From positions 1 to 64,000 of the forward strand of contig JAFVZN010000019.1 of assembly GCA_017508135.1 (NCBI GenBank): a DNA stretch of 64,000 bases, read 5' to 3'. Under the pieces are notes generated by a model. The model made no database searches, was not told the origin of the DNA, and saw nothing but the letters and a program-made list of their open reading frames with translations. Shown in pieces: positions 1-64,000 of this stretch. The stretch's first letter is position 1, and each line of letters begins with the position of its first letter. This DNA comes from Lentisphaeria bacterium. Its GTDB lineage: Bacteria; Verrucomicrobiota; Lentisphaeria; Victivallales; Victivallaceae. The position numbers and the translations under genes were made by a program.

Positions 1-1
1 A

Positions 2-151
2 CGTCCGATGATCAAATGTGATTCGGAAAATCTGCTGGATATCGCGCTGCTGGAAATCGCTGAAGGCTTGCTCTCTTATGAGTTCGGTGATGAAACTGCA
101 CCGGCTGAGGCAGAAACTGCCGCTGCCGGAGAAAAAGTTTCCGCAGAGTGA
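2..151 (+). CDS. 3' end of an unidentified protein
   Basis: An open frame enters from the left edge and stops at 149-151. Forty-nine residues are visible: a leucine-rich amphipathic stretch (NLLDIALLEIAEGLL) followed by an Ala/Glu-rich tail (APAEAETAAAGEKVSAE) that looks disordered. A clear hairpin terminator follows, which supports this being a real gene end. I do not recognise the family from the fragment. Confidence 0.55.
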   Translation, partial: RPMIKCDSENLLDIALLEIAEGLLSYEFGDETAPAEAETAAAGEKVSAE

Positions 152-170
152 TTTCCTTTGATGATGGGAT

Positions 171-204
171 AAAGCACCGTTGGGTTCCGGCGGTGCTTTT
201 TCTG
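171..204 (+). terminator. Rho-independent terminator of the left-edge gene
   Basis: The arms AAAGCACCG and CGGTGCTTT pair perfectly around a short G-rich loop and run into TTTTCTGT. It lies 20 bases after the stop at 151. Confidence 0.85.
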
Positions 205-378
205 TAATGTGGTGTTCCCGTTGAGAAAAGATGAAAAAGGTAGTTGCGCTACCAATGGGAGCAAAAATACTCCGCTTTTCTGGAGCAGAGCTTTTCTTGA
301 AAAGGGAAAGGGGCAAAGAGAAATTATATCTCCTTATCAGGGATATAATGTTTGGGTAAAAGTTGGAAAGATATTGAG

Positions 379-1494
379 ATGTTTCGTCGGGTAAGAGTTG
401 GATTTTGTTGTGTCGCGGCGGTCGCTGCCGCTTGCGGCTGCCGGATGTGGAATGAGGATTTTTCTGCTGAGGGAAAACGTATCACCCGGGTGTACAGCTG
501 GGGAACTATCCGCAACGAAGAACAGGCAAGACGTTATGCCGCTTCCGGAGTGACTGATATCCGGGTCCGGAATAAAAAGAGTTTTGAGCTGGCGAAAAAG
601 TACGGCATCACGCCGTATTTCGGATGCTTTACCCCCGCAGGGCCCCACCCGCAGGTCATGACTCCGGAAGAGACGGCGCGCCACAATTATATAAACGGGT
701 TCGATCTTCCGGCGGAGATGGCGAAAAAGGAGCGCAGGGCGATCATTGACCTGCGGCGGATCGAAAAACATCACCGTTACGGCGGCAACCGTGTAGACAA
801 AGTTGATACGATCAATGTGAAAGCGATCGCGTGTTTCAGCAGTGATAAGGATCTGGTTTACAGCCGGAAAAAACTTGATGCCATCCTTGACCGCGCCATC
901 CCCGGCACAGCGGGGATATACCTTGATTATTTCGGCTACTCCAACCACCGGGGATGTTATTGTAAGGAGTGTCAGGTGCGGTATCGGTTCTGGCTGAAGC
1001 AGGAGAAACTTCCGGATACGGAAGCGAACAAAGACCGGTTTTACCGGGATGAGCTGATAAAATATTACGACAAAATAGTCGCATATATCAGGAGCCGCCG
1101 TCCGGAGTACAAAGTTGTCGCTCATTTTTATCCTGATTTTGAACCGGATCCCTGGTTCGCCAACCGGACGCAGGTGGATGTCTGCGGGCAGACGGTGTCG
1201 TGGTATTTCAAATGGCAAAAGCGTGATATCGCCCGTTTCACCCGGTATATTCTCGCTCATGAAAAAGATTACAACCGCAAAGGTGAAGCTGTTCCTTTTA
1301 TCGGAGTCAATGTCGATCCCCGGAGCAGTCTCGGAAGCAAGACCCCGGCTGACATCGAGTTGGAGCTGCAAACCATTATCGCTGCCGGCGGCAGGAGTTT
1401 GATGGTTTGCAACGGCAGTGCCATGATCGAACCCGGATACTTTGAGGTGTTCCGGAAATATTGCGGACGGCAGATCGCTGACGGAGAAAAGTGA
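379..1494 (+). CDS. Putative lipoprotein with TIM-barrel-like glycosidase features
   Basis: A 371-residue protein with a short basic start and a hydrophobic stretch ending AAACGC, a likely signal peptide with a lipobox-like cysteine near residue 19. I chose ATG at 379 because GGAAAG lies about 9 bases upstream; a TTG at 352 would add nine residues. The body reads like a secreted barrel protein: GIYLDYFGY is followed at about residues 193-198 by a CxCxxC cysteine cluster of the kind seen in glycosidase-like proteins of Lentisphaerota and Planctomycetes. Later segments (VVAHFYPDFEPD, IGVNVDPRSS) fit beta strands with acidic ends. No catalytic pair can be assigned. A carbohydrate-related role is inferred from fold-like features only. 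Confidence 0.6.
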   Translation: MFRRVRVGFCCVAAVAAACGCRMWNEDFSAEGKRITRVYSWGTIRNEEQARRYAASGVTDIRVRNKKSFELAKKYGITPYFGCFTPAGPHPQVMTPEETARHNYINGFDLPAEMAKKERRAIIDLRRIEKHHRYGGNRVDKVDTINVKAIACFSSDKDLVYSRKKLDAILDRAIPGTAGIYLDYFGYSNHRGCYCKECQVRYRFWLKQEKLPDTEANKDRFYRDELIKYYDKIVAYIRSRRPEYKVVAHFYPDFEPDPWFANRTQVDVCGQTVSWYFKWQKRDIARFTRYILAHEKDYNRKGEAVPFIGVNVDPRSSLGSKTPADIELELQTIIAAGGRSLMVCNGSAMIEPGYFEVFRKYCGRQIADGEK

Positions 1495-1604
1495 GTTGAC
1501 GTGACAAAAAACACCGATTTTGAAAAATCACGGGACATCTGTTGCCAAAAATAGCGAAAAAATAATTTTTTGCCGTTTTTTTGCGAAAAAAAAACGTTTG
1601 GAGA

Positions 1605-1633
1605 TTGAAAATATATTGAAATAATACTATATT
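1605..1633 (+). promoter_or_regulatory. Sigma-70-like promoter for the TolC-family gene
   Basis: TTGAAA at 1605-1610, a 17-bp spacer, then TATATT at 1628-1633, in an AT-rich gap 63 bp before the start codon. It shares the TATATT -10 hexamer with many promoters in this window. Confidence 0.6.
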
Positions 1634-1695
1634 ATATGCAATAATTAGGAAAACATAAAAATAACCCCGTGATAAAATACAGGAGTGTGTGAATC

Positions 1696-3279
1696 ATGAA
1701 GATTGTCCGGAAGGGTATGTGTGGAGCTGCTGCATTGGCAGTGCTTGTATGTGGTTGCTATAACTACAAAGCTCCGGCTGCCGCAGCATTGGGCGACAGT
1801 TATACCGAACGTAAAAAAGACAGCACAGATGATATGTTCAAGAATATCAAGACGCTGTCACTCCTTGATGCCCAGCGTATCGCCATTAAGAACAACCCGA
1901 CATATATTGCTGCGTATCATTCAGTTGAAGCTGCGCGCATGAAATATTATCAGGCGTGGGGTGCGTATTCTCCCACGGTCAGCGCGAGCTTTTCCATGCA
2001 GAATGGTCACAGCTGGGTGCGTGATTCTGCCGGAGAGCCGCGGGTCGATGCGTTCAATGTCGGCATGGGTATTCAGGCAAATATGCTGATTTTTGACGGA
2101 TTTGCCCGTTTCTTCAAGTTGAAAGCCGCCAAGAGCAGCTTGAAATATCAGGAATACATGGAAGAAAACGCCTGCCGTACCATGATGCTGTCGGTCGCGT
2201 ATGCATACAATACGGTTCTGCTCGCCATCGAACAGCGGCGTATCGCCATGGAAGACCGCAAGTTCCAGCTGGAATCTCTCCAGAACACCCAGTACAAGTT
2301 TGAAGCCGGTGCCGCTCCGCTGAGCGACGTGCTGAACTTTGAAATCCTCGTGAACAACGCCGAAGTCAAGATGATCGATGCTGATTATTCTTACGATACA
2401 GCGGTTTATGCACTTGCGGTGCTGATGGGTTATCCCGATGGTACGCTTCCTGTCGATTTGAAGTTTTCGGAAAACTACAAGGCGCAGTTCACGGAACTTC
2501 CCGCTGTCGAAATTTATCTCGATGCCGCGCTTGCCAACCGTCCTGATCTCAAGGCGTATCGCGAACAGCTCAATATCGCCAAATATCAGGTCTATCAGGC
2601 ATGGGGTGCGTATTCTCCCACGGTCAACGGTTATGTCAGCATGGGGTTTGATGCCGACTCGATCGACAAAAACTACTCTTACATGGGAAGACGTTACACC
2701 GAAGATTTCGCGCTCTCCTATGGTGTGAGTGCCAACTGGACGATCTTCAACGGAGCCATCCGTTACAATCAGCTGCGTGAAGCGCAGGCGAGCATGGCTG
2801 CAACCGATTTTCAGGTTGCCGCGCAGTGGTTCAATGTGGTCGACGAAGTGCGTACCGCGTATGCCAACTACATCCAGAGTGTCAAAAAGACCAAACTTTA
2901 CGACCGCGTGAGGGAACTTTCCGCCAAGCAGCGCGATCTCGTCGATGATGAATACCGCGCCGGTAATGCGGAGTTGACCCGTCTCAACGAAGCACAGCGT
3001 GACCTGGTGGAGGCTGAAACCAACCTCGCTTCCAGCCACATCAATGTGCAGAATGCCAAAGCGCAGCTCGATGCCGTTGTCGGCGGTAACACTGCTGATT
3101 ATTATCTCAACGATACGAACAAGAACCGGCAGAACAGCTACCCCGGTTTGGGAAATCTTCCCGATGCCGTCGGCAGCACCAAGAGTGAAGCACCGGCTCC
3201 CGCCGCCGGAAAAAAGAGTGTTCCTGCTGCGAAGAAGCAGGATGCTCCGGCGATCCCCGCCAGTGCCACTGCCAAATAA
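1696..3279 (+). CDS. TolC-family outer membrane efflux protein
   Basis: A 527-residue protein whose N-terminus has a hydrophobic signal ending VLVCGCYN, so it is probably a lipoprotein of the outer-membrane-factor type. The two halves are internally duplicated as in TolC/OprM: AWGAYSPTV occurs in each half at the start of a beta segment, followed by long heptad-rich helices such as RDLVEAETNLASSHINVQNAKAQLDAVVG. The C-terminus is Ala/Pro/Lys-rich. In this family three copies form a trans-periplasmic channel for tripartite efflux or type I secretion. No membrane-fusion or ABC partner is adjacent. The RTX-like protein at 23377-27351 is a possible but unproven client. Confidence 0.9.
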   Translation: MKIVRKGMCGAAALAVLVCGCYNYKAPAAAALGDSYTERKKDSTDDMFKNIKTLSLLDAQRIAIKNNPTYIAAYHSVEAARMKYYQAWGAYSPTVSASFSMQNGHSWVRDSAGEPRVDAFNVGMGIQANMLIFDGFARFFKLKAAKSSLKYQEYMEENACRTMMLSVAYAYNTVLLAIEQRRIAMEDRKFQLESLQNTQYKFEAGAAPLSDVLNFEILVNNAEVKMIDADYSYDTAVYALAVLMGYPDGTLPVDLKFSENYKAQFTELPAVEIYLDAALANRPDLKAYREQLNIAKYQVYQAWGAYSPTVNGYVSMGFDADSIDKNYSYMGRRYTEDFALSYGVSANWTIFNGAIRYNQLREAQASMAATDFQVAAQWFNVVDEVRTAYANYIQSVKKTKLYDRVRELSAKQRDLVDDEYRAGNAELTRLNEAQRDLVEAETNLASSHINVQNAKAQLDAVVGGNTADYYLNDTNKNRQNSYPGLGNLPDAVGSTKSEAPAPAAGKKSVPAAKKQDAPAIPASATAK

Positions 3280-3395
3280 CAGTGCAGGGTTGTGATTTGT
3301 CTGTGAGAAAATAACAGCCCTGCTGCACGAAGTACGGGCGGCGGGGCGGTTGTTCCGCTGCCACAGGTTCGATTTTACAGAACAGGACAAATACT

Positions 3396-3980
3396 ATGAT
3401 TTTCAAAAAAAACGGTAAATCCCATATCGTTTATACTATCGGAGCTCCGGTGTTGCGTGAAGACGCGGCACCGGTTGCTGTTGTTGATGACAGTATCCGG
3501 CAGTTGGCGTTTGATATGTTTGAAGCGATGCGGTTTTTCAACGGAATTGGACTTGCGGCACCGCAATATGGTCACTCCCTGCGTCTGGTGGTGATCGATG
3601 TTCCGCCGGAAGGCAATACCGGTTCACCGGGAGAGGCGTTGCTTCTGCCGAGGATGCCGCTGGCACTGGTCAATCCGGAGATCGTTATGAGTTCCGGAAG
3701 TTGTGCTTCCCGGGATGAAGGATGCCTTTCGGTGCCGGGGGTGTATGCGCCGGTATGCCGTCCGGAGCGGGTCGTGCTGCGGGCGCAGATACTTGATGGC
3801 GAGTTCATTGAAATCGAGTGCGGCGGATTGCTGGGACGTTGTATCCAGCATGAATTGGATCACCTTGACGGTAAACTTTTCACTGACCGGCTGACCAGCG
3901 AAGAGGCCCGGAAAGTTCGCGGCGACCTTGATCGTCTGACCCGCATCGGACAGACAAAGAACTTTCGCAGGAACAAGTGA
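3396..3980 (+). CDS. def: Peptide deformylase
   Basis: A 194-residue enzyme that removes the formyl group from nascent N-terminal methionine. All three signature motifs are present: GIGLAAPQ near residue 50, EGCLSVPG near 108 with the metal-binding Cys, and HELDHLDG near 152 with two metal-ligand His and the catalytic Glu. Between motifs 1 and 2 is a slightly long loop (PPEGNTGSPGEALLLPRMP). AGGA precedes the ATG by about 9 bases. It is followed after one base by a membrane-protein gene, so the two are probably co-transcribed. Confidence 0.97.
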   Translation: MIFKKNGKSHIVYTIGAPVLREDAAPVAVVDDSIRQLAFDMFEAMRFFNGIGLAAPQYGHSLRLVVIDVPPEGNTGSPGEALLLPRMPLALVNPEIVMSSGSCASRDEGCLSVPGVYAPVCRPERVVLRAQILDGEFIEIECGGLLGRCIQHELDHLDGKLFTDRLTSEEARKVRGDLDRLTRIGQTKNFRRNK

Positions 3981-3981
3981 G

Positions 3982-4935
3982 ATGAGTTTGTTTCAGGCAT
4001 TTTTCGGGAGCTGTCGCGGACCTGCGGCATTTGTTGCATTGCGGCGTATGCCCATGTGGAAGGTCGTGCTGCTGCTGGTGGTGATAGTTGCCTTGAGCTG
4101 TACCGGTATCGGTATCGGCAGATACTTTGCATTGGAATATTTCTGGTCGCGTACTGAGAAAAATTTTATTGATCTGTATGGCGATACCCTGACGGTAAGC
4201 ACCAAAGGCTTACTGCCGGAAAAGGATGTCAATGTCAGCCGTCGGCAGGAGCTGCCGTATGAGGGATTGATAGTCTATGTTTCTCCGTCGGGAGCGGAAA
4301 AAGATTATCCGGACGAGACACTGGAAGGGCGCAATTTTATTGTGATATGGACACCGGGCGATATCGTTGCCGCTGTCCGCAACCGCAAAAACAGCAAATG
4401 GCTGGTGCAGAGTTTTATTCTGGAAGCCGGAAATATTCAGGAACAGTTCAGCCGGATGTCGACGTTTTTTGAAGGCGGAGAAGGTTTGACCTATACGCAG
4501 ATGCGGGAGGAGTTCCGGAAAATTATAGCCAATACCGGAACGCAGAAGTTTGCCAAATTCACCAAAGAAGAGAAGATCAAATCCGCAGAGGTGTTCAAAT
4601 CCATGTATGTGATGATGGCGGTGTTGAACGCTATTTCGTACTTCTTTTTGACGATGATCCTGGTCGGATTCGGCTGTTTGATCTATATGGCGATATTCTT
4701 TTTCCTGAACCGGTTGCCGGGGGCGGAGCGGATCATATCCTCCGGGGAGATGTTGAAAATCGTTATCTGTGCCGCGCTTCCTGTGCTGGTGGTGGTCAAC
4801 GTGTTCCCGATGCTGCAGCTGCCGTTTGAGGAGTGGCATGACAAATTGTTTCTGTTCGGATGGATAATTTATATCAATGTTATCCGCCGTTATCTTGAGC
4901 GGAATCGTGAGTTGTTGGAAACATCGGAGATGTGA
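3982..4935 (+). CDS. Integral membrane protein, possibly DUF1189-like
   Basis: A 317-residue protein with an N-terminal membrane segment (WKVVLLLVVIVALSCTGIGIG), an extracytoplasmic domain of about 170 residues, and three C-terminal membrane segments ending in a basic tail (RRYLERNRELLE). The start FQAFFGSC and the layout of one segment, a soluble region and a hydrophobic C-terminal bundle resemble DUF1189 proteins, but this is an impression and not a motif match. It begins one base after def and ends four bases before the CDC123-like gene, so it sits mid-operon. Function unknown. Confidence 0.75.
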   Translation: MSLFQAFFGSCRGPAAFVALRRMPMWKVVLLLVVIVALSCTGIGIGRYFALEYFWSRTEKNFIDLYGDTLTVSTKGLLPEKDVNVSRRQELPYEGLIVYVSPSGAEKDYPDETLEGRNFIVIWTPGDIVAAVRNRKNSKWLVQSFILEAGNIQEQFSRMSTFFEGGEGLTYTQMREEFRKIIANTGTQKFAKFTKEEKIKSAEVFKSMYVMMAVLNAISYFFLTMILVGFGCLIYMAIFFFLNRLPGAERIISSGEMLKIVICAALPVLVVVNVFPMLQLPFEEWHDKLFLFGWIIYINVIRRYLERNRELLETSEM

Positions 4936-4939
4936 TATT

Positions 4940-5677
4940 ATGAGCAATAAAGAAGAAGCATTGACCATTCCGGAGTGGTATCGCGCTCTGGATGCGTACA
5001 CATTTGATACCCGTTTTGTCAAACTTTCTCCGGAGGCGGTGGCGGCATTGGCTGCCGGTGCCGACGGCGGAAAAAAAGTTGATATGGACAGTGAGCTCTC
5101 AAAAACGGTCATTGCCGAACTGCGTAAAGTGATGGCAGAACTTCCGGGCAACTGTTTTGTTTCGGTCGACAGTTGTGCGCCGACGGATACGGAACGGTTC
5201 AAGCACAAAGGAGGTGCTGTTTATTCCGCCAAAAGTGCGTGGTATTATCTGGTGCAGAGCGAAAAGGTGGCGCAAGCCGCCGCTGCCGGGAAGGTCAAAT
5301 TTATCTGTGTGCGGCCCTACCGGCATATCAGCAAGGCGCGGGAGTTCCGGTTGTTTATCCGGGGGGGGAAGCTGTGCGCCATGTCACAATACAATCTTAT
5401 CCGTCACTTCCGGCGTTTGGATGGAGTGCAGAAAAAATATTGGCGGCTGGCGGAAGAACTGGTATCCCGTATCAGCTGGCGGCTGCCGGCACCGGATGTG
5501 GTGATGGATATATATATTACCTCCAGACAGGAGATCATCATAATAGATTTCAACTGTTGGGGAGAACCTACTGATCCGCTGCTGCTTTCGTGGGATGCCG
5601 ACTGGGATAACGTTGCCGGGATGCACATCATCCCCGCGCCGACGAAGATCTCCGGCTCCGTGAAAGTCTCATTCTGA
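4940..5677 (+). CDS. CDC123/D123-like ATP-grasp protein
   Basis: A 245-residue protein resembling the D123 family, best known from eukaryotic CDC123, the assembly chaperone of translation factor eIF2. Matching features are an N-terminal TIPEWYRALDAY, a central FICVRPYRHIS followed by EFRLFIRGGKLCAMSQYN, and a C-terminal VVMDIYITSRQEIIIIDFNCWGEPTDP then LLLSWD. These correspond to the EFR...SQ and D-x-N...LL-x-W signatures that carry ATP and metal ligands. The ATG at 4940 lies four bases after the membrane-protein stop; a frame extending to 4877 is overlap only. Bacterial members exist but their substrates are unknown, so I infer an ATP-dependent ligase or chaperone-like activity only. Confidence 0.75.
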   Translation: MSNKEEALTIPEWYRALDAYTFDTRFVKLSPEAVAALAAGADGGKKVDMDSELSKTVIAELRKVMAELPGNCFVSVDSCAPTDTERFKHKGGAVYSAKSAWYYLVQSEKVAQAAAAGKVKFICVRPYRHISKAREFRLFIRGGKLCAMSQYNLIRHFRRLDGVQKKYWRLAEELVSRISWRLPAPDVVMDIYITSRQEIIIIDFNCWGEPTDPLLLSWDADWDNVAGMHIIPAPTKISGSVKVSF

Positions 5678-5789
5678 GAGAACAGCTGGGAGGGAAACAT
5701 CTCCCTGCGGCGGCGTATTGCGGGGATCCCGTTTCTTGTGTTGCAACTTGATATTTCGCTTTTCTTCAAAAGGGATGGGGGTGTGGGGA
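5678..5789. other. Convergent intergenic region with a dispersed-repeat fragment
   Basis: Downstream of the CDC123-like gene is a hairpin (GGGAG/CTCCC) that runs into ATCTCCCTGCGGCGGCGTAT. This motif recurs at about 14160 and 14470. No gene seen. Confidence 0.4.
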
Positions 5790-5817
5790 AGAAAAAAATT
5801 CTTTTCCCGTGAAAAGA
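5790..5817 (-). terminator. Terminator of uvrB
   Basis: Read on the minus strand, CTTTTC-acgg-GAAAAG is followed by AATTTTTTTC, just beyond the uvrB stop at 5848. Confidence 0.6.
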
Positions 5818-5847
5818 GGTTTTTCCCTTCCTTCACATAACCGCTCC

Positions 5848-7863
5848 TTATTTGGATAGTGCGCGGATGCGGTCGCGGAGTTCAGCGGCGCGTTCAAATT
5901 CCAACGCTTCGGCGGCGGCAAGCATCTCTTTGGTCAACTCTTCCGCCAGTGCCGCTTTGTCGCTGCTGTCAAGTTTATCCAGATCAAATGCGGAAGATGT
6001 GTCATCAAGCAATGTGTCGCAACCGAAATCCGGCATCGGCGTTTTGCCTTTCTTGCGGGGCTTGGAACCGATGATCTCGCCGATGGTCTGCCGGGCTTCT
6101 TTGACGATAGTGCGCGGAGTGATGTTGTGTTCGCGGTTGTACGCTTCCTGGATTTTCCGCCGCCGCGCCGTCTGGTCGATAAGCTCCTGCATACCGTCGC
6201 TGATCGTATCGCCGTAAAGAATGACACGTCCGGAGCTGTTGCGCGCCGCGCGGCCGGCAGTCTGGATGAGCGCGCGGGCGGAGCGGAGAAAACCGACTTT
6301 ATCAGCATCAAGAATCGCTACCAGCGCGACCTCCGGCAGGTCGATGCCTTCGCGGAGCAGATTTATTCCGATAAGGCAATCGAAGTCGCCGAGGCGGAGT
6401 TTATTGAGGATACGGACGCGCTCAATGGCATCAAGTTCACTGTGCAGATAACTTGCGCGTATGCCGAGTTCAGAAAGATAATCGGCAAGGCGTTCGGCGT
6501 TCTTCTTGGTCAAAGTGGTGACCAGAGTGCGCTCGCCGCGGGCGGAGCTTTCGCGGATTTCGGCAATGACATCATCGAGTTCACCTTCGAGTGGGCGGAC
6601 TTCGACCTCCGGGTCGAGAAGTCCGGTCGGACGGACGATAAGCTCCACCGGCGGGCCGCTTTTTTCCAGTTCATAATCGCCCGGCGTGGCAGAGACGAAA
6701 ATGGTCTGCCGGGTCAGTGCGGAAAATTCTTCAAACATCAGCGGGCGGTTTTCCAGTGCGGACGGCAGGCGGAAACCGTGGTCGATAAGGGTAGTTTTCC
6801 GCTGGCGGTCAGCTTTATACATCGCCTGCAGCTGCGGCAGTGTGACGTGTGATTCGTCGATGATGGTGAGAAAGTCATCCTTGAAGAAGTCGAAGAGACA
6901 GTACGGACGCATCCCCGGAGCGCGGCGCGAAAGGTGCATGGAATAGTTTTCAATGCCGCTGCAGTAACCGAGTTCCCGCATCATTTCCAGGTCATAATTT
7001 ACCCGCTGATTGAGACGCTGGGCTTCGACAAGAAGGTTGCGGCTTTCAAAATAGGCGCAGCGTTCTTCCATTTCCTGCAAAATGGCGCAAGAGGCACTTT
7101 CGATGCGGTCAGGCGGCATGACGAAGTGTTTGCAGGGAAAGAGGGTTCCTTGCGGGAGGACGCTTTTCAGTTTTCCGGTAAGGGCATCGCGGCGTTCCAT
7201 GCGTTCGATGCCGTCACCGAAGAAACTTATCCGGACAAAATCATCGCGCTGCGGTTCAAAAACATCGACAACATCGCCGCGCACCCGGAATTCCCCTTTG
7301 CCCGGAGCGGTATCGTTGCGGGTGTATTGGATGGCGACCAGACGGCGGAGAAGCTCATCCCGGTTCAAGGTGTCGCCGGAATCGAGGCGGACGCACATTT
7401 CCGTGTACTCCTCCGGTGCACCGAGACTGTAAATGCAGGATACGCTGGCGACGATGATAACATCGCGCCGTTCGGTCAGACTTGCGGTCGCGGAAAGGCG
7501 GAGTTTTTCGATATCTTCGTTGATGGAGGCATCTTTGGCGATGTAGGTGTCGGTCTGCGGGATGTAAGATTCCGGCAGATAGTAGTCGTAGTAACTGATA
7601 AAGTATTCGACGGCGTTTTCCGGAAAGAAGCTCTTGAACTCGCTGTACAACTGCGCGGCAAGGGTTTTGTTGTGGCTGAGAACCAGCACCGGGCGGTCTT
7701 CGTTGGCGATGGCATTGGCGAGCGTGAAAGTTTTACCGGAACCGGTAACGCCCTGCAACGTCTGATATTGCTGACCGGAACGGAGGGCGTGCTGCAGTTT
7801 GGCAATCGCCTCCGGCTGATCGCCGGAGGGCTGGTATGGAGCGTGGAGTTTGAATATTCCCAC
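5848..7863 (-). CDS. uvrB: Excinuclease ABC subunit B
   Basis: A 671-residue DNA helicase-like damage-recognition subunit of nucleotide excision repair. Visible are the N-terminal APYQPSGDQPEAI, Walker A GVTGSGKT (residues 38-45), the beta-hairpin YYDYYLPESYIP used for damage insertion, the helicase motif TIIDESHVTLPQ, motifs V/VI (GINLLREGIDLPE, IQTAGRAARN) and a C-terminal UVR domain (LEFERAAELRDRIR) that binds UvrC or UvrA. Length is normal. It starts 14 bases after the end of hydG on the same strand, so it probably shares that transcript. Confidence 0.99.
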   Translation of the reverse strand: MGIFKLHAPYQPSGDQPEAIAKLQHALRSGQQYQTLQGVTGSGKTFTLANAIANEDRPVLVLSHNKTLAAQLYSEFKSFFPENAVEYFISYYDYYLPESYIPQTDTYIAKDASINEDIEKLRLSATASLTERRDVIIVASVSCIYSLGAPEEYTEMCVRLDSGDTLNRDELLRRLVAIQYTRNDTAPGKGEFRVRGDVVDVFEPQRDDFVRISFFGDGIERMERRDALTGKLKSVLPQGTLFPCKHFVMPPDRIESASCAILQEMEERCAYFESRNLLVEAQRLNQRVNYDLEMMRELGYCSGIENYSMHLSRRAPGMRPYCLFDFFKDDFLTIIDESHVTLPQLQAMYKADRQRKTTLIDHGFRLPSALENRPLMFEEFSALTRQTIFVSATPGDYELEKSGPPVELIVRPTGLLDPEVEVRPLEGELDDVIAEIRESSARGERTLVTTLTKKNAERLADYLSELGIRASYLHSELDAIERVRILNKLRLGDFDCLIGINLLREGIDLPEVALVAILDADKVGFLRSARALIQTAGRAARNSSGRVILYGDTISDGMQELIDQTARRRKIQEAYNREHNITPRTIVKEARQTIGEIIGSKPRKKGKTPMPDFGCDTLLDDTSSAFDLDKLDSSDKAALAEELTKEMLAAAEALEFERAAELRDRIRALSK

Positions 7864-7877
7864 GGTCAGCGGCTCCG

Positions 7878-9293
7878 TCAGAAGCGGAAATCGCGGGCGC
7901 CGTTGCGGATGGCGTCCAGATTTTCCTGAGCGATGCGGCGGACGGTGTCGCTGCTGACGTGTTTCAATTCATCGGCGATGATCTTCATGCCGATCTCACG
8001 GGTGGCGGGTGAGGCGTAGTCCTCCAGATATTCCATCAGTGTCATCAGCGCGTTGGGCTGGCAGCAGTTGGCGATCTGTCCGGTTTTGGCAAGGCTCATA
8101 AAGCGGTCGCCGGTTCTGCCTTCGCGGTAACAGGCGGTGCAGAAGCTGGGAACGTGGTTCTGTTCCAGAAGCCAGCGGACGATTTCATCGAGAGTGCGGG
8201 TGTCGCTGACATCGAACTGGGCAGTTTCATCGTGACGCTCGACAGTGGTGTAACCGCCGACACTGGTCCGGGAACCGCCGGAGATCTGGGAAACACCGAC
8301 CTTCAGCACGCGGGCGCGGGCAGCGGCACTTTCTCTGGTGGAAACGATGATACCGGTGTAGGGAACGGCGATCCGCAGAACGGCAACGATCTTTTCAAAC
8401 ATCTCATCGGAGATGGCATCTTTGAAATCTTTATCATTGATGTCATTCGCCGGACGGATGCGGGGAACGCTGATGGTATGGGGACCGACACCCTTGAAGG
8501 CTTCAAGGTGTTCGGCGTGCATAAGCTGACCGACAAAGTCGTAACGGCAGGTGGTCAAACCGTAGAGTACGCCGCAGCCGACATCGTCGATGCCGCCATC
8601 CATGGCGCGGTCCATTGCTTCGGTGTGGTAAGCATAATCGTGCTTGGGGCCGTGCGGATGGAGAAATTCGTAATTTTTCTTGTGATAGGTTTCCTGAAAG
8701 AGGATGTAAGTGCCGATACCGGCATCTTTGAGTTTGCGGTAATTTTCCACCGTGGTGGCGGCGATGTTGACATTGACCCGGCGGATGGCACCGTTTTTGT
8801 GCTTGATGGAGTAGATGGTGTCGATACTTTCAAGGACATATTCGATGGGGTTGATGACCGGGTGTTCGCCGGTTTCCAGAGCGAGGCGTTTGTGCCCCAT
8901 ATCCTGAAGGGCGATGACTTCGTCGCGGATCTCAGCCTGGGAAAGTTTTTTTCTGGCGATGGTTTTGTTCTGACCGTGATAGGGGCAGTAGATACAGCCG
9001 TTGATGCAGTAGTTGGAAAGATAAAGGGGAGCGAACATCACGATACGGTTGCCGTAGATTTTTTCTTTGATTTTTCCGGCGAGGGCGATGATCTCAGCGT
9101 TCATCTCCGGGATGTCGCAATCCAGAAGCACCAGAGCTTCCCGGTGGTTCAAACCTTTGCACTCCTGTGCTTTGGCTAAAATATCTGTGATAAGCGCCCG
9201 GTTGCTGCGGTTTTCCGAAGCGTATTGAAGTGTTGCATTGATTTCCGCATCGTCGATGAAGTCGGCGGCATGCGGTGACATGATATCGTACAT
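7878..9293 (-). CDS. hydG: [FeFe]-hydrogenase maturase HydG (tyrosine lyase)
   Basis: A 471-residue radical-SAM enzyme that cleaves tyrosine to make the CO and CN ligands of the hydrogenase H-cluster. The SAM cluster motif is C96-x3-C100-x2-C103 (CINGCIYC). The C-terminal second-cluster domain distinguishing HydG from ThiH is present: CTACYREGRTGDRFM near residue 385 and ANCCQPNALMT after it. I start at ATG 9293, after a GGAAAGG site; the open frame extends 25 codons upstream without similarity. hydE, hydF and a hydrogenase are not in the window, so the set is split on the chromosome. Confidence 0.95.
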   Translation of the reverse strand: MYDIMSPHAADFIDDAEINATLQYASENRSNRALITDILAKAQECKGLNHREALVLLDCDIPEMNAEIIALAGKIKEKIYGNRIVMFAPLYLSNYCINGCIYCPYHGQNKTIARKKLSQAEIRDEVIALQDMGHKRLALETGEHPVINPIEYVLESIDTIYSIKHKNGAIRRVNVNIAATTVENYRKLKDAGIGTYILFQETYHKKNYEFLHPHGPKHDYAYHTEAMDRAMDGGIDDVGCGVLYGLTTCRYDFVGQLMHAEHLEAFKGVGPHTISVPRIRPANDINDKDFKDAISDEMFEKIVAVLRIAVPYTGIIVSTRESAAARARVLKVGVSQISGGSRTSVGGYTTVERHDETAQFDVSDTRTLDEIVRWLLEQNHVPSFCTACYREGRTGDRFMSLAKTGQIANCCQPNALMTLMEYLEDYASPATREIGMKIIADELKHVSSDTVRRIAQENLDAIRNGARDFRF

Positions 9294-9372
9294 TGTTCCA
9301 TCACCTTTCCATAATTTCACCATCCGGGAACAGCGGAAACGGACACGCATTTTCCCGGAACGGAACACTTAT

Positions 9373-9401
9373 AATATACACGTTGAACCGCAGATTTTCA
9401 A
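9373..9401 (-). promoter_or_regulatory. Sigma-70-like promoter for hydG-uvrB
   Basis: On the minus strand, TTGAAA (9401-9396), 17-bp spacer, TATATT (9378-9373), about 75 bases before the hydG start. Confidence 0.65.
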
Positions 9402-9480
9402 GCGTATTTGCATATAAAAACGGTCGCTGTTCCGCCAACAGGATGAGAGGGGAGACGGCTTGTCCCCCACTCCACAAAAA

Positions 9481-9768
9481 AACCGCTGTCAGTCGGAATT
9501 AACCGCGACAGCGATTACCACACGCCTGTCGGGCGTTAAGCCCGACGAAAGGCGCAAACTCCAGCGGTGTTGTGACCGTAAAAACCGCTGTCAGTCGGAA
9601 TTGACCGCGACAGCGGTCACCACACGCCTGTCGGGCGTTAAGCCCGACGAAAGGCGCAAACTCCAGCGGTGTTGTGGCCGTAAAAACCGCTGTCAGTCGG
9701 AATTAACCGCGACAGCGGTCACCACACGCCTGTCGGGCGTTAAGCCCGACGAAAGGCGCAAACTCCAG
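9481..9768. repeat. Three tandem 102-bp repeats, each with two hairpins
   Basis: Units start at 9481, 9583 and 9685; the third is incomplete. Units differ at only a few positions. Each contains ACCGCTGTC...GACAGCGGT (one pair lost in the first copy) and a perfect hairpin GTCGGGC-gttaa-GCCCGAC. They lie 3' of the rubredoxin operon and 5' of the hydG promoter. Confidence 0.9.
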
Positions 9769-9775
9769 AGGGTAA

Positions 9776-9895
9776 GGCGCATTATCGCGCCGCTATCCGC
9801 GGGTTTTGTCAAGGCGGTGGCGAAGGAGTGGACTTTGGTCCTCGACTGAGCCAACGTCCGCAGACAAGGCGCGCGGGAGCAAGCGAGAATGCGCC
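9776..9895 (-). repeat. Hairpin element copy D
   Basis: On the minus strand, 11 bases after the rubredoxin stop. Outer arms GGCGCATT/AATGCGCC pair over 8 bp, TTGTC/GACAA and TGGC/GCCA form inner helices, and the apex is CAGTCGAG-GAC-caaa-GTC-CACTCCTTC. The core matches copies A, B and C. Confidence 0.75.
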
Positions 9896-9905
9896 GCGTT
9901 TTTCT

Positions 9906-10064
9906 TCACTCAGCAGAGAAGCTGTCCTTAGGCGCGCCGCATTCGGGGCAGACCCAATCTTCGGGGATATCTTTGAAAGCAGTTCCGGGAGCGATACCGT
10001 TATCGGGATCGCCTTTTTCCGGATCGTAAACATAACCGCAGACGTCACAAATGTACTTTTCCAT
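9906..10064 (-). CDS. Rubredoxin
   Basis: A 52-residue one-iron electron carrier with [17 protein letters not shown] at the N-terminus and [13 protein letters not shown] at the C-terminus. The two CxxC(G) motifs (C6, C9, C39, C42) give the Fe(Cys)4 site. AGGAG lies about 10 bases before the ATG. It closes the operon fur, superoxide reductase, flavodiiron protein, and is the expected electron donor to both enzymes. Confidence 0.97.
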
Positions 10065-10084
10065 AATAATTTTCTCCTTTTAAG

Positions 10085-11287
10085 TTATTTTGCGCACTTT
10101 GCACAAAGTTGTTCTGCCAATTGGTAGCCGGCATCGAATGCACGTTTCATTTCTTCATCCGAAGGACGGTATTTTACCTGCAAAAAGGGCAGGGGCTGTT
10201 CAAATTTCATCAGATTGATCTGCTCTGAAATCTGTTTTGCGCCTTCGCCGCTCCAACCGCAGGAACCGAAGGCAAAACCGGTTTTGTTCAACGGCTTGAG
10301 GCCGCGGACGTAGGTGAGGGTGTCCATCATCGCCGGGAAGACGTTGTTGTTCATTGTCGGCGCGCCGAAAGCGATCAAACCGGCATTCGCAACTTCCGTC
10401 ATCACTTCACTGCGGTCACTCACGGCAAGGTCGAGCATCTTGACCTCCATCCCCTGCGCGCGCACACCATCGGCAAAGGCGCGTGCCAGCATCTCGGTCG
10501 CGTGCCACATGGTCGCGTAAACGACGACTGCGCGGGGAACCGGTGCCTGCGTGGCAACTTCGTGATAGAGTGCGAGAACTTTGTCAAAATCCTTGCGGAT
10601 CAACGGACCGTGATCCGGGGCGACGATTTTGATATCCAAGTTGAGTTTCGGCAGCGATTCCAGAAGAGCAAGAACTTTGCCGCTCTGGACATTGATGATG
10701 TTGCAGAAATATTTTCTTGCCTCATAGTCAAGAATATCGGCAGGGTATTCATCCGCCCAGAGCTTGCTTCCGGCAAGGTGCATGCCGAAGGCATCCTGAG
10801 AAAAAAGTACGCCGTCACGGTCATAGAAACTTACCATACTGTCCGGCCAGTGCAGCATCCGGGTTTCGACAAAAGTCACCGTTCCTTTGCCCAGCGAAAT
10901 CGAACTTCCGTCCGGAACGACATCGGCATCGATATCATAGTATGGCTTCAATGTTTTGGCTCCGAAAGAGGAGGCGAAGAGCTTCTCCGGTTTGATGGCG
11001 GCGATCGCTTCCGGGAGTGAGCCGGAGTGGTCGGGTTCGGCGTGGTTGGAGATGATATAGTCGATCTTTTCCGGGGGAATGACCGAAGATATACGCGCCA
11101 GCATTTCGGATGCGAACTCTTTTTTTACCGTATCGACAAGAGTGATCTTTTCGTCAATTATCAGAAATGCGTTATAGGTCGTGCCGCGCTGGGTTTTGTA
11201 ACCGTGGAAATCCCGGACGTGCCAGTCGACGGCACCGACCCAGTAGACATTTTCAGAGATTTTTTCTGCGTTGAAATAGCTGTTCAT
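10085..11287 (-). CDS. Flavodiiron protein (A-type flavoprotein, O2/NO reductase)
   Basis: A 400-residue cytosolic enzyme that reduces O2 to water (or NO to N2O) with electrons from rubredoxin. The metallo-beta-lactamase-like half carries the diiron ligands HAEPDH (H82, E84, D86, H87), then LHWPDS, SQDAFG and PDHGPL. The C-terminal flavodoxin half starts near residue 255 (AVVVYATMWHATEMLA) and binds FMN. ATG at 11287 follows the superoxide reductase stop by one base; the open frame extends upstream through that gene's 3' end and is not used. Relatives: FprA/ROO. Confidence 0.96.
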   Translation of the reverse strand: MNSYFNAEKISENVYWVGAVDWHVRDFHGYKTQRGTTYNAFLIIDEKITLVDTVKKEFASEMLARISSVIPPEKIDYIISNHAEPDHSGSLPEAIAAIKPEKLFASSFGAKTLKPYYDIDADVVPDGSSISLGKGTVTFVETRMLHWPDSMVSFYDRDGVLFSQDAFGMHLAGSKLWADEYPADILDYEARKYFCNIINVQSGKVLALLESLPKLNLDIKIVAPDHGPLIRKDFDKVLALYHEVATQAPVPRAVVVYATMWHATEMLARAFADGVRAQGMEVKMLDLAVSDRSEVMTEVANAGLIAFGAPTMNNNVFPAMMDTLTYVRGLKPLNKTGFAFGSCGWSGEGAKQISEQINLMKFEQPLPFLQVKYRPSDEEMKRAFDAGYQLAEQLCAKCAK

Positions 11288-11288
11288 C

Positions 11289-11678
11289 TTAGCGGTCCAT
11301 CCATATTCCATGCAAGTTGCAGCTGATACGCGCGCGGAGTTCCGGCGAGTAGGGAACTTCAAAGAGAACTTCCGGCTTCACATCGGGAGTCAATTCCATG
11401 CGGACACTCTGACCGTTGGGGAGGATGAGTTCGACCCATTCGATAAAGTGTTCAGCGGTCGCCGGATGGGGAACGCTGCCGACTTTGACCACGGTTCCGG
11501 AAGCGTGTGCTTCGATAACGGGAACGTGTTTCTCTTTTGCCGCATCGACGGTGTTCGGTTTTTGCAGTTCCATCGGGATGCCGCAGCAGAGCGGAGCTTT
11601 TACACTCTCTGCCCCTGTGGCAGTCACCATCATCTGCAGTTTGCAGCGCGAGCAACGGTATATTTCCTGATTTTTCAT
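11289..11678 (-). CDS. dfx: Desulfoferrodoxin (2Fe superoxide reductase)
   Basis: A 129-residue enzyme reducing superoxide to peroxide without making O2. The N-terminal desulforedoxin domain has all four iron ligands (C9, C12, C31, C32). The catalytic domain has EKHVP (Glu49, His51), HPAT (His71), HFIEW (His77) and CNLHGIW with the axial Cys and the last His. This is therefore the two-domain, two-iron class. Its ATG overlaps the stop of the fur-family gene by four bases, indicating translational coupling. Confidence 0.97.
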   Translation of the reverse strand: MKNQEIYRCSRCKLQMMVTATGAESVKAPLCCGIPMELQKPNTVDAAKEKHVPVIEAHASGTVVKVGSVPHPATAEHFIEWVELILPNGQSVRMELTPDVKPEVLFEVPYSPELRARISCNLHGIWMDR

Positions 11679-12079
11679 GCTTGTACCTCCTGTTCATTTT
11701 GCGCGGAGCTGCAGTTGTTGCACACTCCGCAAAGTTCTATTCTCAACGTCCGGCATCTCAATGCCGGAAGAAGTTTTTCCATTTCGCCTTGCAATTCGGT
11801 CAGACGGGAATTTTCGACATCGCAGACTCTCCCGCACTCCGGGCAGCGTTGGTGCGGGTGCATGGCAACATTGCCGTCAAAACGGCGGAGTTCGCCGCCG
11901 CAGTCGATCTTCTGCACCAGACCGGCATGGGAAAACTGTTCCAGATTGCGGTAGACGGTCGCCAGACTCAATCGCGGCATCGTTTCGCTGAGCATTGCAT
12001 GAAGTTCTTCGGCGGTAGGGTGTGACTTTACCGAACGCAACACATCCAATATCGCTTCTCTTTGTACGGATCGTTTCAT
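11675..12079 (-). CDS. Fur/PerR-family metalloregulator
   Basis: A 134-residue repressor with a winged helix (SHPTAEELHAML...LSLATVYRNLEQF), the HPHQRC metal region and two zinc-type cysteine pairs, CPEC and CGVCNNC. First gene of the superoxide-reductase/flavodiiron/rubredoxin operon, so a peroxide-sensing (PerR-like) autoregulator is the likeliest role; Fur-like iron control is the alternative. ATG 12079 is chosen because GGAGG lies five bases upstream. A Fur-like palindrome lies between promoter and start. Confidence 0.93.
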   Translation of the reverse strand: MKRSVQREAILDVLRSVKSHPTAEELHAMLSETMPRLSLATVYRNLEQFSHAGLVQKIDCGGELRRFDGNVAMHPHQRCPECGRVCDVENSRLTELQGEMEKLLPALRCRTLRIELCGVCNNCSSAQNEQEVQA

Positions 12080-12104
12080 AGAGACCTCCATGCAGTATTG
12101 AAAT

Positions 12105-12121
12105 AAAATGATAATCAATCC
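12105..12121. promoter_or_regulatory. Possible Fur/PerR operator
   Basis: AATGATAATCAAT contains the perfect palindrome TGAT-A-ATCA (12109-12117), matching the core of Fur-type boxes. It lies between the -10 hexamer and the regulator's start, as expected for autoregulation. Confidence 0.45.
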
Positions 12122-12128
12122 TACTTAT

Positions 12129-12156
12129 AATATATGAGGTTTGTGTGATTTTTCAA
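12129..12156 (-). promoter_or_regulatory. Promoter of the fur-dfx-flavodiiron-rubredoxin operon
   Basis: Minus strand TTGAAA (12156-12151), 16-bp spacer, TATATT (12134-12129). Confidence 0.6.
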
Positions 12157-12217
12157 GTCCTCGCCATAAAAAATGCAGAAAATTTATGATTGCGGAGGCA
12201 AAAAAACGGTTTGAAGA

Positions 12218-12246
12218 TTGCAATATCGTTTAAAACGGTGTATCTT
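12218..12246 (+). promoter_or_regulatory. Possible promoter of xseB-galE-exonuclease
   Basis: TTGCAA at 12218-12223, 17-bp spacer, TATCTT at 12241-12246, 38 bp before the xseB start. Confidence 0.4.
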
Positions 12247-12284
12247 TTATAGTGTGTTACGGTATGTGTAAAGGAGTAGCGTTT

Positions 12285-12584
12285 ATGAGTGAACAAAGTG
12301 TTGAAAATCTCTCTTTTGAAGCGGCATTGCAGGAGCTGGAACAACTGGTCGGAAAAATGGAATCCGGTGGTCTTTCGCTGGATGAGCTGGTCAAAGGTTT
12401 TGAACGCGGCCGGATATTGACCGGGCATTGCCGTGCCCAACTGGATGCGTTTGAGCGGAAGATCTCCCTGCTTACCCGTGATGACGGGGGAGATGGCACA
12501 TGGAGAGATTTTGATCCGTCGATGCAAAGTGCGCCGGAATCCGCCCGGTCGGCGGCGGTGTACAGCGATGATGTTCCGTTTTGA
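12285..12584 (+). CDS. xseB: Exodeoxyribonuclease VII small subunit
   Basis: A 99-residue protein with the family core SFEAALQELEQLVGKMESG, LSLDELVKGFERG and a second helix ending QLDAFERKI. The conserved part is about 70 residues; the Ser/Ala/Asp-rich C-terminal tail is an extension. With XseA (not in the window) it degrades single-stranded DNA. ATG 12285 follows AAGGAG by 8 bases. First gene of a probable operon with galE and an exonuclease. Confidence 0.93.
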   Translation: MSEQSVENLSFEAALQELEQLVGKMESGGLSLDELVKGFERGRILTGHCRAQLDAFERKISLLTRDDGGDGTWRDFDPSMQSAPESARSAAVYSDDVPF

Positions 12585-12610
12585 TTGGTTGAATATTCCG
12601 GAGTTTGAAT

Positions 12611-13585
12611 ATGAAGAAAATACTTGTTGCCGGCGGAGCCGGTTATATCGGCAGTGCGTGTGCCGAGTATCTGCTTGACCACGATTATGAAGTTGTTGTT
12701 TTTGATGCACTTTTTACCGGACACCGGGATGCGGTCGACCCGCGTGCGCGGTTCATCAAAGGCGATCTCGCGGAACGGGATGAGCTTATTGCCTTGTGCA
12801 AAAAAGAAAAATTTGATGCCGTGATGCACTTTGCCGCGTTTTCGCTGGTGGGGGAATCCATGCAGAATCCCTCCAAATATTTCCGCAACAACCTTGCCAG
12901 TGCCATGAATCTTGCCGATGCCGCAGTCGAAAGCGGCGTGCAGTCGTTTGTCTTTTCCAGCACGGCGGCGACCTTCGGTATTCCCGATGAGATGCCGATA
13001 TCGGAACGGGCATCGCAGATCCCCATCAATCCGTATGGCGAATCCAAACTCTGCTTTGAGAAAGTTCTCCACTGGTACAGCGAAATACACGGATTGAAAT
13101 ACGCCGCACTCCGCTACTTCAACGCCGCCGGAGCAACGGCACTTCACGGTGAAGATCACCGCCCGGAGAGCCACTTGATCCCGCTGGTGCTGCAAACGGT
13201 GCGCGGTAAAAGAGAAAAGTTTATGTTGTTCGGTGACGATTACGATACGCCTGACGGCAGCTGTATCCGGGATTATATCCATATCCTTGACTTGGCGCAG
13301 GCGCACGAAAAAGCACTTTATGCCAAAGAAAGCGGACACTATAATCTTGGTACCGGCAACGGACTTTCGGTCTTTGAGATCGTGCGCGCCGCAGAAGCTG
13401 TTACCGGGAAACGGGTCAATCTGGAAGTCGCGCCCCGCCGTCCGGGGGATCCGCCGCGGTTGATCGCGTGCAGTGACCGCGCGCGCAAAGAATTGGGATG
13501 GCAGCCGCGATTTGAAAATGCTGAAAGCATTATCGAATCGGCGTGGAAGTGGCAGCAGCTTTTTCCTGACGGTTACGCAGAGTAA
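12611..13585 (+). CDS. galE: UDP-glucose 4-epimerase
   Basis: A 324-residue short-chain dehydrogenase-type enzyme interconverting UDP-glucose and UDP-galactose. It has the NAD-binding GGAGYIG (residues 8-14), MHFAAFSLVGES, FSSTAATFG with the catalytic Ser/Thr region, and the YGESK catalytic Tyr-Lys. LRYFNAAGA and IRDYIHILDLAQAH are typical of GalE. I use ATG 12611 rather than a TTG two codons upstream. It provides Leloir-pathway entry for galactose and precursors for surface glycans. Confidence 0.96.
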   Translation: MKKILVAGGAGYIGSACAEYLLDHDYEVVVFDALFTGHRDAVDPRARFIKGDLAERDELIALCKKEKFDAVMHFAAFSLVGESMQNPSKYFRNNLASAMNLADAAVESGVQSFVFSSTAATFGIPDEMPISERASQIPINPYGESKLCFEKVLHWYSEIHGLKYAALRYFNAAGATALHGEDHRPESHLIPLVLQTVRGKREKFMLFGDDYDTPDGSCIRDYIHILDLAQAHEKALYAKESGHYNLGTGNGLSVFEIVRAAEAVTGKRVNLEVAPRRPGDPPRLIACSDRARKELGWQPRFENAESIIESAWKWQQLFPDGYAE

Positions 13586-13609
13586 ACTTATTCCGGGGAG
13601 AAAACATAT

Positions 13610-14158
13610 ATGCAGTGGTTTGAATTGGGGCCGTTTACCGTGTTCGACGTGGAAACTACCGGCATGAGCCCGGTCAATGACCGTATCGTGCAGATCGCCG
13701 CCGTCCGCATCGACCGGGACGGGGAGATCTCCCGTTGGCAGTCATTTGTCAATCCGGGACGGAAGATACCATCCGGCGTGGTCGCGGTGCATCACATCAC
13801 TGATGAAATCGTCCGGGATGCGCCGGTTTTCGCCCGGGTCGGGCATGAGTTTCTCGACTTTGCCAAAAATTCCACACTGGTAGCGCACAATGCCAGATTT
13901 GATCTCGGTTTTCTTCAGGAGAGCCTCAACCGCACCGGATTGCCGTTGTGGAAAGGGAAAACGCTCGACACTCTGCGGCTGATAAAGACCACTCATCCGC
14001 ACTTGCCGTCATATAAACTGCAAAGTTTGCGGGCGATATTCCAGCTGGATTCTGCGGACGACATGCAGGCACACCGCGCCGATGCGGATATAGAGTGGAC
14101 ATTGCAGATCCTCGGTATTGCCTTGAAAGCTGCGATGCAGGTTACTGCTGACCACTGA
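13610..14158 (+). CDS. DnaQ-like 3'-5' exonuclease (DEDDh)
   Basis: A 182-residue single-domain exonuclease with FDVETTG (motif I, metal-binding D and E), LVAHNARFDLGFL (motif II) and HRADAD (motif III, H and D). It has no polymerase or helicase fusion, so it resembles stand-alone DNA polymerase III epsilon-like proteins. Whether it proofreads or acts in repair cannot be told; the xseB neighbour mildly favours DNA metabolism. GGGGAG precedes the ATG. Confidence 0.92.
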   Translation: MQWFELGPFTVFDVETTGMSPVNDRIVQIAAVRIDRDGEISRWQSFVNPGRKIPSGVVAVHHITDEIVRDAPVFARVGHEFLDFAKNSTLVAHNARFDLGFLQESLNRTGLPLWKGKTLDTLRLIKTTHPHLPSYKLQSLRAIFQLDSADDMQAHRADADIEWTLQILGIALKAAMQVTADH

Positions 14159-14610
14159 AAATCTCCCTGCGGCGGCGCATTGCGGGCTTTTTTTGTGCCT
14201 TGCGTCGCTCGCCGCTCGCGCCGCAGTTTTGATTTCACAGGAAATGAGACAAAAACAAAAAGAAAGCAGGTGTTTATGCTCAGCGGCAACACGACGTACA
14301 ATAAGCCCGAAGATGGACCCAATAAACATAATTGTTCCGAGACAAACCTGCTTTCTGGTGCATAACATAATATCTTGAGGTGAAAAAGTCAAGTTCTCTC
14401 TGCGAAAATCCCGTAATTTTTTTACAGCTGTCCCATAAAAAGCAAACCTTCGGCGGACTCTACTCCAAAAAATCTCCCTGCGGCGGCGGAGAGCCGCCTC
14501 GCCGCTCGTGCTTCGCATTCGACGGTTGCAGTCGATTTTCCGGAGACCACGCCCTCCGTCATTCCGGGCGGCTTACGCCGTCCTCATAACTGCGGGTAAG
14601 GTAGTTTTAA
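14159..14610. other. Non-coding gap with degenerate hairpin-element pieces
   Basis: At 14168-14226 CTGCGGCG...CGCCGCAG closes a truncated element, with the flank AGTTTTGATTTCACAGGAAATGAGAC reading like the reverse complement of the 5' flank of copies A and B. ATCTCCCTGCGGCGGCG recurs at about 14472. The rest up to copy C is unassigned and I see no credible gene. Confidence 0.5.
14252..14400 (-). ncRNA. Candidate small RNA of about 100 nt
   Basis: On the minus strand a promoter-like TTGACT-17-TATGTT (about 14392-14364) precedes AGAAAGCAGGT at 14356. Its perfect 11-bp complement ends at 14261 and runs directly into TTTTGTTTTTG. The arrangement is that of a short transcript whose closing stem doubles as a terminator. 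An embedded short frame (MFIGSIFGLIVRRVAAEHK) lacks a good ribosome site. No known RNA family was recognised. Confidence 0.35.
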
Positions 14611-14713
14611 AGCAGTACACCTTGGCGGCAAGTCTGCGGACTCCGGCAAAGTCGAGTACCGGCGTTCACTCCTTTGCCGTCGCCAATTTTGGAACATTAT
14701 CTCTTTGTGCTGC
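14611..14713 (+). repeat. Hairpin element copy C
   Basis: AGCAG/CTGCT, TTGGCG/CGCCAA and CGGCAAAG/CTTTGCCG nest around AGTCGAG-TAC-cggc-GTT-CACTCCTT. It lies in the gap between the exonuclease gene and the convergent CBM9-like gene and ends at the stop of the latter. Confidence 0.65.
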
Positions 14714-15430
14714 TCAGTGTGCGTCGGGGAATACCAGAAGTCCGAAGCGCGCTGAGTCATAGGTTTCACGCAGCGTTTGCGGGAAGGTACTCAACTCTCT
14801 CACGGCGAGAAAACGGCCGTAATTGTTGCGGACGACCAGCATCGTCCAGTTTTCACTGCCGGTGAACTGCAAACCGAAACGGCGCAGCATCGACAGCGGT
14901 ATCGTTGTCCGGACGCTCCATGAACGGTCGATGTCATCGTTTTTATTGACGGTTCCGTCAACTTTTATCTCATGCTTCACCGCCAGTTTCTCTGCCAGTT
15001 CCGGAAAGAGTGCACCGGGACCCGGATACAAAAATCCGTTGGCAATGCCGCTCGCCGTGACGTTGAACTCCCACAGCGCAGTGTGTTTGTCCGATTTGAG
15101 TATGATCTGCACGGTATCGGAAACATTGTACAACTTCGGCATGGCAGGCGAGGGGGCTTCACAGATGATATCCTTGTCGATAAGGAAGGTTTCCACATAG
15201 AAGTTTTCTTTGTCCATATAGCATCTGAATGCGGCTTTCTCGCGGGGCAGGCGGTTGAATTCATGTATCCATTCCACCTTGACCCGGAGTAGATTTCCGC
15301 ACAGCGGGGAACAGTTTTTGTTACACTTTTTATTTACCGGCAGGATCGGTATCTCCTGCCGTACCAATTCTGCACCGGAAGCTGAGATGATGGCACCGAG
15401 TGCGATAAAAAAGATGAGAAGCTGTTTCAT
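14714..15430 (-). CDS. Secreted CBM9-like carbohydrate-binding protein (b)
   Basis: A 238-residue protein with a signal peptide (MKQLLIFFIALGAIISASGA) and a domain typical of CBM9/DOMON-like modules: AAFRCYMDKENFYVETFLID, VSDTVQIILKSD, ALWEFNVTASG, RSWSVRTTIPLSMLRRFG and WTMLVVRNNYGR. No catalytic domain. It starts three bases after its paralogue's stop. An extracytoplasmic sugar-binding role is inferred from family resemblance. Confidence 0.75.
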   Translation of the reverse strand: MKQLLIFFIALGAIISASGAELVRQEIPILPVNKKCNKNCSPLCGNLLRVKVEWIHEFNRLPREKAAFRCYMDKENFYVETFLIDKDIICEAPSPAMPKLYNVSDTVQIILKSDKHTALWEFNVTASGIANGFLYPGPGALFPELAEKLAVKHEIKVDGTVNKNDDIDRSWSVRTTIPLSMLRRFGLQFTGSENWTMLVVRNNYGRFLAVRELSTFPQTLRETYDSARFGLLVFPDAH

Positions 15431-15433
15431 GAT

Positions 15434-16219
15434 TTATTTTTTCTCCGTATCAAGGTTGATGAATTTTATTGCTGCATAATATTCTGTTGAGTGGAATCCC
15501 CGGGTGCATTGGGGGTAACTGGATTGTTCCCGGAAAGGAAGATAACGGGAGAAGTTGTACCTCGCGGTCATGATGGTCCACTTGTTGCCGAAACCGAAGC
15601 GGGTACCGAATTTCTCCAGTTCTGTCCGGGGAATGGCGATCAGACCGATCCACGATTTATCCCGGTCAGTCTGATTGTTCAGTGTGCCGTTGATTTTGGC
15701 ATCGACCTGCAGTTTTACGGAGATTTTGTCGTAATTGGACGGCAGACCGTGCGTACCTCTTGCCGGAAAGAAGTAGGTGGTGAAAAATTTGTTCGGCGTA
15801 CTGTAGAACTCCCAGTAATAGGTCCCTTTTTCCGGTTTGATGAAAACTTCCAGCACGTCACCTTCCATATAAAAGTGTCCCTGATTTTTGTGGGCGATGG
15901 TCACCACATCGCTGTCTTGCATCTCTGCCCGGACAAAGAGGGAATCATCGTTGAACATATACTTTACCTTTGTTGTTTCAGTCGCCCGCACGTCGATAAG
16001 GGTGATGTCGGTCACATAGCGCATCAGCGAATATGAGGGCAGCTTATCCCAGAGCGGGGAGTTCAATGCGTTCTCAAAGGTCAGTGTTTTGGAGTAACCG
16101 ACTGTCACGGTCGGGCGGTAGGTTTCCGGCGGCATATCCGGAACTTGTACCACCGGGAGCGCGGAGAGTGCCTGCGCTATGCCGACGGTCACTGCCCATA
16201 CGGAAAGAAATTTTTTCAT
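15434..16219 (-). CDS. Secreted CBM9-like carbohydrate-binding protein (a)
   Basis: A 261-residue paralogue of the following gene, with a signal peptide (MKKFLSVWAVTVGIAQALSA). Its segments run in the same order: VKYMFNDDSLFVRAEMQDSD, MEGDVLEVFIKPEKG, YYWEFYSTPNKFF, KSWIGLIAIPRTELEKFG, WTIMTARYNFSRYL. Identity to the neighbour is low, so the duplication is old. It starts 15 bases after yifB ends and may be read from the rsmD promoter. Confidence 0.75.
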   Translation of the reverse strand: MKKFLSVWAVTVGIAQALSALPVVQVPDMPPETYRPTVTVGYSKTLTFENALNSPLWDKLPSYSLMRYVTDITLIDVRATETTKVKYMFNDDSLFVRAEMQDSDVVTIAHKNQGHFYMEGDVLEVFIKPEKGTYYWEFYSTPNKFFTTYFFPARGTHGLPSNYDKISVKLQVDAKINGTLNNQTDRDKSWIGLIAIPRTELEKFGTRFGFGNKWTIMTARYNFSRYLPFREQSSYPQCTRGFHSTEYYAAIKFINLDTEKK

Positions 16220-16234
16220 TTGTGTATCCCTGCT

Positions 16235-17776
16235 TTAAAGGTTTATATCATTTTCCCGGTAGCTTATTGCTTCGAGTAAATGGTCATCATTGATCTTTTC
16301 ACTTCCGGCGAGGTCGGCGATGCTCCGCGCCACTTTCATCAAACGGGTGTAGGCGCGCGGACTGAGTTTGAGCCGGGTGACGGCATCTTTCAACAGTTTC
16401 TCTCCGGAGGCGGAGGGTACGCAGAACTTCTGCAGCAGTGAACTTTCCAGCTGCGAATTGCTGTAAATACCGTATTGCGCGTACCTCTGCTGCTGCCGTT
16501 CCCGCGCCGCCATGACCCGTTCCCGGATAACGGCACTGGATTCTCCGGACGGTGCGCGCAGCAATTCATCCTGCGACAACTGTCTGACGGTCACCCGCAG
16601 ATCGATGCGGTCGAGCAGCGGGCCGGAAAGTTTTTTGAGATAACGCCGCTTTTCTTCGGCGGTACATCTGCAGCCGAGATCGACTTCTCCTCTGCCGCAC
16701 GGACACGGATTCAGCGCGGCGCAAAGGATGAAGCGGGCAGGGAAGGTACAGCTGCCTGCGGCGCGGGAAACGGTCACGGTTCCGGTTTCGAGCGGCTGGC
16801 GCAGAACTTCCAGCACGTTGCGTTTGAACTCCGGCAGCTCATCGAGAAAGAGTACTCCGTTATGGGCAAGGCTGATCTCCCCGGGGCGCGGGTCTCTGCC
16901 GCCGCCGATAAGTCCGGCATCGGATATGGTGTGATGCGGCGCCCGGAACGGACGCGCATTTATCAGGGGTTGATTTTTGGACAACAGCCCCAGCACGCTG
17001 TGTATTCTGCTGGTTTCCAGCATCTCCGCCATGCTCATCGGGGGAAGAATGGACGGTATCCGCATGGCGAGCATACTTTTTCCGGTTCCGGGCGGGCCGC
17101 TTAAAATCGAATTATGCCCGCCTGCGGCGGCGATCTCCAACGCCCGCCGGGCGGCGAACTGTCCTTTGACATCGGCAAAATCCGGTCCGTTCATCTCCGG
17201 GCGGAATTCGGTTATCTCCGCCCGGCACGGTGTGCCGCGCCCCCGGTTCAGAAGTTCCACAGCTTCCCGCAGGGAATTGACCGGAAATACCGGATATTTT
17301 CCCTGCGCCGCCAACGCCGCTTCCCGTGCGTTGCTCTCCGGAACCAGCAACGCGGATATCCCCCCGTCTGCGGCGAACATCGCCGCCGCCGGCAACGCTC
17401 CGCGCACCGGGCGTGTACTGCCGTCAAGACCGAGTTCGCCCAGCGCGGCGATGCGGCTGAGCCGTTCCGGGGCAACGACTCCCATTGAACCGAGAATACC
17501 CAGCGCGATGCCCAGATCGAAGGAACTTCCCTCTTTTTTCAAATCCGCCGGTGCCAGATTTACCACGGTGAAGCCGCGCGGCATCATATATTGTGAACTT
17601 ATAAACGCGGAATGGATGCGGTCACGGCTTTCGCGTACTGCCGCATCCGGCAGACCGACGATGGATATCGCACTGTCTTTGGTACTGATGGAGGCTACCC
17701 CGGTCGGGTTGACTTCGATCTCGATGCGGAAGGCTTCGATACCGATGACAGTTGCGGAAAACAGTTTTGCCAGCAT
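16235..17776 (-). CDS. YifB/ComM-family Mg-chelatase-like AAA ATPase
   Basis: A 513-residue protein with an N-terminal Lon-S16-like domain (FSATVIGIEAFRIEIEVNPT, GLPDAAVRESRDRI), a central Mg-chelatase AAA domain with Walker A GPPGTGKS, Walker B VLFLDELPEF, CPCGRGE and cysteine-containing RCTAEEKRRYLKKLSGPLLDRIDL, and a C-terminal chelatase domain (SPRAYTRLMKVARSIADL). In ComM of competent bacteria this is a branch-migration helicase in DNA uptake recombination; elsewhere its role is unclear. Length is normal. Confidence 0.93.
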   Translation of the reverse strand: MLAKLFSATVIGIEAFRIEIEVNPTGVASISTKDSAISIVGLPDAAVRESRDRIHSAFISSQYMMPRGFTVVNLAPADLKKEGSSFDLGIALGILGSMGVVAPERLSRIAALGELGLDGSTRPVRGALPAAAMFAADGGISALLVPESNAREAALAAQGKYPVFPVNSLREAVELLNRGRGTPCRAEITEFRPEMNGPDFADVKGQFAARRALEIAAAGGHNSILSGPPGTGKSMLAMRIPSILPPMSMAEMLETSRIHSVLGLLSKNQPLINARPFRAPHHTISDAGLIGGGRDPRPGEISLAHNGVLFLDELPEFKRNVLEVLRQPLETGTVTVSRAAGSCTFPARFILCAALNPCPCGRGEVDLGCRCTAEEKRRYLKKLSGPLLDRIDLRVTVRQLSQDELLRAPSGESSAVIRERVMAARERQQQRYAQYGIYSNSQLESSLLQKFCVPSASGEKLLKDAVTRLKLSPRAYTRLMKVARSIADLAGSEKINDDHLLEAISYRENDINL

Positions 17777-17791
17777 ATAAATTTTTTCTCC

Positions 17792-18838
17792 CTATTGAAA
17801 CATCCGTGCGGAGATGATATTGCTCAAATCGTTCAGTGCCGCCATGCCGCGATAATATCGCCAATCCGATCCTTTATGCGGCAATCCGCACATATCCAGC
17901 GGCATTGCTGCTTCGCGGATATCTTCATCTCCGGGGATGCCGGAAAGTTCCGGTGCGCGGCGGAGCAGATTTTTTTCCAGATTCACCGCGCACACCCGGC
18001 GGTGCGGGATCTGGAACAGTGTCAGAAAGAAACTTGCGGCAAACTCTGCTCCGGCGTTGTCGCTGCTCTCCTCCGGGAACATTGTATAATTTTCCTGATA
18101 TTGGGCGGCGACCAGATTTTTCCCATTCTGGCAGGAGAACTTCGGGTATGCGTTGAACAACTGCCTTTTGCGTTTATCCCACTCTTTGAGCAAACGTGCG
18201 CTTTCCGCTTTCACCATCTCCTGCAAACTGCGCTGCGGATACCGGCAGCCGAACTCTCTCAGCAGCTCTTCGATGCGGGAAAAACTTATATGCCCGCGCA
18301 AGTTGAAGATGAACCTCATCACATCCGTCGGACACCGGAACCATAATTGTTCCCACAGCAGTTTTTTCCGCACTCCCCGGACATCCACGAGAGTAAACTC
18401 CCCATTTTGCGGCACATACAGCACATTGCCCAGATGGGCATCGGTGTGGAAAAATCCGCTGCGTTTCCATATCCGGAGAAAGTTGACAAATTCATCCATG
18501 AACTTCTCCGTCACCGGCTGGGCAAACAGATGATCTTCCACCGTGACCGAATCCGGCACCCCCCGGGTGATGAGATAATTTCCATCTTCACATTTGCCGT
18601 GTGCCAGATGTTCCACCACGGCGATCTTGCGGCGGTGGAGTTTTTGCGCGGCGGAGAACTCTTTGGCAAAGGTGTGGCTCTTCCGCGAATCGCGTTTGAT
18701 GAAATATCCGCTGTTGAAAAACACCTCCCGCACCGGGTTGTGCTTCACCATCACGGCTCCGTCAAGAAGCCGCTGCGGCGGGAAGGGCAGTTCATTCTTC
18801 GCCTCCCTTGAATCAAAAAACCATTTATCCTGCGACAT
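17792..18838 (-). CDS. WaaP/Kdo-kinase-like lipopolysaccharide kinase
   Basis: A 348-residue cytosolic kinase-fold protein. The catalytic loop GFFHTDAHLGNVLYV and the metal-binding FTLVDVRGVRKK correspond to the HxDxxxxN and D-x-R signatures of the WaaP/KdkA group, which phosphorylates lipid A-core sugars. N-terminal VKHNPVREVFFNSGYFIKRD fits the lysine lobe. The last third is not conserved with WaaP. It overlaps rsmD by 14 bases. Other small-molecule or aminoglycoside-type kinases remain possible. Confidence 0.7.
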   Translation of the reverse strand: MSQDKWFFDSREAKNELPFPPQRLLDGAVMVKHNPVREVFFNSGYFIKRDSRKSHTFAKEFSAAQKLHRRKIAVVEHLAHGKCEDGNYLITRGVPDSVTVEDHLFAQPVTEKFMDEFVNFLRIWKRSGFFHTDAHLGNVLYVPQNGEFTLVDVRGVRKKLLWEQLWFRCPTDVMRFIFNLRGHISFSRIEELLREFGCRYPQRSLQEMVKAESARLLKEWDKRKRQLFNAYPKFSCQNGKNLVAAQYQENYTMFPEESSDNAGAEFAASFFLTLFQIPHRRVCAVNLEKNLLRRAPELSGIPGDEDIREAAMPLDMCGLPHKGSDWRYYRGMAALNDLSNIISARMFQ

Positions 18839-19409
18839 ATTCCACCCCGGTTATGAGAAACATGGTTCCGGCATACCGTTTCAGCGAAAATTTTCCGTTC
18901 TGCGGTATGGTTTTGAGAAACTCTCCTGCCGCCCCCGGATGATCGGGGATCTCCCAGATCAGCTTCGCGCCTGCCATGTTTTTGCAAAAGTATTCATCAT
19001 GTATCAGTTTTCCGAATATCTCCGCGCTCTCCTGGTACGGCGGGTCGGCAAAGATGATATCCGGCACGCCGTGCAAACGCGGCAGATAACTCCGGCAGTT
19101 TCCGGCATCGCTCTGGATCACGATCGTCTGCGCCGCAACTCCTGCCGCTCTTACTCTGCGGATATTCTCCTCTATATAACGGATGTGTTCGGCGTTCAAT
19201 TCCACCATTACCGCCGCTGCCGCTCCCCGGTTCAACGCTTCCAGAGCCAACGCTCCGGAACCGGCGCACAAATCGACCACGCGCATCCCGGTCATATCCC
19301 CTAAACTGTCAAAGAGTGCCTTTCGTACTCTGGTCGCGGTCGGTCTTACGGGGATTCCTTCCGGTACGACCAGTTCCACGCCTCTTGCCTTTCCGGCAAC
19401 AATATTCAT
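18825..19409 (-). CDS. rsmD: 16S rRNA (guanine-966 N2) methyltransferase RsmD
   Basis: A 194-residue SAM-dependent methyltransferase modifying G966 of 16S rRNA. It begins MNIVAGKARG, has RPTATRVRKALFDSLG, the SAM-binding DLCAGSGALALEALNRGA, and the catalytic FADPPYQ. Length and layout match the family. First gene of a minus-strand run continuing to the CBM9-like genes. Confidence 0.96.
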   Translation of the reverse strand: MNIVAGKARGVELVVPEGIPVRPTATRVRKALFDSLGDMTGMRVVDLCAGSGALALEALNRGAAAAVMVELNAEHIRYIEENIRRVRAAGVAAQTIVIQSDAGNCRSYLPRLHGVPDIIFADPPYQESAEIFGKLIHDEYFCKNMAGAKLIWEIPDHPGAAGEFLKTIPQNGKFSLKRYAGTMFLITGVEYVAG

Positions 19410-19455
19410 CTTTCTCTTGCTCTTTCTGTATCGTTCATAAATACTGCTTCACCAT

Positions 19456-19484
19456 AAAATAGCATTGTTTTACTGAAAATTCAA
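19456..19484 (-). promoter_or_regulatory. Possible promoter of rsmD
   Basis: Minus strand TTGAAT (19484-19479), 17-bp spacer, TATTTT (19461-19456), 47 bp before the start. Confidence 0.45.
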
Positions 19485-19535
19485 AAATTTTTGCACAAAT
19501 TCATTTAATTTCAACATTTTTCTCTCTTTCCCCTC

Positions 19536-19564
19536 TTGACTTCCCCTCCAAAACGCACTATATT
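19536..19564 (+). promoter_or_regulatory. Promoter upstream of ppdK
   Basis: TTGACT at 19536-19541, 17-bp spacer, TATATT at 19559-19564. If used for ppdK it gives a leader of about 660 nt that includes the 28-bp minisatellite. Confidence 0.65.
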
Positions 19565-20235
19565 ATGTTTTTATTACCGCCGCTTTCGTCTTGCGGCATA
19601 ACACTTTAAACGCTGGAGGTTTTCAACAGGAAACTTTTGAATGAAAAAAGTTTGAATATTTTTTGCGATTTTTGATGTCGGCGGGGGGGCGCGTTTTTTG
19701 ATTTAAGAAAGCAAACGTTCCGGTGCGTTTTCTGAGTAAAAAACAGTCTGGCGCGTTTTCTGAGTAAAAAACAGTCTGGTGCGTTTTCTGAGTAAAAAAC
19801 AGTCTGGTGCGTTTTCTGAGTAAAAAACAGTCTGGCGCGTTTTTTGAGCAAAGAAACAGTCCGGCGCGTTTTCTGACTAAAAAACAGTCCGGTGCGTTTT
19901 TTGAGCAAAAACGAAAACTCCGCAGAACGCTGACATATCTTCAAGAGAGGATTTTATCCCTGACCATATAAAGTTTTCTCTTCAAGGTATGTCAAAAATC
20001 CAAAAAATCCAGATTGTTTTCATTCACTGGAAAAATACTTGATCTTGACTGCTGTTCCGGAGAGACATCTCTGTTCCCTCCGCCTTCGGTATTCTGAGGA
20101 AAAGGTTTGCTGACGGCGGCGGAACTTCTGTTTTTTCCGGAACACCGGTTTATTTTTTGGATTTTTCATTCGGCCTTCCCGGTCGTCTGTTTCTTCTGAA
20201 AATACTCCTTTCCAACAAACAGAAAGGTTTATTTT
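19565..20235 (+). other. Long untranslated leader of ppdK
   Basis: No credible gene between the promoter and the ppdK start. A ribosome-site-like GGAGG at 19616 leads only to a five-codon frame. The interval holds the minisatellite and several GC-rich dyads at 20060-20160. I could not identify a known riboswitch. Confidence 0.5.
19687..19922. repeat. 28-bp minisatellite, about seven copies
   Basis: The unit is GYGCGTTTTCTGAGTAAAAA followed by ACAGTCYG. Four perfect 28-bp units start at 19723, 19751, 19779 and 19807 (only the Y positions vary), followed by a 29-bp unit at 19835, one at 19864, and degenerate units at both ends. There are no unique spacers. GTTTT...AAAAC can form a weak hairpin in each unit. 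Confidence 0.9.
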
Positions 20236-23031
20236 ATGACTGCTGAAAAAAAATTCGTCTACTTCTTCGGAGCCGGTGCCTCCGAAGGCAACGCCCAAAT
20301 GCGTGATCTCCTCGGCGGCAAGGGTGCCAACCTTGCTGATATGGCTTCCCTCGGTCTCCCCGTTCCTCCGGGCTTTACCATCTCCACAGAAGCCTGCGCC
20401 GAATACGGTGTCATCGGTAAAGAAAAACTCTTCGCCAAGATCGCTCCCCAGATCAACGACGCTCTCAAACGTCTGGAAGCTGCCACCGGCAAAACTTTCG
20501 GTCACGGCCCCCATCCGCTGCTCGTCTCCGTCCGCTCCGGTGCCGCAGCCAGTATGCCCGGCATGATGGATACCATCCTCAACCTCGGTCTCAATGACGA
20601 AACCTGTCAGGCGATGATCGCCCTCACCGGCAATGAACGTTTTGTCCTCGACTCCTTCCGCCGCTTCATCCAGATGTTCTCCGACGTTGTTCTTCACGTC
20701 AACTTTGACGAATTTGAACACGCTCTCGAAGCTGCCAAAAAAGCCAAAAATGTCAAACTCGACACCGAACTTGATGCCGATGATCTGCGCAAACTGATTT
20801 CCGTTTACAAAGATATCGTCAAAAACGCCACCGGTTCCGACTTCCCCGCCGACCCCATGGAACAGCTTTATCGCGGAGCCCAGGCGGTCTTTGATTCCTG
20901 GGACAATCCCCGCGCCATCCGTTACCGTCAGCTCAACGACATCCGCGGTCTTCTCGGTACTGCGGTGAACATTCAGGCGATGGTCTTCGGCAACTCCGGC
21001 GACAACTCCGCGACCGGTGTCGCCTTTACCCGCGACCCCTCCACCGGAGACAATGAATTTTTCTACGGCGAATTTCTTATCAACGCGCAGGGCGAAGACG
21101 TGGTCGCCGGTATCCGTACTCCCCAGCAGATCACCATTGCCGGTTCCCGCAAATGGGCGGCTTCCCAGGGCATTTCCGAAGCTGACCGCGCAAGCAAATA
21201 TCCCTCTCTGGAAGAGGCCATGCCTAATTGCTTCAAAGAACTTGATGCCATCCGCATAAAGCTGGAAAACCACTACAAAGATATGCAGGACCTTGAGTTC
21301 ACCATCGAAAACGGCAAGCTCTATATGCTCCAGACCCGTAACGGCAAACGTACTGCCGCCGCCGCCGTCAAGATCGCCATGGATCTGGTCAAAGAGAACC
21401 TTATCGATGAAAAGACCGCCGTTCTCCGCGTGGAACCCCAGCAGCTTGACCAGCTCCTCCATCCGGTCTTTGTCAAAGCCGATGAAGAAAAAGCTGAAAA
21501 GCTCTGTATCGGTCTCCCCGCCAGTCCCGGTGCCGCCACCGGTCAGGTCGTTTTTTCCGCCGAAGATGCCGAAGTCTGGGCGGATGCCGGAAAGAATGTC
21601 ATCCTCTGCCGTATCGAAACCAGCCCCGAAGATATCGGCGGTATGCACGTTGCTCAGGGTATTCTCACCTCCCGCGGCGGTATGACCAGCCACGCCGCTG
21701 TCGTCGCCCGCGGAATGGGACGCTGCTGTGTCGCCGGTTGCGGTGATATTGAGATCGACTATGAAAACCGCACCTTTATCATCAACGGTATCGTGGTCAA
21801 AGAGGGCGATTACATCTCTCTCAACGGTTCCACCGGTTCCGTTTATCTGGGAAAAATCAACACTGTCGCTCCCGAATTGAGCGGCCCCTTCGGTGACATC
21901 ATGGCTCTGGCGGATAAATACCGCAAGCTCGGTGTCCGTACCAATGCCGATACTCCGCACGATACGGAAGTCGCGGTGAAGTTCGGTGCGGAAGGTATCG
22001 GTCTCTGCCGCACGGAACACATGTTCTTTGAAGGCGACCGGGTCAAGGCTTTCCGCCGGATGATCCTTGTCTGCGAAAAGGTCAAGCGCACCAAAGAAGC
22101 TATGGGTGTCCGCAGTGTCGATGAACTTCTGGCAAAGATCACTCCTGCTGATGACGGTTACGATGCCGTTATCCAGTTCAAGAAAGCTCTGGATGTGCTT
22201 CTTCCCCTGCAGCGTGGTGACTTTGAAGCTATGTTCAAGGCTCTTGACGGCCGTCCCTGCATCATCCGCTTCCTCGATCCCCCGCTTCACGAATTCCTGC
22301 CCCACGATGACAAGGGGCAGGCTGAAGTCGCTATGGAACTCGGCACCACCGTCGAAAAGGTCCGCAACGCCGTTGCCGGACTTAACGAAATGAACCCGAT
22401 GCTCGGTCACCGCGGCTGCCGTCTGGGAATCTCTTATCCTGCCGTGACCGCCATGCAGGCCCGCGCCGTTGCGGAAGCGGCTGCCGCTGTGAAGAATTCC
22501 AAACCGGAGATCATGATCCCGCTGGTCGGCAATGTCAAGGAACTCGCCGCTCAGAAAGCGGTCGTTCTGAAAGCCATCGCCGATGTCGAAGCGGAAAAGG
22601 GGGTCAAACTTGATATCAAGATCGGTACTATGATCGAAGTTCCCCGCGCCGCCGTCACTGCGGACAAGATCGCCGGCGAAGCTGAATTCTTCTCATTCGG
22701 TACCAACGACCTCACCCAGATGGGCTGCGGTTTCTCCCGTGACGATGCCGGAAAGTTCCTCGGTGACTACGTCAAATGGGGCATCTACGACTATGATCCG
22801 TTCCAGGTGCTGGATACCGAAGGTGTCGGCGAACTGGTGCGTATCGCCGTGGAAAAAGGACGCCGTACCAATCCGGATATAGTTCTCGGTATCTGCGGTG
22901 AACACGGCGGTGAACCCAAGACCATCGGTTTCTGCCACGAAGTCGGCTTGAACTACGTCTCCTGCAGTCCGTTCCGCGTGCCTATCGCGCGGCTGGCGGC
23001 GGCGCAGGCAGCTTTGCGCGCAGAGAAGTAA
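20236..23031 (+). CDS. ppdK: Pyruvate, phosphate dikinase
   Basis: A 931-residue enzyme interconverting pyruvate + ATP + Pi and PEP + AMP + PPi. The N-terminal ATP-grasp has GGKGANLADM and SVRSGAAASMPGMMDT. The swivelling phosphohistidine domain has GGMTSHAAVVARGMGRCC with the catalytic His near residue 486. The C-terminal PEP barrel has MFFEGDRVKAFRRMI, MIEVPRAAV and CGEHGGEP. Family length is about 870-950. Codon use is strongly biased, consistent with high expression in a fermentative anaerobe with PPi-linked glycolysis. A terminator follows 37 bases after the stop. Confidence 0.98.
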   Translation: MTAEKKFVYFFGAGASEGNAQMRDLLGGKGANLADMASLGLPVPPGFTISTEACAEYGVIGKEKLFAKIAPQINDALKRLEAATGKTFGHGPHPLLVSVRSGAAASMPGMMDTILNLGLNDETCQAMIALTGNERFVLDSFRRFIQMFSDVVLHVNFDEFEHALEAAKKAKNVKLDTELDADDLRKLISVYKDIVKNATGSDFPADPMEQLYRGAQAVFDSWDNPRAIRYRQLNDIRGLLGTAVNIQAMVFGNSGDNSATGVAFTRDPSTGDNEFFYGEFLINAQGEDVVAGIRTPQQITIAGSRKWAASQGISEADRASKYPSLEEAMPNCFKELDAIRIKLENHYKDMQDLEFTIENGKLYMLQTRNGKRTAAAAVKIAMDLVKENLIDEKTAVLRVEPQQLDQLLHPVFVKADEEKAEKLCIGLPASPGAATGQVVFSAEDAEVWADAGKNVILCRIETSPEDIGGMHVAQGILTSRGGMTSHAAVVARGMGRCCVAGCGDIEIDYENRTFIINGIVVKEGDYISLNGSTGSVYLGKINTVAPELSGPFGDIMALADKYRKLGVRTNADTPHDTEVAVKFGAEGIGLCRTEHMFFEGDRVKAFRRMILVCEKVKRTKEAMGVRSVDELLAKITPADDGYDAVIQFKKALDVLLPLQRGDFEAMFKALDGRPCIIRFLDPPLHEFLPHDDKGQAEVAMELGTTVEKVRNAVAGLNEMNPMLGHRGCRLGISYPAVTAMQARAVAEAAAAVKNSKPEIMIPLVGNVKELAAQKAVVLKAIADVEAEKGVKLDIKIGTMIEVPRAAVTADKIAGEAEFFSFGTNDLTQMGCGFSRDDAGKFLGDYVKWGIYDYDPFQVLDTEGVGELVRIAVEKGRRTNPDIVLGICGEHGGEPKTIGFCHEVGLNYVSCSPFRVPIARLAAAQAALRAEK

Positions 23032-23067
23032 GTTCTGCCGGTTACAGCAGAACAAGCTGAATATAAA

Positions 23068-23121
23068 TAAGGGGCTGTTGCTCACCTTTTTGGAGGTTTG
23101 GCAACAGCCTCTTATCTTTTG
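23068..23121 (+). terminator. Terminator of ppdK
   Basis: GGCTGTTGC pairs with GCAACAGCC across a 21-nt loop, followed by TCTTATCTTTTG. Confidence 0.75.
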
Positions 23122-23153
23122 TTATTGTCTCATTTCTTGTGAAATCAAAACTT

Positions 23154-23276
23154 CGGCGGCGCATTGCGGGCAATCTCTTGTCAAGTCATCGGACGTCAAC
23201 TCAGTCGAGTACAGTCGTACACTCCTTCGTTGCCACCTCGACTTGACGTCGACCTTGCCTCACACTGCATCCGCCG
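23154..23276 (+). repeat. Hairpin element copy A
   Basis: CGGCGG/CCGCCG outer arms, GGCAA/TTGCC, GTCAAGTC/GACTTGAC, CAAC/GTTG and the apex CAGTCGAG-TAC-agtc-GTA-CACTCCTTC. An alternative perfect pairing GACGTCAA/TTGACGTC also exists. It lies after the ppdK terminator, on the same strand. Confidence 0.8.
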
Positions 23277-23305
23277 CTTGCAGCAGAGCTTTCTTTTTTG
23301 CCGTA

Positions 23306-23334
23306 TTGACAAAACACGTAACAAATGATATATT
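23306..23334 (+). promoter_or_regulatory. Orphan promoter 3' of element A
   Basis: TTGACA (23306-23311), 17-bp spacer, TATATT (23329-23334): the best-scoring promoter by eye in the window, yet it points into the terminator of a convergent gene. Confidence 0.6.
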
Positions 23335-23346
23335 TTATCCGAGGCG

Positions 23347-23376
23347 ATAAAAGGCGGCTTTCATGCCGCCGCCGGA
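23347..23376 (-). terminator. Terminator of the RTX/PPC gene
   Basis: Minus strand GGCGGC-atgaaa-GCCGCC followed by TTTTATC, directly after the stop at 23377. Confidence 0.8.
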
Positions 23377-26300
23377 TTAATCATCGATATCCATTGTGAT
23401 AGAACACGCTCCGGATGATATCTCAAACTTGAAGTAATATACTCCCCGTTTCCACTCATCGAGTTCAAAATAGGTATCGCTGAATACCTCCGCTTTTCCG
23501 TCCGGAGTGTACATTGTCATGGTGACCGTCTCCGGGATATAACCGATTTTGAGCGTTTCGTCAGAATCAAGTTTGCGGGTGTCGGCTTTGACCCAATCCA
23601 CGGTGTCGGCAAAGCCGTATTCTCCAATACTGTCAGCGTATTCCTGACTTGACAGCCAGATGTAGAAATGTGCATCATCACTTCCGGTATCAAAGGTGGC
23701 GGCTCCGGCGCGGGTGTTGTCTTTCAACTCCTCTTCCCGGGAGGTGAAGCCGCGTCCGGAGCAGATCAGATCGATCCCGGCGGCTTTAAACACTTCAAGC
23801 GTGGCTTCATCCGGAGTTTCGGTAAATGCCCACGTTCCGGAACCGGTCACTTTTTCCAATCCGGAAATCGTATCGGCAATTAAAGTACCGTTCATGTTCA
23901 GCGTGTCATGACCGTCACCGAAATCAATATTTCCACATTCAAAGTTGTTGATGGAAAATTCATCATTGCCATCTCCAAAGTTGATGTAACCGAAATAACT
24001 GTTTTCACTGTTTTTGTGTTTCACCTCAAAGGTGTCGTTTCCTGCTCCCATATTGACTTCGAAGATTTTTAAATCTTCAACGATCGCACCTTCAATGATA
24101 AATTTGTCATCGCCGTTTCCGAAGTCAAGGAGTTGCGTATCTTCGATGCCATCAGCATTTGCGTTGATTTGCAGCAGATCGTTGCTGTCTCCCATCAGAA
24201 TATATGCCGATTCCAAGTCGCCGTTTTTGCCGACAATTATGGAGTCGTTACCGGCTCCCATGTCGATGGTTCCATCGAAATAGTCTCCATCTTCACCATA
24301 CAGATAAAGATGGGTCTCTATGGAATGGGATTCCAGAATTATCTTGTCGTTGCCATTGCCGAGGAAGATTCCGCGACCGACCCCGCTGTAACGTCCGGCG
24401 GCACAGGTGATGACATCATCGCCGTCAGTGCCGACGATTTCTTCATTCAACTTATTGCCGGCTTTGAACTTGCTGTGAACATATTTATCTTCGGAGATCC
24501 ACCAATCTTTATCGTAGTTGCCTTCGTATTTATCATCCCACTTGTCCTGCCAGGCATCGACCGTGCTGTGAGTGACATTGAGCAGAGTCATTTTGAGCGG
24601 AGTGATAAATTCGTTTGCGGAGATGGAATATCCGGCATCTCCTCCCTTTTTGGCGTTGGTCGACTGAATGGAGATATAATATTCCCCATCGGAGCTCAAC
24701 GCCAGTTTTTTGGTGGAAATGGAAGTTCCGGCTTTGACGGCGGTCGTCTGCAATGTCTTCACTTTGCCGTTGACGATCTGGTATATCACCACCTTCACCG
24801 CATCGGTCGCGGCGACATGGAAGGCGGCATCCATATCTTTTCCGACTGAAAATTTATAATAGTCGAACTCATCACCGTAACCGACCCAGCACGCTTCTCC
24901 GTCAAGCAGCAATCCATCTCCTGCGCCGATGGAGCCGATATCTTCGATTTCTGTATTGAAAACTTTTACTTTTTTGTCATAGAGCCAATCGTTACTGCCG
25001 TCATCGCCTCTGGTGTAGAAGAGAGTGCCGGCATTGACTGAAATGGTGTAATCGGCATTACCTCCCTTTTTGGCATTGGTCGACTGCACACCGATATAAT
25101 AGGTTCCGGCATCGAGGAGCAAACCTTTGGTCAATGCGGTGTAATCGTCCGCGCCTTTCGCCTTTTTGAGCGTGGTGCTCTGGCGCGATTTAAGAGAGTA
25201 TGTGGTGACCCCGCCTTTTGAGGTTTTTTCATTCAGAGAATAGATGACGAACTTTGCCGCATCTCCGGAAGTGATATCAAAGCTCAATTTGGCGGCATCC
25301 TCAAGGGTGATGGAAATATGATCCCAAGTGTCGCCGTAACCGACCCAATCCGAAAGGATTTCTGCCGTATCCGCATTTATGGTCACATTTTTGCCCACAC
25401 TGCCATTGGCTCCGGCAGTTTTTACATCGTTCCAATCATCGCTGTTGTCGCCTCCGGTGTAGAAGACAGTGTCGGCATTGACCGAAATCGTGTAATCGGC
25501 ATCGCCTCCCTTTTTGGCATTGGTCGACTGCACTCCGATATAGTAGGTTCCGGCATCGAGGAGCAAACCTTTGGTCAATGCGGTATAATCGACTGCGCCT
25601 TTTGCCTTTTTGAGCGTGGTGCTTTGACGCGACTTCAACGAATAGGTTGTGACACCTTGGGAATTTTTCTCATTCAGAGAGTAGATGACGAACTTTGCCG
25701 CATCGTCGGAAGATATATCAAAGCTCAATTTTGCGGCACTCTCAAGAGTGAACTCAAAGTAGTCAAATTCATCATCTTTACCGGCTTTGCCTGAAACGAC
25801 TTCTCCGGGAGCAGTGATGGTTCCGAGCTTTCCTACCGCACCTGCGCTACCTGCAGTTTTCATATCGCTCCAATTGTTGCCGTCGTCGCTGGTTGTTACA
25901 TTTGATATAAGAGTGATATCGGAGGTGACGGGGGTGTTGAAGTCGACCTCTATTCCCGGAAGATACTCCTGATCTATCCTGTCTGCATCTTCGTAGTAAC
26001 AAACGAGTCTGCCTTTTGCATCGGTCGTGAATTCGACATCTTCAACAGATTCAATAACTTTGGTATAAGTTTTGATAATGTTGCCGGAAGTGATTTCATG
26101 GATGACGATGGTTGCCCGGGGATCGGTGATATCATCTGACTCATCCTGCAGTTTGAAGCAGAGGCAGTTCCCGATTCTGGAGTCGAAAAATTCGTTTGAA
26201 TCGAGCCTGATTCCGGCAACGCCGCTCCAGATGGTAACTTCCTGTGAAGATACTTTGCCGGTCTTGCTGTCAAAGAAGAAGTATTGCACGGCAACGGAAC

Positions 26301-27351
26301 CGGCTTCTCCGGCTTCAAGAACTTCGACCATTTCCCCTTCTGCGTTCCGGGCGAAGCTGTGGACCAGCATATCATTGAACAGCGGACACTCGCCAATGGA
26401 TATATTGTATGCCAGCACCTGTTTCCCGGTGGCTATGGAGAATACGCCATCGGCGTTGATGTAGTAGTGGTCGGAGATGTAGTAAACTTCCTTGTCCGTC
26501 TCCCGGACGACGATGAGTTTATCGCCGGCGCAGTCCCATTTATAGATGGTGTTGCCCCAATAGAGATAATCGGTATCCGGATTGGCTTCAGAAGTCAACA
26601 TCCACGGCTCGGTGAAGAGCTTGTAGTTCCACTTGCCGTTTTCATATTCGTAAATTCCGCCGCAGGTGGAAAGGATGTTTTTGCCCAGATAAAATTCGCC
26701 GTCAAAACCGCCGAACGCCGCCGAAACCGAAAAGGCATATCCGCCCTCCTGCGCGCACTCCCAGGTGTTTTCATTGCCGCTGTGCGGACCGCAAACGGAA
26801 AAATATGCATCCTTGCCACCGGTGATGATCTTGCCGATCTCGGAGGTTTTAACGCCGTGTTCATAAGTCGTTTCAATATAGGCGACCTTATGGTTTCGGG
26901 AAGAGGTGCGATAGGAAGTTTGGGCATCTTCGTCATCGAAATCATCAAAATCCGGGTTTACAAAATAGGATTTTTCGCTGGTGGTGATGACGTTGCCGTT
27001 GGCATCGAGGGCGGTGACTTCCCAGAGATATTCTCCGTTGGCGAGATGGAATTCTGCTTCGCAGGAGGTCACATTTTTGGAGGCGACCAGTTTACCGCTC
27101 TTTTTGGCATAGATGCTGACTTTAAAACTTGCCGCCGTGCTGCTGTTGTCATCAAGATGATCTTGCATATAGGTGTACTTGGCAAGTTTCTGATAATATT
27201 CGTTGTTGTCATCGTGATCTTCCGGAACTCCCGGATGGACGGGGAGTTCGCTTACCCACGCATCGGTCGTCCATTGGAAACGGAAGTTGTCGTTGCCGTC
27301 GGTGAAATATAAATCAGCCAGATAAAGCATATTTTTTGTGGAGAACGACAT
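23377..27351 (-). CDS. Large RTX-like/PPC-repeat protein, probably exported
   Basis: A 1324-residue acidic protein without an N-terminal signal peptide (MSFSTKNMLYLADLYFTDG). After a unique 500-residue N-terminal half come three repeats like the bacterial pre-peptidase C-terminal domain (DEFDYFEFTLESAAKLSFDI ... GTYYIGVQSTNAKKGG), encoded at about 25.8-25.5, 25.35-25.0 and 24.9-24.6 kb. Next is an RTX-like run of calcium-binding nonapeptide-type motifs (GNGNDKI, GAGNDSI, GNGDDKF, GAGNDTF, GDGNDEF, GDGHDTL) at about 24.4-23.9 kb and a beta-rich C-terminus. Absence of a signal plus RTX repeats suggests type I secretion; surface or adhesin function is inference. Fourteen bases separate it from the DUF4838 gene upstream. 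Confidence 0.85.
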   Translation of the reverse strand: MSFSTKNMLYLADLYFTDGNDNFRFQWTTDAWVSELPVHPGVPEDHDDNNEYYQKLAKYTYMQDHLDDNSSTAASFKVSIYAKKSGKLVASKNVTSCEAEFHLANGEYLWEVTALDANGNVITTSEKSYFVNPDFDDFDDEDAQTSYRTSSRNHKVAYIETTYEHGVKTSEIGKIITGGKDAYFSVCGPHSGNENTWECAQEGGYAFSVSAAFGGFDGEFYLGKNILSTCGGIYEYENGKWNYKLFTEPWMLTSEANPDTDYLYWGNTIYKWDCAGDKLIVVRETDKEVYYISDHYYINADGVFSIATGKQVLAYNISIGECPLFNDMLVHSFARNAEGEMVEVLEAGEAGSVAVQYFFFDSKTGKVSSQEVTIWSGVAGIRLDSNEFFDSRIGNCLCFKLQDESDDITDPRATIVIHEITSGNIIKTYTKVIESVEDVEFTTDAKGRLVCYYEDADRIDQEYLPGIEVDFNTPVTSDITLISNVTTSDDGNNWSDMKTAGSAGAVGKLGTITAPGEVVSGKAGKDDEFDYFEFTLESAAKLSFDISSDDAAKFVIYSLNEKNSQGVTTYSLKSRQSTTLKKAKGAVDYTALTKGLLLDAGTYYIGVQSTNAKKGGDADYTISVNADTVFYTGGDNSDDWNDVKTAGANGSVGKNVTINADTAEILSDWVGYGDTWDHISITLEDAAKLSFDITSGDAAKFVIYSLNEKTSKGGVTTYSLKSRQSTTLKKAKGADDYTALTKGLLLDAGTYYIGVQSTNAKKGGNADYTISVNAGTLFYTRGDDGSNDWLYDKKVKVFNTEIEDIGSIGAGDGLLLDGEACWVGYGDEFDYYKFSVGKDMDAAFHVAATDAVKVVIYQIVNGKVKTLQTTAVKAGTSISTKKLALSSDGEYYISIQSTNAKKGGDAGYSISANEFITPLKMTLLNVTHSTVDAWQDKWDDKYEGNYDKDWWISEDKYVHSKFKAGNKLNEEIVGTDGDDVITCAAGRYSGVGRGIFLGNGNDKIILESHSIETHLYLYGEDGDYFDGTIDMGAGNDSIIVGKNGDLESAYILMGDSNDLLQINANADGIEDTQLLDFGNGDDKFIIEGAIVEDLKIFEVNMGAGNDTFEVKHKNSENSYFGYINFGDGNDEFSINNFECGNIDFGDGHDTLNMNGTLIADTISGLEKVTGSGTWAFTETPDEATLEVFKAAGIDLICSGRGFTSREEELKDNTRAGAATFDTGSDDAHFYIWLSSQEYADSIGEYGFADTVDWVKADTRKLDSDETLKIGYIPETVTMTMYTPDGKAEVFSDTYFELDEWKRGVYYFKFEISSGACSITMDIDD

Positions 27352-27365
27352 TATCTTACTCCTTA

Positions 27366-30185
27366 TCAGCGTTTCATGGTTTTGTTGTATTCCAGAATAT
27401 TTTCCAAAACAGAAACCTTTTCTTTGAGATCACCCATGAGTACGACCATACCTTTGCCCAGCGGACGGACGGCAAGGATGGGCTTTTCTTCGCCGGAACG
27501 GGTGCGCTGTTTGGCGAGGACGGTCCACTTTTCGGGGAACTTGAATGTGAATGTGCCGCTGGGAGTGTGCCAGATGGCGCGTTTCAGATCGTTCGGGGTG
27601 GAGATGACCTTTTCCGGAGAGAACCAGGTCGGTTTGCGGAGGGAACCGGCATCCTCCTTGAATGATACGGCAAAGGTCGGGTCTTTCAACTGCCGGTCAA
27701 GTTTGTCCACCCAGAAGTAACTGTCGAAAACAACGACCGCTCCCGCGTTGACTGCAGGAAGAAGTTTGTCATGATAAAAGGAGAGCGGAAGCTGGTTTTT
27801 GTAGGTTTCAATAACGATGACTTTGCTGTCGGTGAGGTCGGCTTTTACCGCACCTTCTGCGCCGGTGTATTTGCGGAACTGCCAGCCGCGTTGGAGATAG
27901 GAACGCTGCTCTTTGTCAAAACGTCCGCCTCCGGCAAGGGCAGGGGAGGCGATCCAGCTTAAACGGCGTTCCGGAGTGGATTTCCCGGAGAAGACCAGCG
28001 TTGCCGCCTGACCGAGGTCCTGATGGGACGGCGCGGGGAAACCGCTTGCGACGGGTTTGCTGTTGCGGATAATGACCAGCTTCCACTGACTGCCGGGGCG
28101 GGGCTTTACGCCGAAAGATTTGAACGGCAGCGTGATCTCCATTATCCAGCGATCCTGATAGAAAGTGGTTTTGCCGCTCCAATTTGCGTTCCACTTGCCA
28201 TCCATGCCGATGCCGTCGTAAGTGCCTCCGGCGAGGTTGACACAAAGTTGACGGTGGAGAGTTCCGTCATTGAAGTCGATAAACATTTCCACCATATCAT
28301 CGTTCCACAAATTGACATCTTTTCCGGTTTTGCCTTTGCGGATGTTTTTCATATCAGGTTCGGAGGCATCGACTTGGATATGGAGCGCATCGGCGGTGTA
28401 ATAGATACGCATATTGGTGGCAAGCGGAGAAATATTTTTCCTGTTGGGCTTGCCGGTGAATTTGAAAGTTCCGAGTTTGGCAAATCCATCGTTCCCTTTC
28501 AGCAGCGGCAGATTGATTACTACCGCATTGCTGTTGGCAATGTTGTATTCGTTGACCCAGGCGTTGAAGAGTGCGGCTTCAAAGTCGATCTCCTGCATCT
28601 GACGGGGAGAAACGCCGGATGCAGCTTTCGCCTTTTTGAACTGGGCTTGGGCAAACTTTATCATCTTCGGGGTTATCAGTCTGGCGGCGGCACCGCCGGG
28701 GGAGGCTCCGAAGTATGAAAGATGCAGCGGCATTTTGTCCCATGCCTGAGCCATGGCGGTGTGATAAAGTTTCATCGCTTCCGCGCCGCCGCCGTAAAGG
28801 TATTTGCACCAGTCGTTGAGAATGTCATCGATTTTTTCGTCAGCGTTCCACATCAGACGGGCGTAGATATAATTGGAGAGGCGTTGCGCCAGCTGTTTCT
28901 GCTTGAGGCGGGGAACATTGTTCCGCATATTGACACCGAGTTCGGTTTTGATACGGACCAGTTTCATGTCGCGGAACAAGCTCATTTCGTCGGCGATCAT
29001 GTTCCAGAACGGCAGATACATCGGAACTTTGAATACGTCAAATTCATAACCGTAAAGTCCCATGGGGGCTTTGCTCTGCCACTGGCGCAGGATTGCCATG
29101 GAACCGGCGTTGATCTTGCATTTGGGGTCGTTGAGTTTGTGGACGTAACAGCGGTTGTACTGGCAGTACTCCACATATTCCAGATACTTGACCGGACGTT
29201 CCGGTACGGCGCGGTACTCCTGATAAGCGATGCCGCCGAAGAGGATATCCGGATGATGTTTGCGGATGGCTTCGATCACTCTGGCATAAAATTCGTACCA
29301 GCGGGAAGATTTATCTTTGATGACACAGCACTTGTCACATTCACAGCGGGGAACGATGTCTGCCGGGAAGCTGTTCAGCATGTTGAAGCCGCGCTTTTTG
29401 ATGATATCAAGATGCTTCTTTACGATATAGTCGAAGAATTCCGGATTGCTCCAGCATCCGGCGTAACCGGACTTTTCCCGTTTGTCGTTGATGAGTGAAA
29501 AAAGTTCCGGTTTGGTGTCAAAGAGCTTGCGGTCAACGCTGACCCAGTGCTGACCGTCAAGTTTGTAAAATCCGGCTTTGTCGCGGATCTTCGGCGTGCG
29601 GGAACCGCCGTTCATCAAATTGCGCGCCAGCCAGATCTCTGTGGGAACATGATAATGCATCCCGCACGGTGTCATCTCGCGGAAACGGAAACTGGGCGCA
29701 CTGCTGTAATCCAGTTCCGGGAGTTGATACACTGCGCGTTTGATGATGAATTCGCCATCATCTCCGGGCCAGAACCAGCGGCAGCCCAGCTGCTTTTGCA
29801 AAAAGGTATAAACGGCATACAACGCGCCGCGCGGATTGTTTCCGGCAAGATAAAGTTTTTTCCCCATGGTTTTTACGGTCAGCATTTCGGTATTGCCCGG
29901 TTTCAGCCGGAGGAGGGCGGCGTTCTTTTTGACGGCGGGGGAAGTGGCAGGCGAACCGATGATGATGGAGTTTTCTTCCGGCGCATCGGAGGCGGCAATG
30001 GCGATTTTTACTCCGGAAATCTTGTGCAGAAAGGTTTGCAGTTCTTCTGCGGCGTAACGTTCTGCCGCATCGGCTTTTTCCGGAATGACGATTTTCCATG
30101 CGCTTTTGCCGTTGTCAAACAGCGGTGCAGCTCCTGAGAGTGATATTCCCAGACACAATGCCAGAAAGCAGAATAAATTTTTCAT
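27366..30185 (-). CDS. Secreted DUF4838-type glycosidase with CBM9-like domain
   Basis: A 939-residue protein with a signal peptide (MKNLFCFLALCLGISLSGA). The N-terminal domain (IVIPEKADAAERYAAEELQTFL ... IIIGSPAT) is the GH67/GH20-like alpha/beta domain, the middle is DUF4838-like (CGMHYHVPTE, NPEFFDYIVKKHLDIIK, CECDKC near residue 282, ADEMSLFRDMK), then a CBM9-like module (FAKLGTFKFTG ... DMVEMFIDFNDGTLHRQLCVN) and a C-terminal ThuA-like segment (VVVFDSYFWVDKL ... LGKGMVVLMGDL). Activity on a uronic acid-containing or N-acetylated glycan is plausible but unproven. Co-transcribed with the RTX/PPC gene. Confidence 0.8.
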   Translation of the reverse strand: MKNLFCFLALCLGISLSGAAPLFDNGKSAWKIVIPEKADAAERYAAEELQTFLHKISGVKIAIAASDAPEENSIIIGSPATSPAVKKNAALLRLKPGNTEMLTVKTMGKKLYLAGNNPRGALYAVYTFLQKQLGCRWFWPGDDGEFIIKRAVYQLPELDYSSAPSFRFREMTPCGMHYHVPTEIWLARNLMNGGSRTPKIRDKAGFYKLDGQHWVSVDRKLFDTKPELFSLINDKREKSGYAGCWSNPEFFDYIVKKHLDIIKKRGFNMLNSFPADIVPRCECDKCCVIKDKSSRWYEFYARVIEAIRKHHPDILFGGIAYQEYRAVPERPVKYLEYVEYCQYNRCYVHKLNDPKCKINAGSMAILRQWQSKAPMGLYGYEFDVFKVPMYLPFWNMIADEMSLFRDMKLVRIKTELGVNMRNNVPRLKQKQLAQRLSNYIYARLMWNADEKIDDILNDWCKYLYGGGAEAMKLYHTAMAQAWDKMPLHLSYFGASPGGAAARLITPKMIKFAQAQFKKAKAASGVSPRQMQEIDFEAALFNAWVNEYNIANSNAVVINLPLLKGNDGFAKLGTFKFTGKPNRKNISPLATNMRIYYTADALHIQVDASEPDMKNIRKGKTGKDVNLWNDDMVEMFIDFNDGTLHRQLCVNLAGGTYDGIGMDGKWNANWSGKTTFYQDRWIMEITLPFKSFGVKPRPGSQWKLVIIRNSKPVASGFPAPSHQDLGQAATLVFSGKSTPERRLSWIASPALAGGGRFDKEQRSYLQRGWQFRKYTGAEGAVKADLTDSKVIVIETYKNQLPLSFYHDKLLPAVNAGAVVVFDSYFWVDKLDRQLKDPTFAVSFKEDAGSLRKPTWFSPEKVISTPNDLKRAIWHTPSGTFTFKFPEKWTVLAKQRTRSGEEKPILAVRPLGKGMVVLMGDLKEKVSVLENILEYNKTMKR

Positions 30186-30241
30186 TTTTGCTCCTTATAA
30201 ACTTATATTGATCATAGTTCATTTTTTCCGATATTTGTTAT

Positions 30242-30270
30242 ACTATAACACCGTGAAAACTTTTATGCAA
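30242..30270 (-). promoter_or_regulatory. Promoter of the DUF4838-RTX operon
   Basis: Minus strand TTGCAT (30270-30265), 17-bp spacer, TATAGT (30247-30242). Divergent from the sugar-acid operon promoter. Confidence 0.45.
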
Positions 30271-30324
30271 TAGTTTTATCGTAAAAGATGTTGATTTTTT
30301 TTTACAGTCTCCCGGTTGACGGAC

Positions 30325-30352
30325 TTGCTTTTTTGCTGATTGAGTTTATATT
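30325..30352 (+). promoter_or_regulatory. Promoter of the sugar-acid catabolic operon
   Basis: TTGCTT (30325-30330), 16-bp spacer, TATATT (30347-30352), 43 bp before the kinase start. Confidence 0.55.
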
Positions 30353-30394
30353 AATCACGACCTGTTTTCAACACAAATATGGAGTTGTTGTCTT

Positions 30395-31495
30395 ATGAAA
30401 AATTACTGTGTCGCCGCGTTCGGAGAGGTGATGCTCCGCCTCTGTCCCGCCGGAAAAAAGCGTTTCGCCCAGACGCTCCCCGGAACTTTGGAAGCCACCT
30501 TCGGCGGCGGTGAAGCCAATGTCTGCGCTTCGATCGCCATGCTCGGAGGTAACAGCCGCTACCTGACCGCCCTTCCTGATAACCCCGTCGCCCGGGCGTT
30601 TGCCGCCCAGTTGCGCGGAATGGGGTGTGATGTCAGCTGTATCAACTTTGCCAAAACCGGACGGATGGGCGTCTATTATGCGGAACACGGTTCCAATATG
30701 CGCGGTTCCAACGTGGTCTACGACCGCGATTTTTCCACGATCTCGCTTCTGGCTCCGGAAGATTATGATTTTGCAGCCATGCTGGACGGAGTTACCCATT
30801 TGCACGTTACCGGCATCACTCCGGCACTCAGTGCCAACGCCTTTGCTTCAACGCTGGCGGCGGTCAAGTGCGCTTCGGAAAAAGATATCACCGTTTCGGT
30901 TGATCTCAACTACCGCAAAAAACTTTGGAACTGGGAAGATGGGACCGCCAAAAACGTTCTCGCCGGCAGGTGTATGGCTGAAATCGTCCGATTTGCCGAC
31001 ATCATTATCGGCAATGAAGAAGATGCCGCCGATGTCTTCGGTATCCATGCTCCCGATACCGCGATCGATGCCGGTGTCTTGAATATTTCCGGTTACAAAT
31101 GTGTGGCGGCGGCGTTGTCCGAACGCTTCCCCAAAGCGAAATATGTCGCCATCACTCTGCGGGAAAGCATCTCTGCCGATCACAACAACTGGGGCGGAAT
31201 GCTCTACGACTGCGCGGCAAAAGAGGCGTTCTTTGCGCCGCTTGACGGCGAAGGAAGTTACACTCCCTACCAGATAAAAGATATCGTTGACCGTTTCGGC
31301 GGCGGAGATTCTTTCTGCGCCGGTTTGATCTTTGCCTTCAATTCTGAAAAGTATTCCGCTCCGGCTGATGCCATCCGCTTTGCCGTGGCATCCAGCGCAC
31401 TCAAGCACACTATCCCGGGCGATTACAACTTCTCCTCTTTGTCCGAAGTCGAAAGTTTGATGAAAGGTTCTGCATCCGGGAGGGTACAGCGATGA
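30395..31495 (+). CDS. kdgK: PfkB-family 2-dehydro-3-deoxygluconate/galactonate kinase
   Basis: A 366-residue ribokinase-fold kinase. AFGEVMLRLCP at the start, FGGGEANVCASIAMLGG (signature 1 region) and DRFGGGDSFCAGLIF with the catalytic Asp (signature 2, near residue 300) identify PfkB sugar kinases, and the N-terminus fits KdgK. With the next two genes it forms a dehydratase-kinase-aldolase route that yields pyruvate and glyceraldehyde 3-phosphate. Because the dehydratase looks like DgoD, the substrate is probably 2-keto-3-deoxy-galactonate. Its stop overlaps the aldolase start by four bases. Confidence 0.85.
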   Translation: MKNYCVAAFGEVMLRLCPAGKKRFAQTLPGTLEATFGGGEANVCASIAMLGGNSRYLTALPDNPVARAFAAQLRGMGCDVSCINFAKTGRMGVYYAEHGSNMRGSNVVYDRDFSTISLLAPEDYDFAAMLDGVTHLHVTGITPALSANAFASTLAAVKCASEKDITVSVDLNYRKKLWNWEDGTAKNVLAGRCMAEIVRFADIIIGNEEDAADVFGIHAPDTAIDAGVLNISGYKCVAAALSERFPKAKYVAITLRESISADHNNWGGMLYDCAAKEAFFAPLDGEGSYTPYQIKDIVDRFGGGDSFCAGLIFAFNSEKYSAPADAIRFAVASSALKHTIPGDYNFSSLSEVESLMKGSASGRVQR

Positions 31496-32097
31496 AAGCC
31501 CGATTTGAAAAACTTATGCAGCAGTGCCCCGTCGTTGCCATCCTGCGCGGATTGACCACGCCGGAAGTTCCGGCTGTCTGTGATGCGCTTTATGCCGCCG
31601 GAATAAGGGTGTTGGAAATTCCGCTCAACTCCCCCGATCCGTTCAACAGCATCGCCGCCGCAGTGAAGTATTGCGCTGACCGGATGACCGTCGGAGCCGG
31701 GACCGTTCTGACTCCGGAGGATGTTCAGCGCGTCCACGCTTCCGGAGGAGAGTTTATTGTTTCCCCCAATACGGATGCTGACGTCATCAAAGAAACCAAA
31801 CGTCTGGGGATGATCTCGGTTCCCGGATTTTTCACCGCCAGTGAAGCCTTTGTTGCTCAGGCCGCCGGAGCCGATTATCTCAAACTCTTCCCGGCGATAC
31901 TTGGTCCCGCCTATGTCAAAGACCTCAAAGCAGTCATCAAGCTGCCGATCCTGGCGGTCGGCGGTGTGAATGCCGATAACGCTGCCGACTTTATGAAGGT
32001 CTGCTGCGGTCTCGGTATCGGTTCAGCAATATACAAAGCCGGACGCAGTGCCGCTGAAGTCGAAACGTGCGCCCGTCAGGTCATCGCTTCTCTCTAA
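31492..32097 (+). CDS. KDPG/KDPGal aldolase
   Basis: A 201-residue class I aldolase of the Eda/DgoA family. It has PVVAILRG, IRVLEIPLNSPD with the catalytic Glu, VGAGTVLTPEDV, FIVSPNTDADVI, and the Schiff-base Lys in ADYLKLFPA near residue 129; VGGVNADNAADFM binds phosphate. It cleaves 2-keto-3-deoxy-6-phospho-(galacto/gluco)nate to pyruvate and glyceraldehyde 3-phosphate. Context favours the galactonate form. Translationally coupled to the kinase (ATGA overlap). Confidence 0.93.
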   Translation: MKARFEKLMQQCPVVAILRGLTTPEVPAVCDALYAAGIRVLEIPLNSPDPFNSIAAAVKYCADRMTVGAGTVLTPEDVQRVHASGGEFIVSPNTDADVIKETKRLGMISVPGFFTASEAFVAQAAGADYLKLFPAILGPAYVKDLKAVIKLPILAVGGVNADNAADFMKVCCGLGIGSAIYKAGRSAAEVETCARQVIASL

Positions 32098-32119
32098 TGA
32101 ATATAAGGACGTGTGAATT

Positions 32120-33268
32120 ATGAAGATCACCAAAATCGAACTTTTTAAAGTCGCCCCCCGCTGGCTCTTTCTGAAAACATCCACCGATGAAGGTATCGTC
32201 GGCTGGGGTGAACCGGTCATCGAAGGACGCGCGGATACCGTGGCGGCGGCAGTGAAGGAACTTTCTCCTTACATCATCGGTCGTGACCCCAAAGATGTCG
32301 AAGATATCTTTCAGGTGCTTTACCGCGGAGGATTTTACCGTGGCGGTCCGGTGCTGACCAGTGCCATTTCCGGTATCGAACAAACTTTGTGGGATATCCG
32401 GGGCAAAGCTCTGGGTGTTCCGGTTTACGATCTGCTCGGCGGTGCCGTGCGCGACAAAATCCAGGTTTACTGCTGGATCGGCGGTGACCGTCCGGATGAT
32501 ACCGCCGCCGCCGCCAGAGAAAAAGCCGCTCAGGGATATCACGCTGTAAAAATGAACGGTACAGCTGAACTTGATTACATCGACTCCTGGAGCAAGGTCG
32601 AAGCGGCGGTCAATCGGGTCGCCGCTATCCGCGATGCTCTGGGAAAAGAGTTCGGTATCGCCGTTGACTTCCACGGCCGTGTCCATCAGGCGATGGCTCG
32701 CGTGTTGATGAAAGAACTTGAACCTTATCACCTGATGTTTATCGAAGAACCGGTGCTGATCGAAAATATCGAAGCCTTCGCCGAATTGCGGCGGCATACT
32801 TCGACCCCGCTTGCCACCGGTGAACGCAACTTCACCCGGTGGGGATTCAAAGATATTCTCACCCGGGGCGTGGCTGATATCATCCAGCCTGACTTGTGTC
32901 ACGCCGGCGGCATCCTGGAAGTTCGCAAGATCGCCGCTATGGCGGAGTGTTTCGACGTTGCCGTTGCCCCCCATTGCCCGTTGGGACCGATCGCGTTCGC
33001 CGCCAGTTTGCAGCTCGATTACGGTACCCCCAACGCGGTCATTCAGGAACAATCTCTGGGTATCCACTACAATCAGGGTGCTGATTTGCTGGACTATCTG
33101 GCTGACCGCACGGTATTCAACTACAAAGACGGCAGTGTTTACCGTTCCGATGCTCCGGGACTTGGCATTGAGATCAACGAAGAGGTGGTCAAAGAAGCCG
33201 ATGCCAAAGGTCACGAGTGGAAAAATCCCATCTGGCGCACCGCTGACGGTGTCGTCGCGGAGTGGTAA
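32120..33268 (+). CDS. dgoD: D-galactonate dehydratase
   Basis: A 382-residue enolase-superfamily enzyme. It begins MKITKIELFKVAPRWLFLK, has ISGIEQTLWDIRGKALGVP, the metal ligands in VDFHGRV, FIEEP and ATGERN, and the catalytic HCPLGPIA and VIQEQSLG, all as in DgoD. It dehydrates D-galactonate to 2-keto-3-deoxygalactonate, the first step of the De Ley-Doudoroff pathway. Last gene of the operon; a strong terminator follows. No transporter or regulator is attached. Confidence 0.93.
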   Translation: MKITKIELFKVAPRWLFLKTSTDEGIVGWGEPVIEGRADTVAAAVKELSPYIIGRDPKDVEDIFQVLYRGGFYRGGPVLTSAISGIEQTLWDIRGKALGVPVYDLLGGAVRDKIQVYCWIGGDRPDDTAAAAREKAAQGYHAVKMNGTAELDYIDSWSKVEAAVNRVAAIRDALGKEFGIAVDFHGRVHQAMARVLMKELEPYHLMFIEEPVLIENIEAFAELRRHTSTPLATGERNFTRWGFKDILTRGVADIIQPDLCHAGGILEVRKIAAMAECFDVAVAPHCPLGPIAFAASLQLDYGTPNAVIQEQSLGIHYNQGADLLDYLADRTVFNYKDGSVYRSDAPGLGIEINEEVVKEADAKGHEWKNPIWRTADGVVAEW

Positions 33269-33322
33269 GCTCCTTTTACTTCGCGGACGGAGGGCGGCGC
33301 GCCTGCGGGCGTGCCGGTTTGA

Positions 33323-33372
33323 AAAGCCGGGGGAACTCATGAACAGAAGTTCACGTTGCCTTCCCCGGCTTT
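33323..33372. terminator. Bidirectional terminator between dgoD and the amidohydrolase gene
   Basis: AAAGCCGGGG pairs with CCCCGGCTTT, with an inner GAACT/AGTTC helix. T-rich tracts flank both sides. Confidence 0.8.
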
Positions 33373-33379
33373 CTCTATT

Positions 33380-34174
33380 TCAGCACCCCAGCAGACGGTG
33401 GAAGTTGTCGTGGAAAATGGCGGTGTATTCCGCTTCCGAAAGCTCTTCAAACAACACTCCGGCAACGTACATCCCCGGGTTGCGCAAGGGGAAGTCGGTT
33501 CCGAAAATGACCTTTTCTTTTCCGGCAATATTGATGGCGTGGCGCAGCATATTGTAGGTGTTGGGACCGCTGCCGGAGATGTCAAGCGCGGTGTTGGGAT
33601 AGCGGGCGACCAGCTCCATCCGGGCGGTAAACTCTGCGGGACTTGCGGTCGGATGGGCGATGATGACTTTGAGATTTGGAAACTTTTTCAGTAACGCGGC
33701 AGCATCTTCCAGAGTGCTGATATGGAGACTTATCACCATACCGAGTTCTTCGGCAAGTTTCCAGACATCATCCAATGCCGGTTGGGAATATTCTGAGTAG
33801 CACATCATGTAGGCGACCAGTTCTCCGATGAGTTTGACCCCGTGGTTGCGGTGCATATCTTCGAGTTCGGCAAGGGATCGGGCAACGTGCGCCGGATGGA
33901 TATGGATGCCCGGTATGTAGAAATCGGGGAACATCTTCTGCATCTCCAGTGCGGCGAGGTTGAGCTGGTGGATATCCTCCCACGCCGGAGTTTCGGAAAA
34001 GCGGCGGATAACGGAACCTGCCGCCTGAGATATCCCGGCGCGTTTCAAGGTGGCGACGAATTTTTCCGGAGGCGTAGTGAATTTGAATTGGGAAAAATCG
34101 CTGCCATCGACCAGCAGAGCGGGGTGGATGTGGGCATCGGTTATTTTGTAACCGGCAGAGGTGAGATCGATCAT
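33380..34174 (-). CDS. Amidohydrolase-family (TIM-barrel) metal-dependent hydrolase
   Basis: A 264-residue protein of the amidohydrolase-2 type. ITDAHIHP provides the HxH metal pair, GIHIHPAH and VISLHIST give further His residues, VIIAHP is the strand-6 His and IFGTDFPL carries the catalytic Asp. Members include decarboxylases and lactonases of sugar-acid or aromatic metabolism. Being next to the galactonate operon, a lactonase is conceivable, but it is transcribed convergently, so the link is weak. It has its own upstream gap. Confidence 0.8.
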   Translation of the reverse strand: MIDLTSAGYKITDAHIHPALLVDGSDFSQFKFTTPPEKFVATLKRAGISQAAGSVIRRFSETPAWEDIHQLNLAALEMQKMFPDFYIPGIHIHPAHVARSLAELEDMHRNHGVKLIGELVAYMMCYSEYSQPALDDVWKLAEELGMVISLHISTLEDAAALLKKFPNLKVIIAHPTASPAEFTARMELVARYPNTALDISGSGPNTYNMLRHAINIAGKEKVIFGTDFPLRNPGMYVAGVLFEELSEAEYTAIFHDNFHRLLGC

Positions 34175-34395
34175 TTTGTAAACTCCTGTATCAACGTTTT
34201 TGTATCGTATATGAATATATCACCTGAAAAATGATTTGTCAATAGTTTTTTGCCGGTCCAGGGGAGGGGGCGGTGGCAAAGTGTCCACCCCGCGAGATGC
34301 CGCCGCAGTTTTGATTTTTTATGGGATGAATTGTGTTTTTTTGCAGAAATAGCGAATATTTGCAAAGAAAAGGTGCTTTTTTTTACTTTTCACGC
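34175..34395. other. Intergenic region with a degenerate hairpin-element fragment
   Basis: On the minus strand, ATCAAAACTGCGGCGGCATC at about 34314-34295 matches the 5' flank and outer arm of copies A and B, followed by GGTGG-acactttg-CCACC. The core hairpin is missing. No gene seen. Confidence 0.45.
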
Positions 34396-34423
34396 TTGAC
34401 ATTTTCTGAAACTACATTATATT
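34396..34423 (+). promoter_or_regulatory. Promoter of the 81-aa protein gene
   Basis: TTGACA (34396-34401), 16-bp spacer, TATATT (34418-34423), 55 bp before the start; a strong-looking site. Confidence 0.7.
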
Positions 34424-34478
34424 AACGCATATTAACCCGAGTATTATGCCTAACTTTCATTAATAGGAGAAAAAGAAA

Positions 34479-34724
34479 ATGGCAGACAAAAAAGAAATCT
34501 ACGCAGACGGAATCGGTCAGATTCATTTCGCCGGTAACATGGTTCGTTATGACTTCGTTACCCTCCAGCCCGAAGAAGACGGCAAGGCTCCCGCCGCCCA
34601 GAGCAATGTTCGCATCATCATGCCGCCGCAGGGTTTCCTCGCTGCTTTCAACAGCATGCAGCAGCTGATCGACAAGCTGGTCGAAGCTGGCGTTCTGCAG
34701 AAGAACGAAAAGGCTGCGAAGTAA
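34479..34724 (+). CDS. Small conserved-looking protein of unknown function
   Basis: An 81-residue protein with its own strong promoter, an AGGAG ribosome site about 10 bases upstream, and a terminator, so it is a monocistronic, probably abundant product. The sequence runs IYADGIGQIHFAGNMVRYDF, an Ala/Pro-rich loop, NVRIIMPPQGFLAAFNSMQQ and a Lys-rich tail. Two beta segments plus a C-terminal helix are likely. The pattern loosely recalls DUF3467-type small proteins but I cannot claim membership. No cysteines, no signal. Confidence 0.85.
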   Translation: MADKKEIYADGIGQIHFAGNMVRYDFVTLQPEEDGKAPAAQSNVRIIMPPQGFLAAFNSMQQLIDKLVEAGVLQKNEKAAK

Positions 34725-34748
34725 TTATTGCTTCGACGCTTTGAGATG

Positions 34749-34787
34749 TGACCGGAATCGAAAGGTTCCGGTCTTTCTTTTTTTTTT
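34749..34787 (+). terminator. Terminator of the 81-aa protein gene
   Basis: GACCGGAA-tcgaaagg-TTCCGGTC followed by TTTCTTTTTTTTTT. Confidence 0.92.
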
Positions 34788-34902
34788 AACGTTACGATTT
34801 GTGCTGTAATAAGTTACTCTCTGTATTCCCCGCGCTTTCCGGGGCGGGATTTTGCTGTTTTATAAAATTCTTCCGAATATTTGCGATTTTAAAATTTACT
34901 GT

Positions 34903-34931
34903 TTGCAAAAAAATAGACCGGAGGATATATT
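34903..34931 (+). promoter_or_regulatory. Promoter of the prepilin-glycosidase pair
   Basis: TTGCAA (34903-34908), 17-bp spacer, TATATT (34926-34931), 56 bp before the prepilin start. Confidence 0.55.
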
Positions 34932-34987
34932 TATAACTATACATGATTGTATTCAAATGTTTAAGTCAGCAAAAAAGGAGAATCGTT

Positions 34988-35764
34988 ATGAGCAAAATCA
35001 TGTCCCTGAACACCGCCGATCGGCGGGTAAAGCTGTTCAGCTTTACCCTGATCGAACTCCTCGTTGTGATTGCAATTATAGCCATTCTGGCGGCGATATT
35101 GCTTCCGGCACTGCAGAGTGCCCGGGCTCGCGGCGTTCAATCGAGTTGTGCCAATAATATCAAGCAGCTCAGTTCCGCTCTTGCCTACTATATGCCGGAC
35201 TATGACGAATACGTCGTCGTCGGTTCCCGCCCTGCCAACTACCATAACTGGAGTGCCACATTTGTCGCTTTCAAATACATTTCAAGTCCCGTCTTTTTGT
35301 GTCCGGCAGTGCATAATTGGCAGTATGAAGCCTCCATCAGAACTGCCAAGCCGTCACAATTCGGCACTTCTACTGCTCTGCGTTATGTGCATTACGGTAT
35401 CAATGCCGGTATCGCCAGTAATTACATCAATACCACTGCCACCAGCAATTTGATCAAGACAGTTCCGACCATGAAGGCGGGAAAAGCGGTAAACCCCGGC
35501 CGTACAGTGGCGTTTGCTGACAGTGTCTGTAAAGATTCCATCAACAGTTTGCCCAAAAATACTGCCGGATTTGCCTATTTTTACGGCATCGGTTCCGGTT
35601 CCGGCAATATCCAAGACCGCCACAGCAAGGGTGCAAATGTCGCTTTTGTTGACGGCCATGTCGTCTGGACGAAAAATGCCAATGCCACTTACCGGGCCTT
35701 CAAAAGCGGTTCCTCCAAGACGGTCGACCTGATCTATTTGAACCCGACTTACCGGGAGCAGTAG
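34988..35764 (+). CDS. Prepilin-type N-terminal methylation protein with H-X9-DG motif
   Basis: A 258-residue type IV pilin-like/pseudopilin protein. After a basic leader comes [16 protein letters not shown], with the F/T prepilin peptidase site and Glu+5, then a long N-terminal helix. The C-terminal [18 protein letters not shown] is the H-X9-DG motif found in very large families of Lentisphaerota and Planctomycetes. ATG 34988 follows AAGGAG by 8 bases. It ends three bases before the start of a giant secreted glycosidase gene, so the two are one transcript. Confidence 0.93.
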
Positions 35765-35767
35765 GTC

Positions 35768-38700
35768 ATGAAAAAGTTACTTTTCACCTTGAGTTGTGCG
35801 GCTCTCCTGGCGGGAGCTGCTGAGATCGGTATTTTCCCGGAGCAGATGGTTTATTCTATGGCGGGGTTTGAAAAGTGGCTGTGCGGCAAGGATGCCATCA
35901 CCATGACACAGACCCGGGGCTATTCCTGGAGCGCGACGGTTCCGGTGAAGCTGGATGCGGCGAAAGTTACGGTTTTCAACGTGGAGCTTTCTGCGGATTG
36001 TGAATTGAAGAGCAAACTTACCATCTACTTCCGTTTGCAGGGAGAAAAAGGTTTTCGCAAAGAGAACTACTGCCGGAAAAACTTTGTGCTGAGTGCCAAC
36101 ACTCCGGTCACAGTCTCCATTCCGATGAAGAACGCAAACTGGAAGGGCATCATCTCCGGTTTCCGCTTTGACCTTTCCGGCAGAAAAGGCGTTAACTGGA
36201 AGGTTTCCCGGATCTGGTTCACCGGTGCCGAAGATGCCCGTCTGGCTCCGGCTCCGGCGGGCGGCAAAGCTCCCGCTCGCAAAACCAAAGGTGTCAAGGT
36301 CGCCGAAAGCAATCTCAGTTCCGATATCGTGGTCTTTCCCGGCAAGCAGAAAATCGTCGATATGGCAGGGTTCAAAAGTTTCAAAACCGAAAATAACCGC
36401 ATCGCAGCGGAACACAGCCGTCCTTATTCCTACACCGCGCCGATAGCGGTGGATATCAAAAAAATCGACAATTACAAATATTTCAACTGCACACTGGAAT
36501 CCCCCAATGATGTTTCCGGAAAACTTACGGTTTATTTTATGCGCAAAGGGGAGAAACGTTTTCATTCCAGTAATTACAAGCGTGTCTCTTTTTCCATTTC
36601 TGCCAACAAAGCGCAGGTGGTTTCGGTTCCGCTCAAGGGATGGCGGGGAGCGATCGACCGCATCCGTTTCGATATTTCCGCTCAAGCCGGACAGAAGTGG
36701 ACGATACACAAGGTTTGGTTCAGCAAGAAACTTCCCGGTGCGTTTCAGAATAAAGAGTTCAATGCTCCGGTGAAACTTACTTCCGGAAGTGTCAAACTGA
36801 TTGAGACGCGCTACGATCTGCTTGAAGGCAGGAGGTACCGCTTTTCTTTCGACAGTACCGGTGTGAAAACTTCTTCCATCAAGGTCAAAGAGTACAATGA
36901 TGTTGACAGATCAAATGGTGGAAGTGGTGTTACTGTCAATAGTGACGGAAACAATAATATTAGTTTTTCTCTCTCTCCAGGAACGACTTATACGGTGATC
37001 GAAGTTACCGCGTCCGGTCCCGCCGGAAGTGAACTCCGGGACTTCCAGTTCGGTGAGACCGGTGAACGTACCGGTGCCAACTGGAAGGCATCGTGGATCT
37101 GTCATCCGCAGGGACGGCGGACTTCTGACCCGTCGGTGTTCATGTACACCCGTGAATTCGATTTGCCGGTACTGCCGCAGGATGGACGGATCCAGCTCAC
37201 TGCCGATGACGGTTATATTTTGAAGGTCAACGGCACTCTGGTGGGCAAACGTTCCGGCGGCTGGCAGCAGACCGCTCTGCACGAGATCACCAAACAGCTC
37301 AAAGTTGGCAAAAACCGCATTGAAATTTCCGTGATGAATGATAATGGTCCGACCGGTCTGATTGCGGAGATCCGTTGTGATATGCCGGGCGGAAAAGTTG
37401 TGCAGATAAATACGGATAAATCCTTCAAAGTAAAACAAACTGAAGGCAGAAACATTCTGCCGGGAGAAGCTTCAGCAATGGAGCTTGGTATTCCTCCCAT
37501 TTCACCGTGGCACAGTGTCGCTTACAATAACCTCACTCAGCGGGTTCCGGTGAAAATCGTCAAAAACAGCTTGAAATATGCTGATGGAAAAATCAGCGGC
37601 GATATTGTTCTGGAAAACTTCCCGCTGGGAGGTTTGCCGATGCTGTTGACCTTTGATGGCGGTATTTCCGGGAAATTCAGCCAGGCGAAATTGAATAATA
37701 CAGTTAAAATTTCCCATTCCGTCAACTCTCTGCTGCCTGGAAATTACAGCCTGATTACAGATCCGGAGATCATTGCCGGAGAAAGCAAACTGCTTGATTT
37801 CACTGTGCCGCCGCGTGCTGCGGAGACGAATTGTGTGGTCAAGCCCGTTCAAAAAGACGGCTATCTGCAAATGATGCTCAATGGCAAGCCGCTGTGGTTC
37901 AGCGGATTCCGCGCCAGACGGAAAAGTCAGCGCGACCGGGCTTACCGGGATGGAAATTACCGGATCATGTACTTCGGAGCCGGTATGGGCGGCTCGGACG
38001 GTTCCAACTCCGGCAGAACCTGGCTCGGACCTGAACGTTACGAATTTGAAAAAGTTGAAGAAAGTCTGGGCAAATTCATCCGCACCTATCCCGAAGCTAA
38101 AATCCTTATCACCTACGGCATCGACGGTCCGCGCTGGTGGTGTCAGGCGCATCCGGAAGAGTGTGTCTGGTTTGAAAACGGCAAAAAGCCGGAAGGTTTG
38201 ACCAGTCTTGCCTCCAAAAAGTGGCGGAAAGAGGGGCTTGCTGCGTTCCGGGCGTTTTTGAAGTATTTTGAAAAATCCAAATATGCTCCGTGGATCATCG
38301 GTTACCGTATACAGGCGCACTGTTCCGGCGGTGAATTTCAGTATCTCGGTACGTGGCAGCGTAAATACGCCGATTACAGTCCGGCGATGCAGGTTTATTT
38401 CCGGGAGTTTCTCACCAAACGTTACGGCAGCGATGCCAAACTGCAAAAGGCTTGGAACGATCCGTCTGTAACCTTGAAAACGGCAAATATCCCCACCGGC
38501 AAAGAACGTAAAGCTGCCGAACTTGGTGTGTTTCGGGATTTGGACAAGGCGCGGAAAGTTGCTGACTTTGTCGATTGTCTTTCTGATGCCATGGTCACTG
38601 GTGCAATGGAGTTCTTGAAAGTTGTGCGGGAAGAAGCTCCCGACAAACTTGCCGGACTTTACGGCGGATATGTTTACTATTACAGCGGATATCAGCTTTT

Positions 38701-39931
38701 GAACAGCGCGCATGTCAACTTCGGAAAGCTGTACCGGTCGCGCCTTGCTGATTTTATCAGCTCTCCGCATGATTACATCCAGCGCAAAGTCGGCTGGCCC
38801 GGCGGTCATCACGGCCCGGTCGTGGGAACTTCGCTTTACAACCTCTCCTGGTGGGACGAAAACGACACCCGTACCATCATGTGCGCTCCCGGCGGTCACC
38901 GTCATGTGGACAGTATGCATGAGACCATCGGCGTGTTGAAACGTGACCTCATTCTGCAAATCACCAAAGGTGTCGGCAACACCTTCTACGATCTGGCAGG
39001 CGGCTGGTTCGACCATCCGGCGATCATGGAAGCGTTGCGCAAGACCAATTCAGTCGGAAAATTTGCGCTCAGTGTTCCCGGATTCAAACGGGGGCAGGCG
39101 GCGGTGCTGTACTGTACCGATTCCATCAAACGCCTGGCTGAAACCAACAACACCATCACCGTGCCGCTGCGGCAGGATCTGCGCCGCAATCTCGGTTGGA
39201 GCGGTATCACGGTCGATCAGTATCTGCTGGAAGACATTCTGCAGGACAACTTCCCGGAATATGATTGTTACATCCTGCCCAACGTCTATGCTCCGGGGGA
39301 CAAGGTTCGCCAAGCGATCAAAGAAAAGCTGATGAAGAAGGGCAAACTTGTCATCTTCGGTTACGCTCCGGGCGCGTTCCGGGAGAAGTCCGGAAAAATC
39401 GACCTCGGCGCGATGAAAGAGTTGACCGGTATCAGTTTCGACTGCGCACCGGGAAAGATCACCCGGCTGGTCACGTCCAAGTTCGGCAAGTTCGGTACTG
39501 CGGTCAAATATTCGCCCGGATTCTTTGTCAACGACAAAACGGCGAATACTCTCGGAACTTTTGCCAACAGCAAGTTGACTGCCGTGGCAGGCAAAAAGGT
39601 CAATGGAGCCAATGTGGTAGTGACGATGGTTCCGGAGATGACACCGGATTTTTACCGGAATATTTTCCGTAAGAACGGATTGCATATCTTCTGCGAAAGC
39701 AGTGACCCGGTTTACTATGACGGCAGATTTATTGCCATCCACGCCAACACTTCCGGAGAAAAAGTCCTGACTTTGCCGGAGGCGCGGGAGTGGTACGATC
39801 TGTTCCGCAATAAAGCGGCATCCGGCAAATCCAAAACGCTGAAGCTGAAAATGGAACGCGGTCAGACGGAAATCTTTTTCATCGGCAGCAAAGCCGATGC
39901 TGAACGCTTCAGAAAGACGGCGTTGTATTGA
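35768..39931 (+). CDS. Giant secreted GH-A/beta-galactosidase-like glycosidase
   Basis: A 1387-residue protein with a signal peptide (MKKLLFTLSCAALLAGAAE). Residues about 20-160 and 190-330 are a tandem pair of beta-sandwich modules (IFPEQMVYSMAGFEKW / VFPGKQKIVDMAGFKSF; each ends in a W-K/T-h-x-x-W-F pattern). A sugar-binding module like those of rhamnosidases follows (LTADDGYILKVNGTLVGKRS). The catalytic half has a TIM-barrel of beta-galactosidase type: SGFRARRKSQRD, YGIDGPRWW, IIGYRIQAHCSGGEFQY (Glu candidate acid/base), YFREFLTKRYGSDAKLQKAW and a later flavodoxin-like trimerisation region (CYILPNVYAPGD). The family beyond clan GH-A cannot be fixed by eye. Confidence 0.85.
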   Translation: MKKLLFTLSCAALLAGAAEIGIFPEQMVYSMAGFEKWLCGKDAITMTQTRGYSWSATVPVKLDAAKVTVFNVELSADCELKSKLTIYFRLQGEKGFRKENYCRKNFVLSANTPVTVSIPMKNANWKGIISGFRFDLSGRKGVNWKVSRIWFTGAEDARLAPAPAGGKAPARKTKGVKVAESNLSSDIVVFPGKQKIVDMAGFKSFKTENNRIAAEHSRPYSYTAPIAVDIKKIDNYKYFNCTLESPNDVSGKLTVYFMRKGEKRFHSSNYKRVSFSISANKAQVVSVPLKGWRGAIDRIRFDISAQAGQKWTIHKVWFSKKLPGAFQNKEFNAPVKLTSGSVKLIETRYDLLEGRRYRFSFDSTGVKTSSIKVKEYNDVDRSNGGSGVTVNSDGNNNISFSLSPGTTYTVIEVTASGPAGSELRDFQFGETGERTGANWKASWICHPQGRRTSDPSVFMYTREFDLPVLPQDGRIQLTADDGYILKVNGTLVGKRSGGWQQTALHEITKQLKVGKNRIEISVMNDNGPTGLIAEIRCDMPGGKVVQINTDKSFKVKQTEGRNILPGEASAMELGIPPISPWHSVAYNNLTQRVPVKIVKNSLKYADGKISGDIVLENFPLGGLPMLLTFDGGISGKFSQAKLNNTVKISHSVNSLLPGNYSLITDPEIIAGESKLLDFTVPPRAAETNCVVKPVQKDGYLQMMLNGKPLWFSGFRARRKSQRDRAYRDGNYRIMYFGAGMGGSDGSNSGRTWLGPERYEFEKVEESLGKFIRTYPEAKILITYGIDGPRWWCQAHPEECVWFENGKKPEGLTSLASKKWRKEGLAAFRAFLKYFEKSKYAPWIIGYRIQAHCSGGEFQYLGTWQRKYADYSPAMQVYFREFLTKRYGSDAKLQKAWNDPSVTLKTANIPTGKERKAAELGVFRDLDKARKVADFVDCLSDAMVTGAMEFLKVVREEAPDKLAGLYGGYVYYYSGYQLLNSAHVNFGKLYRSRLADFISSPHDYIQRKVGWPGGHHGPVVGTSLYNLSWWDENDTRTIMCAPGGHRHVDSMHETIGVLKRDLILQITKGVGNTFYDLAGGWFDHPAIMEALRKTNSVGKFALSVPGFKRGQAAVLYCTDSIKRLAETNNTITVPLRQDLRRNLGWSGITVDQYLLEDILQDNFPEYDCYILPNVYAPGDKVRQAIKEKLMKKGKLVIFGYAPGAFREKSGKIDLGAMKELTGISFDCAPGKITRLVTSKFGKFGTAVKYSPGFFVNDKTANTLGTFANSKLTAVAGKKVNGANVVVTMVPEMTPDFYRNIFRKNGLHIFCESSDPVYYDGRFIAIHANTSGEKVLTLPEAREWYDLFRNKAASGKSKTLKLKMERGQTEIFFIGSKADAERFRKTALY

Positions 39932-39943
39932 AAAAATATGAGC

Positions 39944-39978
39944 GGGCTGTTGCAAAAACTGATGTTTTGCAGCAGCCC
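39944..39978. terminator. Hairpin between convergent genes
   Basis: GGGCTGTTGCAAAA-ctgatg-TTTTGCAGCAGCCC. On the minus strand a T-rich ATATTTTTTC follows. The arm GGGCTGTTGC also occurs in the ppdK terminator. Confidence 0.65.
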
Positions 39979-40010
39979 CGGAGTTCCGGGAGAGTTATAG
40001 CGGAGCCGGG

Positions 40011-41411
40011 TTATCTATCCTTCACGGTATAACCACCAAACCTTTTCAAGACACGCTTCCCATTTTCTATAACCCAGCCATTTCCACTCATTTCCCCATT
40101 TTCAAATGGTATTTCGCTAATTTGTTTTCCTTCTCTATCATATTCACGATAAATCCCATCCATCTTTCCATTTTTATAGGTATACGTTACACGTTTAACA
40201 TTCGTTCCTTCATGAAATTCAGTATAGGACCTATCCCCATCAGGCCCTTTCTTTTCAACTAGGCGAGGCATAATCATAAACAATCGTCCTTTTTGATTAT
40301 AGCGTTTAGCTATTTTTCCTCCTGCCGCCAGGGCACGCACCTCTAAAGCCTTTATCCCTCCCACATAAGTGAGAATGGTCTTTGAATCTGGAATATCAAA
40401 TGTCGTTGTTTTGGGATCTCTAAAAAAAGAAGGAGATGTATCAATGCCCATAGCTTTGGTAAAACGACGAATATTTTGGGCAATCCCCCTGTCTCTCATA
40501 GCTAAATGAGGCGGGAGTTTGTTACCGACAAGGACACCACTTGAAAAATCAGAATAGCCTTGATTCCAATGAAATGCACCTTTCATAAAAAGGTCACTTG
40601 GTGAAATGTTTTTATTTCCAACGCGAATGGCTTTTTTTTGACCACTCCAATAAGCTTCTACAAATTTTGTCCGAGCAAATCTTTCAGCTGTATTTTCATC
40701 AGCCCCTGTGGCCATTTTAGCCTCTTTTAAATCTTTATAAAAAAGATCACGAGGACCGAGACGATGATCTACGTGCCGATATTTGGGCAATTGTCTCCAT
40801 TGTTCTGAAAAAACAGTCTCTGTTAACACAGGCTGTAGTTCACACAACATCTCAATTGTCACCTTCTCTTCCAGCGACATATTAGTCTTGTCATTCATCC
40901 GATTAATATCCTGAACAGAATGAGTGAGTTCATGAAGCATAGATTGTGCAAGCAGTCTCCTCGTTTCTAAAAGATTCCTACCTTCTCTATATACTCTAGT
41001 ATTTATACAAATTTCTTTACTACCATGATTATAGAAAGCTCCCGCATTTATATCTCTGACAGTAAACCAAACATTGGGATGTGCTTTTTCTAAAATATAC
41101 CTACCCATTTTGGTCCTTGCCATGTCATCAAAAGCTTCTAATAACTCTGGTTTATATTTAGCTGGAATTTGTTTTTTGGGAGCACTAACTATTCTGCCTC
41201 GATAAACTGCGATTTTGCGTGCAACTTGTGCTGGAGTAAGATTTTCTTCCAGTGTCGGCGTAAATATCGACTTCCGCTTTTTTTTCGGTTTTTTGGGGGA
41301 TTTTTTTACTTTTTTTACGGATTTCCGGGATTTCGCCGGTGCCGCAAATGCCTGTCCGGGAAATACAGCCAGCTGTAATGCCGTCAGCAAAACAAATAAA
41401 AATTTTCTCAT
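40011..41411 (-). CDS. Putative secreted zinc metallopeptidase with MORN-like tail, mosaic composition
   Basis: A 466-residue protein with a signal peptide (MRKFLFVLLTALQLAVFPGQAFA), a Lys-rich linker at residues 26-48 (KSVKKVKKSPKKPKKKRK), a catalytic-looking domain with MLHELTHSVQD (HExxH) near residue 158, and a C-terminal MORN/toxin-15-like repeat (YTYKNGKMDGIYREYDREGK, then FENGEMSGNG). The first 60 codons match neighbouring base composition, but from about 41225 leftwards the gene is clearly AT-rich, suggesting a transferred body fused to a native signal region. Substrate unknown. Confidence 0.75.
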   Translation of the reverse strand: MRKFLFVLLTALQLAVFPGQAFAAPAKSRKSVKKVKKSPKKPKKKRKSIFTPTLEENLTPAQVARKIAVYRGRIVSAPKKQIPAKYKPELLEAFDDMARTKMGRYILEKAHPNVWFTVRDINAGAFYNHGSKEICINTRVYREGRNLLETRRLLAQSMLHELTHSVQDINRMNDKTNMSLEEKVTIEMLCELQPVLTETVFSEQWRQLPKYRHVDHRLGPRDLFYKDLKEAKMATGADENTAERFARTKFVEAYWSGQKKAIRVGNKNISPSDLFMKGAFHWNQGYSDFSSGVLVGNKLPPHLAMRDRGIAQNIRRFTKAMGIDTSPSFFRDPKTTTFDIPDSKTILTYVGGIKALEVRALAAGGKIAKRYNQKGRLFMIMPRLVEKKGPDGDRSYTEFHEGTNVKRVTYTYKNGKMDGIYREYDREGKQISEIPFENGEMSGNGWVIENGKRVLKRFGGYTVKDR

Positions 41412-41448
41412 TTCCCCACCCCCCGATAGTTTTTATGGTAATATTATA

Positions 41449-41477
41449 AATATATATCTTACATACGGTTTTGTCAA
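41449..41477 (-). promoter_or_regulatory. Promoter of the mosaic metallopeptidase gene
   Basis: Minus strand TTGACA (41477-41472), 17-bp spacer, TATATT (41454-41449). The -35 overlaps the 3' end of tsaB. Confidence 0.65.
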
Positions 41478-42112
41478 CTGAATACAGCAGGACGAATGTA
41501 AACCAGATCGTCCAAGTCATTGTCAAAGGCTGTCGCAGTATTGCCCGCCAGCGCAGCAAGTTCCGGAACAACTGCGGTGACGGTCGCGGTTTCCGGCAAA
41601 ATGGCTTCAATGGCAGATTTTTCGCACTCAAAGCAGACCAGCTTTTCCTGTGGACGGTCAGCGAAAAATCCGGCTGCCTGTTCGCGGTTGAGAACGGCAG
41701 TTTCGCCGGAACTTTCCCACGCTCCGTTGCGTTTTACTGCGCCGAAGTAGAGTATTTCTTTATTTCTGCCGTCATACAGCACTCCGCAAGCAGTTTCTCC
41801 GGTTGCACCAGCCAGAGCCAATGCCCCCGGTACACAACGGAAATCCATCTCCGGATCGGCAAATTTCCATCCGGCAGCCAGCGCGGCAACCACACGCAGA
41901 AAGGTGAAACTTCCCGGTCCGGAACCGACGGTCCAGCGTTTGACATCGCTGAGTTTCAAATTGATTTGAGCAAGTTGAGCTTCGACAAATTCCGGAAGTG
42001 CCGCGGCATCTCTGCCGTGCATCGGGCAGCTGGTTTTCACCAGTTCCCGGTCGCCGTCAAAGAGAGCAAAGCCGAAACTTCCCGGCTGTGGGTCCATTAC
42101 TCCGTGCAGCAT
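41474..42112 (-). CDS. tsaB: tRNA threonylcarbamoyladenosine biosynthesis protein TsaB
   Basis: A 212-residue ASKHA-fold partner of TsaD in t6A37 synthesis. The diagnostic WTVGSGPGSFTFLRV lies near residue 67; the start MDPQPGSFGFALFDGD replaces the usual ILxIDTS and is somewhat divergent. Last gene of the gatB-recO-lysA run, one base after lysA. Also known as YeaZ. Confidence 0.88.
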   Translation of the reverse strand: MLHGVMDPQPGSFGFALFDGDRELVKTSCPMHGRDAAALPEFVEAQLAQINLKLSDVKRWTVGSGPGSFTFLRVVAALAAGWKFADPEMDFRCVPGALALAGATGETACGVLYDGRNKEILYFGAVKRNGAWESSGETAVLNREQAAGFFADRPQEKLVCFECEKSAIEAILPETATVTAVVPELAALAGNTATAFDNDLDDLVYIRPAVFS

Positions 42113-42113
42113 A

Positions 42114-43343
42114 TCACAACTTTCCTTCCATGGTGACCCGTGCCAAAACGGAATCTACAAGTTCGTCATCATTCCGGGCACGGTTGATACTGAAAACTTT
42201 TCCATCGACCATGACCACCTCGGCAGGCATGGGGCGGAGGTTGTACACGGAACCCATGCTGTAACAGTACGCACCGGCATTTTCGATCGCCAGCAGGTCG
42301 TATTCACGGATCTCCGGCAGTTCGCGCTGTTCGGCGAAGCGGTCGCCGGTTTCGCAGATATTGCCGCAGACATCATAGATATGCGGCGTGCCGTCCGGGT
42401 TGGAGAGGTTGACGATATGGTGGTACGCATCGTAAAGCACCGGGCGGATCAACTGGGGAAATCCGGAGTTGCATCCGGCGATGGTGCGGGTGCGGTTATG
42501 TTTGATGGTGTTGACTTCTGTGACAAGCGTTCCGCATTCGGCGGAGAGATACTTGCCCGGTTCAAAGCGCATGACCAGATCTTTGCCGTAGGAGGTGCAG
42601 AAGCTGTCGAAGAGTTCCGTGATCGCCTTACCCATGGCAACATAGTCGATGCGGGTTTCATCCGGACGGTAGGGGACTTTGAACCCGCCGCCGAAGTCGA
42701 GAAATTCCAGTTCCGGGAAGTTTTCTTTTGTGGCGATCGCCATCAGATTCCGCATACTCTGCAAAACCGATTCGGCGTGCTGCAAGCCGCTTCCGGTGTG
42801 TTCGTGCAAGCCGACGATGTGCAAATTGCCGGAACGGACGATCTCTTTGACCTCCTCCACGGCATCGAGCAGGATACCGAACTTGGTCAAATCGCCGCCG
42901 GTCATGGTCTTTTCATTGTCGCCGTCGCAGACATCGGGGTTGAAGCGGAGGCAGAGCTTGGAACCGGGATAATTCTTTGCCGTTTTGCGCAGACGGGAAA
43001 GGGAACCGATGTTGATGATGACACCGGTTTTCATCACCCGGTCAAATTCGGCATCGGTCATGTTGTTGGCAGTGTAAACGATGCGGTCAGGCGCGAACCC
43101 CAGACGCAGAGCCAGACAGACTTCGCCGGGGCTGACGGCATCGATACCGGCTCCGGCATCGCGGAGGAGGGTCAGCAGTGCGGGGTTGTAGTTAGCTTTC
43201 AGCGCGTAATGGACTTTGAGCCGGGGATGCGGGATGAACTTGAAGAGATCAAAGTAACGTTCCAGCATCAGCGAACCGTCATAGACAAAAAGCGGAGTGC
43301 CGTATTCATTGGCACACGAGATCAGTTGTTCATGAGTTATCAT
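42114..43343 (-). CDS. lysA: Diaminopimelate decarboxylase
   Basis: A 409-residue fold-type III PLP enzyme making L-lysine from meso-diaminopimelate. K49 in HYALKANYN is the Schiff-base lysine. HEHTGSGL, LDFGGGFKVPY, RFEPGKYLSAE, CGNICETGDRFAEQ and YCYSMGSVYNLRPMPAEV are all present. The CxxxxGD motif favours DAP over ornithine or carboxynorspermidine as substrate, although carboxynorspermidine decarboxylase is related. It overlaps the cupin gene by four bases. Confidence 0.92.
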   Translation of the reverse strand: MITHEQLISCANEYGTPLFVYDGSLMLERYFDLFKFIPHPRLKVHYALKANYNPALLTLLRDAGAGIDAVSPGEVCLALRLGFAPDRIVYTANNMTDAEFDRVMKTGVIINIGSLSRLRKTAKNYPGSKLCLRFNPDVCDGDNEKTMTGGDLTKFGILLDAVEEVKEIVRSGNLHIVGLHEHTGSGLQHAESVLQSMRNLMAIATKENFPELEFLDFGGGFKVPYRPDETRIDYVAMGKAITELFDSFCTSYGKDLVMRFEPGKYLSAECGTLVTEVNTIKHNRTRTIAGCNSGFPQLIRPVLYDAYHHIVNLSNPDGTPHIYDVCGNICETGDRFAEQRELPEIREYDLLAIENAGAYCYSMGSVYNLRPMPAEVVMVDGKVFSINRARNDDELVDSVLARVTMEGKL

Positions 43344-43693
43344 TGGGCAAACCTTATAATTACAGCGAGCATTTCCAGCGGAGTGTTTCCGGCGTTGGCA
43401 ATGGAGTGACCGTCGCCGTTGCCGGTGAGAATGGTATCACCGGGAGCGAGGGTGACTTCCTCGCCGTTATCATCGGCAACGGCCTGACCGCTGATGATGT
43501 AAAAAATTTCTTCTTCATTTTCGTGACGGTGAAAACCGATGGAACATCCCGGAGCCAGCGTTATACGGCTGAACATCCGGGTAGGGGAGTTGAGTTCCTC
43601 CTGTTCCCAGAGGTGTTCTATTTTCACTGAACCGCTGCCGCCGCGCATGGCATCGCGGATATCCGGGCGGTAATCATTTTGACGGTGGACCAT
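43340..43693 (-). CDS. Small cupin protein
   Basis: A 117-residue single cupin barrel: GFHRHENEEEIFYIISGQA is the metal-binding motif 1 (HxH...E) and ILTGNGDGHSIANAGNTPLE is motif 2 with its His. ATG 43693 follows AGGAG; the frame extends further upstream into the lipoprotein gene and is not used. The operon context (lysA, tsaB) does not point to a substrate. Confidence 0.88.
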   Translation of the reverse strand: MVHRQNDYRPDIRDAMRGGSGSVKIEHLWEQEELNSPTRMFSRITLAPGCSIGFHRHENEEEIFYIISGQAVADDNGEEVTLAPGDTILTGNGDGHSIANAGNTPLEMLAVIIRFAQ

Positions 43694-43715
43694 AATGTTT
43701 TCTCCTGAATTTGAA

Positions 43716-44138
43716 TTATCTGCCGCGCCGGCTTTTATCCGGTTTGATGCCGGTGGTGATTTCGCCGTCATTGCTGCCTATTATCATTGCGCATGACGGG
43801 GGGATGGCGTTGAAATGATCTTCGATACGCATTCCGATACGGCGCGCCGGAGTTTTCCAATAGATCATCAACGTACCGAAACAGTCGCCGCGGTATTCGA
43901 TAAATACTTGCGGAGTTTCCTTGCGGATGATACGTTTTTCGACTGAGGTGAAATTATATTTCTTCTCATGTTTTTTCAGAGCGGCGCGGGTATAGGTTAT
44001 CAGTTTTTCAAGTTCTGCATCGCTGAGAGCGCGGCATTCGGTCCCGAAAATCGTGGTTGCAACAGGACCTGTGGCACAGCCGGAAAAGATAAACGGCAGT
44101 GCGGCGGCAAGGAAAAGAGAGCGTAAAAATTTCATCAT
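43716..44138 (-). CDS. Hypothetical lipoprotein
   Basis: A 140-residue protein with a signal peptide and lipobox (FLAAALPFIFSGC, Cys near residue 21), so it is exported and lipidated. The mature part is a small alpha/beta domain (SDAELEKLITYTRAALKKHE, VFIEYRGDCFGTLMIYWKTPA). Not recognised. It lies between recO and the cupin gene in the same run. Confidence 0.75.
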   Translation of the reverse strand: MMKFLRSLFLAAALPFIFSGCATGPVATTIFGTECRALSDAELEKLITYTRAALKKHEKKYNFTSVEKRIIRKETPQVFIEYRGDCFGTLMIYWKTPARRIGMRIEDHFNAIPPSCAMIIGSNDGEITTGIKPDKSRRGR

Positions 44139-44157
44139 TCGGCAGTTCCCTTGTATA

Positions 44158-44777
44158 TTAACGTTTAAGGTGGTGGAACTCGATCAGCGAGTTGAGCCAG
44201 TTGTTCAGCATGCTCCAATACCTTGGGTTGCACTCCGGCAGAGGTGAATTGTCGATGCCGGAGGCGACGAGGTTTTCCAGAAAATCGTTCTGCGTTTCGT
44301 TCCTGGTCTCCGGGAGCAGACCGTTTTCGCAAAGATAGGCACTTTTTATCACGACCGCGCACTGCTCAAGTGTCCAGTGGTCGTGACCGCAATCCAGCTG
44401 CGCCAGATTGGCAAGCACGGAACGCAGTGAATCGTAAGTGTAGGGCTGCGGCAGATTGGGCGGCGAATTTTTCAACAGAAAAGATGCGATACGCCCCGCC
44501 ATTTTGAAAGAACGGCTGTCGTTGGCAATGTTGTCGAAAGAGGAGAGCATTTCCACCGATTTTGCGGTGTAAAGCTCTTTGGGATTGCCGTCATCGTTGA
44601 ACTCGATCTCCAGTTCACGGAACAAGTCGGCTACGGGAAAGTTTTTTTCCGAAACCTTCTGCGCTCCGTGAAGCACAAAGGAGATCTTCCGTAGTCGGGG
44701 CTGAGCCCGGAGGCGATCAGCGCACTTTCCCGGTACGGGCGGCGGTCAAGCATGATGAATTGACAGGAGATTATCAA
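44158..44777 (-). pseudogene. recO: Frameshifted DNA repair protein RecO
   Basis: Two frames together give a RecO-like protein of about 206 residues. Frame 1 starts at TTG 44777, one base after the gatB stop, and reads IISCQFIMLDRRPYRESAL then IASGLSPDYG. It switches near 44688 to frame 2, KISFVLHGAQKVSEKNF and onward to the stop at 44158. GGAAGATC stands where GGAAAGATC would keep the frame, so one A appears lost. The family pattern (RPYRES, YG-x-(V/I)xxxxxGA) spans the joint. RecO loads RecA in the RecF pathway. A sequencing error and a true mutation cannot be distinguished here; a GTG at 44676 could give only a truncated 172-residue product. Confidence 0.7.
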
Positions 44778-44778
44778 T

Positions 44779-46233
44779 TTAGCCCTGCGCCTTTTCCGAA
44801 AGTTGCTTCTTCAATTCTCCGATGACCATGCCGGGGTTGGCACGGCCTTTGGAGAGCTTCATCACCTGCCCGACAAAATATTGCAGGACGCGCTCATTAC
44901 CGGCGAGGTATTCCGCGACCTGTTTGGCGTTGGCATCGATCGCCTGGGCAACGATACCGGCGATAGCGGAGGAATCGCTGACCTGAGAAAGACCTTTTTC
45001 TTCGATAAGGGTGTTGGCATCTTTGCCGGTTTCAAACATTTCCGGGAAGATATCTTTGGCGATCTTGCCGCTGATCTTTCCGGATTCCACCAGATTGACC
45101 AGTTCTGCCAGCATCGCCGGAGTGACCGGAGAATCTTCAACACTGATCTTGGCAGCACCGGTAAGACTGAGCAGCGTGGAGATTATCCAGTTGGCAGCAG
45201 CTTTGGGATTTTTGGCAACTTTTGCGCACTCATCGAAATAGGCGGCAAGTTTACGGTCGGCGGTGATGACTTCAGCATCGTAGGCGGTCAGACCGAAGTC
45301 GTTGATAAAGCGGTTGCGTTTGGCTTCCGGCTGTTCCGGCAATGTGGCGCGGATGGCTTCAATTTCTTCATCGGTGAAAGTGACCGGCATCAGATCCGGG
45401 TCGGGGAAGTAACGGTAATCGTGAGCGAACTCTTTGGTACGCATCAAGTAGCTGCTTCCGGCATCATCATCCCAGCCCCGGGTCTCCTGCTTGAGGACGG
45501 TACCGGCATCAAGGAGTTCCGCCTGACGTTCGATTTCGGATTCGATGGCGCGGTGGACGGCGCGGAAGCTGTTGAGGTTCTTCATTTCGATCTTGGTACC
45601 GAATTTTTCAGTTCCGACCGGGCGCAGAGAGATGTTGACATCGCAGCGGAGCTGACCTTTTTCCATATCGCAGTCGCTGATTTCGCTGTAACGCATAAGT
45701 TCTTTGAGTGTGGTGAGATAAGCGTAGGCTTCATCGGCACTGCGCATATCCGGTTCGCTGACGATCTCCAGAAGCGGAACGCCGGAACGGTTGTAGTCCG
45801 CGCCGCTGCCGTGGGCGAAGTGGGTGAGTTTTGCCGGGTCCTCTTCCAGATGGATACGGGTGATACCGATATCTTTGTCGGGAAGTTCTTCGCCGGAGAA
45901 TCCGGTTCCGGAGATGTGCATTTTGCCGCCGGAACAGAAGGGCAGGTCGTACTGGGAGATCTGGTAGTTTTTCACCAGATCGGGGTAAAAGTAGCTCTTG
46001 CGGTCAAATTTGCTGAAACGGGCGATCTCGCATCCCATGAGGAGGCCGGCCTTCACTGCGGCGTGGATGGCTTCTTTGTTGGGGACGGGGAGGGTGCCGG
46101 GGTAACCCAGACAGACCGGACAGGTGAGGGTATTGGGTTCGGCACCGAACTTGTTGGCGCAGGAACAGAACATTTTGCTGGCGGTACGGATCTGAACGTG
46201 TACTTCCAGACCGATTACGGCTTCGTATTTCAT
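44779..46233 (-). CDS. gatB: Aspartyl/glutamyl-tRNA(Asn/Gln) amidotransferase subunit B
   Basis: A 484-residue subunit of the GatCAB transamidosome that converts Glu-tRNA(Gln) or Asp-tRNA(Asn). The start YEAVIGLEVHVQ, CSCANKFGAEPNTLTCPVCLGYPGTLP, KNYQISQYDLPFC, GVPLLEIVSEPDMRS, the RCDVNISLRP motif and the C-terminal YqeY-like helical domain are all present. gatA and gatC are elsewhere. First gene of the minus-strand run to tsaB. Confidence 0.98.
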   Translation of the reverse strand: MKYEAVIGLEVHVQIRTASKMFCSCANKFGAEPNTLTCPVCLGYPGTLPVPNKEAIHAAVKAGLLMGCEIARFSKFDRKSYFYPDLVKNYQISQYDLPFCSGGKMHISGTGFSGEELPDKDIGITRIHLEEDPAKLTHFAHGSGADYNRSGVPLLEIVSEPDMRSADEAYAYLTTLKELMRYSEISDCDMEKGQLRCDVNISLRPVGTEKFGTKIEMKNLNSFRAVHRAIESEIERQAELLDAGTVLKQETRGWDDDAGSSYLMRTKEFAHDYRYFPDPDLMPVTFTDEEIEAIRATLPEQPEAKRNRFINDFGLTAYDAEVITADRKLAAYFDECAKVAKNPKAAANWIISTLLSLTGAAKISVEDSPVTPAMLAELVNLVESGKISGKIAKDIFPEMFETGKDANTLIEEKGLSQVSDSSAIAGIVAQAIDANAKQVAEYLAGNERVLQYFVGQVMKLSKGRANPGMVIGELKKQLSEKAQG

Positions 46234-46327
46234 TTGAACGTAAAATCCTTAAAAAGTTTAAACTTACAGTACATCTCTATATAATACCACGCGGGGAGAG
46301 TTTTTTCCAGTTGATTTTTCAGAAAAA

Positions 46328-47086
46328 TCATACTTTTCCCGGAGTTATTCCCATTATCTTCATCAGCTCTGCCGGATAATCGGTATAAAAGCGGGAAACT
46401 TTCATATCGAGATAACGTCTCATTTCGCCGGGATTCTGGATGTTCCAGACACCGACCGGATAACCGCGTTCCAGAATGCGTTCAGCGATTTTTTGGTCGA
46501 GCAATCCTTCCCAGACGACGAGGGCGTTGAAGTGGTAACGGTCGGCGGCATCGAGTTCAGCTTCCAGATCGCGGGGGGCGATATCGAAAAAGATGTAACT
46601 TTCCGGAAAGAGTTCCCGCGCCTTTGCCATGTAATCCAAAGTTCCGTCATTGAACCCCAGAAGTTCGACCGGGAACTTCATGTCGCGGATGATCTTTGCC
46701 GCAGCTTCCACCGCACCGGGGGCTTTGGGCTGCAGAGAAAGACGGACTTTATCCTGACTGCGGAAGAGTTCCAGAGTCTCTTCCAGAGAGGGCATACGAT
46801 CGAAGCGGGGGGCTTTGTCAAAGTGCCGGAAGTTGAAGTTGCAGGCGACATTGATCTTCCGCAGTTCGTCAAAATCGGTGTCGGCGATGACACGTTTGAC
46901 ATCCCCCTGTTCGCAGGTGTCAGGATTGTGGATCAAAACAAGTTTGCCGTCCCGGGTGAGACGGATATCGGTTTCCACCCAATCGCAGCCGAGGTTGATG
47001 GCGGATTCAAAACCGGCGAGGGTGTTCTGGGGAAAGTGCTGGGGATCGCCGCGATGACCGGTGACACCGTTGTTGAGCAGAGCCAT
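46328..47086 (-). CDS. Glycerophosphodiester phosphodiesterase
   Basis: A 252-residue TIM-barrel GDPD enzyme releasing glycerol 3-phosphate from lipid head groups. GHRGDPQHFPQNTLAGF supplies the catalytic HR and E/N region, CDWVETDIRLTRDGKLVLIHNPD the ExD metal site and second His, and later VGVWNIQNP matches the family. ATG 47086 follows AAGGAG. No signal peptide: cytoplasmic. Divergent from glnN. Confidence 0.93.
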   Translation of the reverse strand: MALLNNGVTGHRGDPQHFPQNTLAGFESAINLGCDWVETDIRLTRDGKLVLIHNPDTCEQGDVKRVIADTDFDELRKINVACNFNFRHFDKAPRFDRMPSLEETLELFRSQDKVRLSLQPKAPGAVEAAAKIIRDMKFPVELLGFNDGTLDYMAKARELFPESYIFFDIAPRDLEAELDAADRYHFNALVVWEGLLDQKIAERILERGYPVGVWNIQNPGEMRRYLDMKVSRFYTDYPAELMKIMGITPGKV

Positions 47087-47130
47087 GTGATAAAATCTCC
47101 TTGATTCGAGAGTTTGCTGTTTTTCTGCAT

Positions 47131-47159
47131 AATATAGCATCAGCCGTCTCCGGGCGCAA
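47131..47159 (-). promoter_or_regulatory. Promoter of the glycerophosphodiesterase gene
   Basis: Minus strand TTGCGC (47159-47154), 17-bp spacer, TATATT (47136-47131). Confidence 0.6.
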
Positions 47160-47166
47160 GTTGTGA

Positions 47167-47184
47167 CCGGAATATTTTTTCCGG
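47167..47184. promoter_or_regulatory. Dyad between divergent promoters
   Basis: Perfect inverted repeat CCGGAA-tatttt-TTCCGG, seven bases outside each -35 site or closer. Possible operator for the divergent pair; no regulator identified. Confidence 0.4.
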
Positions 47185-47189
47185 AAAAC

Positions 47190-47218
47190 TTGCGTTTGAA
47201 CTTCCCAGAGGTTATATT
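47190..47218 (+). promoter_or_regulatory. Promoter of glnN
   Basis: TTGCGT (47190-47195), 17-bp spacer, TATATT (47213-47218), about 39 bp before the start. Confidence 0.6.
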
Positions 47219-47256
47219 ATAGATGAAGTATGTTTTTTGTTCAGGAGGATTTTTTT

Positions 47257-49398
47257 ATGGGAAATAATGACCGCCGCAGTAATGCGGTCGAACATATTGC
47301 CGGTCGCCCCGGATATTTGCCGATGGGATGCGTGGAAGCATCGGTCGGTGAATTTGGGGAAGATGTCTTTACTCTGGAGGCGATGCGCAGTTATCTGCCA
47401 ACTGCCGTGACCGATGCGCTGCAGGCGACGATCGAGTTCTGCCGCCCGCTGGACCCGCAGATCGCCGGAAGTGTGGCGGAAGCGATGAAACGCTGGGCGA
47501 TAGAGCGGGGAGCGACCCACTTTACGCACTGGTTCCAGCCGCTGAACGGCGGAACGGCAGAGAAACATGATGCCTTTCTGGAGCCGGATGGTCACGGCAA
47601 TGCGATCATGGTCTTTTCCGGGAAACATCTTATCGGCGGCGAGACCGATGCCTCAAGTTTCCCCTCCGGCGGTCTTCGCTGTACCTTTGAAGCGCGCGGA
47701 TACACCGCCTGGGACCCCACCAGTCCGGCATTCATCAAGCGTCACAGCAACGGGGCGACACTGTGCATCCCGACGGCGTTCTGCAGTTATACCGGAGAAG
47801 CTCTGGATAAGAAAACGCCGCTGCTGCGCTCCATTCAGGCACTTTCCCGGTCGGTGGTGCGGTTGATGAGCTTTTTCGGTCTTGCCGAAGAGCGGGTAAA
47901 GGTCACGCTGGGTGCGGAACAGGAATATTTTCTCATCGACAAACACTTCTATTTGCAGCGGCCGGATCTGCTTCAGACCGGGCGTACCCTTTTCGGTGCG
48001 CCGCCGCCGCGCCATCAGCAGTTGGAAGATCACTACTTCGGAGCCATCAAGCCCCGGATATTGAACTTTATGACCGAAGTCGAACGGGAGTTGTGGAAAC
48101 TCGGCATCCCCGCCAAGACCCGCCACAACGAAGCGGCTCCGGCGCAGTTTGAAATAGCTCCGTTCTTTGAAGAACTCAACCTCGCCGTCGATCACAACAT
48201 GATGGTCATGGAAGTTCTGCGTCAGGTTGCCGACCGCAACGGGCTGGTCTGTCTGATGCACGAAAAACCTTTTGCCGGGATCAACGGTTCCGGTAAGCAC
48301 TGCAACTGGAGTATCGACTACGGAGCCTTGAGTATGCTCAAACCGGGCAGTGACCCGCACCGGAACGCTATCTTTCTGACCACGTTGTGCGCGGTCATCC
48401 GGGCGGTCGATCTGCACAGTGATCTGCTGCGGTGCGCCACAGCCGGTGCCGGGAACGATCACCGTCTGGGGGCAAGTGAAGCTCCTCCGGCGATCATTTC
48501 GATTTTTCTCGGCGATCAGCTTACTGAAGTTATCGAGCAGATCGAAGCCGGTTCAGTCACCGGAAGTTCCCGCAAAGCCGGAGCTATGCGTATCGGTGCC
48601 GATATGCTTCCGCCGCTGCCGCGTGATGCAACTGACCGCAACCGTACCAGTCCTTTTGCCTTTACCGGAAACAAGTTCGAGTTCCGCGCTCCCGGATCCA
48701 GTCAGAGTGCATCGACGTCGATCATGATGCTCAATACCATTGTTGCGGAGTCGATCGACTATATCTCCGATGAACTGGAAAAGTTCAGCGGCGGCGATTT
48801 CAATGCCAATTTGCAGACCGTGCTGCAGAAGATAATCTGTAATCACAAGCGCGTGGTCTTCAACGGCGACAATTACAGCAATGAGTGGGTGAACGAAGCC
48901 GCGCGGCGCGGATTGCCCAATCTCCGGACAACGCTGGAGGCGATCATGCCGCTGAAAAATCCTGACAACCATGAACTCTTTACCCGCTACGGCGTACTGT
49001 CGGCAACGGAAATGCTCTCCCGGTACGAAGTTTCTCTGGAAGAGTATCAGCGTAAGGTGCGTATCGAATGCGGTGTGGCGTTGGAGATCGCCCGCAGTAT
49101 GATCCTCGGAGCCGCCGCCGATGAGTATATCCGGTTGGGCAACGCGCTCGCCTGTTCCGGACAGAATGGTGTTTCCGGCGGCAGGAGTGCCCTGAAGAAT
49201 GCGGCGGAAAAATTGGGCAGTGCCATTGATGATCTTGCCTGCGCCTGCGATAAACTTGAAAACGCGATGAACAATGATGATGCTGCGCTGTTGGAAGAAC
49301 TTTTGCATTTGCGTTCAGCTTCCGACCGGTTGGAATATCTGGTCGATGACCGGTTGTGGCCGCTGCCCAAGTATCGTGAAATGCTTTTTATCTACTGA
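47257..49398 (+). CDS. glnN: Type III glutamine synthetase
   Basis: A 713-residue ATP-dependent glutamine synthetase, much longer than types I and II. Typical type III features: GATHFTHWFQPLNGGTAEKHD, FSGKHLIGGETDASSFPSGG, TLGAEQEYFLID, the KTRHNEAAPAQFEIAP motif, KPFAGINGSGKHCNWS and a long C-terminal helical extension (GRSALKNAAEKLGSAIDDLA). Such enzymes are common in Bacteroidetes, cyanobacteria and Lentisphaerota. ATG 47257 follows AGGAGG by 8 bases; the nine extra upstream codons are unlikely. Confidence 0.97.
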   Translation: MGNNDRRSNAVEHIAGRPGYLPMGCVEASVGEFGEDVFTLEAMRSYLPTAVTDALQATIEFCRPLDPQIAGSVAEAMKRWAIERGATHFTHWFQPLNGGTAEKHDAFLEPDGHGNAIMVFSGKHLIGGETDASSFPSGGLRCTFEARGYTAWDPTSPAFIKRHSNGATLCIPTAFCSYTGEALDKKTPLLRSIQALSRSVVRLMSFFGLAEERVKVTLGAEQEYFLIDKHFYLQRPDLLQTGRTLFGAPPPRHQQLEDHYFGAIKPRILNFMTEVERELWKLGIPAKTRHNEAAPAQFEIAPFFEELNLAVDHNMMVMEVLRQVADRNGLVCLMHEKPFAGINGSGKHCNWSIDYGALSMLKPGSDPHRNAIFLTTLCAVIRAVDLHSDLLRCATAGAGNDHRLGASEAPPAIISIFLGDQLTEVIEQIEAGSVTGSSRKAGAMRIGADMLPPLPRDATDRNRTSPFAFTGNKFEFRAPGSSQSASTSIMMLNTIVAESIDYISDELEKFSGGDFNANLQTVLQKIICNHKRVVFNGDNYSNEWVNEAARRGLPNLRTTLEAIMPLKNPDNHELFTRYGVLSATEMLSRYEVSLEEYQRKVRIECGVALEIARSMILGAAADEYIRLGNALACSGQNGVSGGRSALKNAAEKLGSAIDDLACACDKLENAMNNDDAALLEELLHLRSASDRLEYLVDDRLWPLPKYREMLFIY

Positions 49399-49421
49399 CG
49401 GAAAGGGAGAAAGGGGTTCTT

Positions 49422-50306
49422 ATGGACGATTTGCTTTACTGTTTCAAGCTGGCTGACCCTTCCGGAGAGTTTGAACCGGCAACGGAACTGCTTGATGCAC
49501 TGGAACTGGATTACTCCAGTATCTTCAACCGGGAAAACGGCGAAGTCTGGCATACGGTCTATGCCGACTCTCCGGAAGCGGCGCAAACGCTGCTGGAACG
49601 GGTCGAAGCCATGCTGCCGTTATGGCACGAAATGGAGGTCGAACTGGTTCCCGGGGAAATTTTTGAGCTGAAAAAAAGCGAATGGGCGGATGCGTGGAAG
49701 AAATATTTTACTCCGGTGGAGATATCGGAAACACTTCTGGTAACTCCCCAATGGATAACACCCGAAGCCCGTCCCGGGCAGACGGTTCTGCGCATAGATA
49801 CCGGAATGAGCTTCGGCACCGGTCAGCATCCGACGACCTTTTACTGCCTGAAAAAAATCGATCAGTATGCCGCTGATACCGCTTCCATGCTGGATGCCGG
49901 ATGCGGTTCCGGCATATTGGCGGTCGCCGCACTGCTGAGGGGGATAAAGTTTGTCGAAGCCTTCGATTTCGACCCGGAAGCTGTCAGAATGAGTGCCGAA
50001 AATCTGAAACTCAACGGTATCGGCGAAGATGCACTGCTTCTTGCTCAAGGCGATGCCGGAAATTATCCGGGCAGACCGGAAAAATATGATCTGGTGTGTG
50101 CCAACATTCTCGGGCATTTGCTGATAACGTTCCGCTTCAACATCGCATCATGGGTGAAGCCGGGCGGTAAACTGGTGCTGGCAGGAATATTGCAGCGGGA
50201 TTTCGACCGTGTGGCGGAAAGTTTCGCAGAACTCGGTTTCTCAGAAGTTGAGCGCGAAACTATCGGCGAGTGGACCGGCGGTGTTTTTTGCAAACCGCAG
50301 AGTTGA
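49422..50306 (+). CDS. prmA: Ribosomal protein L11 methyltransferase
   Basis: A 294-residue SAM-dependent methyltransferase trimethylating ribosomal protein L11. An N-terminal ferredoxin-like recognition domain (residues 1-75) is followed by WADAWKKYFTPVEI, GMSFGTGQHPTT, the SAM motif DAGCGSGILAVAALLRG and CANILGHLL. Length is normal. It follows glnN by 23 bases and is probably co-transcribed; its 3' end overlaps the -35 of the glycogen promoter. Confidence 0.95.
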   Translation: MDDLLYCFKLADPSGEFEPATELLDALELDYSSIFNRENGEVWHTVYADSPEAAQTLLERVEAMLPLWHEMEVELVPGEIFELKKSEWADAWKKYFTPVEISETLLVTPQWITPEARPGQTVLRIDTGMSFGTGQHPTTFYCLKKIDQYAADTASMLDAGCGSGILAVAALLRGIKFVEAFDFDPEAVRMSAENLKLNGIGEDALLLAQGDAGNYPGRPEKYDLVCANILGHLLITFRFNIASWVKPGGKLVLAGILQRDFDRVAESFAELGFSEVERETIGEWTGGVFCKPQS

Positions 50307-50330
50307 AAATTTGCCGGAAACGATTATATT
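50303..50330 (+). promoter_or_regulatory. Promoter of the glycogen operon
   Basis: TTGAAA (50303-50308), 16-bp spacer, TATATT (50325-50330), overlapping the prmA stop codon. Confidence 0.6.
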
Positions 50331-50373
50331 ATTCCGGTAAATGTTGATATTGGACTATTATGGAGAAACAGAT

Positions 50374-50667
50374 ATGGCTGTTGAAAAAAAAGTTGTTTTG
50401 CGCCGGGCGGTGAACTTTGAAGTTCGTGATCTTCCCGGCAAAGAGGTGTTGCTTGCCGGATCTTTCAATGACTGGCAGCCGGTGAAAAAGCTGACCGACA
50501 AAAAAGGTGACGGTATCTATCGCTGCCGGTTGATGCTTGCGCCGGGGGAGTATCAGTATAAATTTCTTATTGACGGCGAATGGCGTTCCGATGCCGCCAA
50601 TCCCAACTTTACTCCCAACGGATTCGGTTCTTTGAACAGTGTTCTGGTTGTGGATGCAGAAAAATAA
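50374..50667 (+). CDS. Stand-alone CBM48-like glycogen-binding protein
   Basis: A 97-residue protein that is little more than one AMPK/isoamylase-type carbohydrate-binding module: EVLLAGSFNDWQPVKKL, GIYRCRLMLAPGEYQYKFLIDGEWRSD and NPNFTPNGFGSLNSVLVV. The W and K/L residues are those used for alpha-glucan binding in this family. No catalytic part or signal. As first gene of the glycogen operon it may target or regulate the phosphorylase and synthase on the granule; this is inference. GGAG lies 9 bases before ATG 50374. Confidence 0.88.
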   Translation: MAVEKKVVLRRAVNFEVRDLPGKEVLLAGSFNDWQPVKKLTDKKGDGIYRCRLMLAPGEYQYKFLIDGEWRSDAANPNFTPNGFGSLNSVLVVDAEK

Positions 50668-50688
50668 ATCATACAGGGGAATTTCAGA

Positions 50689-53220
50689 ATGGGACTTCAA
50701 CTTTACAATGTTGCTCCCCGGTTGCCGGAGAGCTTGAACTTTCTTGAAAAACTTGCCGATAATATCTGGTGGTGCTGGCACGCGGATGCGGTCGATCTCT
50801 TCACCCGCATCGACCACAATTTGTGGCGCGAAGTAGGCGGTAATGCCAAAGCATTTCTTCGCCATGTCTCTCCGGATGTGCTGGAGGAGTTGGCTGGAGA
50901 CAGCGGTTATCTCCAGCAAATCGAAAATGTCCGCTCCGCGTTTGAAAAAGATATCAGTTCCGCAGTGGATAACCGCAGCCGTGAGGTCGCATATTTTTCT
51001 CTGGAATATGGTATCCATGAAAGTATTCCCATCTTTTCCGGCGGTCTCGGAGTGCTTGCCGGTGACCATTTGAAAGCCGCCAGCGATATGAAACTGCCGC
51101 TGGTCGCTGTCGGTCTGCTTTACCGGCAGGGCTATTTCCGGCAGGTGTTGGACCGCACCGGTTTTCAGACGGAACATTACCCGGTTTCTGAATTGCATGA
51201 GCTGCCCATTGTCCGCGGTTGCAATCCGGAGGGTGATCCGGTCACCATATCCATGAAACTTGCCGACCGTGAACTTTTTGCCGCCGTCTGGGTGTTGTGG
51301 GTCGGCAATGTGCCGCTGCTGCTGCTGGATACGGAACTGCCGCAGAATTCGCCGGATCTGCGCGAGGTGACGTGGCGGCTTTACGGCGGCGACAAGAGAA
51401 TGCGTCTGCATCAGGAGCTTCTGCTCGGTATCGGCGGTGTGAAGGCTCTGCTGGCGATGGGATTTGATCCGCAGGTGTGCCACATGAATGAAGGTCATGC
51501 CGGTTTCCTTTCTCTTGCCCGGCTGGTCCATCTGGTACGGGAGTGCCACCTGGAACCGGATGTCGCACTGGAGGTGGTGTGGCGTTCCAATATCTTCACC
51601 ACGCATACGCCGGTCCCTGCCGGAAATGAGGTCTTTGACATCAATATGGTCCGTCCTTATCTTGCACCTTACGCCAATGAAGCCGGTTTTGATATTGAAC
51701 GGGTCATCCGCTGGGGTATTCCCATCACTGAACGTGACCATGCCAACGAGATGTCGATGACCGTTTTCGGTTTGCGCATGGCGGCTAACTTCAGTAACGG
51801 TGTCAGCAAACTGCACGGCGAAGTGGCGCGGCAGATGTGGAAACATCTCTGGCCGGAACGTTCCGCTTCGGAAATCCCCATCGGGCACATCACCAACGGT
51901 GTCCATATCAACTCCTGGATATCGCCCCGTCACGGCAGACTTTACAACCGTTACCTCTCCCCCGGCTGGATGTACAATCCGCCTTTGAAACAGATCACTG
52001 ATGAGTTGCAGGCGATGCCGGATGATGAACTCTGGGGCGCGCATGAGTTGTGCCGTCAATCTCTGATCCGTTATGTGCGGCGTCATGTGCAGAGCAGCCG
52101 CCATTCCGGAGGGAATATTTCCAGCGGAATCTCTCTGCAGCCGGATGTGCTGACCATCGGTTTCGCCCGCCGCTTTGCCACCTACAAGCGCGGAACACTG
52201 CTGCTGCGCAACAAAGAGCGGCTGCTGGCTCTGCTTCGGGACAAGAGCCGTCCGGTGCAGTTCATCTTTGCCGGAAAGGCGCACCCGGCTGACAACGGCG
52301 GCAAGCAGCTTATAAAAGAGCTTATCGACTTTGCCCGGGCAGAAAATGTTCAGAACAAGCTTCTCTTTCTGGAAAATTACGATATCGGTATGGCGCGCTA
52401 TCTGGTGCAGGGCGTTGACGTGTGGCTCAACACTCCGCGCCGTCCGCAGGAGGCCAGCGGTACTTCCGGTATGAAAGCGGCGATCAACGGTGTTATCAAC
52501 TGCAGTATCCTCGATGGCTGGTGGGCGGAGGCATACGACGGTGTCAACGGCTGGGCGATCGAAGGAAACGATTACTACACGGAAGACGAAGACCGTGACA
52601 ACTTTGAAAGTCAGCAGTTGTTCAACGTATTGGAAAACGAGGTCATTCCCTGCTTCTATGAACGTATCGGCGGTGAACTGCCGCTGCGTTGGATCGCCCG
52701 GATGAAGGCATCCATCGCCACCGGGCTCGGCTTTTTCTCCAGTGCGCGGATGGTGTCGGATTACGACCGGAAATATTACAAACCTGCCGCCGATGCCTAT
52801 GGCCTTATGAGAAAAGATAATGCTTCCGCCGCCAAAAATCTGGTTATGGAAAAGGGCAAGCTGGTGGAAAATTTCTACGGCAACCGCCTCTATATCGGCA
52901 ATCCCGTGGTCGCAGGACGGTTGGATCAGCTCCATGTCGGCGATAAGATACCGGTAACGGTCGAAGTTTATCTCGGCGGTATGCTCCCCGGCGAAGTGGA
53001 AGTCGATGCGTACAGCGGCGTTGCCAATGCCCACAACGAGATCGTGGAAGGCGTGGCTACCCCCCTGACGATGGTCGAAGACCGCGGTAACGGAAATTAT
53101 CTTTACGGCGGCGATATCATCTGCCGCGCATCGGGACGTTTCGGTTTGACCGCGCGGATAAAAGCTGCCGGTAACGCCTGGGACAACAGCGTGCCGGGGT
53201 TCATGTGCTGGCCGAAGTAA
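50689..53220 (+). CDS. glgP: Alpha-glucan phosphorylase (GT35)
   Basis: An 843-residue PLP enzyme releasing glucose 1-phosphate from glycogen. It is of the type with N-terminal DUF3417 (LPESLNFLEKLADNIWWCWH), then VAYFSLEYGIHESIPIFSGGLGVLAGDHLKAASD, the active-site HMNEGHAGF and IFTTHTPVPAGNE, and the PLP Lys in EASGTSGMKAAINGVIN near residue 592. The C-terminal beta domain (VTVEVYLGGMLPGEVEVD) is typical of this subfamily. Between the CBM48 protein and glycogen synthase. Confidence 0.97.
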   Translation: MGLQLYNVAPRLPESLNFLEKLADNIWWCWHADAVDLFTRIDHNLWREVGGNAKAFLRHVSPDVLEELAGDSGYLQQIENVRSAFEKDISSAVDNRSREVAYFSLEYGIHESIPIFSGGLGVLAGDHLKAASDMKLPLVAVGLLYRQGYFRQVLDRTGFQTEHYPVSELHELPIVRGCNPEGDPVTISMKLADRELFAAVWVLWVGNVPLLLLDTELPQNSPDLREVTWRLYGGDKRMRLHQELLLGIGGVKALLAMGFDPQVCHMNEGHAGFLSLARLVHLVRECHLEPDVALEVVWRSNIFTTHTPVPAGNEVFDINMVRPYLAPYANEAGFDIERVIRWGIPITERDHANEMSMTVFGLRMAANFSNGVSKLHGEVARQMWKHLWPERSASEIPIGHITNGVHINSWISPRHGRLYNRYLSPGWMYNPPLKQITDELQAMPDDELWGAHELCRQSLIRYVRRHVQSSRHSGGNISSGISLQPDVLTIGFARRFATYKRGTLLLRNKERLLALLRDKSRPVQFIFAGKAHPADNGGKQLIKELIDFARAENVQNKLLFLENYDIGMARYLVQGVDVWLNTPRRPQEASGTSGMKAAINGVINCSILDGWWAEAYDGVNGWAIEGNDYYTEDEDRDNFESQQLFNVLENEVIPCFYERIGGELPLRWIARMKASIATGLGFFSSARMVSDYDRKYYKPAADAYGLMRKDNASAAKNLVMEKGKLVENFYGNRLYIGNPVVAGRLDQLHVGDKIPVTVEVYLGGMLPGEVEVDAYSGVANAHNEIVEGVATPLTMVEDRGNGNYLYGGDIICRASGRFGLTARIKAAGNAWDNSVPGFMCWPK

Positions 53221-53242
53221 ACAACAATCAAAAGGTGACGAT

Positions 53243-54760
53243 ATGCGGAACAAAGTAAAACGTAATCCCCGGATATTGGTCGTTACGCCGGAAATAACCT
53301 CCCTCCCGGCAGGGATGAATAACATGGGCGGATATTTGCGCGCCAAAGCCGGCGGATTGGCTGATGTGTCGGCATCGCTGGTGGGCGCATTGTTCCGGCA
53401 GGGGGCGGATGTCCATGTGGCTCTTCCGCACTACCGGCGGATGTTCCAGATCGATGTCGGAAAATTGATAAGTGATGAATTGCGCGTTTACATGAGCAAT
53501 CTTCACAACAGCCGCATCCACCTGGCTGAAGACCGGATATTTTACTATCGTGATACCGTTTACAGCAACTATTCCACGGACAGTTTTCATCAGGCGCTGG
53601 CGTTTCAGCGCGAGGTGATAAACAATATCATTCCGGTGGTGAAACCTGACCTTATCCACTGCAACGACTGGATGACCGGACTTATTCCGGCGGCGGCGCG
53701 GCGGATGGGGATACCCTGTCTTTTTACGGTGCATAATATCCACACGCTGAAAAAGACACTGGCGGAGATCGAAGATCGCGGTATTGATGCGGCCCCATTC
53801 TGGCAGAATCTTTTCTTTGAACGGCAGCCGGTCAATTACGAAGAGAGCCGGGAAAGCAACCCGGTCGATTTTCTCACCAGCGGCATCTTTGCCTCCCACT
53901 TTATCAACACCGTAAGCCCCACATTTTTGCGGGAGATAGTGGAAAATTACCATGATTTTATTCCGGAAAACATCCGGCGTGAGATAGCCGGTAAGTTCCA
54001 CGCCGGTTGCGCCAGCGGTATCTTGAACTCTCCGGATGAGGAGTGCGACCCCGAAACGGATGCGTTTCTGGAGAGCTGTTACAACAGCGAAAACCACGCT
54101 TCCGGGAAAGCGGTGAATAAGATCGCTTTCCAAGCCCGTACCGGCTTGACGGTCGATCAGCATGCGCCGCTCTTCTTCTGGCCGCACCGTCTGGATCCGG
54201 TGCAGAAGGGGTGTACCATCCTTGCGGATGTGCTTTATGATCTGGTTCACCGTTATTGGGAGAGCAATCTGCAGATCGCCATCGTCGCCAACGGCGAATA
54301 TCAGAAAGTTTTCAAAGATATCATCGCTTTCCACAATTTCTACGACCGGGTGACGGTGTGTGACTTTGACGAACAGCTTTCCCGGTTAGGCTTTGCCGCA
54401 TCGGATTTCATGTTGATGCCGTCGCGGTTTGAACCCTGCGGACTGCCGCAGATGACCTGTCAGTATTACGGTTCACTGCCGATTGTGCATGATACCGGCG
54501 GACTTCACGATACGGTCAATATGCTTTCGGAAGATGGAACTTCCGGCAACGGCATCGTTTTCTGCAATTATGACAGTTACGCTCTGCGCTGGGCGGTGGA
54601 TGAAGCGATGCGTTTCTACCGCCGTCCGGAGGAGTGGAAACACGGTGTCATCGCCCGGGTGATGAAAGAGGCGCGTTCCCGCTTCAATCACGATGTGACG
54701 GCGCAGGGGTATATCAATATTTATGAATCGATGCTGGCACGTCCGTTGGTGATAAATTGA
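53243..54760 (+). CDS. glgA: Glycogen synthase (GT5)
   Basis: A 505-residue glucosyltransferase extending alpha-1,4-glucan. KAGGLADVSASL near residue 35 is the ADP-glucose-binding loop, HCNDWMTGLIPA and FTVHNIHT are GT5 landmarks, and the C-terminal lobe has PSRFEPCGLPQMTCQYYG with the catalytic Glu and HDTGGLHDTV. N-terminal extension of about 15 residues. Its stop overlaps the TTG start of glgB. Confidence 0.95.
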   Translation: MRNKVKRNPRILVVTPEITSLPAGMNNMGGYLRAKAGGLADVSASLVGALFRQGADVHVALPHYRRMFQIDVGKLISDELRVYMSNLHNSRIHLAEDRIFYYRDTVYSNYSTDSFHQALAFQREVINNIIPVVKPDLIHCNDWMTGLIPAAARRMGIPCLFTVHNIHTLKKTLAEIEDRGIDAAPFWQNLFFERQPVNYEESRESNPVDFLTSGIFASHFINTVSPTFLREIVENYHDFIPENIRREIAGKFHAGCASGILNSPDEECDPETDAFLESCYNSENHASGKAVNKIAFQARTGLTVDQHAPLFFWPHRLDPVQKGCTILADVLYDLVHRYWESNLQIAIVANGEYQKVFKDIIAFHNFYDRVTVCDFDEQLSRLGFAASDFMLMPSRFEPCGLPQMTCQYYGSLPIVHDTGGLHDTVNMLSEDGTSGNGIVFCNYDSYALRWAVDEAMRFYRRPEEWKHGVIARVMKEARSRFNHDVTAQGYINIYESMLARPLVIN

Positions 54761-56766
54761 AAAGTGTTTCGACCGGGAACCGCATATCCAACGAACCGCG
54801 TTCGCCGTGGGATGACAGTTTTCTTCGTCCATATTACGGAAAACTGGCGGTGCGCCGGGAACAGTGCGCGGCAAAAGAGCGGGAACTCTGTGCGGCAGGT
54901 GGCGGAACTCTGGCGGATTTTGCTTTGGCGCATGAATATTTCGGCTTGCACCGTATGGCGGATCGTTGGGTGTTCCGGGAGTATGCGCCCCATGCGGAAC
55001 AGCTTATTCTTGCCGGGGATTTTTCCAACTGGAACAACGATGAACGTTTCCGCTTGAAAGCTGTCGGCGGCGGTGTTTGGGAGGGGGAGTTCCCGCTGGA
55101 TGCGATCTCGCACGGAATGAACTATTGTCTGCGGGTGAAGTGGGCGCATGGCGGCGGTGAACGGTTACCTGCATATTTGCGTTATGCCGTTCAGGACGCT
55201 GAAACGTTGCGCTTTGCCGCTCAGGTGTGGGAGCCGGAACAGCCGTATCGATTCAAATATCCCTCTCCGGAAGCGGCAGCTCCTCTGATATATGAAGCGC
55301 ATATCGGTATTGCCACTGAAGAGTATAAAGTCGGCACTTTCTCCGACTTTGCCCGGAACGTTCTGCCGGAGATCGCGCGTAAAGGTTACAACACTGTGCA
55401 GTTGATGGGGGTGATGGAACACCCGTATTACGGGAGTTTCGGCTATCATGTCTCCAACTTCTTTGCCGTATCCTCCCGTTTCGGTACGCCGGATGATTTC
55501 AAGATGCTGGTGGATGAAGCGCACCGGCTCGGCTTGCGCGTGATAATCGATCTGGTACACTCTCATGCCGTGAAGAACTCCTGTGAAGGATTGGGGGATA
55601 TCGACGGCTGCCGGGAAACATATTTCCATCCCGGTGAACGCGGGGTGCATGAAGCGTGGGATTCATTGTGCTTTGATTACGGAAAACCTGCGGTATTGAA
55701 ACTGCTGTTGTCCAACTGCCGTTTTTATCTGGAAGAGTACCGCGTTGACGGCTTCCGTTTTGACGGTGTTACCAGTATGCTGTACAAGCATCACGGTTTG
55801 AATAAAGTATTTTCTTCATACGATGATTATTTCAACGATAGCGTTGACATTGATGCATGGAACTATCTGACCCTTGCCAACAAACTTATCCATACTCTGC
55901 GCCCGGATGCCGTCACCATTGCCGAAGATGTCAGCGGTATGCCGCTGCTGGCAAACGCGGAAGGGGCGGGATTCGATTACCGGCTGGCGATGGGGATTTC
56001 CGACTGCTGGTTCAAACTGCTGGAACTGCCGGATGAAAGCTGGAATATGGCTCAACTCTTTTATGAGTTGACCAACCGGCGGCAGGATGAGCGCACCATC
56101 GGTTATGTTGAGTGCCACGATCAGGCGATAGTCGGCGGGCAGAGTGCATTTTTCCGGATGGCGGGTGCGGCGGTCTATGATGCCATGCATTGCGGAGCAG
56201 AGAATATCGCTGTGGAACGGGCGGCGGCATTGCATAAGATGATGCGTTTGATAACGGCGGCGTGCTGCGGGCATGGATATTTGAACTTCATGGGCAACGA
56301 GTTCGGTCATCCGGAGTGGGTCGATCTGCCCCGGGAGGGGAATTTCTGGAGTTTCCACTATGCGCGGCGGCAGTGGAGTTTGGAGCGGAACGGAAATCTG
56401 CGTTACGCGCAGCTCGGTAAGTTTGATAACGCATTTATGAAGATCGTGTCGGATGCCGAATTTTACCGCGCCCGGGTCCAGCTGCTGCGCCTGGATGAGG
56501 AGAAAAAGGTTATCGTACTGGAGCGGTGCGACCTGGTGTTCGTATTCAACTTCCACCCGGAAAATTCATATTTTGACTATGAATTTGAAGTACCCTGCGG
56601 CAGTTACCGTCAGATATTGGACAGCGATGACGGCACATTCGGAGGGTTTGACCGGCGCGTTGCCGGGCAGGAACATTTTACCCTGCCGCGCCGGGAAGGG
56701 GAGTTTTTGTCCCTTTATCTTCCGGCGCGGACAGCGTTGGTGTTGAAGCGTTACTGCAGAACGTAA
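54757..56766 (+). CDS. glgB: 1,4-alpha-glucan branching enzyme, eukaryote-like GH13_8 type
   Basis: A 669-residue enzyme making alpha-1,6 branches. A CBM48 domain (FREYAPHAEQLILAGDFSNWN) precedes the GH13 barrel: YEAHIGIATEEYKVGTF, VIIDLVHSHAVKNSCEGL, YRVDGFRFDGVTSMLYKHHG (nucleophile Asp near 336), VTIAEDVSGMP (Glu) and VECHDQAIVGG. The VTSMLY-x-HHG and LGDIDG-type spacing resemble eukaryotic/GH13_8 branching enzymes rather than E. coli GlgB. The start is TTG overlapping the glgA stop; the next in-frame ATG would remove 65 residues. Its 3' end overlaps the convergent gene by 16 bases. Confidence 0.94.
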   Translation: MKSVSTGNRISNEPRSPWDDSFLRPYYGKLAVRREQCAAKERELCAAGGGTLADFALAHEYFGLHRMADRWVFREYAPHAEQLILAGDFSNWNNDERFRLKAVGGGVWEGEFPLDAISHGMNYCLRVKWAHGGGERLPAYLRYAVQDAETLRFAAQVWEPEQPYRFKYPSPEAAAPLIYEAHIGIATEEYKVGTFSDFARNVLPEIARKGYNTVQLMGVMEHPYYGSFGYHVSNFFAVSSRFGTPDDFKMLVDEAHRLGLRVIIDLVHSHAVKNSCEGLGDIDGCRETYFHPGERGVHEAWDSLCFDYGKPAVLKLLLSNCRFYLEEYRVDGFRFDGVTSMLYKHHGLNKVFSSYDDYFNDSVDIDAWNYLTLANKLIHTLRPDAVTIAEDVSGMPLLANAEGAGFDYRLAMGISDCWFKLLELPDESWNMAQLFYELTNRRQDERTIGYVECHDQAIVGGQSAFFRMAGAAVYDAMHCGAENIAVERAAALHKMMRLITAACCGHGYLNFMGNEFGHPEWVDLPREGNFWSFHYARRQWSLERNGNLRYAQLGKFDNAFMKIVSDAEFYRARVQLLRLDEEKKVIVLERCDLVFVFNFHPENSYFDYEFEVPCGSYRQILDSDDGTFGGFDRRVAGQEHFTLPRREGEFLSLYLPARTALVLKRYCRT

Positions 56767-58013
56767 CCGATAGCCGCGTCGAGCAGTCCGAGGGTGTAGA
56801 GGTAATCCAGCACCGTGTAGCGTTTACGGATAAGCTGTGCCGTGCGGATACCGTGAACGAACTGTTCTTCATCCAGACCGATTTCGGTGTAATGGACCGG
56901 GCTTTCGGCGATACGGAGGAGCTTGACTGCTTCATCGGAGGCAATGAGCTGTACCGGGAGCAGTTTCTGCAATTTTTCCCAGATGGCAAAGAGTTCTTCT
57001 CTTCTTTCGGGGGTGGACTCAAATTTTTCCATCGCCAGCTCTTTGATACCGGAACCGTAACAGCCTTTGATAAGGAGCCGGTCGATCTCAGCTTCCCGTT
57101 CCGCTTTGGTGAGCAGCGGTTTGGCAAGAGCTTTTGCCGTTTCCAGCGGAGTGTTGATGATGAACTCCATCAGTTTGGTCGAGGCGATGGAACCGATACC
57201 GACTTTGAAACCGTGGGAAACTTCTTCGCCGTTGAAGGAGAGGTGTTCCATCTCCCAGATGTGGCTCATCAGATGTTCCGCACCGCTTGCCGGACGGGAA
57301 TCTTTATAAAGCTGCATGGCGTAACCGGTGTCAGCAAGACCGGCGAAAACCGGCGCAAAATCTTTGGGGTCGGAAAGCCGCTGGCGCAGCGGTTTCTGCA
57401 CCAGATCCCAGATGTTCTGCGCGATCTTGTCTCTGCCGGCTTCGACGGCAATGATCCAGTCGGCACCGCCGGGGATCTTGGCGAAGAGGTCCGCGTAACC
57501 GGAGGCGAACATCTCCGGCGGCGCGGCGTAAAGCACATCCGTATCCACCAGCAAGCCGTAAGGCGCGGGGCAGGGCAGTGTCATTTTGAAACCGTTGCAG
57601 GACATCGCACTTCCGGCGGAGGTGTAACCATCAACACTGGATGCCGTGGGAACGCAGCAGTAGGGGACATTGGCGATACCGGAAGCGCGCTTGACGATAT
57701 CGTTGATAACACCGGAACCGACAGCAAGGGGAACTACATCCGGCTTGGCGGATATCTCTTTTGCCAGCATATCGGAGATGGCACTGTCCGGATGCAGACG
57801 GGGAGAACCGGGGAAGATGTAGGGCGGGTACTGGTCGGTGAACTGTTCTGAAGCCTTTTTTCCGGCGGCGGCAAAGGTGTTTTCATCTGCGATGATCCAC
57901 GGCTTTTTGCCGGGGAACACTTTGGCAACAAAGTCCGCAAGTTCGTTGAGGGCTCCGGAACCCATGGCAAAGGCGGCAGTTTCCATGCCGGCGGGAATGT
58001 CTATATACTGCAT
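56751..58013 (-). CDS. sn-glycerol-1-phosphate dehydrogenase-like protein (AraM/EgsA family)
   Basis: A 420-residue iron/zinc-dependent alcohol dehydrogenase-fold protein. GSGVINDIVK is the NAD(P)-binding motif, VPTASSVDGYTSAGSA and SGAEHLMSHIWEM hold metal ligands, and EEVSHGFKVGIG the second His, all in the order found in bacterial AraM and archaeal G1PDH. It would interconvert dihydroxyacetone phosphate and glycerol 1-phosphate; a sugar-related substrate is the alternative given AraM's name. Convergent with and overlapping glgB by 16 bases. Confidence 0.85.
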   Translation of the reverse strand: MQYIDIPAGMETAAFAMGSGALNELADFVAKVFPGKKPWIIADENTFAAAGKKASEQFTDQYPPYIFPGSPRLHPDSAISDMLAKEISAKPDVVPLAVGSGVINDIVKRASGIANVPYCCVPTASSVDGYTSAGSAMSCNGFKMTLPCPAPYGLLVDTDVLYAAPPEMFASGYADLFAKIPGGADWIIAVEAGRDKIAQNIWDLVQKPLRQRLSDPKDFAPVFAGLADTGYAMQLYKDSRPASGAEHLMSHIWEMEHLSFNGEEVSHGFKVGIGSIASTKLMEFIINTPLETAKALAKPLLTKAEREAEIDRLLIKGCYGSGIKELAMEKFESTPERREELFAIWEKLQKLLPVQLIASDEAVKLLRIAESPVHYTEIGLDEEQFVHGIRTAQLIRKRYTVLDYLYTLGLLDAAIGYVLQ

Positions 58014-58055
58014 AGTTTTTCTCCATGTTGTTAAGTAAGATGTTTACTTTTATCT

Positions 58056-58084
58056 AAAATAGCATGACAACAGAGATAAATCAA
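58056..58084 (-). promoter_or_regulatory. Promoter of the glycerol-1-phosphate dehydrogenase-like gene
   Basis: Minus strand TTGATT (58084-58079), 17-bp spacer, TATTTT (58061-58056). Confidence 0.5.
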
Positions 58085-58107
58085 GTCATTTTTATGCGGA
58101 ATACAAC

Positions 58108-58136
58108 TTGAAAATTCAAAGTGACGGTAATATATT
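58108..58136 (+). promoter_or_regulatory. Promoter of the SGNH hydrolase gene
   Basis: TTGAAA (58108-58113), 17-bp spacer, TATATT (58131-58136), 37 bp before the start. Confidence 0.6.
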
Positions 58137-58173
58137 AACCGTAATACCGGTTATAAATCATGAAGGTGAATAT

Positions 58174-59412
58174 ATGAGCAAGAATGAAGTTACCTGCGAG
58201 ATCCCCGGCCGTCCGACGGATGCCATTGAGAACAGTTCCACCAATAATGTTAATTGTGAAATTCCCGGCCGTCCGACGGACCCGTTCCGCGATTTGAACG
58301 ATTTTGTCCCGCAGTGGCGCGCCGGAGACGGCAAACCGTTTGCCGGAAAACTTCCGGAAGTGAACTCCGCTTTGAAGAATATTGACCGCGAAAGTGCGGT
58401 GATGCTGACCTTGCCCAAGGCTTTTTTCGCCATCGCCAATGAAGAGGTATGTATCGGGCTGGATAACCTGTTTGTCCTTCACGATAAGAAGCGCGCTCAG
58501 GTGAAAGTTTCTTCTCCGGTCGGCAAAGTCGAGGGCAAGTGGTGGCGTTTCACTCCGGATGCTCCCGGACGGTTCCCGTTGAAAGTCGAAGTCAGCGATC
58601 TTGCCGGACGTATCCTCGGCAGTGCGGAAACTGAGGTGATCGTTTCCGCTCCGGATGCCGGAAACGAACAGAATATCACCATGATGATGATCGGAGACAG
58701 TCTGCTGAGTGGAGCCGTTGCCGCAAAAGAGTTGTTCCGGAGAATGAAAGAACACGGCAATAAAAACTTCCGTCTGATCGGCAGTCACTCCGGCGGCGGA
58801 CGTCCTTTGGAACTGGATAAAGAGGCGGTGGAAGCCTATGGCGGCTGGCGCTGGGCGACTTTTCAGGAGAAGTGGGATGCGGAAAGCACTGCCTACAACA
58901 GTAAGAGCAAATTCATCCGGTTTCAGGAAGACGGTTCAAAAGTGCTGGATTTTCAGGCGTATCTGGATAAATACAATCAGGGTGCCGCCCCGGATATAAT
59001 TTTGTTTTTCCTCGGATGCAATGATATTGCCGGAGCTATGTCGCACCAGTTCGATGATATGCTTATGGATTCCATCAACTATCGCAAGAAAATGCTCGCC
59101 CATATCCGCAGTGTGGCACCTGAAGCATTGATCGGTCTGGTCACTCTGCCGCCAGCCAATTCCCGCGACGCGGCATATCTGGAAAACTACAAAGGCGTGG
59201 TCGTGCGCCAGCAGTATATGTTCAACCAGATGGGATATATCCAACAGCTGATGGATGAGTTTCAGGATGATCCGGACTACTCAATCATTCCGCTCTATTT
59301 GGGAATCGACAGCGATGCTGATTATCCGGAAAACAACGCCGTCCATCCGACCCCGGAGGGCTACTGCAAGTTCGGCAAGTGTTTTGAAGCGTGGGTCAAA
59401 TCGCTTTTTTAA
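58174..59412 (+). CDS. SGNH/GDSL-family hydrolase with duplicated N-terminal motif
   Basis: A 412-residue protein. Residues about 6-36 contain CEIPGRPTD twice, the DNA being a near-perfect direct repeat (58196-58224 and 58256-58284). A beta-rich domain follows (LTLPKAFFAIANEEVCIGLD ... WWRFTPDAPGRFPLKVEVSD), then the SGNH esterase domain: MMIGDSLLSG (catalytic Ser), GSHSGGGRP (Gly), LFFLGCNDIAG (Asn) and NAVHPTPEGY (Asp/His). No signal peptide, so probably cytoplasmic. Deacetylation of an oligosaccharide is a reasonable guess. Followed after 30 bases by an AraC regulator. Confidence 0.88.
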   Translation: MSKNEVTCEIPGRPTDAIENSSTNNVNCEIPGRPTDPFRDLNDFVPQWRAGDGKPFAGKLPEVNSALKNIDRESAVMLTLPKAFFAIANEEVCIGLDNLFVLHDKKRAQVKVSSPVGKVEGKWWRFTPDAPGRFPLKVEVSDLAGRILGSAETEVIVSAPDAGNEQNITMMMIGDSLLSGAVAAKELFRRMKEHGNKNFRLIGSHSGGGRPLELDKEAVEAYGGWRWATFQEKWDAESTAYNSKSKFIRFQEDGSKVLDFQAYLDKYNQGAAPDIILFFLGCNDIAGAMSHQFDDMLMDSINYRKKMLAHIRSVAPEALIGLVTLPPANSRDAAYLENYKGVVVRQQYMFNQMGYIQQLMDEFQDDPDYSIIPLYLGIDSDADYPENNAVHPTPEGYCKFGKCFEAWVKSLF

Positions 59413-59442
59413 GCATTATGATACCAGAGGGGAGTTTGACCG

Positions 59443-60243
59443 ATGCGGGCGTTGAAACCGGAGTTGACAACTCTTGGCAACTTGTTGAAATTTGAGTTTA
59501 AAAAATTCTTTTTCGGCGTGAGCAACGGTCAATTTTCCACCTGCTATCCCTATGCCAGGATCGTGTACTCTTTGGGCAGCAGTGAAGCGAGTTTCATGAT
59601 TGATGGCAAGCAGAAGGTTGACCTTGAGCGTGGTATGTGGATGCTTTTGCCGCCCTTCACAGAAGTGCGGCATCACCACGCGCACCACCGGCAGTTGTCG
59701 CTCCACTTCAGTTACTCGCTCTTGCGCGGTATTGAGATTTTGTCTGTTTTTTCTCATATACAGTATGGTTACGCTCCGGAACTTCTGGAGATGATCGAAC
59801 AAATGGAGCCGGAGGAACCTTTCTGCTTTTTAAACGATGCTGAAATCGTTGTCCGCACCATTTTGAAAAAAATCATGATGCTCCCGGAATTTTCTCTGCG
59901 CGGGGAAGGGGATTGGAAACTTTTGCGTTACAACCGTCTGACGGAGTATCTGCACCGGCATTTGAGTTCAAAAGTTACAGTTGCCGATATGGCAAAGGTG
60001 ATGAATATGAGTGCTCAAGTGTTTGCGCGCAGGTTTGTTGCCGATACCGGGATGACTCCGCGCAAATTCAATGAAAACATCGTCATTGAAGAGGCTATCA
60101 AACTGCTGGAAGCGGAGGAGCTTTCCATCAAAGAGATCGCAGAACAGCTTCATTTTTCCAGTGAATACTATTTTTCGCGCTTTTTCAAGCGGAGCATGAA
60201 TCTTCCTCCGGGGGCGTTCCGGAAAAAGAGGATGCTGGTGTAA
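59443..60243 (+). CDS. AraC-family transcriptional regulator
   Basis: A 266-residue activator-type regulator with an N-terminal cupin-like sensing domain (FMIDGKQKVDLERGMWMLLPPFTEVRHHH) and a C-terminal double helix-turn-helix: VTVADMAKVMNMSAQVFARRF and LSIKEIAEQLHFSSEYYFSRFFKR. Placed directly before the glycyl radical enzyme on the same strand and 30 bases after the SGNH gene, it may control one or both. Ligand unknown. Confidence 0.92.
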   Translation: MRALKPELTTLGNLLKFEFKKFFFGVSNGQFSTCYPYARIVYSLGSSEASFMIDGKQKVDLERGMWMLLPPFTEVRHHHAHHRQLSLHFSYSLLRGIEILSVFSHIQYGYAPELLEMIEQMEPEEPFCFLNDAEIVVRTILKKIMMLPEFSLRGEGDWKLLRYNRLTEYLHRHLSSKVTVADMAKVMNMSAQVFARRFVADTGMTPRKFNENIVIEEAIKLLEAEELSIKEIAEQLHFSSEYYFSRFFKRSMNLPPGAFRKKRMLV

Positions 60244-60281
60244 AAATACAGAAAAGTATATTTTTTCGTTCCTTTTTTCCA

Positions 60282-60310
60282 TTGTCGTATCGTTGCTTTT
60301 GAAGTATATT
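60282..60310 (+). promoter_or_regulatory. Promoter of the glycyl radical enzyme gene
   Basis: TTGTCG (60282-60287), 17-bp spacer, TATATT (60305-60310), 27 bp before the start. The weak -35 fits a site needing an activator such as the adjacent AraC protein. Confidence 0.55.
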
Positions 60311-60337
60311 ATGCCTTGTAAACAAAGGAGGCGTTTT

Positions 60338-62542
60338 ATGATAAAGCAGTGGGAAATCGACCGGGAGTATCTGGAACGCAAGTTCACTGACCCGGATTTT
60401 TACAATGGCGTTCCGGGAAAATCGCCTGCGGAATTGAAGGAGGAATTGATTTCTCTTTTTGAAAAGACCGAACATTTGCCGCATCCGGTAGCGAAAGCGG
60501 AGGCATTTGCTTTGATCGTCAATGAGATGCAAGTTTCAGTCTCTAATTGCGACTATTTTCCTGCGTTCTCCATCTGGGGGAAAAAACTGCTGGCATCCAC
60601 CCATCAGGCATTGTGGAGGAATGAGATCATTTCTGAAATCTATCCCGGAGAGGATGCCGCTGCTCATGCGGCGATGGCGGAGAGCCGGACGGTGCAGGTG
60701 CGATTTGATTATGAACACTCCGTACCGGATTGGGATGCCGTGCTGGAGCTGGGATTTTCCGGATTGCTGGAACGCGCCTGCCGTTATGAAAAAGATAAAT
60801 CCCCGGAATTCGCCGCTCATCCGGAGTACCGTGATTATTTTGCGGCAATCAAAATCGAGTATCAGGCGATCCTCAAATTGATGGAACGTCTGACCGCCGA
60901 AGCGGCAAAACTTCCGGCTCAACCGAAAGGTGCGGCGTTGCATGAGGCACTGCTTCAACTGCAAAAGGGCAGTGCGCGCAACTTCTATGAAGCATTGCTG
61001 CAAATCTGGTTGTACTTCCTGTTGTCAGAGTATGTTGACGTTATCCAGACCCGTACCTTCGGCAACCTTGACCGGATACTTTATCCTTATTACAAGCGCG
61101 ACCTCGACTCCGGCAGATACACTGAAGCGGAAATCCGTTATTTTATACGCAGTTTCATGTATCAGGCAACGGCGATGCATTACACTGTAGGACACCCGTT
61201 CTACTTCGGCGGAACCAACGCCGACGGCAGCAGTGCGATCAATGAGTTGTCGTATCTGATTTTGGATGAGTATGATAAAATAGGGATATTTGACCCCAAA
61301 CTCCAGATAAAAGTTTCAGAAAACACTCCCGTGGATTTTATTGACCGGGCACTGGATATGATCCGGCGCGGACAGAACAGCATTGTTTTTGTCGGCGAAC
61401 CGTGTATCATCCGGACGATGCTGAAGTACGGTTACTCTCTCCGCGAGGCGCAGACTGCCGATATCAAGGGGTGTTATGAATATTGTGCGCGCGGCGGAGC
61501 GGTGGAAACTGCTCCTGTGACGGTCAATGCGGCAAAGGTGCTGGGGCTGGCTTTGCACAACGGGGTTGAAGTTTTGAGCGGCAAACGGATCGGACTTGAA
61601 ACGGGGGAAGTTTCAACTTTCAAAAATTTCCGGCAGCTTTACCGGGCGTTTCTCCGGCAGCTGTTCTTCATGTTCGACCGGAGTGTGGAGTTTGCCCTGC
61701 GCATTGAAAAACATCTGGATACGGTCAAGCCCGCGCCGATGCTCAGTGCCACCTTTGAAGAGAGTTTGCGTCGTGCGGTCGATGGTTACAGCCGGGGGGC
61801 GAAGTACAACAACTCCAATGTGTGGCTCTGCGCCCCGGCAACGGCGGCGGATTCGCTGACGATGATCAAGCGTTATGTTTTTGACCGCAAAGAGTTGACG
61901 CTTGCGGAATTTACTGCGATACTGGATCGGGATTTTGCCGGAGATGAAGTGTTCCGTCAGCGTTTGCTGCATGACCCGGAAAAGTATGGAAACAATCAGG
62001 AGCTTCCTGACCGGATAGCGGTGCATTTTGCCAGTGCCGTTGCCCGCCGTTACAACGGTAAACCCAACTCGCGCGGCGGATTTTTCACAACTGCGCTCCA
62101 CGCCTCCAACCGTTTTGTCCAGTGGGCGGATCAGGTGGAAGCTACTGCCGACGGCCGTAAACGCGGAGATGAGCTCAGCAAAAATATCACGGCAACGCAG
62201 GGATGCTCTTTTAAGGGAGCGACCGCGCTGGTCGCATCGGCACTGAAGTTCGATTCATCGCTCTTTATGGCGGATCTGCCGGTGGATGTGATGCTGCATC
62301 CGTCAGAAGTAAAAGGCGATGCCGGAATTGCCGCCATGCGTTCTCTTTTGATGACCTTTATCAAACATTACGGACACGCTCTGCAATTCAATGTGATGGA
62401 TGTCAACGTGTTGCGAAAGGCTCAGAAGGAGCCGGAGAAATACCGCAACCTTCAGGTGCGTATTTGCGGATGGAACGTCTTGTGGAACTCCATACCGCGC
62501 CGGGAACAGGATGCTTATATCAGACAGGCAGAGAGATTATGA
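60338..62542 (+). CDS. Glycyl radical enzyme of unassigned substrate
   Basis: A 734-residue pyruvate formate-lyase-superfamily enzyme. The C-terminal radical loop is RICGWN with the radical glycine at G711, 24 residues from the end. The thiyl site is KGCYEYCARGG (C379, E381). The C-x-E pattern occurs in eliminase-type members (glycerol/propanediol dehydratase, choline lyase) whereas PFL itself has two adjacent cysteines, so an eliminase or dehydratase is favoured. Tyr between Cys and Glu and the following YCARGG do not match classes I can name. AAAGGAGG lies 8 bases before ATG 60338. Its activase is encoded 300 bp downstream. Confidence 0.92.
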   Translation: MIKQWEIDREYLERKFTDPDFYNGVPGKSPAELKEELISLFEKTEHLPHPVAKAEAFALIVNEMQVSVSNCDYFPAFSIWGKKLLASTHQALWRNEIISEIYPGEDAAAHAAMAESRTVQVRFDYEHSVPDWDAVLELGFSGLLERACRYEKDKSPEFAAHPEYRDYFAAIKIEYQAILKLMERLTAEAAKLPAQPKGAALHEALLQLQKGSARNFYEALLQIWLYFLLSEYVDVIQTRTFGNLDRILYPYYKRDLDSGRYTEAEIRYFIRSFMYQATAMHYTVGHPFYFGGTNADGSSAINELSYLILDEYDKIGIFDPKLQIKVSENTPVDFIDRALDMIRRGQNSIVFVGEPCIIRTMLKYGYSLREAQTADIKGCYEYCARGGAVETAPVTVNAAKVLGLALHNGVEVLSGKRIGLETGEVSTFKNFRQLYRAFLRQLFFMFDRSVEFALRIEKHLDTVKPAPMLSATFEESLRRAVDGYSRGAKYNNSNVWLCAPATAADSLTMIKRYVFDRKELTLAEFTAILDRDFAGDEVFRQRLLHDPEKYGNNQELPDRIAVHFASAVARRYNGKPNSRGGFFTTALHASNRFVQWADQVEATADGRKRGDELSKNITATQGCSFKGATALVASALKFDSSLFMADLPVDVMLHPSEVKGDAGIAAMRSLLMTFIKHYGHALQFNVMDVNVLRKAQKEPEKYRNLQVRICGWNVLWNSIPRREQDAYIRQAERL

Positions 62543-62579
62543 TTGGTGTTGTCTCATTTTTTGTGAGAAATCTAAACTG

Positions 62580-62703
62580 CGGCGGCGCCTCGTGGGCAAT
62601 CTTACCGGCAAATCTGCGGACTCATCTTCAGTCGAGGACAATAGTCCACTCCTTCAGCTTCGCCTTGATTTACCGGCAACCTTGCCGCACGATCCATCCG
62701 CCG
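62580..62703 (+). repeat. Hairpin element copy B
   Basis: CGGCGG/CCGCCG outer arms, GGCAA/TTGCC, ACCGGCAAAT pairing at 8 of 10 positions with ATTTACCGGC, and the apex CAGTCGAG-GAC-aata-GTC-CACTCCTTC. The flank GTCTCATTTTTTGTGAGAAA matches that of copy A. Confidence 0.8.
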
Positions 62704-62726
62704 ATTGCAAACGACTGTTTTTATTC

Positions 62727-62755
62727 TTGACAAATCACAATCTATGTTATATATT
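62727..62755 (+). promoter_or_regulatory. Promoter of the activase gene
   Basis: TTGACA (62727-62732), 17-bp spacer, TATATT (62750-62755). Position relative to element B matches the orphan promoter after element A. Confidence 0.7.
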
Positions 62756-62842
62756 TTTAAAGTTTTTAAAGTTTTTAAAGTAATATAAATACAATTTTCT
62801 TTCAGAGAATATTCAGTTTCACAAAATTTGGGACATTAACTT

Positions 62843-63718
62843 ATGATTACAGGAACGGTACTGGATTTTGAACACTTTGCCATTCACGATGGCCCGGGTA
62901 TCCGGATGGTGGTGTTTTTGAAGGGGTGTCCTTTGCGCTGTATCTGGTGTCATACTCCGGAATCACAGCATCGTGAGCAGGAACTGCTTTTTTATGAAGA
63001 CCGCTGTATCGGCTGCGGCTGTTGCGGAAACGTTTTTGACAAACTGCCGCTGGCATCTCCGTCACAGGAACAACTGGATGCAGTTTCGCGTTGTCCGGTG
63101 CGGGCGGTTTCTGTTGCGGGGAAAGAGATGACGGTCGATGCTGTTGCTGCCGAACTGGAAAAAGAGATCATGTTTTTCAATGAAAGCGGCGGCGGTTTGA
63201 CCATCTCCGGCGGAGAACCGCTCTTTCAGTTTGAGTTCACTTTGGAGTTGGCAAAGCGCGCAAAAGAGCGCGGCATCGGATGTTGTATCGAAACGTGCGG
63301 TTATGGCAGATTTGAACTTCTTGAACAGCTCATACCGTATACCGATATTTTCCTTTTTGATTACAAGGCAACAGCTCCCGAGCTTCACCGGAAACTTACC
63401 GGCGTGGATAATTTTCTTATCTTGGAAAATCTGCGGAAACTCAACGCATCAGGCGCAAAGATCATTTTGCGCTGTCCGCTTGTTCCCGGTGTCAACGATC
63501 AGGAGGAGCATTTGTGTGCCATTGCAAATATTGCCAATGAACTTGAGCATGTTGAAGCCATTCACATTGAACCCTATCACCCGATGGCACGGGGAAAATA
63601 TCAAGCATTGAAACGCAGTTGTTCCGGGATTCCGGAGGAGTTCCCTTCTGCTGACACGATAGAACACTGGAAGGCTGTTATCTCCGCGCACACCGGAAAG
63701 ATGGTGCTTATCCCCTGA
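62843..63718 (+). CDS. Glycyl radical enzyme activase (radical SAM)
   Basis: A 291-residue activating enzyme that abstracts hydrogen from the glycine of its partner. HDGPGIRMVVFLKGCPLRCIWC carries the SAM cluster motif C29-x3-C33-x2-C36 in the activase-specific form. A ferredoxin-like insert (CIGCGCC ... CPVRAV) binds an auxiliary cluster but looks shortened compared with two-cluster activases. ISGGEPLFQ, IETCGYG and LFDYKATAPE complete the barrel. Partner: the enzyme at 60338-62542. Its stop is one base from the convergent AraC gene. Confidence 0.95.
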   Translation: MITGTVLDFEHFAIHDGPGIRMVVFLKGCPLRCIWCHTPESQHREQELLFYEDRCIGCGCCGNVFDKLPLASPSQEQLDAVSRCPVRAVSVAGKEMTVDAVAAELEKEIMFFNESGGGLTISGGEPLFQFEFTLELAKRAKERGIGCCIETCGYGRFELLEQLIPYTDIFLFDYKATAPELHRKLTGVDNFLILENLRKLNASGAKIILRCPLVPGVNDQEEHLCAIANIANELEHVEAIHIEPYHPMARGKYQALKRSCSGIPEEFPSADTIEHWKAVISAHTGKMVLIP

Positions 63719-63719
63719 G

Positions 63720-64000
63720 TCAGTTTTCCGGCGTTTCCGGCAGCAGTTTTTTCGGAGAACCGGAGAGGATGCGGGATGGGGACGAGCCGAATCTGGCGGC
63801 AAACGCGGTGGCAAAATATTCCGGGGAGGAAAAGCCGCACATATCAGCGACCTCTTTGACCAGATAACGGCGGCTTTCCAGAAGTTCCATTGCCTTTTGC
63901 ATCCGGCACACGTTGAGAAATTCCGACGGCGTGAGCTGGAACTCTTTTTTGAAATCCCGGCACAACGTGACAGAGTGGACATTGAGCATATCGGCAAGTT
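63720..64000 (-). CDS. AraC-family regulator, C-terminal part
   Basis: The minus-strand frame runs off the right edge; about 93 C-terminal residues are seen. They hold most of a double helix-turn-helix: LADMLNVHSVTLCRDFKKEF and VKEVADMCGFSSPEYFATAF, then a Pro/Lys-rich tail. It converges on the activase gene with one base between the stops. Relation to the radical enzyme cassette is unknown. Confidence 0.9.
   Translation of the reverse strand, partial: LADMLNVHSVTLCRDFKKEFQLTPSEFLNVCRMQKAMELLESRRYLVKEVADMCGFSSPEYFATAFAARFGSSPSRILSGSPKKLLPETPEN

Follow-up and report, generated by a model that had tools for sequence, protein, structure and literature searches.

The four dispersed hairpins found in the window, a stretch of 64,000 nucleotides from a Lentisphaeria bacterium, probably represent a mobile, REP-like DNA hairpin repeat whose arms change in pairs, which is selected in the form of folded DNA and which serves as the target of an IS1111-like element. 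The element behaves as a REP or as a MITE-borne repeat, yet it fails to show the defining features of REPs. Its surprising parts are the placement at stop codons and the occurrence of the same apex in three phyla.

Copies of the hairpin in the window and in related genomes

The original prediction described four intergenic copies (A to D) of one structured element with covarying helices. All four copies are real, since the apex pattern was recovered at each of the predicted positions, on the minus strand in copy D and on the plus strand in the other three, compared with 0.01 matches expected from shuffled sequences. The copies A, B and D each fold as a single long irregular hairpin, while copy C retains the inner helices only. 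The copies and the features in their neighbourhood are the following:

9600..9775, minus strand: second hairpin (CGTCGGGCTTAACGCCCGAC) and terminator-like hairpin with a T-run, 3' of copy D, tandemly repeated and extending below 9600
9776..9895, minus strand: hairpin of copy D (class II/D), apex 9823-9846
9906..10064, minus strand: rubredoxin-like gene, its stop codon 10 nt ahead of hairpin D
14167..14254, plus strand: degenerate class I fragment, the hairpin 5' arm joined to an inverted class I terminal inverted repeat (at 14233)
14424..14438, plus strand: isolated class III terminal inverted repeat (ACAGCTGTCCCATAA) upstream of copy C
14611..14713, plus strand: hairpin of copy C, inner helices alone kept, apex 14651-14674, within a cluster of other repeat fragments
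23121..23153, plus strand: class I MITE of copy A, left terminal inverted repeat (GTTATTGTCTCATTTCTTGTGAAATCAAAACTT), which matches those of class I
23154..23276, plus strand: hairpin of copy A, apex 23204-23227
62537..62544, plus strand: left 8-bp target duplication of copy B (TTATGATT), containing the stop codon TGA at 62540-62542
62545..62840, plus strand: complete 296-bp class I MITE of copy B, left terminal inverted repeat about 62545-62578, right one about 62817-62840
62580..62703, plus strand: hairpin of copy B, apex 62631-62654
62841..62848, plus strand: right 8-bp target duplication of copy B (TTATGATT)

Another dispersed repeat (CGGCGGAGAGCCGCCTCGCCGCTCGTGCTTCGCATTCGACGGTTGCAGTCGATTTTCCGG) was observed beside hairpin copies, at 14480-14590 of the window and in the loci L001 and L021.

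Across the copies the hairpin is 120-155 nt long, and almost all full copies form one long irregular hairpin with a constant tip and conserved symmetric mismatches. The tip is fixed as GG-[TC]-G-[A]-KAC-N4-GTM-[A]-C-[TC]-CC, the brackets marking the symmetric mismatches.

A search of the window's genome and of related Lentisphaerota, as proposed together with the prediction, extended the element far beyond the window. Many intergenic palindromic copies per genome were found, as is typical for REPs. The host genome of the window (2.0 Mb, 73% complete) contains 75 apex copies with up to two mismatches and none of the reversed pattern, the true copy numbers being probably higher since hairpin copies at contig ends suggest that the repeats break the assembly. 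The MAGs examined are fragmented with repeats frequently located at contig ends; in G000 this applies to many copies (C9, C10, C14, C25, C36, C37 and others). According to a survey of the genus with a covariance model, in which up to 99 copies per genome were counted, 18 of the 34 genomes carry copies and 16 do not, the carriers being mostly the closer relatives of the window's genome as judged by rsmI identity.

Paired change in the arms and the folded form

When different classes were aligned together by plain MAFFT, RNAalifold recovered the apex helices only, because the arms of separate classes cannot be aligned by sequence. Alignments made class by class were used in its place. In the class I/III alignment of the Lentisphaerota 16 of 42 helix pairs are altered on both sides, and the apex helix is paired to 98.9%. 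This alignment contains 108 double-change cells in comparison to 40 +/- 5 in shuffles, none of which (0/500) reached this number, and to 7-18 in slid controls; as copies within one genome are related by descent, such counts overstate the independent events. Hairpins with the same apex in Desulfovibrio gave a similar result, with 8 of 34 pairs and 57 double-change cells versus 16.5 +/- 2.8 after shuffling (0/500 as high), mostly located in one outer stem and next to an invariant apex helix. The compensatory change initially proposed from the four copies is hence strong beyond them as well.

Template switching or gene conversion in the imperfect palindrome might copy one arm to the other and thereby generate paired changes as a mutational by-product without selection on the fold. 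Such copying would fit with the near absence of one-sided intermediates, with a Desulfovibrio stem that covaries at 7 of its 14 pairs beside identical stretches and with the existence of mosaic copies whose arms derive from different classes. However, the symmetric mismatches of apex and stem are conserved in three phyla and would be wiped out as well, so that this explanation seems rather unlikely.

We prefer selection on the folded form, which would most likely be DNA, either as cruciform or as single strand, and would act via a factor reading the tip. The paired changes are almost entirely Watson-Crick swaps. Among the plus strand departures at mostly Watson-Crick pairs, 14 distinct G-T and 27 distinct A-C cases were counted (p = 0.06). 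Since G-T departures are no commoner than A-C departures, selection does not evidently act on the RNA of the plus strand. Covariation with tolerance of G-U pairs on one strand, as expected for a structured RNA, was not observed, and the proposed Rfam search matched no family in the window, in the copies or in the copies from other phyla.

MITE-borne and bare hairpins

The hairpin occurs in two forms within the genus, as the passenger of MITEs (classes I and III, including the copies A and B) and as a bare hairpin (class II/D, including copy D). Its mobility is supported by the copy number, the MITE ends with their target duplications, an empty site and the patchy occurrence. Of the functions considered in the original prediction, a mobile hairpin repeat is thus the one that stands, whereas a 3' UTR stabiliser and a small RNA are disfavoured by the G-U counts, the lack of an Rfam match and the lack of an orientation bias outside class II/D. 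The predicted position 3' of a gene proved partly correct: all four copies have a gene of the same strand upstream, but A and B, being MITE-borne, do not simply follow genes, and among the copies of the window only D belongs to the class directly following a stop codon.

The MITEs of class I end with TGTCYCA and many copies are flanked by 8-bp target duplications, while those of class III end with CACAGNTRTCYCATAA and many are flanked by 9-bp duplications. Both classes hence possess the terminal inverted repeats and target duplications of MITEs and resemble them furthermore in their size of mostly 270-320 bp and in carrying no gene. They differ from MITEs in having, next to their left end, a structured hairpin that is conserved and common to two different end families and to the bare class II/D copies. 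A class III MITE of 196 bp without hairpin exists as well. The MITE of copy A is truncated: the hairpin follows the left inverted repeat (from 23121), and no right terminal inverted repeat was found within the window. In the close relative G031, whose PPDK protein is 98.7% identical, the PPDK 3' flank is the same up to the point at which the element starts in copy A, beyond which the DNA differs. This apparently empty site shows an insertion or a loss, as judged from the left side only.

In the classes I and III the hairpin would be moved in trans by DDE-type transposases recognising the MITE ends. No autonomous transposon bearing the ends of class I or III was found, with one IS-sized pair of ends being followed up; G017:C3 (1.8 kb) was rejected as autonomous class III partner, as it consists of a class III MITE into which an IS110 element has inserted. 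Copies of the classes other than II/D have the orientation of the neighbouring gene in 68 cases and the opposite one in 47, a bias that is not significant.

Class II/D shows a strict arrangement. Of its 45 copies 43 follow a gene in sense and 2 are opposite (p = 6e-11); 21 of the 43 begin no more than 15 nt from the stop codon, and several of the remaining ones are separated from it by partial tandem copies. Terminal inverted repeats of class I or III are absent from the 60 bp 5' of every class II/D copy. Some class II copies of G000 (L023, L028, L040, L059) contain the gene's stop codon within the first bases of the hairpin (GGGCGTTGA, GGGCGGTGA, GGCGGTAA), and the element thus supplies the gene end. 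Just past its stop codon, one orthologous gene has a hairpin of class II in G000 and of class III in G031, and class II copies at rsmI are present in G000 and G031 but missing from most other relatives. Another palindromic repeat, which has long A/T arms (e.g. GGGAAAAACTTTTTTTCACGGGAAAAAAAGTTTTTCCC), was detected repeatedly 3' of genes in several genomes within the genus (L205, L206, L178).

The hairpin could alternatively represent a 3' UTR element of RNA which is transcribed with the upstream gene, protects or terminates its mRNA and spreads because of this usefulness. The sense position close to stop codons, the second hairpin and the terminator-like sequences following class II/D and the exchange of class II for class III at the same place of one gene are in agreement with this assumption. 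Taking into account, however, that the remaining classes have no significant orientation bias, that G-U pairs are few and the plus strand shows A-C no less often than G-T, that no Rfam family was matched and that the Desulfovibrio copies are equally frequent between divergent and between convergent genes, we regard it as unlikely for the element as a whole. For class II/D, copy D included, a role in the mRNA is conceivable given the strict sense placement.

In the preferred interpretation as a mobile DNA repeat, the bare hairpin, located after genes in sense and often at the stop codon, would spread by a mechanism that was not found here. Class II/D might be placed by a dedicated process which recognises gene ends, e.g. 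coupled to the termination of translation or transcription or guided by RNA, and the apex of three phyla would then be the recognition site of a transferable machine. If this were true, a mobile hairpin would land in sense immediately past the stop codon; we consider this possibility speculative and quite improbable.

No transposase for the bare hairpin was found, PF01797 and PF00078 being missing from most carriers. A true REP-RAYT system, in which an HUH/Y1 transposase (RAYT, IS200) mobilises the hairpin itself, could be assumed from the REP-like hairpin, its copy number and its intergenic position, and Y1 genes indeed occur in 11 of the genus's 34 genomes. Yet the many-copy genomes G000, G031, G014, G017 and G011 gave no Y1 match and neither did 5 of 7 carriers in Desulfovibrio and Bacteroidales, hairpin-negative genomes such as G024 have one, and the Y1 loci L164-L173 gave no hairpin match, which renders such a system very improbable. 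A reverse transcriptase was also rejected as driver, since few carriers encode one and its presence does not track with the copies.

The apex as insertion target and its occurrence in other phyla

Insertion sequences of the IS110/IS1111 type are known to be RNA-guided. A transposon of this type interrupts one exact apex position in three hairpins. Within the hairpin of a class III MITE in G017, an IS110 transposase (PF02371 6e-18, PF01548 3e-15) was identified with the left junction GTCGAG/ATATTATGAGAG, the right half of the apex being replaced by other sequence. Two more contigs, from G017 and G031, start in the same right end of the IS, which is joined through TACNNNNGTACACTCC to a class II hairpin in one case and to a class III hairpin in the other. 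The element has the subterminal inverted repeat ATGAGAGACA/TGTCTCTCAT, a non-coding left end of about 146 nt and a right end of 315 nt with a branched RNA-like fold. It thus combines a DEDD and Transposase_20 protein with subterminal inverted repeats, a long non-coding right end and a fixed target, in accordance with the subterminal repeats and the long right non-coding end described for IS1111 members (PMC11208160, PMC11187229).

Two segments in the right end of L302 correspond to the target apex, namely GGTCGAG and the complement of TAAGTACAC; the longest match is equalled in 81 of 2000 shuffles. These segments are suggestive of a guide RNA directed to the target, and the IS invading the apex may accordingly be RNA-guided. 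Two copies of this IS110, with their right ends at L302:1-243 and in L354, differ in the putative guide segment, which is GTGGTCGAGATAGGG in L302 and GTGGCGAAGATTGAAG in L354. Adjacent to the L354 copy is CTTGGCGAAGAC, which matches the putative guide segment of this copy over 8 bases (GGCGAAGA). One reader of the tip is an IS1111-like element of the IS110 family inserting at GTCGAG/TAC, as its relatives do in REPs and attC sites. REPs are known insertion targets of IS110-family elements (PMC1525189, PMC11208160), and attC sites are targeted by IS1111 elements according to Post and Hall as cited in PMC11208160. The fixed landing site would provide an additional natural target for guided insertion.

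With REP/BIME sequences and their RAYT (TnpA-REP) the present element shares the high-copy intergenic hairpins, the paired stem changes and the role as target of the IS110 family (PMC1525189, PMC11208160). It is, however, three to four times longer, its tip is conserved instead of a GTAG/CGTC tag at the base, and it is not associated with RAYT: neither a Y1/RAYT gene flanked by the repeats nor a 20-40 bp palindrome ending in GTAG or CGTC was found, and the alignments contain no such base tag. The CGTC-tagged REPs (PMC3733652) are likewise high-copy palindromes for which a dedicated transposase was not found, but they measure 20-40 bp and are tagged at the base, whereas the element described here measures 120-155 nt and is conserved at the apex. 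Integron attC sites resemble it as long imperfect hairpins past a stop codon, in sense, and as IS1111 targets. Unlike attC, it lacks R''/R' end boxes (no RYYYAAC / GTTRRRY boxes could be read at the hairpin base), its conserved part is the apex and its neighbours are ordinary chromosomal genes, not cassettes. The stop-codon-adjacent class may nevertheless be relevant to the question of how attC-like hairpins end up directly after genes.

The arms of ERIC repeats are conserved, whereas only the apex is conserved in the present element, which is set apart from ERIC on these described features. In size, intergenic position and imperfect palindrome it is similar to the ERIC/RU intergenic repeats (127 bp; PMC2759123).

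The apex common to the phyla reads (A/G)GTCGAG-KAC-N4-GTM-CACTCC. Among the matches listed it tops hairpins with unrelated arms in at least three phyla, represented by Lentisphaerota and by MAGs of Desulfovibrio and Bacteroidales. The Bacteroidales MAGs, which derive from deer and cattle, contain an array of hairpins between rpmA and a phosphomannomutase-like gene. The constant tip across three phyla together with arms free to change in pairs points to a shared reader of folded DNA that would differ from both RAYTs and reverse transcriptases.

Several further candidates were dismissed. Apex matches in Gemmatimonadota, Streptomyces, Amycolatopsis, Rhodococcus and Hyphomicrobiales were taken as chance because their flanks look unrelated and hairpin arms are absent, and the single viral match to the apex pattern was regarded likewise. 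A plasmid or phage origin was rejected, as the Desulfovibrio form had no match there. The genes near copies of different phyla share merely low-level similarity and resemble ordinary cellular genes.

In Desulfovibrio one hairpin copy (L333) has each of its arms interrupted by another repeat, roughly 120 bp long (GCTCCAGCCGTTGCGACGAAGGAAGC..GGCTACCGCTT), while the arms of L240 are uninterrupted.

Follow-up and report, generated by a model that had tools for sequence, protein, structure and literature searches.

A glycyl radical enzyme of a GCYE/CGWN class and its AraC-linked cassette in a Lentisphaeria genome

Genes and features of the locus

The window, a stretch of 64,000 nucleotides from a Lentisphaeria metagenome-assembled genome (MAG), carries near its right end a forward-strand gene (60338..62542) encoding a glycyl radical enzyme (GRE; an oxygen-sensitive radical enzyme) of 734 amino acids, as judged by ORF translation, Pfam and predicted fold. 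The product matches the PFL-like Pfam family (301.7 bits) and Gly_radical (PF01228, 66.8 bits, cut-off 22.2). Residues 378-381 read GCYE (61469..61480, forward strand) and contain the predicted thiyl residue Cys379, the class-specific Tyr380 and Glu381 of the C-x-E motif (Cys379-Tyr-Glu381) found in the Cys loop of GRE eliminases. The Gly loop, QVRICGWN (residues 706-713; 62453..62476, forward strand), includes RICGWN at residues 708-713, thereby presenting the superfamily feature R-x-x-G-[FWY] (RICGW) in the C-terminal Gly_radical domain and placing the predicted radical glycine at Gly711 (62468-62470). The predicted model is a barrel with Cys and Gly loops (pLDDT 93.9), and the top rows of both Foldseek and VIA searches are GREs. 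The reading frame is undamaged, and a Ka/Ks of 0.086 relative to an ortholog of 98% identity shows purifying selection. The MAG from which the window comes is 72.65% complete and contains one PF01228 match. Membership of the product in the GRE family is thus secure, and the open reading frame, the Pfam matches and the invariance of the motifs in alignment A1 (see below) bear out the initial annotation, which had read a GRE with C379-Y-E381 and RICGWN here. The three neighbours it named also exist: an AraC regulator (59443-60243), an SGNH-like gene (58174-59412) and an activase (62843-63718).

The AraC-type regulator lies upstream on the forward strand (59443..60243) and was identified by Pfam and domain search; its N-terminal domain is linked to GREs of the class described below. 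A second AraC gene follows the activase on the opposite strand (63720-64580), and the end of the window falls inside it. The SGNH-like gene (58174-59412) gave a Pfam match below cut-off. Its protein starts with a doubled CEIPGRPTD peptide, and relatives of 57-58% identity match only from residue 26, past the first copy.

A radical SAM GRE activase is encoded downstream (62843..63718, forward strand; Pfam, NCBIfam) and passes TIGR02494 (284.8 versus 174.35 bits), in line with the dedicated activase proposed initially and with the nearby cognate activase expected for a GRE. Across the class, 48 of the 77 GREs are followed by an activase at a distance of up to 1.5 kb. The ferredoxin-like insert of the window activase holds five cysteines, sufficient for about one extra cluster, whereas most such inserts hold eight or more. 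A single auxiliary cluster was considered as a special trait of this activase and rejected because it recurs, with four cysteines in 9 of 91 inserts, five in 7 of 91, and a further instance in E. coli PflC. The activase has a Ka/Ks of 0.30, compared with about 0.09 for the GRE and the AraC gene.

Between the GRE and activase genes sits a multicopy insertion of about 300 bp (62544..62842, no strand assigned) that is not part of the ancestral unit; the 98% ortholog has an empty site there. The insertion carries the repeat TTATGATT at both ends, has matches in 19 of the 34 genus genomes (26 in its own MAG and 32 in G092) and a shorter match at about 23119-23282 of the window, and shows strong DNA folding (z -3.4); it looks like a MITE. 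A promoter-like site, TTGACA-17-TATATT (62727-62755), faces the activase; eight promoter-like sites were found in the region, compared with 4.3 in shuffles. Rfam gave no match around the cassette.

Extent of the class and linkage to AraC regulators

All 28 sequences of alignment A1, among them the window protein, have GCYE and CGWN without variation, and the motif is therefore not a chance feature. YCARGG, which the initial annotation had listed as a third motif, is not conserved in the same alignment. A wider set was assembled from 157 loci and reduced to 122 non-identical sequences, to which 10 references were added, leaving aside viral-contig loci, short or truncated sequences and exact duplicates. 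GCYE occurs in 113 of the 122 GREs, and all 113 also contain CGW. Of these class sequences, 65 were found by a scan that used the Gly-loop motif among its patterns and are biased for that reason, 47 came from a plain protein search (the 30 best, plus 17 in 20 lower-scoring stretches), and one from a stretch fetched by its place. In a FastTree analysis the 113 GCYE sequences and two degenerate members form one clade (support 0.98, stem 0.511), apart from the characterised GRE types sampled in this tree, which was built without HPAD, IAD and BSS sequences; branch order below the clade is poorly supported. By these alignments, the GCYE/CGWN motif is the mark of a class and not of one odd protein.

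The class appears to be large and, within the searches made, so far uncharacterised: among the matches listed from the open-access literature searched we found no account of it, and no curated family among the searches made names it. Contig titles assign its hosts to Lentisphaerae, Clostridia and Phycisphaerae, and one member (42% identity) belongs to a named strain, Oligosphaera ethanolica DSM 24202 (locus L065). Viral contigs contributed nine weak relatives, the closest at no more than 29% identity.

Several loci depart from the common pattern. The two degenerate members within the clade are L057:5462-7702, which reads GCFN/VTGW, has lost the Glu of C-x-E and stands beside a normal copy, and L146:2983-5091, which has degenerated to GCCE/VSGW. 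GRE-like proteins adjoining class members at L095:6026-8074, L095:14367-16499 and L115:14083-16137 carry odd Cys loops (ACCT, GCNE, SCMG) and Gly loops (LYGF, VSGF, IGGY). One Clostridiaceae MAG contig (L049:5336-16540) encodes four class GREs within about 11 kb, with no activase called in that stretch.

An AraC-type ORF was found within 1.5 kb upstream of 38 of the 71 class GREs with room for one, 35 being divergent and three in the same direction (the window, its 98% ortholog and L068). On the downstream side such an ORF occurs in 6 of 77 cases, and the background rate is 0.083 per 1.5 kb. A search of 387 genomes with the N-terminal domain of the window AraC (165 residues, leaving off the DNA-binding part) gave matches in 12 at a threshold of 1e-6. 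Nine of these matches adjoin a class GRE, and a tenth, in G382, lies about 50 bp from a GRE. The AraC gene and the GRE of G011 are on two contigs that share a tandem repeat at their ends, as would be expected of neighbours split by an assembly break. The weakest match, in G353, has no GRE found in 8.5 kb. The linkage is thus direct in 10 of 12 genomes, inferred in one (G011) and contradicted in one (G353). The AraC control proposed initially holds up, at the level of gene order, as a linkage conserved across the class. The G011 tandem repeat (end of L037 and start of L202; contigs C7 and C27) lies between the GRE and the AraC gene, is full of short palindromes and was apparently the cause of the assembly break.

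Probable mobility of the cassette and the resident SGNH gene

A GRE ortholog of more than 60% identity is present in two of the 34 genus genomes examined (G000 and G092). Between these two genomes, Ks is 0.81 for glgP, 0.71 for glgA, 0.63 for glgB, 0.52 for a glycerol-1-phosphate-dehydrogenase-like gene and 0.29 for the SGNH gene; it is 0.081 for AraC, 0.089 for the GRE and 0.123 for the activase. The second AraC gene has a Ks of 0.18. The fall in Ks at AraC-GRE-activase relative to the flanks suggests recent transfer. The sister species G153 keeps the run glgP, glgB, dehydrogenase and SGNH, followed by unrelated genes (its glgA is unconfirmed, the stretch between glgP and glgB being called on the other strand), and a protein search of G153 gave no GRE match. 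Taken together, the synteny of G153 without the cassette and the Ks pattern indicate that the SGNH gene is resident and that AraC-GRE-activase recently arrived or was exchanged; on sequence comparison, this unit has undergone recent movement or recombination inside the genus.

The initial annotation had included the SGNH hydrolase in an inducible pathway with the GRE. This assignment does not survive: a relative of 58% identity occupies the same syntenic place in a cassette-less genome, which rules the gene out as a pathway member, and it is a resident of a syntenic locus from which the cassette is absent in the sister species. In phmmer searches with eight seeds, SGNH or SASA genes were found near several class GREs and belong to different subfamilies. 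The two remaining close orthologs of the GRE have other surroundings, behind an ior operon in G014 and with a divergent AraC gene in G370. GRE, regulator and activase look like a small unit exchangeable among gut bacteria.

Active site and probable chemistry

With the window GRE and with three other class members, the NCBIfam equivalog models fall well short of their cut-offs. For the window GRE, HypD (trans-4-hydroxy-L-proline dehydratase; NF043068) scores 304.5 against 1100 bits, CutC 203.7 against 1050, and HpfG and HpsG (DHPS dehydratase/sulfolyase) 234.7 and 230.6 against 1000. The best solved relative by sequence is HypD (245.5 bits), and the top Foldseek ranks go to HypD, glycerol dehydratase and propanediol dehydratase, with identities of 21-23%. 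The fold does not pick a GRE class, since VIA-align gives Z values of 30-45 against many GREs of all kinds. The clustering with a characterised class that would have spoken against a distinct enzyme was seen neither in the tree of sampled types nor in NCBIfam. The motif itself is less alien than stated initially. C-x-E is described as conserved in GRE eliminases (eLife 51420, PMC7077986), and the GRE fingerprint RVxG[FWY] (PMC11528403) allows Trp after the Gly, so both elements fall within published patterns; what stands of the unfamiliarity is the separation from every characterised class sampled.

HypD (6vxc) shares with the window GRE the Gly and Cys loops, C-x-E and an aligned His, but the two are only about 23% identical and the positions of HypD Asp278, Asp339, Phe340 and Tyr450 are changed. 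His160, Asp278, Asp339 and Glu436 are reported as essential in HypD (eLife 51420). The window GRE keeps Cys379 and Glu381, and His127 (60716..60718, forward strand) aligns with the catalytic His; from the spacing to Arg156 we infer that this residue corresponds to HypD His160. Asp278, Asp339 and Phe340 are replaced by Gln237, Val284 and Gly285. YbiW and PflD, the 1,5-anhydrohexitol-6-phosphate GREs, share the fold and C-x-E, yet they lie on separate branches of the tree, and the PflD model (NF007437) gives the window GRE 198 bits against a cut-off of 1109. As GREs acting on phosphorylated sugar-like substrates (PMC12441222), they offer a possible parallel. The aminoacyl radical enzymes, presented in PMC11528403 as GRE relatives close to eliminases and often in gut MAGs, carry Ala, Ser or Thr where GREs have the radical Gly, whereas Gly711 is kept in 113 of 113 class sequences.

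Compared with the 10 references, Arg239, Lys321, Tyr380, Gln706, Cys710 and Trp712 are letters of the class's own in all 113 sequences, followed by Asn713 and Asp650 (112 each), Glu231 (111), Asp72 and Lys615 (109 each) and Trp132 (108); the invariance of Tyr380 is by construction, as it belongs to the selection motif. Lys615 replaces the Asp (or Glu, Pro) of the references and Asp650 their Asn (Thr in PflB), and the two may be a swapped structural pair. Arg239 (61052..61054, forward strand) is placed by alignment on or near barrel strand 1 and is found in none of the 10 references. With pocket placement by alignment, a negatively charged substrate is plausible in view of the invariance of Arg239 and Lys321.

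The changes from known enzymes bear on the other readings of this GRE. That it is a plain 1,2-diol dehydratase, acting on propanediol, glycerol or a deoxy-sugar route with a drifted motif, is unlikely. The B12-independent glycerol and 1,2-propanediol dehydratases (1r8w, 5i2g) are among the best solved relatives and have the fold, C-x-E and the aligned His in common with the window GRE. Identity to them is only about 21-24%, however; barrel strand 1 reads HSI in them and QTR in the window, and the Gly loop AGYS and CGWN, respectively. Gln237 and Thr238 occupy the positions of His281 and Ser282, the glycerol-binding residues of glycerol dehydratase, the class-invariant Arg would be out of place for a neutral diol, and inspection by eye of the ortholog and class loci listed revealed no genes for a microcompartment or for propanediol use. 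Pyruvate or ketoacid formate-lyase activity is very improbable: the PFL-like Pfam match agrees with it, but PflB has adjacent cysteines without Glu (CCVS) where the window GRE has GCYE, and the TIGR01255 score is 51, where the cut-off stands at 994.

A further reading, as an arylacetate decarboxylase, comes from one ortholog of 68% identity (L042), where a same-strand run of iorB, a gene for a PaaK-like ligase, an aminotransferase gene and iorA precedes the GRE and activase at 37-bp spacing; this is the set that making arylacetate from aromatic amino acids should require, and the IorA passes TIGR03336. We demote this route and consider it unlikely, because in 12 of 12 other loci the ior operon has no GRE behind it, although in several of them the sequence stops shortly past iorA. 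Furthermore, the other three close orthologs have no ior operon, and the HPAD and IAD (arylacetate decarboxylase) models score 167.1 and 168.3 bits against cut-offs of 1150 and 1100.

We favour, with somewhat more confidence than doubt, an inducible mobile GRE cassette encoding a radical eliminase of the dehydratase type that acts on a small, probably anionic, polyhydroxylated molecule. From its residues the enzyme is likely an eliminase, with the reservation that C-x-E does not prove elimination, since decarboxylase GREs also carry it. The AraC regulator would sense the substrate, and under anaerobic conditions the activase would place the radical on Gly711, from which it would pass to Cys379. 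The Cys379 thiyl would abstract a hydrogen atom from a C-H bond of the substrate, Glu381, under the tuning influence of His127, would serve as the base on the neighbouring hydroxyl, and the leaving group, most likely OH, would be expelled from the adjacent carbon to release a carbonyl or deoxy product. As a guess from residues and neighbours, the substrate is probably small, polyhydroxylated, sugar-derived and negatively charged, with Arg239 helping to bind it; the deoxy-sugar or other diol suggested initially is possible. At other class loci the GRE stands in short operons with SMP-30-like, SASA (acetylesterase), DeoC-like, amidohydrolase, dehydrogenase and DUF4838-like genes (Pfam-confirmed for one SASA gene and the DUF4838 of the window contig, and labelled by eye for the rest), which point weakly to sugar derivatives. 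Against the eliminase cassette count the operon partners, which are few and differ between loci, the ortholog behind an indolepyruvate oxidoreductase operon, and the HypD substrate-binding residues, which the class does not keep; no conserved downstream pathway was found across the class loci.

A bolder and rather doubtful extension takes the coordinated changes at both radical sites (Tyr380 next to the thiyl Cys; Cys710 and Trp712 next to the radical Gly) together with the invariant Arg239 as signs that the class carries out a novel GRE reaction, with anionic sugar derivatives as substrates and perhaps one more redox-active step in the transfer of the radical. In this view a mobile cassette under AraC control would have carried the class among anaerobes of the herbivore gut.

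The known GRE classes have proved to catalyse different reactions, a number of which matter in the gut, where they concern trimethylamine, p-cresol, hydroxyproline and sulfonates. The GCYE/CGWN enzymes would add a large class across contigs of Lentisphaerae, Clostridia and Phycisphaerae, sometimes with several copies per locus. The class regulator should report the substrate of its own GRE, and this, together with the named host strain Oligosphaera ethanolica, makes the chemistry of the class testable.
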